Below, piece after piece: positions 1 through 32,450 of a stretch of 32,450 nucleotides of DNA. A program made the translations under genes and the position numbers. The stretch's first letter is position 1. Each line of letters starts with the position of its first letter. The stretch lies in contig MHXP01000088.1 in NCBI GenBank assembly GCA_001824485.1, positions 1-32,450 on the forward strand, written 5' to 3'. The DNA is from Planctomycetes bacterium GWA2_39_15. GTDB taxonomy: Bacteria > Planctomycetota > Brocadiia > Brocadiales > Brocadiaceae. Below the pieces are notes generated by a model. That model did not search any database and had not been told where the DNA came from. It saw nothing but the letters and a program-made list of their open reading frames with translations.

Positions 1-409
1 ATAAGCTGCCGACAAATCCATTGGTAGCCGTTATCGTGCCTATAACATATAATGCAGTGCCAGGGGTGGTCGTACCGACGCCGACATTGCCGTCGTTTCT
101 TACATACAGGGTACTTGTCCCAGAGGTGTTAACTACCTGGAGCGATGCAGCGGTGTTGGCTGAGGACGAACCGGCAATATAGAGCATTGCCGGTTGTGTA
201 GTCGTCCCGATGCTTACCGTGGCAGAACCTACGTACAGTGTGCTTGTACCTCCAGCCACAGTCGTGCCCCTTACTACATTAAATCCGCTTGATGTGCCGA
301 GGATTAACTCAACGTCTGCAGCCTTGATTATCCCATTACTCAAACCAAGGAGTATCCCGATCAGAACAAACGCACACCACAATTGCCCAACGGCATAACC
401 CTTTTTCAT
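1..409 (-). CDS. Partial (5' end) secreted repetitive surface / tail-fibre-like protein
   Basis: My own reverse-complement translation from ATG at 409: MKKGYAVGQLWCAFVLIGILLGLSNGIIKAADVELILGTSSGFNVVRGTTVAGGTSTLYVGSATVSIGTTTQPAMLYIAGSSSANTAASLQVVNTSGTSTLYVRNDGNVGVGTTTPGTALYVIGTITATNGFVGSL. It has a signal-peptide-like N-terminus, a G-rich SD (GGTGAGGGGGGAGT) and GNVGVGTTTPG-type repeats. It stays open to the window edge, so the ORF track missed it. Confidence 0.75.
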   Translation of the reverse strand, partial: MKKGYAVGQLWCAFVLIGILLGLSNGIIKAADVELILGTSSGFNVVRGTTVAGGTSTLYVGSATVSIGTTTQPAMLYIAGSSSANTAASLQVVNTSGTSTLYVRNDGNVGVGTTTPGTALYVIGTITATNGFVGSL

Positions 410-870
410 ACTCCCCCCTCACCTTACCTTTTTTCGGATGTTCACCCTAAAAAATCTAATAATAGCAACTGTAAGTTGTTATGTCTGTTTTAAGGTTTTT
501 CTCATGCTGACTACATGAAAAATACCCACAAAAGCCAAAGTTATATTTTATGTAATAAACACAATAAAATTATGGAAGTCAAATGATTTTTACAAGAAAC
601 GAAAATTTAATTTCACCCGTGAAATATACTCAAATTATTATATATATTTTATATTTACCTTAAAAAGTGGCAATTTATAGTGAACGACTTAAATAAGCCG
701 ACATACAAGTTTCAATAATAGATTTCCACATCTCATTCTAGCACATAACAATCTTGACTTTTAATGAAAATGGATTAGTATATTTGTATAAATTATTCAT
801 CATGTATTTATTCGTCTGGAACATTTCTTACCAGCAGATTAGATAGTTTAAGTTAGATTGTCTCAAAAAA

Positions 871-1752
871 ATGCGTAATAACAGACTTATCTTTGGAATA
901 AATATTGGAAGTAAATGGACACGCGTGATTATGATTTTGATAATCGCCAATGTTAGCGTGTTTATGCTTCAACTACTATTTTCAACGGTAAGTTCGCAGT
1001 TATCATCACAGTCAACAAATATTTTAACAGACGTGCAATCAGGGTTTTCATCTGCGCAACCATGGTATTATCCGGCTTTCGATAAGTTCACAAAATTATT
1101 CTGGCTTTACCCGCCTGATGCCATCGGTCATTTGTGGTTATGGCAGTTTTTTACTTACATGTTCTTGCACAGCACAACAAATGCATGGCACCTGATTTTT
1201 AATATGCTTGTGCTCTGGATGTTTGGAAGCGAGGTCGAACGTGTGCTTGGAACGAGGCGATTTTTAACGCTTTATTTTACTGCGGGTATCTTTGCTGGAA
1301 TATGCTGTTGTATTTTTACACCATGGACTCCTATTGTAGGGGCTTCTGGAGCCATATTAGCTATTGAGATTGCCTTTGCCATGTATTTCCCCAACACTAC
1401 AATTATCTTCTATTTCTTTCCCATGAAGGCAAAGTATCTTGTCATGATCCTTACGGGCATCACAATCTTTAACTGTATTGCGCCTAAAACTGACAATGTC
1501 GCACACTATGCCCACCTTGGAGGTCTTATATATGGGTTTTTATTTGTCAGGTATTCCTATCGGGTATCAGAGTATCTTAAAAAATTGCAAATTTACCAAC
1601 ACGAAAAAGAGTTGATGAAAGACCAGGAACTGCGCGCAAAAGTAGACGTAATCCTTGAAAAGGTTAATCGTGAAGGTATGCAAAACTTGACGTGGAGGGA
1701 AAAGAACTTTCTCAAGACTGCCAGTAAGCGGTATAAAAGAAACAAAATTTGA
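871..1752 (+). CDS. Rhomboid family intramembrane serine protease
   Basis: Multi-TM protein with HSTTNAWHLIFNMLVLWMFG, catalytic GASGA serine motif and AHLGG histidine motif. Confidence 0.85.
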   Translation: MRNNRLIFGINIGSKWTRVIMILIIANVSVFMLQLLFSTVSSQLSSQSTNILTDVQSGFSSAQPWYYPAFDKFTKLFWLYPPDAIGHLWLWQFFTYMFLHSTTNAWHLIFNMLVLWMFGSEVERVLGTRRFLTLYFTAGIFAGICCCIFTPWTPIVGASGAILAIEIAFAMYFPNTTIIFYFFPMKAKYLVMILTGITIFNCIAPKTDNVAHYAHLGGLIYGFLFVRYSYRVSEYLKKLQIYQHEKELMKDQELRAKVDVILEKVNREGMQNLTWREKNFLKTASKRYKRNKI

Positions 1753-1891
1753 ATAAGTTTTGAATGTAATTACGAATCACACTGTAACATAGATGAGGCA
1801 TGAAGTACGAATAACTCTTTATGCCTTTTTGGTCAAAATAAATTTGGTTGCGGCTATGCCGCTTCATTTTCTTATTTATAGGGTTAAAACA

Positions 1892-2689
1892 ATGTTTAAG
1901 ATTGCTGTAAATGGTGCATGTGGTAAGATGGGAGCAAGGATTGCCGCACTTATCTTTGAAGACCCTGAATTAAAATTAGTGGCTGCATTAGAAAGGGCTG
2001 GACATCCATCACTCGGGAAAGATGTTGGTTCCATCGCCGCCTGTGGCGAAACAAATATCAAAATTACAACGACTTTAAACACTCAGGCTGATGTATTAAT
2101 TGATTTTTCGTCACCTGAATCCACAGTTGCTATCGCCGATATTTGTGCGAAGAAGAACATCGCCCTTGTAGTTGGTACAACAGGGTTGAACTCTCAGCAA
2201 CATGAAAGAATACAGCAAATTTCAAAGACTATTCCTTGTCTGGTTTCGCCAAATATGAGCGTTGGCGTCAACGTTATGTTCGACCTTGCAGCGCAAATGT
2301 CAAAGATACTCGGAAAGGATTTTGACATTGAAATATTAGAAACTCATCACCGATTCAAGAAGGATTCGCCTAGCGGCACGGCATTGCGGATTGCTGAGAA
2401 AATCTGCGAAGCAACAAACAAAAAGATGGATAAAGACGTTATTTACGGCCGTCATGGCATTACGGGTGAACGTCCTATGAACCAGATATGCATGCATGCA
2501 ATCAGAAGCGGCGATGTCATAGGTGAGCACACAGTTATTTTTGGCAGCTTAGGAGAACGCATTGAGATTACCCACAAGGCACATACAAGAGATACTTTTG
2601 TACGCGGCGCCATCCGTGCAGCAAAGTTTATAGCCCAGAAACAACCAGGAATGTATCGTATGTCAGATGTCCTTCAGATAAAATCGTAA
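1892..2689 (+). CDS. dapB: 4-hydroxy-tetrahydrodipicolinate reductase (start re-assigned from 1793 to MFKIAVNGACGKMG)
   Basis: N-terminal NGACGKMG nucleotide-binding motif, VGTTGL, ETHHRFKKDSPSGTA; the upstream 33 codons of the ORF look non-homologous. Confidence 0.93.
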   Translation: MFKIAVNGACGKMGARIAALIFEDPELKLVAALERAGHPSLGKDVGSIAACGETNIKITTTLNTQADVLIDFSSPESTVAIADICAKKNIALVVGTTGLNSQQHERIQQISKTIPCLVSPNMSVGVNVMFDLAAQMSKILGKDFDIEILETHHRFKKDSPSGTALRIAEKICEATNKKMDKDVIYGRHGITGERPMNQICMHAIRSGDVIGEHTVIFGSLGERIEITHKAHTRDTFVRGAIRAAKFIAQKQPGMYRMSDVLQIKS

Positions 2690-2729
2690 ATTAGCCCTTC
2701 TGCAATATTACTTTCCACAAATCCAAAGT

Positions 2730-2792
2730 GAAGTTGAGAAGGAGGGAATTTAGGGAAACGAGTACATCTCAAACTCCCATCTTCTCAACTTC
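2730..2792. repeat. Long imperfect inverted repeat / stem-loop between dapB and clpB
   Basis: GAAGTTGAGAAG (2730-2741) pairs perfectly with CTTCTCAACTTC (2781-2792); after a wobble and a mismatch, GGGA/TCCC continues the stem. Confidence 0.7.
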
Positions 2793-2858
2793 CCAATTTC
2801 AATTCTTAACGTTTTTGTGGCTATTTTAAGCCTTTAAATATTAAAAAAATACAAAACT

Positions 2859-5468
2859 ATGAGATTTGATAAATTTACAATTAAAGCACAAGAGGCTGTA
2901 CAGGAAGCACAGGAATTAGCTGAATCTAAAAGACAGCAACAAATACTCGCTGTTCATTTACTGGAAGTATTACTAACACAGGAACAGGGAATAGTAGTCC
3001 CTCTTTTTAAAAAATTAGGTGTTGATACTAATACCATTCTCGATAAGACGATGGCGGCTGTTAATAAACTACCGCAAGTAAGCGGATCTGGCGCACCCGG
3101 GCAGGCATATGTAAGCGCAGAACTTCGAGATACCTTTAATCTTGCGTGGGAAGAAGCCGGTAAACTAAAAGATGAGTATGTAAGCACTGAACATCTGTTA
3201 TTATCTTTGTCAGGGCAAAAGAGTACTTCCTCCGGCAGAATATTAAACGAGGCTGGTGTTAAAAAAGATAATATTTATATGGCATTGAAAGAGATCAGGG
3301 GTAGTCAAAGGGTTACAGACCAAAATCCTGAAGAAAAGTATCAAGCCCTTGAACGTTATAGCAAAGACCTCGTCGAATTAGCTCGTAAAGGGAAGCTTGA
3401 TCCTGTTATAGGACGCGATGATGAAATAAGACGTGTGATCCAAGTTTTATCCCGCAGGACAAAAAATAATCCTGTACTAATAGGCGAACCCGGAGTTGGA
3501 AAGACTGCTATCGTTGAAGGACTGGCACAACGAATAGTCAATGGTGATATCCCAGAGAGTTTGAAAAATAAGCGCGTCATGTCTTTAGATATGGGCGCAT
3601 TGATTGCAGGCACGAAATACAGGGGTGAGTTTGAAGACCGTCTTAAAGCAGTGCTTAAAGAAATTGGAGAAAAAGAAGGCCAAATAATTCTCTTCATAGA
3701 CGAGTTACATACTGTTGTTGGCGCTGGTGCGGCTGAAGGCGCTATGGACGCATCCAATCTTTTAAAACCTGCATTGGCCCGCGGTGAATTGCGCTGCGTA
3801 GGAGCTACTACCCTTGATGAATATAGAAAACATATTGAAAAGGACGCCGCACTAGAAAGACGATTTCAACAGGTATACGTTGGTGAACCATCAGTAGAAG
3901 ATACAATTGCAATTCTAAGGGGATTAAAGGAAAGATACGAATTACATCACGGTGTACGCATCAAAGATTCTGCAATCGTAGCCGCCGCTACACTTTCACA
4001 TCGCTACATATCCGACCGATTTTTACCAGACAAGGCAATTGACTTAATTGATGAAGCAGCCTCAAAACTGAGGATTGAAATTGACAGTATGCCGATAGAA
4101 CTGGACGAGATTGAACGCAAAATCATGCAATTAGAGATTGAAAAAGAGGCGCTTAAAAAAGAAAAGGATACTGCCTCGAAGCAACGAATGGAGAAGATTG
4201 AGAAACAGGTGTCTGATTTAAGAGAAGATTCGGGAGCTCTACGCACCCAGTGGGAGAACGAGAAAAAGATTATCAAAGAAATACAGGATATTAATTCGAA
4301 GATTGATCAGGCACGTATTGAAGAACAAACGGCTCAAAGGGAAGGAAATTTAGGAAAGGTAGCCGAAATACGTTACGGACTCATCAGAGAATGCGAGCAG
4401 AAACTGAAACAAAAACATAATGAATTGCAAGATTTGCAAAAAAACAAGCCTCTACTCAACGAAGAAGTGGATGCCGATGACATTGCTATGGTTGTCTCCA
4501 AATGGACGGGAATTCCTGTTACACGCATGCTGGAAGGTGAAAAGGAAAAACTTTTAAAAATGGAGGACCTACTGACGGAAAGAGTTGTTGGTCAGGACGA
4601 AGCCGTCAGGGCTGTATCTAACGGTATTCGACGTGCCCGTGCCGGGCTTCAAGACCCAAACCGTCCCATTGGTACATTCTTGTTTCTAGGCCCTACCGGG
4701 GTTGGCAAAACAGAGCTTTGTAAAGCACTGGCTGCTTTCTTGTTCGACAATGAAAATGCCATGGTGCGGATTGATATGTCTGAATTTATGGAACAGCACT
4801 CAGTTGCCAGGCTAATTGGCGCTCCCCCAGGATATATTGGTTATGATGAGGGTGGACGACTGACTGAAGCAATTCGGAGAAGACCTTATTCTGTAATCCT
4901 GTTTGACGAAATTGAAAAAGCGCATCGGGATGTATTTAATATTTTACTTCAGGTTTTCGATGACGGCCGATTGACAGATGGACATGGCAGAACTGTTGAT
5001 TTTAAAAATACTATTATCGTTATGACATCAAATATCGCCAGTCAGTGGATTCAGGATCTTACCGGTCCTGAAAATGAGGAAGAGTTGAGAAGACGAGCCA
5101 AACAAGCCTTAAAAGAAGCCTTCAGACCAGAGTTTCTTAATCGCATTGATGAAACAATCATATTCCACAGTTTGTCAAAAGAACTAATAAATCAGATTGC
5201 TGAGATACAGTTAAAAGAACTTCAAAAGCGTCTAGCAAAACATAACTTCCGATTAACTGTCACTGATAGATTAAAAGAAAAGCTTGCACAGGAAGGTTAT
5301 GACCCCCACTTTGGCGCAAGGCCGCTAAAGCGTACAATCCAGCAGATGATCGAAAATCCACTTTCAATGGAAATTCTTGAAGGAAAGTTTACCGACGGAT
5401 CTGAAATCAGAGCAGACATTAAAAATGGAAAGGTGGTATTCACTACCAGTGAGTCAACCACTGTGTAG
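2859..5468 (+). CDS. clpB: ATP-dependent chaperone ClpB
   Basis: Two Walker A motifs ([18 protein letters not shown]), Clp N domain, M-domain coiled coil, C-terminal [10 protein letters not shown]. Confidence 0.97.
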
Positions 5469-5526
5469 AAAGTTATTGTTTACATATAAAACAGATGAGA
5501 TATCATAGGAATAAAATATGAAATCT

Positions 5527-5550
5527 GGTGGCACAGGCTTCCAGCCTGTG
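5527..5550 (+). repeat. REP-like palindrome, copy 1
   Basis: GGTGGCACAGGCTTCCAGCCTGTG: hairpin CACAGGC-TTCCA-GCCTGTG with GGTGG head. Confidence 0.8.
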
Positions 5551-5653
5551 AAAGAATTTAGAATTTACAGAAGAAACTTACCCCATTGGGAACGGCCAGA
5601 AAGTGTATATTTCCTAGCGCAGCACAGCCGCAACCAAAACAACCCCTCTCTTT

Positions 5654-5672
5654 CCCCCCTTCGCAAGGGGGG
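5654..5672. repeat. G/C-run palindrome (CCCCCCTT-CGC-AAGGGGGG)
   Basis: Perfect 8-bp stem with 3-nt loop, embedded in CCCCTCTCTTTCCCCCCTTCGCAAGGGGGGACACAGGGGGGTGT; looks like a dispersed repeat inside the transposase remnant. Confidence 0.7.
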
Positions 5673-5682
5673 ACACAGGGGG

Positions 5683-5719
5683 GTGTAAAAAAACTTGCAA
5701 AAAAAGGAAGTTTTTACAC
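5683..5719. repeat. Second A/T-rich hairpin next to the G/C palindrome
   Basis: GTGTAAAAAAACTT ... AAGTTTTTACAC: 12-bp inverted repeat with a 2-nt A bulge. Confidence 0.6.
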
Positions 5720-5807
5720 AGTAATACTATAACCTTTAAAACATTCAGGCAAGCTATTCTTACAGAAGAATCAAGAAACATTATATTTAATAGCATCCGC
5801 ATAAAAA

Positions 5808-5831
5808 CACAGGCAAGATGCCTGTGCCACC
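5808..5831 (-). repeat. REP-like palindrome, copy 2 (inverted relative to copy 1)
   Basis: CACAGGCAAGATGCCTGTGCCACC; its reverse complement GGTGGCACAGGCATCTTGCCTGTG equals copy 1 except in the 5-nt loop. Confidence 0.8.
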
Positions 5832-6054
5832 AAGAGTATGGCTGGATGAAAATTATGATAGAATAATCAGGGACAACAAAGAATTTCAGGAAAAAATGAA
5901 TTACATTATAAATAATCCGGTAAAAACCAACCTTGTTGAAGCAGCAAAAGATTATAAATGGTTATACATCTTTGATTAATCTGATAACATATTAAAAACA
6001 AATGCATAATTTTATATTTTTATTATGAATGAATACCTACGAATCTCTTAAACA

Positions 6055-6561
6055 ATGGAGCAAATTATGAGCAAACGGATATATCATGTTAAATATTTAT
6101 CTTTCACAGTCCTGTTTACACTAACCTTATTTTTGTTCTTAGCAAACGCTCACGCAGGTGACAGCATCACAAAAATAACTGCTTCAGAGTTGGAAGCGGT
6201 GTTAGGAAACAACAAAGGTAAAGTGGTAATCGTTGACCTGTGGGCAACGTGGTGTCCCCCCTGCAGAAAAGAGATACCCGGTTTCATAAACCTTTACAAT
6301 AAATACAAAGGAAACGGCGTTGAAATTATTGGTATTGCCTTTGATGAAAACGGAGTTGAAGTAGTCCCCCCCTTCGTCAAAAAAATGGGCATCAATTACC
6401 CCATCTATCTTGAGGGAGACGGTATTGCCCAGGCTTATGACTTACGGGCATATCCCACCACTATCATATATGGTAAAGACGGCAAAGTTGCAAATACGCA
6501 TATCGGCTATGTATCTGAAAAAGAGTTTGATGCTGAAATTGGAGAATTGTTAAAAAAGTAG
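6055..6561 (+). CDS. TlpA/ResA-like exported thiol-disulfide oxidoreductase
   Basis: Signal peptide, VVIVDLWATWCPPCRKEIPGF active site, thioredoxin fold C-terminus with AYPTTIIYGKDG. Confidence 0.9.
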   Translation: MEQIMSKRIYHVKYLSFTVLFTLTLFLFLANAHAGDSITKITASELEAVLGNNKGKVVIVDLWATWCPPCRKEIPGFINLYNKYKGNGVEIIGIAFDENGVEVVPPFVKKMGINYPIYLEGDGIAQAYDLRAYPTTIIYGKDGKVANTHIGYVSEKEFDAEIGELLKK

Positions 6562-6650
6562 TTGAAAGATATTTGGAATCAAAGATTTCTCTGATTTCAC
6601 ATCATCTGAATTGTGTGTGCAATTTGTTATTGCAAAACCTTCTGATAAGG

Positions 6651-7748
6651 TCATCGCCTTGTAAGGTTGTTAAGAATGTCTATGCCGCGTTTGAGAGTAT
6701 CTTCTGATGCCGCATAAGATATTCGGAAGTGGGTATGGCGTTCGGAAAATACACTACCCGGAATGATAAGCAGCTTTTTTTGGATTGCCGCTGTCACAAA
6801 CTCCTCATCAGTGCCCCACGGTACTTGTGGAAATAGGTAAAACGCACCGCCAGGTTTTACAATTTGGTATTTATCCTTTAAACCATCATACATCAAGTCT
6901 CTTTTCTTTTTATAACTTGTAATATATTTGCTCATATCTATTCCCAACGACCTGAACACTGCATACTGGGCAAAAGAAGCTGCACAGACAAATGTGTATT
7001 GCTGCAGTTTTATCATCTCACTAATAACCTTGGCTGGTCCCGCCGCATAACCCATTCGCCATCCCGTCATGGCAAAGGATTTGGAAAAACCATCCAGAAT
7101 CAATGTATTTTCATAGTATCTTCCAATGCTATCAAATTCATGATTGTAATCATAATCATGATATATCTCATCAGAAATGATAAGTAGATTGTGCTTTTGG
7201 GCTAATTCTGCAATCTCTTTAAGTTCAAGAGATGTACACATCGCTCCGGTTGGATTAGCAGGGCTATTGATAACAAGCAACTTGGATTTTTTTGTGATGC
7301 GAGGCTGGATGCGTGCAGCAGTCAATTTAAAGTCTGGATACGTGTCAACAAATACAGACTTGCCCCCGCAGAAATTGGTCAGATGTTTGTAACTAACGAA
7401 TGATGGGTCTGGTATTATAACTTCGTCTTCTGGATTGACCAATACCATAAGCGCTAATGTTAGCGCCCCGGAGACTCCGGAAGTAATAATTATGTTTTCA
7501 GCATTAACGCCACGTTTCTTCTGAAGCTGTTTAAGCAAAGCATCGCGGAGTTCTGGTATGCCTTGTGTTACTGTATATTTATTTGCACCATCGTTGATGG
7601 CATTAACGGCCTCTGTTTTAATCTCCTCAGGAACATCAAAATCCGGCTGACCTATGCTAAGGTTCACCGGATTTTGCATTTTTTGTGCCAGATCAAAGAC
7701 TTTTCTTATTCCAGAGGAGTCTATTTTAGACATCCTTTGGGCAATCAT
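6651..7748 (-). CDS. Pyridoxal-phosphate-dependent aminotransferase class I/II (aspartate aminotransferase-like)
   Basis: NSPANPTGA, SDEIYHDYDY, DGFSKSFAMTGWRMGY PLP-lysine motif. Confidence 0.92.
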   Translation of the reverse strand: MIAQRMSKIDSSGIRKVFDLAQKMQNPVNLSIGQPDFDVPEEIKTEAVNAINDGANKYTVTQGIPELRDALLKQLQKKRGVNAENIIITSGVSGALTLALMVLVNPEDEVIIPDPSFVSYKHLTNFCGGKSVFVDTYPDFKLTAARIQPRITKKSKLLVINSPANPTGAMCTSLELKEIAELAQKHNLLIISDEIYHDYDYNHEFDSIGRYYENTLILDGFSKSFAMTGWRMGYAAGPAKVISEMIKLQQYTFVCAASFAQYAVFRSLGIDMSKYITSYKKKRDLMYDGLKDKYQIVKPGGAFYLFPQVPWGTDEEFVTAAIQKKLLIIPGSVFSERHTHFRISYAASEDTLKRGIDILNNLTRR

Positions 7749-8047
7749 TATTTCTTGGCCTTTTCCTTACTCGCTGGAGCTGCCGCAGTAACTGTTTCTT
7801 TCTTTTGTGCAGCAGCTGCACCTGGCGCTGCTTCTGTTGCCGCTGCTGCTTCTGCCTTAGCAGCCTTTTTCTCTGATTTTCCTTTTCGTTTCAACTTAAC
7901 AGCTTTTACCTTAGGAATACCAAATACTGACATTGCTGGATTCCATTTTCCCGCTTCTTTAAGCATCTTGATGCGCTCTATCCTCGTATATACATTTCTC
8001 GGCCTTACCAATTTACCTTTCATTTTCAAACTTTTATCAATACTCAT
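7748..8047 (-). CDS. Planctomycete/verrucomicrobial-type small basic protein with Lys/Ala-rich C-terminal tail
   Basis: MSIDKSLKMKGKLVRPRNVYTRIERIKMLKEAGKWNPAMSVFGIPKVKAVKLK resembles the small basic protein family (TIGR04137-like); stop overlaps the aminotransferase start by 1 nt. Confidence 0.7.
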   Translation of the reverse strand: MSIDKSLKMKGKLVRPRNVYTRIERIKMLKEAGKWNPAMSVFGIPKVKAVKLKRKGKSEKKAAKAEAAAATEAAPGAAAAQKKETVTAAAPASKEKAKK

Positions 8048-8062
8048 GTATCCTCCTATATT

Positions 8063-8899
8063 CTATCTCATACGCACGGGATAACATCCCTCAAATTGTG
8101 TTCTATTCTCATATTTGAATCCTGCTACCGCCTTTTGCGCAGCAATCAAATCAGCATCATCGTTTGATTCAAATTCACCTATACAAATAAAAAGTTCCTT
8201 GCCAGTATTTACAACAAACGTACTATAGCCTAATGCATCCTGGAGTTTTCCTGCTATCTCTTTTGCCTTTCCAATATTTTCCTTGGTATTTTTATATGAA
8301 ACCACACGTAATGTCCACTTATCTTTTATAATAGGCGTAATTTTTTCTGCTTGTTTTTCTGTCTTTATTGGTGCAGCTTTAGTTACTGCCTTCTGAGTGC
8401 CCTCAGAAGACTTGGATTGCCCAAAGGGAGTCTTTTTTGCATCCTGCGGTTCTATTGTTTCTAGCCATTCTTCTGTTGCTTGACCCGTTATGCCTTTGTT
8501 GTATCCAACCTTGTATCCGATAAAAAAACATGCAATAGTCAAAAATGTCACCGCAATAACGCCAATAATCAGTGTCTCTTGCCGTAATACTAACTCGTCT
8601 TTACGTTGAATATGTTCAGTTTTAGGCTGAGTATAAATAGACTGAGGCGCTTTTGGCGTTTCAGTCTTTCCCTTAAAAGCTGTGTCTTCTAGACGAGTAC
8701 TTTTGATCCATCCTAAAGCATCTTGACTTGAAGCGCCGGGCTTGGTAACTGGTTTGTCTTCCGTTGTGGGAAGTTTTTGCTTAGAACTTACATCAGTTGA
8801 TTCAGTAATATGCTTAACTTCTTTCTTTTCGTCCTCCTCTACTTTCAATGGCGTCTTAAATATCTCAAAAAACTCCCTTGAGTCACTTCCTTTTGTCAT
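8063..8899 (-). CDS. Single-TM protein with C-terminal SPOR-like region
   Basis: Charged N-terminus, TM segment LIIGVIAVTFLTIACFFIGYKVGY, C-terminal KWTLRVVSYKNTKENIGKAKEIAGKLQDALGYSTFVVNTGKELFICIGEF (SPOR-like pattern). Confidence 0.6.
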   Translation of the reverse strand: MTKGSDSREFFEIFKTPLKVEEDEKKEVKHITESTDVSSKQKLPTTEDKPVTKPGASSQDALGWIKSTRLEDTAFKGKTETPKAPQSIYTQPKTEHIQRKDELVLRQETLIIGVIAVTFLTIACFFIGYKVGYNKGITGQATEEWLETIEPQDAKKTPFGQSKSSEGTQKAVTKAAPIKTEKQAEKITPIIKDKWTLRVVSYKNTKENIGKAKEIAGKLQDALGYSTFVVNTGKELFICIGEFESNDDADLIAAQKAVAGFKYENRTQFEGCYPVRMR

Positions 8900-8986
8900 A
8901 TATTTTTTACTCCATTCTCAGAATATTTTATTAAATTCGTAAGAATTTATTATAATGGGAGTTGTACCAAATATTTTCTTTTTTTG

Positions 8987-9015
8987 AGTGTATTATAAAT
9001 ACAATATAAAGTCAA
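8987..9015 (-). promoter_or_regulatory. Predicted sigma70-type promoter for SPOR-like/small basic/aminotransferase cluster
   Basis: Minus strand TTGACT (9015-9010), 17-nt spacer, TACACT (8992-8987). Confidence 0.45.
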
Positions 9016-9041
9016 GTGATTTATACCTTTAAACAGATGCG

Positions 9042-9069
9042 TTGACATGCATACAAATTGTGGTATACT
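9042..9069 (+). promoter_or_regulatory. Predicted sigma70-type promoter for ligA
   Basis: TTGACA (9042-9047), 16-nt spacer, TATACT (9064-9069). Confidence 0.7.
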
Positions 9070-9108
9070 TAGTCTACTTCTAAACCTCTTATTTACTCGT
9101 CTACATAA

Positions 9109-11172
<2,064 letters not shown>

Positions 11173-11245
11173 TGAATAACATTCAAAGCCACAGATTACA
11201 ATTAACTGAAAAAATAATATTATTTAAAAATATTCCAAAAAATGC

Positions 11246-11274
11246 TTGATTCATACGCCCGTTTTATGTATTCT
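11246..11274 (+). promoter_or_regulatory. Predicted sigma70-type promoter for the HU gene
   Basis: TTGATT (11246-11251), 17-nt spacer, TATTCT (11269-11274); strong SD GAAAGGAGG upstream of the HU ATG. Confidence 0.5.
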
Positions 11275-11347
11275 AAGCCTGATTCATATTATCTTTACTT
11301 ATCGTGTTCATACCATATTAAACCATTTTTTGAAAGGAGGGTAGTGG

Positions 11348-11623
11348 ATGAATAAGCAGGAATTAATCGAAGCAGTAGCAAAGGAGTGTGAGGTATCAAA
11401 GGCTTGTGGAGAAAAAGCTGTGAATGCAGTTTTGAGCGGCATAAAGAGTGGAGTTAAGAAAGGCAAAGAAGTCCGTTTAATTGGATTTGGTACATTCTCC
11501 GTAAGAACTAGAAAAGCACGTAAAGGAAGAAATCCTCAAACTGGCGCTGTAATCAACATCAAGGCCAGTAAAGCGGTAAAATTTACTGCTGGACAGGATT
11601 TCAAGAATATCGTCAACAAATAG
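11348..11623 (+). CDS. HU family DNA-binding protein
   Basis: MNKQELIEAVAKE, GFGTFSVRTRKARKGRNPQTG. Confidence 0.95.
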   Translation: MNKQELIEAVAKECEVSKACGEKAVNAVLSGIKSGVKKGKEVRLIGFGTFSVRTRKARKGRNPQTGAVINIKASKAVKFTAGQDFKNIVNK

Positions 11624-11646
11624 ACAATAGTTACATAAGTACCAAC

Positions 11647-11679
11647 AAAAAAGCAGGCCTAAAAAGCCTGCTTTTTTTG
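11647..11679. terminator. Bidirectional intrinsic terminator between HU and typA
   Basis: AAAAAGCAGGC-CTAAAAA-GCCTGCTTTTTTT, with T-tracts on both strands, between convergent genes. Confidence 0.9.
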
Positions 11680-11709
11680 TTTATTTTTATATTTTTAAAT
11701 AATCCGCCT

Positions 11710-13572
11710 TTATGTCTTTTCTGTGGACGTAACTACTGGTTCCAAGACCTGCTGTCTTCTAATAGTTCTACGTTCGTTTTCAGTGAGAAGTTTTTTCCTT
11801 AACCGAAATGTTTTTGGAGTAATCTCCACCAACTCATCATCTTCGATATATTCAAGTGCCATCTCCAGCGTAAAATCTTTTGGAGGTTGAAGTTTAATCC
11901 CTTTTTCGGCTGTTGCACAACGAATGTTAGTCGCCTTTTTTGCCCTAATAACATTAACACTAATATCGTTCTGTTCACAATGTTCACCCACTATCATTCC
12001 TTCATATACACGAACTCCTGGTTTTACAAACATTGTACCTCTATCCTGCAAACCATCCAGTGCATAAGCGGTTACTTCACCCAAAGCCATGGAAATTAAC
12101 ACCCCCTGTATGCGATGAGCAATATCGCCTTTGTAATGTTCATATTCATAAAAATTATGATATATCACAGCTTCTCCACGTGTTGAGCTTAACAAGCGAT
12201 TTCTTAAACCAATCAAACCACGGGAAGGAACTTTAAACTCAAAATGAGTAACATTCTTATCTGTATCCATGCTGAGCATCTCACCCTTCCGTGCACCTAA
12301 CATAGAAATCACTTGCCCTTCATACTCCCTTGGCACATCAATTACGACATACTCAATAGGTTCAGCTTTTTGTCCATCCAATTCCTTGAAAATTACTTTT
12401 GGTTTCGAGACCTGCAATTCATAACCTTCTCGACGCATATTTTCAATTAATACGGAGAGATGTAGAAGTCCACGCCCCGAAACACGCAAGGCATCCGGTG
12501 TCTCAGTATCTTCCACTTTAAGAGCTACGTTTGATCGAATCTCTCTATGAAGCCTTTCACGCAGATTTCTACTGGTAACATATTTGCCATCCTGACCGCA
12601 GAAAGGAGAATTATTAACCGAAAATATCATTGAGAGTGTAGGTTCATCAATACTAATTTTTGTCAGTGCCTGGGGATTTTCTACAGAGGCAATCGTATCG
12701 CTTATGTCTATATTCTCAATTCCTGTCAAGGCAACGATATCTCCTGCACTGGCTGATTTTATTGGCTGCCTTCCCAATCCAGTAAAGGTAAACAACTCTG
12801 CCACCCTGTGTGTTGTTTGTATACCATTTTTGTCTATTCTGGCAACTTGCTGACCCACGTTAATATTTCCAGCAAAGATTCTACCGATACCAATTCGACC
12901 TACATAATCATTATAATCAAGTGAAGTTATCTGCATTTGTAAGGGTGCGTTCGGATCACCATTTGGCTTTGGAATATAATGTAATATTGTTTCAAGTAGA
13001 GGAATAATATCCTTATCGTTATCCTCCAGTAACATCTTTGCATAACCCTCACGTCCACTAGCATAAATAACAGTAAAATCAAGTTGTTCATCGGTTGCAT
13101 TGAGTTCAACAAAAAGATCAAATACCTCATCAAGCACTTCCATACAACGAGCCTCAGGTCTATCGATTTTATTGATTACCACAAGGGGTCTCAAATTATA
13201 ACCCAACGCCTTACGAAGTACAAACCTTGTCTGTGGCATGGTTCCTTCAGCGGCATCCACCAGCAGTAAGACACCATCGGCCATCTTTAGAACACGTTCA
13301 ACTTCACCTCCAAAGTCGGCATGTCCAGGTGTGTCAATAATGTTAATCTTTACCCCTTTATAGTTAATGGCAGTATTCTTTGCCAGGATAGTAATACCCC
13401 GTTCACGTTCCAAGTCATTAGAGTCCATGATCCTTTCTACATTTTGAATCTGCTGATTAGACCTAAATGTACCGCTCTGCTTAAGCAATTGATCCACAAG
13501 TGTAGTCTTACCATGATCAACATGGGCAATAATTGCAACATTACGTATATCGTCTCTTACTAGCTGTGTCAT
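11710..13572 (-). CDS. typA: Translational GTPase TypA/BipA (start re-assigned to [17 protein letters not shown])
   Basis: [50 protein letters not shown]; TypA C-terminal domain. Confidence 0.96.
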
Positions 13573-13628
13573 GTTACTCCTTAAATGTGCCATACATTAT
13601 TATTAATGTACATGGACTTTTCACAAAT

Positions 13629-13660
13629 AAAAAAGCCGCAACGAAAACCGTAGCAGCTTT
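13629..13660 (-). terminator. Intrinsic-terminator-like hairpin in the typA 5' leader (candidate attenuator)
   Basis: Minus strand AAAGCTGCTACG-GTTTT-CGTTGCGGCTTTTTT: 12-position stem with one G-U and one mismatch, then a T-run, located between the predicted promoter and typA. Confidence 0.55.
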
Positions 13661-13723
13661 ATAAGATATTAATTTTATTTTATTCAGTAAGCCTATTATC
13701 TACGTTATTGATTGTATGTACAT

Positions 13724-13751
13724 ATTTTACTAATAAAACCTTTATTGTCAA
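13724..13751 (-). promoter_or_regulatory. Predicted sigma70-type promoter for typA
   Basis: Minus strand TTGACA (13751-13746), 16-nt spacer, TAAAAT (13729-13724). Confidence 0.55.
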
Positions 13752-13877
13752 TGAAAATGAGTTGTAAATAAAATATTTAATTTTCAACAATCTATGTTAT
13801 TTTTCAAAACTATTTCAATAATTATGGGTTGTCTTTTACCTTGCCCTAATTACCTAGAACGGTTATCATATGTAATT

Positions 13878-14675
13878 ATGAATACAGTAGCAGGTATTGA
13901 TATAGGTTCAACAACTACAAAAATCGTAATAATGCGGGGACACACTATCCTTGGCTCAAAGATATCCTCCACAGGAACTAATTGCAAGAGGACTGTGAAG
14001 CTATTATTTGATGAGATGCTGGAAGATTATAATCTAAAAGAAGATGAAATTGAATATACTGTAGCCACAGGATACGGTCGCAGGATGATTCTGACCAATG
14101 AAATTATTACAGAAATAACCGCTAACGCTAAGGCAGCCAAATGGCTCATGAGTAAGAAGGTAAACGTAAGAACCCTTATTAATATTGGCGGACAGGATTG
14201 CAAGGTAATCGCCTTGGACAATAATGGTATAATGGTGGATTTTGCCATGAACGACAAATGCGCTGCCGGAACGGGGAGATTCTTGGAAGTTATGAGTCGT
14301 GTCCTAGAGGTGGAGTTGGACGAGTTAGGAATACTGTCCGAACGGGCAGAGGACATACCAGACATAAATAGCTTGTGCACAGTTTTCGGCGAATCTGAGG
14401 TCATTTCACTATTATCTCAAGGAAGACGGGTAGAAGATATCATTGCCGGCATTCATAAATCTATAGCTAAACGGCTAGGAACAATGGTCAAGAAGGTCGG
14501 TGTTAAAGAATCAGTATTTTTTGACGGAGGTCCTGCCTTTAATCAAGGACTAAAGAAAGCGTTGGAACAAGAATTAGGGATGGTTTTACACGTTCCACCT
14601 GATCCGCAGATCACTACAGCTTTAGGTGCAGCTATCATTGCACACGAACACTTTACCAAAAAGCACGTAGATTAA
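13878..14675 (+). CDS. BadF/BadG/BcrA/BcrD (HgdC-like) ASKHA ATPase, CoA-dehydratase activase type
   Basis: GIDIGSTTTKIVI, GGQDCKVI, NDKCAAGTGRFLEVM and CTVFGESEVISL (putative Fe-S cysteines); start re-assigned from 13794. Confidence 0.88.
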   Translation: MNTVAGIDIGSTTTKIVIMRGHTILGSKISSTGTNCKRTVKLLFDEMLEDYNLKEDEIEYTVATGYGRRMILTNEIITEITANAKAAKWLMSKKVNVRTLINIGGQDCKVIALDNNGIMVDFAMNDKCAAGTGRFLEVMSRVLEVELDELGILSERAEDIPDINSLCTVFGESEVISLLSQGRRVEDIIAGIHKSIAKRLGTMVKKVGVKESVFFDGGPAFNQGLKKALEQELGMVLHVPPDPQITTALGAAIIAHEHFTKKHVD

Positions 14676-14723
14676 TAATTTCCAGTGCAACAATATTTGA
14701 TATATTTCTCACAATAATGATAG

Positions 14724-15185
14724 TTAATTATTACGTTTCTTTGAAAGTCTTTCTTCATACTTTATAATAGTATCCTCTTGTTCCATCGTTTCAATTGATC
14801 CTGGTCTTTTCTTACGTACTTCTGAGATAGCCTTTCTTGCGCTATGACCCTTGCTTACAAGATAGCAGGCTAGCATAGTACCCGTCCTGCCAATCCCAGC
14901 CTCACAATGGACAACAATTTTCTTCTTTGAAGATGCAAGATTGTTTATAAAATTTACAAACTCCTCAATTTGTTCCTGAGTTGGCGTTGCAAGGTCGGCA
15001 ATAGGAATGTGTTTGTACTCAAATCCAAATTCTTCTATCAAAGTCTTATGCAAAGGTATTTCGGTTAATGATACTATTGCCTCGATTCCATTGTCCTTAA
15101 GAAATTCAAGGTCTGCCACAATTGGCATAGGTCTTGCCATACCAGCAATCTCTTCTTTTATCAGCCAACTAAAATTTCTAGGCAT
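14724..15185 (-). CDS. Dual-specificity/tyrosine phosphatase, DUSP23-like
   Basis: PRNFSWLIKEEIAGMARP N-terminus and catalytic VHCEAGIGRTGTMLACYLV (HCxxGxxRTG). Confidence 0.85.
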   Translation of the reverse strand: MPRNFSWLIKEEIAGMARPMPIVADLEFLKDNGIEAIVSLTEIPLHKTLIEEFGFEYKHIPIADLATPTQEQIEEFVNFINNLASSKKKIVVHCEAGIGRTGTMLACYLVSKGHSARKAISEVRKKRPGSIETMEQEDTIIKYEERLSKKRNN

Positions 15186-15762
15186 TTGTATCTTTTATAA
15201 GTTTATTAAGCATTTCTTGTACAGCTTCTAAAGGCAAACCAACTACGTTTGAATAGCTGCCATCAATTTTTTCAATAAACTTTCCCCCTTCACCTTGAAT
15301 AGCATACGCACCAGCTTTGTCTATTGGTTCACCAGAGCTAACATACTTCTCAATTTCTTTTTCTGATACATTCTTCATTTTAATGTGTGTCCGCTCAATC
15401 CGCAACAATTTCTTTTTTGATGGTACATCTATTATACATACACCAGAAATAATATCATGTTCTGAATTGCAAAGTTTCGAAAGTATTCTTCTGGCATCAA
15501 TTGTATCTTTAGGTTTACCCAAAACACACATGTCATGTAAAACAATCGTATCTGCACCTATAACTATAGCGTTTTCCACTTTTCTGGCAACATCATTAGC
15601 TTTCAGGAAGGCAAGATTCTGCACCAACTCAGTCGGTGAAACATCGCTATAAATGCATTCATCTATCTCATGTGGTATAACTTCGAAATAATATCCTAAT
15701 AATTTTAATAAAGCAACCCGCCTTGGCGAGTTTGATGCAAGTACAAGACGTTTATTTAACAC
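15178..15762 (-). CDS. maf: Maf family nucleoside triphosphate pyrophosphatase (GTG start)
   Basis: LVLASNSPRRVALLKLLGYYFEV, GADTIV, GAYAIQGEGGKFIEKIDGSYSNVVGLP. Confidence 0.95.
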   Translation of the reverse strand: MLNKRLVLASNSPRRVALLKLLGYYFEVIPHEIDECIYSDVSPTELVQNLAFLKANDVARKVENAIVIGADTIVLHDMCVLGKPKDTIDARRILSKLCNSEHDIISGVCIIDVPSKKKLLRIERTHIKMKNVSEKEIEKYVSSGEPIDKAGAYAIQGEGGKFIEKIDGSYSNVVGLPLEAVQEMLNKLIKDTNA

Positions 15763-15776
15763 AATTTTCTTTTTGG

Positions 15777-15813
15777 ATAAAAAAACCCTTCTACTTAACT
15801 AAAGCAGAAGGGT
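15777..15813 (-). terminator. Intrinsic terminator after rplQ (end of ribosomal operon)
   Basis: Minus strand ACCCTTCTGCTTTAGTTAAGTAGAAGGGTTTTTTT: 8-bp outer stem followed by T7. Confidence 0.85.
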
Positions 15814-15851
15814 AAAGATATTTTACTTTAACAAACAACGAAATAATTTCA

Positions 15852-16415
15852 TTATGGTGTAGTAACTTTTGGTTTGATTTCCTCCGCTTGCTGCGTTTCA
15901 GCTGATATACCTTCAACTAATTCAAAAATTACTCTTGAAGCATTATCATTGAGTCGCCTTCCTAGCATTCGTAATTTTCTATCCCTGCCATCCATTTTAT
16001 ATTCAAGCTCTGGTATTTTCCCAACGTTACTACCTGATAAAACACCTAATCGAGTTCCTGATAATTTTAATATTCTTGTATATCCACCATTTCGATTCAT
16101 AAATCTTTGTGCAATGCCACCAGTTTCACGCCATTGTCCTTCTCCAAATAGCTTTTTTACAACATCAGTATTTCTTAGACTTGAAATTGCCTGACGATAA
16201 CAATGTATATATCCTGGTTTATCAGTATCCTTTTTTAATAGTCCTTTTTTAGCGACTGTGATTATCTTCTCTGCAAATGAGCGTGTCTCTTTAGCCTTTT
16301 CAAGTGTTGTAATAATTCTTCCATATGTAAGAAGGCTATTAGTAATGTTCTGCCTTAACGACTTTCTATGTGCACCAGTTCTTGATAAATGTCTTCCTCT
16401 CATCCTGTGTCTCAT
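15852..16415 (-). CDS. rplQ: 50S ribosomal protein L17 (extended C-terminal half)
   Basis: MRHRMRGRHLSRTGAHRKSLRQNITNSLLTYGRI, GGYTRILKL. Confidence 0.95.
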   Translation of the reverse strand: MRHRMRGRHLSRTGAHRKSLRQNITNSLLTYGRIITTLEKAKETRSFAEKIITVAKKGLLKKDTDKPGYIHCYRQAISSLRNTDVVKKLFGEGQWRETGGIAQRFMNRNGGYTRILKLSGTRLGVLSGSNVGKIPELEYKMDGRDRKLRMLGRRLNDNASRVIFELVEGISAETQQAEEIKPKVTTP

Positions 16416-16430
16416 AATTATCCTTTCCTT

Positions 16431-17432
16431 TTACATTTGCTTATTTGTCACAGCCATTCCTATAGTTAAATTGAGTTGTGTCAATTTATTCTTTACTTCT
16501 TTCAATGTAGTTTTACCAAAATTTTTAATCTCTAGAAGTTGTTCTTCAGTTTTTGCTACAAGAGCACCCACTGTTTTTATGTCTGCAGTTTCAAGGCAAT
16601 TAGATGCTCTTACTGAAAGATCTAATTCACTTATAGGCATAGCTAGTTTTTTATTAAGCTCTTCTTCAGATATTTGCGGAACCGATTCAATTCCCATCCT
16701 TTTTTCAATTTGTTGTAATTCACGACCAATATCAAAGTATTGTACAAACGGATTCAAATGTTTTCTCAAAATTTTCGCTGCCTCAACGAGTGCCATCTCT
16801 GAAGATACTACACCGTTCGTCCATATTTCCATAATGAGCCTATCGTAATTTGTACGTCTGCCAACACGTGTTTCTTCAATTTTATAACAAACATTTCTAA
16901 CTGGCGAGAATAACGAATCCACAGCTATTAGTCCAACTTCTTGTTCCTCGGGTTCATTTTCTTCAGCAGTCACATAGCCACGTCCCTTTCTCACTTCCAT
17001 TTCTACTTTAAAATTTGTGTCCTCTGAAAGGGTGGCAATATGTAAATCCCCATTTATAATCTCTACATTACCATCTGTTATAATATCATTTGCTTTTACT
17101 TCGCCTTTTTTATTTGCCTCAATCTTAATTATTTTAGGCTGGTCAGTGTGTGGTTTTACAACAAGACTTTTGATATTCAACATTATATCTGTTACATCTT
17201 CTACAACACCCGGAATATGTGTAAATTCATGAGTGATATTATTTATTTTAACTGATACAACAGCACTACCCTCCAATGAAGAAAGTAAAATTCTACGTAA
17301 ACTATTCCCAATAGTATGACCAAAACCACGTTCAAAAGGAGCTGCTATAAATTTGCCATATTTATCGGTCAAAGTCTCTTTTTCCACATCTACACGGACT
17401 GGAAGTTCAAGACCTCTCCACCTTATTCGCAT
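16431..17432 (-). CDS. rpoA: DNA-directed RNA polymerase subunit alpha
   Basis: GFGHTIGNSLRRILLSSLEG, C-terminal alpha-CTD NFGKTTLKEVKNKL. Confidence 0.97.
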   Translation of the reverse strand: MRIRWRGLELPVRVDVEKETLTDKYGKFIAAPFERGFGHTIGNSLRRILLSSLEGSAVVSVKINNITHEFTHIPGVVEDVTDIMLNIKSLVVKPHTDQPKIIKIEANKKGEVKANDIITDGNVEIINGDLHIATLSEDTNFKVEMEVRKGRGYVTAEENEPEEQEVGLIAVDSLFSPVRNVCYKIEETRVGRRTNYDRLIMEIWTNGVVSSEMALVEAAKILRKHLNPFVQYFDIGRELQQIEKRMGIESVPQISEEELNKKLAMPISELDLSVRASNCLETADIKTVGALVAKTEEQLLEIKNFGKTTLKEVKNKLTQLNLTIGMAVTNKQM

Positions 17433-17583
17433 ATTTTCCCCCCTAATCTAGTTAATAAGGGATTTCAAAATAAATAAATTAAATTTTTTGATATTATCCA
17501 AAGAAAAACAAAACTCTGTGCGGCAATGTTAATTGCATCTGTTGACTTTACAATTGTGGAATGAATTTAAACGACAAAATTTT

Positions 17584-18210
17584 TTATTTAGAACACAGTT
17601 CTATAATTAACTGTTCTTGTACAGAAATTGAAACATCTTCCCTTGTAGGAAGTTGCGTTACTACTCCTTCAGGTACATCCGCTCTTGATTCAATCCATGC
17701 AGAAATATTTCTGCCCTTTAATAATTCAATATTTGCTTTAATAATATTCAAACTCGTTTCACAGTTCTTTGGTTTTATAACATCGCCAACTCTTACAAGG
17801 TAAGAAGGAATATTTACTTTTTTATCATTTACTGTTATATGACCATGTCGAATAATCTGTCTTGCGGCTTTTCTAGAAGGAGCGTAAGATAGCAGATACA
17901 AAACATTATCCAACCTTCTCTCTAACATAATCAAAAGACTTTCCCCTGTATTCCCTTTTTGTCTTTCTGCCTTTTGAATATAGTTTTGAAATTGTCTCTC
18001 TAACATCCCATAAAAACGCTTGGTTTTCTGCTTTTCTCTAAACTGGATACCATATTTTGATAATTTACCTCTGCCCCAAGTAAACTGACCGGGAGGGTAC
18101 TTTCGCTTTGTAACTGCACACTTTACCGTATCACATCTTATTCCTTTAAGGAATAACTTTTCGCCCTCTCTTCTACACAATCTACATTGCGGTCCTATAT
18201 ATCTTGCCAT
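17584..18210 (-). CDS. rpsD: 30S ribosomal protein S4 (zinc C+ form)
   Basis: MARYIGPQCRLCRREG, S4 domain RQIIRHGHITVNDKKVNIPSY. Confidence 0.96.
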   Translation of the reverse strand: MARYIGPQCRLCRREGEKLFLKGIRCDTVKCAVTKRKYPPGQFTWGRGKLSKYGIQFREKQKTKRFYGMLERQFQNYIQKAERQKGNTGESLLIMLERRLDNVLYLLSYAPSRKAARQIIRHGHITVNDKKVNIPSYLVRVGDVIKPKNCETSLNIIKANIELLKGRNISAWIESRADVPEGVVTQLPTREDVSISVQEQLIIELCSK

Positions 18211-18244
18211 ATCAGTCCTTTCTTAAACTTCTTTTAAAACTTAA

Positions 18245-18625
18245 TTATACTCTGCGTTTTTTTCTTGGCCTACATCCGTTATGAGGAAGTGGTGTCACAT
18301 CTTCAATTGCTTTCAAACTCAAACCCGACGATTGAAGTGCTGTGATAGCAGATTCTCGTCCGGGACCGGGTCCTTTTACCCTTATTTCAATTTCCTGAAC
18401 ACCGTACTTCTTTGCTTTGTCAGCAGCACTTGTAGCTGCTTTTTGAGCGGCAAAGGGTGTGCTCTTGCGCGAACCTTTAAAACCGACTGTGCCAGCACTT
18501 GCCCAACATATGGTTTCACCATTAACGTCTGATATTGTTACATACGTATTATTAAAAGTAGCTTTAATGTTTGCTATAGCCCGTGTAACATTACGTCTTA
18601 TTTTTTTCTTACCAACAGTTGTCAT
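18245..18625 (-). CDS. rpsK: 30S ribosomal protein S11
   Basis: [51 protein letters not shown]. Confidence 0.97.
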
Positions 18626-18699
18626 ATTTGATTTTCATCCCCTTGTATTAAATTAAATATCTCAATTTATAGTTGCGTTAACCGACTATTTCGATTTTG

Positions 18700-19509
18700 C
18701 TAACAATCATTAAAATAATTTTTTAATATAAATTTGGCATTAAACATCTCGTCTAGTCTTTTATATTTATCCATATTATATTTTCTGTTTCCTTTTTTTC
18801 TTCTAGCTATAATCATTAAATTTTTCGGAGTATATTTAGGAGATACAACCTCAACAAGTTTAACATGATAACCAGCACCGGTAAGAAATTGTGCCCTTAA
18901 ACCCTCAGTTAGAATGTCGGCAAAACGATATCTTAAAAGTCCAAAATCCGTTAAATCAACCAGTGGATGTCCAATTTTTAAACGACCACGTATCTGGTTT
19001 TCACAACACGGAACCACTATTATATATTTTGCCCCTAATTTAATACCTTTAGCAATTGTTTCATCTGTTGCAATATCACACGCATGCAAAGCAATCACAA
19101 TATCAATTTGTTTTTCTGGTTGAGCATCTATAGTTCTAGAATTGATAAAATGCATATTTCTGTATCCGAGACGCTCTTTAATATGATTGCATTTATCAAT
19201 CAGTATTTTATTGGTATCCACTCCGTAAAAAAATGTATTTATATTATACCGTTCAGAAAGTATATAATTTAGTGCAAAAGATAAATATGATTTACCACAA
19301 GAACAGTCAAGAAATATAATTTCTTTGTTTTGTGAATAAGTATCAACAATTCTTATAACTTGCTCACAAAATCCTATTACTTCATTGAACTTTTTTATTT
19401 CCCGTTCATCACCTGTTTGGTTAATATCTAGCGCAAGGTTTTTTAACAACTCTTTGCTGGATTTTAATATCTCCTCAATTGTTTCTTTGCTTTCTGCAGT
19501 TATTCCCAT
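18700..19509 (-). CDS. Class I SAM-dependent methyltransferase-like protein (Methyltransf_32-like)
   Basis: IIFLDCSCGKSYLSFALNYIL (motif I region), DIVIALHACDIATDETIAKGIKLGAKYIIVVPCCENQIRGRL; co-oriented between rpsM and rpsK. Confidence 0.75.
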   Translation of the reverse strand: MGITAESKETIEEILKSSKELLKNLALDINQTGDEREIKKFNEVIGFCEQVIRIVDTYSQNKEIIFLDCSCGKSYLSFALNYILSERYNINTFFYGVDTNKILIDKCNHIKERLGYRNMHFINSRTIDAQPEKQIDIVIALHACDIATDETIAKGIKLGAKYIIVVPCCENQIRGRLKIGHPLVDLTDFGLLRYRFADILTEGLRAQFLTGAGYHVKLVEVVSPKYTPKNLMIIARRKKGNRKYNMDKYKRLDEMFNAKFILKNYFNDC

Positions 19510-19551
19510 TTAAGTAGCCTTGCTCAATCATGGAAATGAAACAGTATCAAA

Positions 19552-19935
19552 CTAACCCAGTTCTTTTACACTTTTCTTTCCCGCCACGGTCTTTTTGCGA
19601 CCTTTTCTTGTGCGTGCATTTGTTCTTGTTCTTTGTCCTCTCACTGGCAGACCAGTTTTGTGGCGTAAACCACGATAACAATTAATACTTTTCATACGAA
19701 CAATATTCTGCATTTCTTGCCTACGCAACTGGCCTTCAATGGAAAAATTCTTTTCAATATACGCGCCCAACATGCTCAATTGGTCTTCATGAAGGTCTTT
19801 AGCTCGTACGCTCTCATTTATATTTAGATCTTTTAATATCTTTTGTGATAAAGCCTTTCCAATCCCATAAATATAAGTAAGCGCTATAACTATCCTTTTG
19901 TTTGCAGGAATATCATTTCCGGCAATTCTCGGCAT
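19552..19935 (-). CDS. rpsM: 30S ribosomal protein S13
   Basis: MPRIAGNDIPANKRIVIALTYIYGIG, RGLRHKTGLPVRGQRTRTNARTRKGRKKT. Confidence 0.97.
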   Translation of the reverse strand: MPRIAGNDIPANKRIVIALTYIYGIGKALSQKILKDLNINESVRAKDLHEDQLSMLGAYIEKNFSIEGQLRRQEMQNIVRMKSINCYRGLRHKTGLPVRGQRTRTNARTRKGRKKTVAGKKSVKELG

Positions 19936-19986
19936 TTAACAATTCCTTTCTTTTGTTTTTACTAAGTCAGACTTTAAACAATATTA

Positions 19987-20100
19987 TTACCCTTGCCTCT
20001 GTTTATGGCGAGGATTTGTACAGATTACGCGAACTATATTTTTCCTTCTTACTATCTTACAGTTTTCACAAATTCGCTTAGCAGACGATCTTACCTTCAT
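19987..20100 (-). CDS. rpmJ: 50S ribosomal protein L36 (37 aa; below ORF-track length cutoff)
   Basis: Own translation: [37 protein letters not shown], with zinc-type C-x2-C...C...H pattern. Confidence 0.95.
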
Positions 20101-20145
20101 ATTTTATCATCCTATAATACTTAATACTCGATTATTGAGTAAAAA

Positions 20146-20364
20146 CTAAACTTGTCTATATATAATTCTACCTTTATCAAGATCGTATGGCGACATTTCG
20201 ATTGTCACTTTATCACCAGGTAATATCTTGATAAAGTGCATCCGCATCTTCCCGGAAACATGAGCTAGTACTTTATGACCGTTCTGCAATTCTACCCAAA
20301 ACATCGCATTGGGAAGTGCTTCCCTAACAGTCGCTTCTACTCTAATTGGTTCTTCTTTTGGCAT
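20146..20364 (-). CDS. infA: Translation initiation factor IF-1
   Basis: [59 protein letters not shown]. Confidence 0.97.
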
Positions 20365-20389
20365 TTTTAAAAGAAATAATTAAGATTTT

Positions 20390-21142
20390 TTATATTGTTA
20401 AAACATCTGCTCCATCTTCAGTGACCACAATTGTGTGTTCAAAATGAGCAGATAATTTTCTATCCTTAGTCACAACCGTCCATTTATTATTTAATACTTC
20501 AGTATCGTATTTACCCACACATATCATTGGTTCGATTGCAATCGTAACCCCCGGCATCAATATTTCATCCGCATCCAATAACGCTTTGCTTACAAAATTT
20601 GGTACCTGTGGGTCTTCATGCATACATCTTCCAATACCATGGCCTGTATAATTTCTAATAACAGAATAACCATTATCCTCGACGTACTCCTGTATTGTTC
20701 TTGAAATTATAGACAGCATTTCATTTGATTTTATTGCTTTAATTGCTAGACAAAGGGACTTTTCACAAACATCAAGCAGCCTTTGAGCTTCAGCAGTAAT
20801 TTCCCCTATTGGTATTGTCAATGCTGCGTCAGCAACGTATTTACGATAACCAACTCCAACATCTATACTAAGAATGTCTCCATTCCGCAACTTTCTCTGT
20901 CCTGGAATACCATGTACAACTTCTTCATTTATAGAAGTACATATACTTTTCGGGAATCCTCTATAGCCCTTAAAAATCGGTATTCCACCCTGTCTTACAA
21001 TAAATTTTTCAATCTCTGTATTTATATAATCTGTCGTTACATCTTTACTAGCAATCTCTTTGGCTAATCTTAATGAATTCGCTACAATCTTGCCCGCTGC
21101 CCTCATTATTTCGATTTCTCTGGGCGATTTACGAACTATCAA
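20390..21142 (-). CDS. map: Methionine aminopeptidase type I
   Basis: SICTSINEEVVHGIPG, DVGVGYRKYVADAA, GHGIGRCMHEDPQVPN. Confidence 0.97.
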   Translation of the reverse strand: MIVRKSPREIEIMRAAGKIVANSLRLAKEIASKDVTTDYINTEIEKFIVRQGGIPIFKGYRGFPKSICTSINEEVVHGIPGQRKLRNGDILSIDVGVGYRKYVADAALTIPIGEITAEAQRLLDVCEKSLCLAIKAIKSNEMLSIISRTIQEYVEDNGYSVIRNYTGHGIGRCMHEDPQVPNFVSKALLDADEILMPGVTIAIEPMICVGKYDTEVLNNKWTVVTKDRKLSAHFEHTIVVTEDGADVLTI

Positions 21143-21143
21143 C

Positions 21144-21827
21144 TCAAACTACTCCGCGGCTAATCAATGGTTTTTTTTGCAATGTACAATTAATAATATC
21201 CGACACTTCTTTTGTAATCGCTTCTATACCGGCGTCACTTGAAATTTGTTTCAAAATACTTTTCTTTTTATAATACGTAATTAAATCCTCTGTCTGTTCA
21301 TGATAAACCCTTAATCTTTCTAACACTGTTTCAGGTTTATCATCTGCACGTTGGTTCAACTTCCCACCACACTTATCACAAATTCCATCTTTCGACGATG
21401 GAACGAATTCTACATGATAGTTTGTTCCACAGATTCCGCAAAGCCGCCTACCAGACAATCTGAGAACTACACTTTCCTCTGATACAGAGAAATAAAAAAC
21501 CAAATCTAATTTATCCCCAAGATTTTTTAGCGTTTCATCCAACACTTTTGCTTGAGAAAGTGTCCTTGGGAACCCATCTAAAATATAACCAGTCTTACAA
21601 TCTTTTTTTACTATACGGTCTTTAATGATGTCAACAACTATCTGATCGGGTACTAATAACCCTTTTTCTATATAATATTTCGCCTTCATACCTGTATCGG
21701 TGCCAGTCTCAACTGCTTCTCTTAGCAAATTACCAGAAGATATATGGGGTATTTTTTTTCCTTTACTTATAGTTTCAGCTTGTGTACCTTTACCTGCACC
21801 GGGAGGACCAAGAAATACAATCCTCAT
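21144..21827 (-). CDS. adk: Adenylate kinase (zinc LID form)
   Basis: GPPGAGKGTQAE, DGFPRTLSQA, CGICGTNYHVEF...CDKCGG LID. Confidence 0.97.
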   Translation of the reverse strand: MRIVFLGPPGAGKGTQAETISKGKKIPHISSGNLLREAVETGTDTGMKAKYYIEKGLLVPDQIVVDIIKDRIVKKDCKTGYILDGFPRTLSQAKVLDETLKNLGDKLDLVFYFSVSEESVVLRLSGRRLCGICGTNYHVEFVPSSKDGICDKCGGKLNQRADDKPETVLERLRVYHEQTEDLITYYKKKSILKQISSDAGIEAITKEVSDIINCTLQKKPLISRGVV

Positions 21828-23206
21828 CCCATTCTTCCTCTGATTCGGGTACCACCACTTAAAAACCCGCTATATTGCCTCATAATCATGTGTGATTCAA
21901 TCCTTTGAACCATATCAAGTGCTACACCAACAATAATAAGCAACCCCGTACCGCCATAAAAACCAGCTATAGCACGGTTAAGTTCAAAACCACCCGCTAC
22001 GAGTTTAGGCAAAATTGCTATTAATGCCAGAAAAGCTGCACCAGCCAACGTTATCTTGCCCATAATTCCTTCCAGATATTCTGAAGTTCTTTGTCCCGGC
22101 CTGATTCCTGGAATAAAACTTCCATAATCTTTCATGTTACTTGACATTTCCTTTGGATTGAATTGAATAGCAGTCCAAAAATAGCAGAAAAACGTTATAA
22201 GAAGTATATAAAGCATAACATAAATTACCCCACCTTGCAAAACTTCTGATAGGCGAGAAGTAATCCAATAGCCAAAACTCCCTGGATCAAACCTAACTTG
22301 GATGCCCTGCATAATGGCGGCAGGAAAGATTAACAAGGATTGCGCAAATATAATTGGCATCACACCAGCCTGATTCACACGAAGAGGTAAGTAATGTCTC
22401 TGCCCACCATACACCTTTCTTCCGCGTGTATGTTTTGCCTGCTGCACAGGTATACGTCTTTGACCCTGGGTAATATATATGACTCCACCAACAATGGCAA
22501 GAAACATACCTATAAGAACTAATAGTTTTACGATACCGATTTGATGCTCAGATGGAGTTACAGAAAATGTGAAATTTTGCATTACTTGAGAGAAAGCCGA
22601 TGGCAAACGATCAATGATACCAACCATAATTACTATTGAAATTCCACTGCCAATTCCATGCTCTTCGATTTGCTCTCCAATCCACATCATTATCATTGTA
22701 CCTGTTGTTAAAAGAAGGGCAGCCATCATCTGAAATCCAACACCCTGAAGATAGACAGGAATAACAGGAACACCGTTGAACTCAACAGTATAAAGTGTTC
22801 TTGTCATAATAAATGCCTGAAAGAGACATAGTCCAACTGTAGTAAGTCGCGTATATTGATTAATTTTTTTCCGGCCGGCATCACCTTCTTTTTGCAATTT
22901 TTCTAAATATGGTATGACACCAACTAAAAGTTGAAAAATAATGGACGCACTAATGTAAGGCATTACCCCTAAACCAAATATTGCGCCAGAAGCTAAAGCG
23001 CCACCAGCAAACATATCTACCAATCCCAATAACTGTCCGACACCAGTTTGTGTAAATTGATTAAAATATGATTTTAATACTGTTGTGTCAATTCCCGGAA
23101 TTGGTATATAAACCCCAATACGACACAAAGCAATTAAGCCTAGGGTTATTAATACCTTTTTGCGTAATTCTGGAATTCTAAATATGTTTCCAAATTGTTC
23201 AATCAT
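21824..23206 (-). CDS. secY: Preprotein translocase subunit SecY
   Basis: IPIPGID, multi-TM, PVQQAKHTRGRKVYGGQRHYLPLRVNQAGVMPIIFA. Confidence 0.97.
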   Translation of the reverse strand: MIEQFGNIFRIPELRKKVLITLGLIALCRIGVYIPIPGIDTTVLKSYFNQFTQTGVGQLLGLVDMFAGGALASGAIFGLGVMPYISASIIFQLLVGVIPYLEKLQKEGDAGRKKINQYTRLTTVGLCLFQAFIMTRTLYTVEFNGVPVIPVYLQGVGFQMMAALLLTTGTMIMMWIGEQIEEHGIGSGISIVIMVGIIDRLPSAFSQVMQNFTFSVTPSEHQIGIVKLLVLIGMFLAIVGGVIYITQGQRRIPVQQAKHTRGRKVYGGQRHYLPLRVNQAGVMPIIFAQSLLIFPAAIMQGIQVRFDPGSFGYWITSRLSEVLQGGVIYVMLYILLITFFCYFWTAIQFNPKEMSSNMKDYGSFIPGIRPGQRTSEYLEGIMGKITLAGAAFLALIAILPKLVAGGFELNRAIAGFYGGTGLLIIVGVALDMVQRIESHMIMRQYSGFLSGGTRIRGRMG

Positions 23207-23649
23207 GATATGATCTTTACTTCTCCACCAACTGCTTTTATCTTTTCTGCTGCAGTCATACTAAATTTGTTTGCCACTACAGTCACAGAATTTTTAATTT
23301 CACCATCACCCAATACTTTTATACCGTCGTCTAAAACCTTCTTTATAATCCCAGCTTCTTTTAACCTTTTTGCATCTACAACAGTTCCTTTATCAAACTG
23401 CGCAATATCTTTTATATTGACAATCGTATACTTCTTTTTAAATGGATTATTAAAACCTCTTTTTGGTAAACGGCGAAAGAGCGGAGTTTGTCCACCTTCA
23501 AATTGTATCGATGTTTCATTACCTGATCTTGCAGTTGCCCCTTTACCACCTCTACATGAGGTCTTTCCCATCCCTGACCCTCTACCACGACCCACTCTCT
23601 TCTTACGTTTTCTATCAAAAGGTATTGCTTTTACATCGGCGAGATTCAT
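23203..23649 (-). CDS. rplO: 50S ribosomal protein L15
   Basis: KKRVGRGRGSGMGKTSCRGGKGATARSG, FEGGQTPLFRRLPKRGF. Confidence 0.96.
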   Translation of the reverse strand: MNLADVKAIPFDRKRKKRVGRGRGSGMGKTSCRGGKGATARSGNETSIQFEGGQTPLFRRLPKRGFNNPFKKKYTIVNIKDIAQFDKGTVVDAKRLKEAGIIKKVLDDGIKVLGDGEIKNSVTVVANKFSMTAAEKIKAVGGEVKIIS

Positions 23650-24131
23650 TCTATTTTTACTCCCCTTAACTCTTCTATCTCTTCTTTTGTCCTTAGAGCA
23701 GTTAATCCTGCTAAAGTTGCTTTAACAACATTAAGCGGGTTCTTCTTACCATAACATTTTGTTAAAATATTTTTTATTCCTGCCAACTCAAGTACAGCTC
23801 GCGCCGAAGCACCGGCTTTAATTCCCGTCCCAGGTGAAGCAGCCTTTAAGAATACATTTGCAGCCTTATATCTTCCCCATACGGTATGTGGTATCGTATC
23901 GCCTTTTAACGGAATTTTAACTAGCTGTTTTTTAGCTTCTTTAACCGCTTTATTAACAGCATTAGGCACCTCTCGCGCCTTACCAAACCCGATACCAACA
24001 CTTCCCTTTTTGTCACCAACAACCACAAGGGCACTAAAACTCATAGATTTACCACCCTTTGTTACGGTTGTACAGCGGTTAATCTTTACAACTGTTTCTT
24101 CTAAATTTATAGGTTCTTCCAGACGTGCCAA
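23646..24131 (-). CDS. rpsE: 30S ribosomal protein S5
   Basis: VKINRCTTVTKGGKSMSFSALVVVGD, GFGKAREVPNAVNKA. Confidence 0.96.
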   Translation of the reverse strand: MARLEEPINLEETVVKINRCTTVTKGGKSMSFSALVVVGDKKGSVGIGFGKAREVPNAVNKAVKEAKKQLVKIPLKGDTIPHTVWGRYKAANVFLKAASPGTGIKAGASARAVLELAGIKNILTKCYGKKNPLNVVKATLAGLTALRTKEEIEELRGVKIE

Positions 24132-24158
24132 ATGAATCTCCTTGTAAGAATCAAAACT

Positions 24159-24527
24159 TTAGAAACTCAAACTGTGCTTTCTTGCACTTTCAGCTAAAGC
24201 CTTTATCCTGCCATGATACTTATAGCCGCTTTTATCAAATACAACTTTTATTATACCTTTTTTTTTCGCTTCTTCTGCAATCTTTTTTCCTACAATCTCT
24301 GCAGCCTTTATATTTCCTCCATACTGAATCTGAGTACGGATATCAGGAGATTGTGTTGATGCAGCTACCAGAGTCTTTCCTTCGATATCATTAATAATTT
24401 GACAATAGATATGCTTTAAACTTCTATAGACGCTTAAACGCGGTCTTTCGTTGGTCCCAACTACTTTACGTCTTGTTCTAATGTGACGTCTTATTCTTTT
24501 GCGTAATTTTTCTTTTATACGATTCAT
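24159..24527 (-). CDS. rplR: 50S ribosomal protein L18
   Basis: [48 protein letters not shown]. Confidence 0.95.
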
Positions 24528-24554
24528 AGTTAATGCCCATTAATAAACTAACTA

Positions 24555-25118
24555 CTATGCTGCACCAGATGTAAATGCCTTTCCAGCCTTCCTTCTAATA
24601 ACTTCACCTTCATACTTAATCCCCATCCCTTTGTATGGTTCAGGTGGCTTTACTTCCCTTATCACCGCTGAAAACTGTCCCACCATCTGTTTATCAGGAC
24701 CTGAAATTGTTAATTTTGCGGGGTTTGTTGGATTTGTAATATCCACCTTTATCCCTTTTGGAACCTCCATAGTAACTGGATGAGTATATCCGAGCGATAA
24801 TACAAGATCTTTACCTTGCACTTTAGCATTATATCCAAGTCCAACAATTTCGAGATTTTTAGAATAACCTTTAGTCACACCTAAAACCATATTTGATATA
24901 AGTGCCCGAGTTAATCCATGCAATGCTTTATAATATTTTTCGTCTGAAGATCTTTTAACTAATATTTGTTTATCTTGTTGGTTATATTCCACTGTAATAT
25001 CAGGATGAAAGGGCTGGTTTAACTTACCTTTTGGACCTTCAATATTCACAATATTACCACTTATTGTAACTTTAACATCGCTCGGAACCTTAATTGTTTG
25101 TCTTCCTATTCGTGACAT
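24555..25118 (-). CDS. rplF: 50S ribosomal protein L6 (start MSRIGRQT)
   Basis: MSRIGRQTIKVPSDVKV, GPDKQMVGQFSAVIREVKPPEPYKGMGIKY. Confidence 0.96.
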   Translation of the reverse strand: MSRIGRQTIKVPSDVKVTISGNIVNIEGPKGKLNQPFHPDITVEYNQQDKQILVKRSSDEKYYKALHGLTRALISNMVLGVTKGYSKNLEIVGLGYNAKVQGKDLVLSLGYTHPVTMEVPKGIKVDITNPTNPAKLTISGPDKQMVGQFSAVIREVKPPEPYKGMGIKYEGEVIRRKAGKAFTSGAA

Positions 25119-25145
25119 TTTAAATCCTCTATCCAAACAAAACAC

Positions 25146-25547
25146 CTATGACACAATACAAAGAAGCTCACCACCCACTTTTAATTTTCTACATTCTTTG
25201 TCGCTAATAATCCCTTTTGATGTAGAGTATATCGCTGTCCCAATTCCACCTAAAATTTTCTCAATTTCATCTACTTTCTTATAAATCCGCCTACTCGATT
25301 TACTCACCCTCTCAATTCTATTTATCACTTGCTGTTTTAAAGGACCATACTTTAGATAAATTCTAATTGTTGGTTGCTTTTCATCAATGGATATCTCTTT
25401 ATAATCCTTTATAAAACCATCTTCCTTTAACAACTTTACTATTGCCTTCTTAACCTTAGACGAAGGTACGTCTACGCTTTCTCTCATAATTACGCTTGCA
25501 TTTCTAACACACGTAAGCATGTCAGAAATCGGATCAGTCATACACAT
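25146..25547 (-). CDS. rpsH: 30S ribosomal protein S8
   Basis: MTDPISDMLTCVRNA; C-terminal STSKGIISDKECRKLKVGGELLCIVS. Start may be the internal MTDP. Confidence 0.95.
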   Translation of the reverse strand: MCMTDPISDMLTCVRNASVIMRESVDVPSSKVKKAIVKLLKEDGFIKDYKEISIDEKQPTIRIYLKYGPLKQQVINRIERVSKSSRRIYKKVDEIEKILGGIGTAIYSTSKGIISDKECRKLKVGGELLCIVS

Positions 25548-25597
25548 TATTATCTTCCTTTATTTAATACAATATCTAAATCTTATTTTTTATATTT

Positions 25598-25783
25598 CTA
25601 CCAACTTGCTTTCTTTACTCCTGGAATCTCACCCTTTGAAGCAAGCTGTCTAAAGCAAAGCCTACAAATTTGAAATTTTCTATAATAAGCTCTGCGACGG
25701 CCACATAACTTGCATCTGTTATACTTCCTCGTCTTGTATTTAGGTTCTTTTTTCGACTTTTCTATCAGACATTTTCTTGCCAT
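25598..25783 (-). CDS. rpsZ: 30S ribosomal protein S14 type Z (zinc)
   Basis: 61 aa; [38 protein letters not shown]. Confidence 0.96.
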
Positions 25784-25792
25784 TAATACTCC

Positions 25793-26356
25793 TTATTCTG
25801 ACCTAAAAGGCATACCTAACAATTTTAATAACTCACACGATTGTGCGTTTGAATTACCCGTGATTACCAGTGTAATATCCATACCTTGAACAAATTCAAC
25901 CGTATCAATGTTTATTTCTGGAAATACAATCTGTTCTGTAAGACCTAAGGTATAATTTCCACGCCCATCAAATGCCTTTGGTGAAAGGCCCCGAAAGTCT
26001 TTTATTCTCGGCAATACGATACTGATCAAACGGTCTAAAAACTCAAACATCCTTTTCCCACGAAGTGTCACCTTACATCCAATATGTTGCCCCTTGCGAA
26101 GTTTAAATCCAGCTATAGCCTTTTTTGCCTTCGTTATTAGAGGCTTTTGTCCAGTAATTACAGATAGATGTTTTGATGCCTCCTCCACAAGTTTTTTGTT
26201 TTCTATTGCCCTCCCTATACCCATATTAACAACAATCTTTTGTAGCTTGGGTACAGATAATTTGTTTTTATAGCTAAACTTATTCATCAACTGTGACACT
26301 ACTTGTTGCTGGTATTTTTCTAATAATCTCACCATATTTATATCCTTGAGCTTCAT
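25793..26356 (-). CDS. rplE: 50S ribosomal protein L5 (true start may be MVRLLEKY)
   Basis: [42 protein letters not shown]. Confidence 0.96.
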
Positions 26357-26700
26357 TCAGCCGATATTATTTCCGATCCGCAATTAACACACACACGAAG
26401 CTTATTGCCATTTTCTAATATCTTCTTTTTTGTTCTGACCCCCTTGCCGTTTTTTTCACAATTTTTATTTTGGCATATAGGTAGCACATTCGCAATTGAT
26501 ATGGATGCCTCTTTTTGTATTCTCCCACCTTGTGGATTTATTTGGCTTGGCTTTGTATGTTTATAAACTAATTTTATACCTTTTAATATAACCCGATTTT
26601 TTTCTCGTAATACTTTTATAACCTTTCCCGTTTTACCGGCTTCATTGCCAGACATCACAGCTACTAAATCATTCTTACAAACATGCATAACTATCTCCAA
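26353..26700 (-). CDS. rplX: 50S ribosomal protein L24 with C-terminal Cys pairs
   Basis: [50 protein letters not shown]...CVNCG. Confidence 0.94.
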
Positions 26701-26741
26701 AAGTATTATTTAACTTTAAGTTATCTTTTAACCGAATCTGT

Positions 26742-27110
26742 CTAAACTACTTCCGCCGCTAAAGATATTATCTTCATAAAGTTCTTTTGTCTTAATTCCC
26801 TAGCCACTGCGCCGAATATACGAGTGCCCCTTGGGTTACCATCATTGTCAATAATAACAATGGCATTTTTATCAAATTTCAAATATGATCCATCTTCTCT
26901 TCGTACATTCTTTTTTGTCCGCACAACTACCCCTTTTACAACCTCTCCCTTTTTTACAACTCCACCAGGAATCGCCTTCTTTACCGCAGCCACAATAATA
27001 TCACCAACTGTTGCATATCTTCTGCCAGAACCACCTAAAACTTTTATACATTTGGCCCTTTTAGCGCCACTATTATCAGCAATTTCTAATTTTGTTTGTT
27101 CCATTATCAT
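26742..27110 (-). CDS. rplN: 50S ribosomal protein L14
   Basis: [43 protein letters not shown]. Confidence 0.97.
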
Positions 27111-27131
27111 TTTAATATTCCCTACATAATT

Positions 27132-27401
27132 TTAAATCTTTGCTTTATCAATGATACGAACTAGCTTTGTACTTTTTGTTTTACTTAACGGCCTCATCTC
27201 AATAATCTCAACCTTGTCACCAACTTTTGCCTGATTATTTTCATCATGCGCCTTATAAATTGAAGATCTTTTTATATACTTACCATATCTGGGATGTTTT
27301 ACTAAACGCAGTACCTCAACCGTTATTGTTTTCTGCATCTTCTTTCCTGTCACTATCCCAACAATTTTCCTCTTTCTGCCTCTTTCGCTTCCAGCACTCA
27401 T
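27132..27401 (-). CDS. rpsQ: 30S ribosomal protein S17
   Basis: RKRKIVGIVTGKKMQKTITVEVLRLVKHPRYGKYIKRSS. Confidence 0.95.
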   Translation of the reverse strand: MSAGSERGRKRKIVGIVTGKKMQKTITVEVLRLVKHPRYGKYIKRSSIYKAHDENNQAKVGDKVEIIEMRPLSKTKSTKLVRIIDKAKI

Positions 27402-27402
27402 T

Positions 27403-27630
27403 TTAACTTACTCCTCCTTCTTTTTTGAGATGTTTATTTATACCCAAATCCATCTCTTTAAGGATAGTATTTAATCTTGCAATGTTCTTTCGTATATCTT
27501 TTCTCTGTGCCGGACTTCGAGTTTCACCAGCCTGCCATTGAAATCGTACATTTAATAATTCCCTTTTACTAGCATCAATTTCATCTAAAATTTCCTGCCT
27601 AGACTTAATTCTAATTTCACTAGCCTTCAA
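27403..27630 (-). CDS. rpmC: 50S ribosomal protein L29
   Basis: [36 protein letters not shown]; position between rplP and rpsQ. Confidence 0.93.
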   Translation of the reverse strand: MKASEIRIKSRQEILDEIDASKRELLNVRFQWQAGETRSPAQRKDIRKNIARLNTILKEMDLGINKHLKKEGGVS

Positions 27631-28046
27631 ACTGTCTTTCTCCTTTGTACAAGCCGTACTTTAACAGGCATTTTATGAGCTATTCTGTTAAATGTCTGCC
27701 TTGCTATTTCTTCGTTGATACCACTCAATTCATATACAATAGTTCCAGGTTTCACGACTGCAACCCAAAACTCTGGTTCTCCCTTACCTTTACCCATACG
27801 GGTTTCAATAGGTTTTGATGTTACTGATTTGTGAGGGAAAACCCTAATAGTCAACTTGCCTTCTCTTGGAAGGTACTGAGAGGCAGATACCCTTCCGGCC
27901 TCAAGTTGCTGGGCTGTAATCCATCCGGGCTCCAAAGATTGCATGCCAAATTCGCCGAAAGCTACTGTATTACACTTTGTTGCATTTCCTTTAATTTTTT
28001 GCCTTTGCGTCTTCCTGAACTTCACTCTCTTTGGCATCAGGCGCAT
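27627..28046 (-). CDS. rplP: 50S ribosomal protein L16
   Basis: [59 protein letters not shown] lies inside rpsC. Confidence 0.96.
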
Positions 28047-28689
28047 ATTTTTTCTCCTTATTGGAACTAACCAAACCTTTGTAAATCCACACTTTTACCC
28101 CAATTACTCCATACGTCGTTTTGGCCTCTGCAAAACCATAATCTATGTCTGCCCTTAGTGTATGCAAAGGAATACTTCCTGTTGTCATTTTTTCAGCTCT
28201 GGCAATCTCTGCCCCACCCAATCGTCCTGCTACACGGATCTTCACACCCTTTGCACCTGCATCTATCGAAGCATCCATTGCTTTTTTCATAGTCCTTCTA
28301 AAAGCAGCACGTTTTTCTAATTGTTCAGCTATGCTTTCTGCAACAAGTTGCGCCTGAAGCTCAGGTTTTGTAATTTCTTTTATCTTTATAACTACCTCAC
28401 GACCAATAAGTTTTTGTATCTCATCTTTAAGCTTATCAACTTCTGCTCCTTTTCGGCCAATAATCAAACCAGGACGTGCAGTATGCAACGTTACTTTTGC
28501 ATCTTGTCTGGTTCTTTCTATCTCTATAAATGAGATACCTGCAAAACCATAATTTTTTTTAATTACCTTTCGCATCTTCTGGTCTTCTACAAGCAAAGTG
28601 CCAAAAGATTTTTTATCGGCATACCAAAGAGACTTCCATCCCTGAGTAATACCTAACCTTAAGCCTATCGGGCAAACCTTTTGACCCAT
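27991..28689 (-). CDS. rpsC: 30S ribosomal protein S3
   Basis: [42 protein letters not shown] motif, [12 protein letters not shown]. Confidence 0.97.
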
Positions 28690-28701
28690 CTTATCTCCTC
28701 A

Positions 28702-29070
28702 TTATTTACTGTTAATACTATTAACTTTTATACCTTTACTTTTTTTAGATAAAACAACTGTTATGTGACTTGAACGTTTTAAAATGGGTACCGACATACC
28801 ACGGGGTCTACAACGCTGCCATTTTCTGGTAGGCGCACAATCCACTAAAGCCTGTGTTACACACAGGGAATCAACGTCTACATCTAAATTTTCGTTTGCA
28901 GTAGCTATTGCAGCCCTTAACACTTTATCAATCATGTAAGATGCCCGTTTATGCGTTACCCTTAAAATTCTTAAAGCATCGTTAACCGATTTACCACGAA
29001 TAAGGTCTATAACATATCTTGCCTTTCGCGGTGATATCCTAGCATACTTATAACAGGATCTAAATTCCAT
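28702..29070 (-). CDS. rplV: 50S ribosomal protein L22
   Basis: RISPRKARYVIDLIRGKSVNDALRIL, GRPRGMS-like CRPRGMSVPILKRSSHITVVL. Confidence 0.95.
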   Translation of the reverse strand: MEFRSCYKYARISPRKARYVIDLIRGKSVNDALRILRVTHKRASYMIDKVLRAAIATANENLDVDVDSLCVTQALVDCAPTRKWQRCRPRGMSVPILKRSSHITVVLSKKSKGIKVNSINSK

Positions 29071-29127
29071 GGTTCTATAACCTTTAACCTTTCAGTGCAA
29101 TACACAAATATTTATCTTTACAACTTA

Positions 29128-29412
29128 CTAACCGTGCGGGGTCTCCTTTTTCTTCACGCCCCCATGTGCTCTAAAAGTTCGTGTCTGTGCAAACTCTCCT
29201 AGCTTATGCCCTACCATATCATCTGTAACAAAAAGTTTGTGAAATATTTTACCGTTATGAATCATAAAAGTATGAGAGACAAAATCCGGTATGATAGTAC
29301 AACTTCTAGCCCATGTTTTTATAGGTTCACTACTCCCAATTTCTTTTTGTTTCAATACTTTTTGCATTAACTTACTATCAACGTATGGCCCCTTTTTAAC
29401 GGAACGACTCAT
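29128..29412 (-). CDS. rpsS: 30S ribosomal protein S19
   Basis: MSRSVKKGPYVDSKLMQKV, DDMVGHKLGEFAQTRTFRAHGG. Confidence 0.97.
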   Translation of the reverse strand: MSRSVKKGPYVDSKLMQKVLKQKEIGSSEPIKTWARSCTIIPDFVSHTFMIHNGKIFHKLFVTDDMVGHKLGEFAQTRTFRAHGGVKKKETPHG

Positions 29413-29440
29413 AACATCTCCTAAGTACTAATTTTATACC

Positions 29441-30286
29441 TTATAAATTACCCCTCGCACCGATCCTTCTTCTGCGAATAATAAATTTATTGCTTAATGC
29501 CTTCTTTTTTCTAGTTTTTCCACCCTTTGCCAACAAACCCGTTCTGGAACAAGGATGTCTTCCACCACCACTTCTGCCTTCACCGCCACCCAAAGGATGT
29601 GCTACTGGATTTTGTGCAACACCTCTGACACGAGGCCTTATCCCCATCCAACGTTTTCTACCTGCTTTTCCTAATCTGATATTATTATGATCAAGATTTC
29701 CAAGTTGACCTATTGTTGCCCTACATTCGGCAAATACTTTTCTTACCTCTCCAGATGGAAGCACTATGTGTGCATAATCCCCTTCTTTAGCTAGCAATTT
29801 AGCCATACCGCCTGCGGAACGAACCATCTGTCCTCCTTGACCAACACGCAACTCAATATTATGAACATCTAAACCTAATGGTATATTTTTTAGCGGCATA
29901 CAATTGCCAATTTCAGGTTCTACTTTTTCACCGGACATTAAAGTTTGACCTACCTGTATTTTTTCTGGCGCAAGTATATATCTTTTTTCACCATCTGCAT
30001 AATGTAACAATGCAATACGAGACGATCTATTTGGATCATATTCTATACTTGCAACTTTAGCTGGAATATTATCCTTTCTGCGTTTGAAATCAACAATTCT
30101 ATAATGTCTTCTACTTCTTCCGCCTATATGTTCAGCTGTTATTTTACCCTCTGTGTTTCTGCCCCCAGTTTTTCTCAAAGGTTCTAATAACGATTTTTCA
30201 GGTTTGGTCCTTGTAATTTCTGAAAAGTCTGAAACACTTGCAAACCTTCTGCCTGCTGTTGTTGGCTTATAATATTTAATACCCAT
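29441..30286 (-). CDS. rplB: 50S ribosomal protein L2
   Basis: [53 protein letters not shown]. Confidence 0.97.
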
Positions 30287-30319
30287 AATGTTTATCCTTT
30301 TCTGCTATTTTTTAAGACC

Positions 30320-30601
30320 TTAATAACCAAAATCTATAGTACTTCCTTCTTTCAATGTAATAATAGCCTTTTTCCAATCTCTTGTTTTACCCAATTTGAA
30401 CCGAACCCTTCTACTCTTACCTTTTCTAACAAGGGTCCTGACATCGTGAACTTTTACATTAAAGAATTTCTCTATTGCACTCTTTATCTGAATTTTATTT
30501 GCCCTTAAATCAACTTCAAAATGATATGAGTTTGTTGTCTCTCCATCAGCAACACTCTTTTCAGTTCGTAAAGGTCTCTTTATTATATTATAATTGTCCA
30601 T
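30320..30601 (-). CDS. rplW: 50S ribosomal protein L23
   Basis: [41 protein letters not shown]. Confidence 0.96.
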
Positions 30602-30615
30602 GCAGTATGCAACTC

Positions 30616-31227
30616 CTATCTTATATTACTGAATGCTTCCTTTGTTATTAATATTTTTTTTGACCTGAGAACTTCGTAAGCGTTAAGTTCTGCACTCGGC
30701 ATTACTCTTATATAAGGAATGTTCCTGGCTGACTTCCAAACGATTTCATCTGCCTTTGGTATTACTATAAGACACCTATCACCATTAATCCCTAATGTTT
30801 TTAATATTTCTACTATCTGCCTTGTTTTGGGAGCGTCAAAATTTAAATCTTCCACCACAACCATCTCGTTGTCTCGAACCTTTGATGCCAATGCTGAGAA
30901 AAGAGCCAGTTTTCTTGCTTTTTTAGGAATTGAGTAAGAATAATCTCTTGGTTTCGGTCCAAACGCCACACCGCCTCCTTTCCAAAGAGGCGAACGGATA
31001 CTTCCTGCCCTTGCCCTACCTGTATGTTTTTGCACCCAAGGTTTTCTACCACCACCCGCTACCTCGGCTTTTGTTTTTGTAGATGCCGTCCCCTGCCTTT
31101 TGTTTGCTTCGTACATAATTACTGCATCACGCAGCAATCTGTTTCTAATACGCTTACCAAACCTCTCCTCGTCTAACGGCATTTTATCTACTTTCTCACC
31201 TTGTTTGTTATACACTTGTATTTCCAT
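30616..31227 (-). CDS. rplD: 50S ribosomal protein L4
   Basis: [47 protein letters not shown]. Confidence 0.97.
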
Positions 31228-31231
31228 ACTT

Positions 31232-31882
31232 TTATTTACCTATAGTTTTTACATTAACTTTGTTTAATATAAGATAACTTCCCTTATGTCCAGGAATGGC
31301 ACCTTTAACAAATAATAAATTTCTGTCTTTATCTATCTTGACTATGTCAATATTCTTTATTGTTACGCGTTCACAACCTAAATGACCTGCCATTTTTTTC
31401 CCACGAACTACCCTTCCAGGGTCGGTGTTGGAACCAATCGAACCAGGCGGTCTATGCCGTGTAGACCCATGGGTTTGTGCGCCACCCTTAAAATTCCATC
31501 TCTTCATCACACCTGCATATCCCTTCCCCTTAGTAATGCCAATCACATCTACCATCTTAACGTTATTAAATATGTCAAGTGTTATACTTTGTCCTAATTT
31601 AAACTCCGCACCTTTATCAGGCGTTAGTTCCCTTATAAATCTCTTGGGTTCTGCCGCAGCCTTTGCTGCAGCACCAATTTCAGGCTTATTCGCAACTTTT
31701 CTTTTTTTATCATCAAACCCAAGCTTTACCGCATTGTACCCATCTTTTTCCACGGTTTTTATTTGCATTACACTACATGGCCCGGCTTGAATTAGAGTTA
31801 CCGGAATGATAATACCATCCCCAGTGTATATCTGAGTCATTCCTATTTTTTTCCCTAGAAAACCACTTAACATCTTAATCAC
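31232..31882 (-). CDS. rplC: 50S ribosomal protein L3
   Basis: GFLGKKIGMTQIY, GKGYAGVMKRWNFKGGAQTHGSTRHRPPGSIGSNTDPGRVVRGKKMAGHLG. Confidence 0.97.
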   Translation of the reverse strand: MIKMLSGFLGKKIGMTQIYTGDGIIIPVTLIQAGPCSVMQIKTVEKDGYNAVKLGFDDKKRKVANKPEIGAAAKAAAEPKRFIRELTPDKGAEFKLGQSITLDIFNNVKMVDVIGITKGKGYAGVMKRWNFKGGAQTHGSTRHRPPGSIGSNTDPGRVVRGKKMAGHLGCERVTIKNIDIVKIDKDRNLLFVKGAIPGHKGSYLILNKVNVKTIGK

Positions 31883-31914
31883 ACCTCAATCTATTCAAAT
31901 AATCGTTTTCTGAA

Positions 31915-32226
31915 TTATGCCTTTATCTTAATCTCTATTCCCGCCGGCATATTAATTTTATTTAATGCATCCATTGTTTTTGCAGTAGGCTCAACAATAT
32001 CAATCAATCTTTTATGTGTTCTTATCTCAAACTGTTCTCTTGACTTTTTATCAACATGTGGCGACCTCAAAACGGTATACCTTTCTATACGGGTAGGCAA
32101 AGGAACTGGACCAAATACTTTTGCTCCGGTACGTTTCGCCGTTTCCACAACTTCTAAAGCCGATTGATCCAATATCCTATGATCGTAAGCTTCCATTCGT
32201 ATTCTTATTTTCTGATCCAGCACCAT
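31915..32226 (-). CDS. rpsJ: 30S ribosomal protein S10 (start [14 protein letters not shown])
   Basis: [39 protein letters not shown]. Confidence 0.97.
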
Positions 32227-32317
32227 AACACTCCAATAAAGACTGATTAGAACCTTAATTTGCAAAAAGAAATCATGTTATCACACAATTAAACAAAGTC
32301 AATACCAAAATCTAACT

Positions 32318-32450
32318 TTATTCAATAATTTTAGTAACGACTCCTGCGCCGACAGTCTTTCCGCCTTCTCGAATAGCAAACCTCAACCCCTCATCCATCG
32401 CCACAGCCGTCAATAACTCCACATTTACCTTCACATTGTCACCAGGCATC
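32318..32450 (-). CDS. tuf: Elongation factor Tu, C-terminal fragment (runs off window)
   Basis: Own translation: [43 protein letters not shown], the canonical EF-Tu C-terminus; not in ORF track because truncated at the edge. Confidence 0.96.

Follow-up and report, generated by a model that had tools for sequence, protein, structure and literature searches.

A probable RAYT pseudogene with two REP hairpins in its reading frame, downstream of clpB in a planctomycete genome

The window, a 32,450-nt stretch from Planctomycetes bacterium GWA2_39_15, carries between clpB (upstream) and a thioredoxin-like gene (downstream) what we read, with a probability of about 0.92, as the pseudogene of a REP-associated Y1 (HUH/tyrosine) transposase (RAYT) at 5507-5979, which holds two GTGG-tagged REP hairpins of its own within its reading frame and has suffered two lesions. 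The locus aligns in two pieces to an intact 166-aa RAYT, in agreement with the decayed RAYT proposed in the initial annotation, and the same locus occurs in other planctomycete MAGs among the relatives and public genome contigs searched. An Rfam search of the window returned no match, no relatives of the RAYT block were found among plasmids, phages and viral contigs, and a search for ACGTACGTACGT had no bearing on the RAYT locus. Elsewhere in the window, a methyltransferase-like ORF (18700-19509, minus strand) lies between ribosomal protein genes resembling rpsK and rpsM.

Three peptide blocks survive on the plus strand and stand in RAYT order, as first described. Following a leader (5507-5517) that includes a Shine-Dalgarno-like AGGA at 5507-5510, the N-terminal block MKSGGTGFQPVKEFRIYRRNLPHWERPESVYF (5518-5613) is still open and has homologues in L070 and L078, two of the relatives described below. 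The middle block ITFKTFRQAILTEESRNIIFNSI (5729-5798) was placed by translation and alignment to the relative G007, and the C-terminal block HKNTGKMPVPPRVWLDENYDRIIRDNKEFQEKMNYIINNPVKTNLVEAAKDYKWLYIFD (5799-5979) ends at a stop codon at 5977-5979. Identity to G007 is 94% both across the N-terminal region (5505-5616) and, at the DNA level, across the C-terminal region (5799-6036). Searched on its own, the C-terminal block hits REP_Tyr_transpos NF047646 (E 3.3e-12, 46.5 bits), scoring under the whole-protein cut-off of 80 because it is a fragment. A Pfam search with the three blocks alone found no RAYT, the peptides being too short. Translation likely starts at ATG 5518, with the AGGA upstream of it, and not at the GTG ending the first palindrome as had been suggested; that palindrome is itself translated. 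Using motif patterns taken from PMC6006769, we identified both a W motif (VWLDENYDR) and a YIxxNP-type Y motif (NYIINNP, from 5899) in the window copy. The Tyr of NYIINNP (codon 5902-5904) is most likely the catalytic residue, and the ENYDRIIRD segment to which it had been assigned belongs to the W-motif region. The HUH motif is missing from the window copy, deleted relative to G007, so that this copy is a RAYT pseudogene and not a working member of the family; given that the surviving RAYT codons contain no further stops, the loss of the gene looks recent.

REP1 (5527-5550, plus strand) and REP2 (5808-5831, minus strand) are 24-nt palindromes in inverted orientation, each reading GGTGGCACAGGC-N5-GCCTGTG and, as initially noted, differing only in the loop. 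They stand 257 nt apart. No third copy with up to three mismatches is present in the window, and two palindrome matches arose in 0 of 100 shuffles. REP1 is translated downstream of ATG 5518 as GGTGFQPV and is conserved in frame in L068/G007, L070/G023 and L078. REP2, whose plus strand reads TGKMPVPP, is translated as part of the linker that connects the HUH motif to the Tyr motif, and occupies the same place and frame in L068/G007, where STGKMPVPPR is flanked by MPDHIH and NYIVNNP; it is absent from L078, which reads KRKGSVWLDENFD there. Orthologues that encode HUH have these palindromes in frame, and in L068/G007 the second one coexists with the HUH motif, so the proposal that palindrome 2 stands where HUH belongs, as an insertion, is rejected. 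Comparison of these coding sequences indicates that REP1 and REP2 most likely predate the breakage of the window copy.

The relatives that support these assignments differ in completeness. L068, on the same contig as G007, reads MESGGTGLQPVKEFRIYRRN...MPDHIHLLLQPLEK...HKSTGKMPVPPRVWLDENYDR...NYIVNNP... with a single 1-nt frameshift, while L070, on the same contig as G023, reads MESSGTGFQPVKEF...VIMPDHVHLLLQPLEK until its contig ends before the REP2 position. L078, from another family of the order (G054) and at another site, is an intact 166-aa RAYT (MEYGGTGYQPVRTFRIYKRN...MADHVH...YIVNNP) that scores 97 bits against NF047646 (cut-off 80) and 7.9e-8 against PF01797, and weakly matches the E. 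coli TnpAREP structure 4er8 (E 0.018). The HUH motif reads MPDHIH in L068, MPDHVH in L070 and MADHVH in L078. No intact gene with both REPs was found among the relatives, the G007 copy being frameshifted and the G023 copy stopping at the contig end.

Comparison with the HUH-bearing relative G007 placed both lesions exactly. The first is a dispersed palindromic repeat of 115 nt at 5614-5728 (TAGCGCAGCACAGCCGCAACC...GTAATACTATA), which separates the first two blocks, is foreign to the RAYT sequence and is absent from G007 and G023 at the same site. Copies of it, up to 97% identical, occur elsewhere in the window's own genome and in large numbers across the family, with 97% identity reached in another genus (G005). 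It is predicted to fold strongly as DNA (z -4.8), has neither a clear terminal inverted repeat nor a clear target duplication, and resembles a palindrome-associated non-autonomous element. The second lesion is a 162-nt deletion with its junction at 5798/5799, which removed the HUH-coding segment and ends 9 nt before REP2. Together, the repeat inserted after VYF and the loss of HUH with the stretch up to REP2 would have killed the gene. The earlier proposal of an internal, REP-mediated deletion or insertion was therefore right as to the deletion that took HUH, had missed the 115-nt insertion, and as to REP mediation describes only a possibility.

By analogy with characterised TnpAREP enzymes, the intact protein would bind REP hairpins on single-stranded DNA, and its Tyr would nick beside the hairpin, possibly copying or moving REP units. 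The palindromes themselves are genuine REPs: with one mismatch allowed, the motif occurs 27 times in G003 and 54 times in G039, and the reversed-pattern control gave 0 in 59 of 59 genomes. In the window's own genome the GTGG-tagged motif occurs twice, both times in the RAYT gene, and no other copy was recovered with up to two mismatches or by blastn. That genome is a MAG of 231 contigs at 85% completeness, and its unassembled part could contain more REP copies or an intact gene. Its PF01797 matches were considered as a source of the palindromes and rejected, these being IS200-like TnpA proteins (L001-L003) and a 325-aa RAYT (L004) that belongs to a different subclass. The latter (L004:15-992, contig C189) has a C-terminal part that weakly matches DnaA and sigma-70 models, and its length fits TnpAY1 subclass 2.3.

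Most of the 27 REP copies in G003 keep flanking RAYT codons and none has the HUH region. All 29 of the G003 matches tallied map to the two REP units and the RAYT codons beside them, with peaks at about 28-139 and 358-463 along the G007 gene, and 0 fall on the HUH segment, leaving 140-357 (the HUH-coding part) uncovered. Copies of the REP1 type retain the RAYT leader and first codons; several of these dispersed units begin at the leader, and the left edge of the REP1 matches, at query position 28, corresponds to window position 5507. In many copies of the REP2 type the hairpin is preceded by (A)CATAAAAG and followed by RAYT codons resembling CCAAGTGTATGGCTGGATGAAAATTATG. This distribution favours the dispersal of short, context-carrying REP units over the decay of whole gene copies, and the view of the G003 solo REPs as wrecks of full-length RAYTs is not favoured, no tallied match extending over query 140-357. 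The RAYT codons that accompany the dispersed REPs link them to the part of the gene from which they came. G003 also contains REP pairs, four in the order REP2-Cterm-leader-REP1 (L145, L146, L155 and L079) and one in gene order (L152); the former four look as if the end of one RAYT had been joined to the start of another, or as if they were the junction of a circle.

The position of the deletion is suggestive of a REP role, which we regard as possible. The specific proposal is that the REP/RAYT machinery deleted HUH through a nick at the outer edge of the REP2 unit, yielding two close inverted REPs as a REPIN precursor. In its favour, the dispersed REP2 units of G003 most often have their left edge at 368-372 of the G007 query, 1-2 nt from the right breakpoint at 366/367, and L152 (G003:C153) is another internally deleted copy, arranged REP1-Nterm-CATAAAAG-REP2-Cterm, with a right end 5 nt from that breakpoint. 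In known TnpAREP enzymes the nick beside the hairpin falls either at CT or at both CT and CA (PMC8266576). This is nevertheless one event, a random breakpoint would fall equally close with a chance of about 5%, and at the same locus in G025 ordinary slippage between two AAATGCA repeats appears to have removed the tail. We consider the proposal unlikely.

The locus downstream of clpB exists in further reduced states. In G001 only REP1 and about 20 nt remain, whereas G025 retains REP1 together with the 3' end and a short HUH-distal stretch. All that G003 has there is one REP2, about 25 nt past the clpB stop; it may be what is left of the gene or a REP that was inserted separately. REP1 and about 20 nt are retained in G001 and G025 at 95-97% identity where clpB is about 80% identical and nearly all of the RAYT is gone, as might be expected if the remains, REP1 especially, were kept as a terminator or mRNA-stabilising hairpin for clpB. 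Such a role appears improbable, given that the whole RAYT block, dead C-terminal part included, is about equally conserved between the window and G007, that a recent arrival of the block explains the pattern equally well, and that RAYT-less relatives manage without REP1.

The divergence of the block bears on that arrival. Between the window and G007 the RAYT has dN 0.056 and dS 0.097 (114 codons), whereas synonymous sites in clpB (79% nucleotide identity), tlpA and aspC are saturated; between G007 and G023 the RAYT dS is 0.21 and clpB is again saturated. Identity rises from about 0.8 in the flanks to more than 0.9 at the RAYT block (5505-6036), and the block is absent from the other genomes of the order examined. 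From these comparisons the block seems to have entered these genera after they separated, yet in the same place. This would fit either separate insertions at a preferred site or a recombinational transfer of the segment, and the contrast with the saturated neighbours suggests that genes of this kind are still passed from one genus to another. We give little credence to the fuller scenario, in which the element was mobile until recently, favours a target immediately 3' of clpB and was gained independently by no fewer than three genera, and in which its REP units would serve both as parts of the protein and later as trimming points toward solo REPs or REPINs.

Very improbable is the initial suggestion that the shortened locus is a working non-autonomous REPIN- or MITE-like unit: two inverted REPs do stand 257 nt apart and G003 shows that dispersal is possible for REP units flanked by RAYT-derived sequence, but the window's own assembly contains no second copy of the unit and no other RAYT of the same subfamily, its other Y1 proteins being IS200-like or of another subclass, and the locus occupies the same site as an HUH-bearing orthologue.

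The usual picture of RAYTs is one of domesticated and immobile genes with REPs at their flanks. The present locus matters because a RAYT stands between the same two neighbours in several states, with REPs inside its coding sequence. It resembles the RAYT/TnpAREP family (NF047646, PF01797, PDB 4er8) in the order of the Y1 core, the W and YIxxNP motifs, the GTGG-footed hairpins at the gene, the HUH motif of its relatives and the single copy of the subfamily per genome, and GT[AG]G-footed hairpins linked to the RAYT are repeated in genomes (2 in its own, 27 in G003 and 54 in G039). It departs from that family in that the window copy has no HUH motif and is interrupted by a repeat, and in that both REPs lie within the reading frame and not only at the flanks. 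Compared with REPINs and REP doublets, it likewise has two inverted REPs, brought nearer by internal deletion, and G003 has REP pairs with flanks of RAYT codons; unlike them, the window unit is single-copy and undispersed in its own genome. In-frame REPs in RAYT genes have already been published for TnpAY1 subclass 2.4 (Quentin et al. 2018, PMC6006769), which shares an in-frame REP between the HuH and Y motifs (REP2, as in L068); the HUH-to-Tyr spacing is about 70 aa in L068 against a median of 88 aa in that subclass, and the window RAYT differs in carrying a further in-frame REP in its N-terminal codons. Collectively, the architecture is already known, and what this locus adds is the N-terminal in-frame REP and a series of states at one locus.
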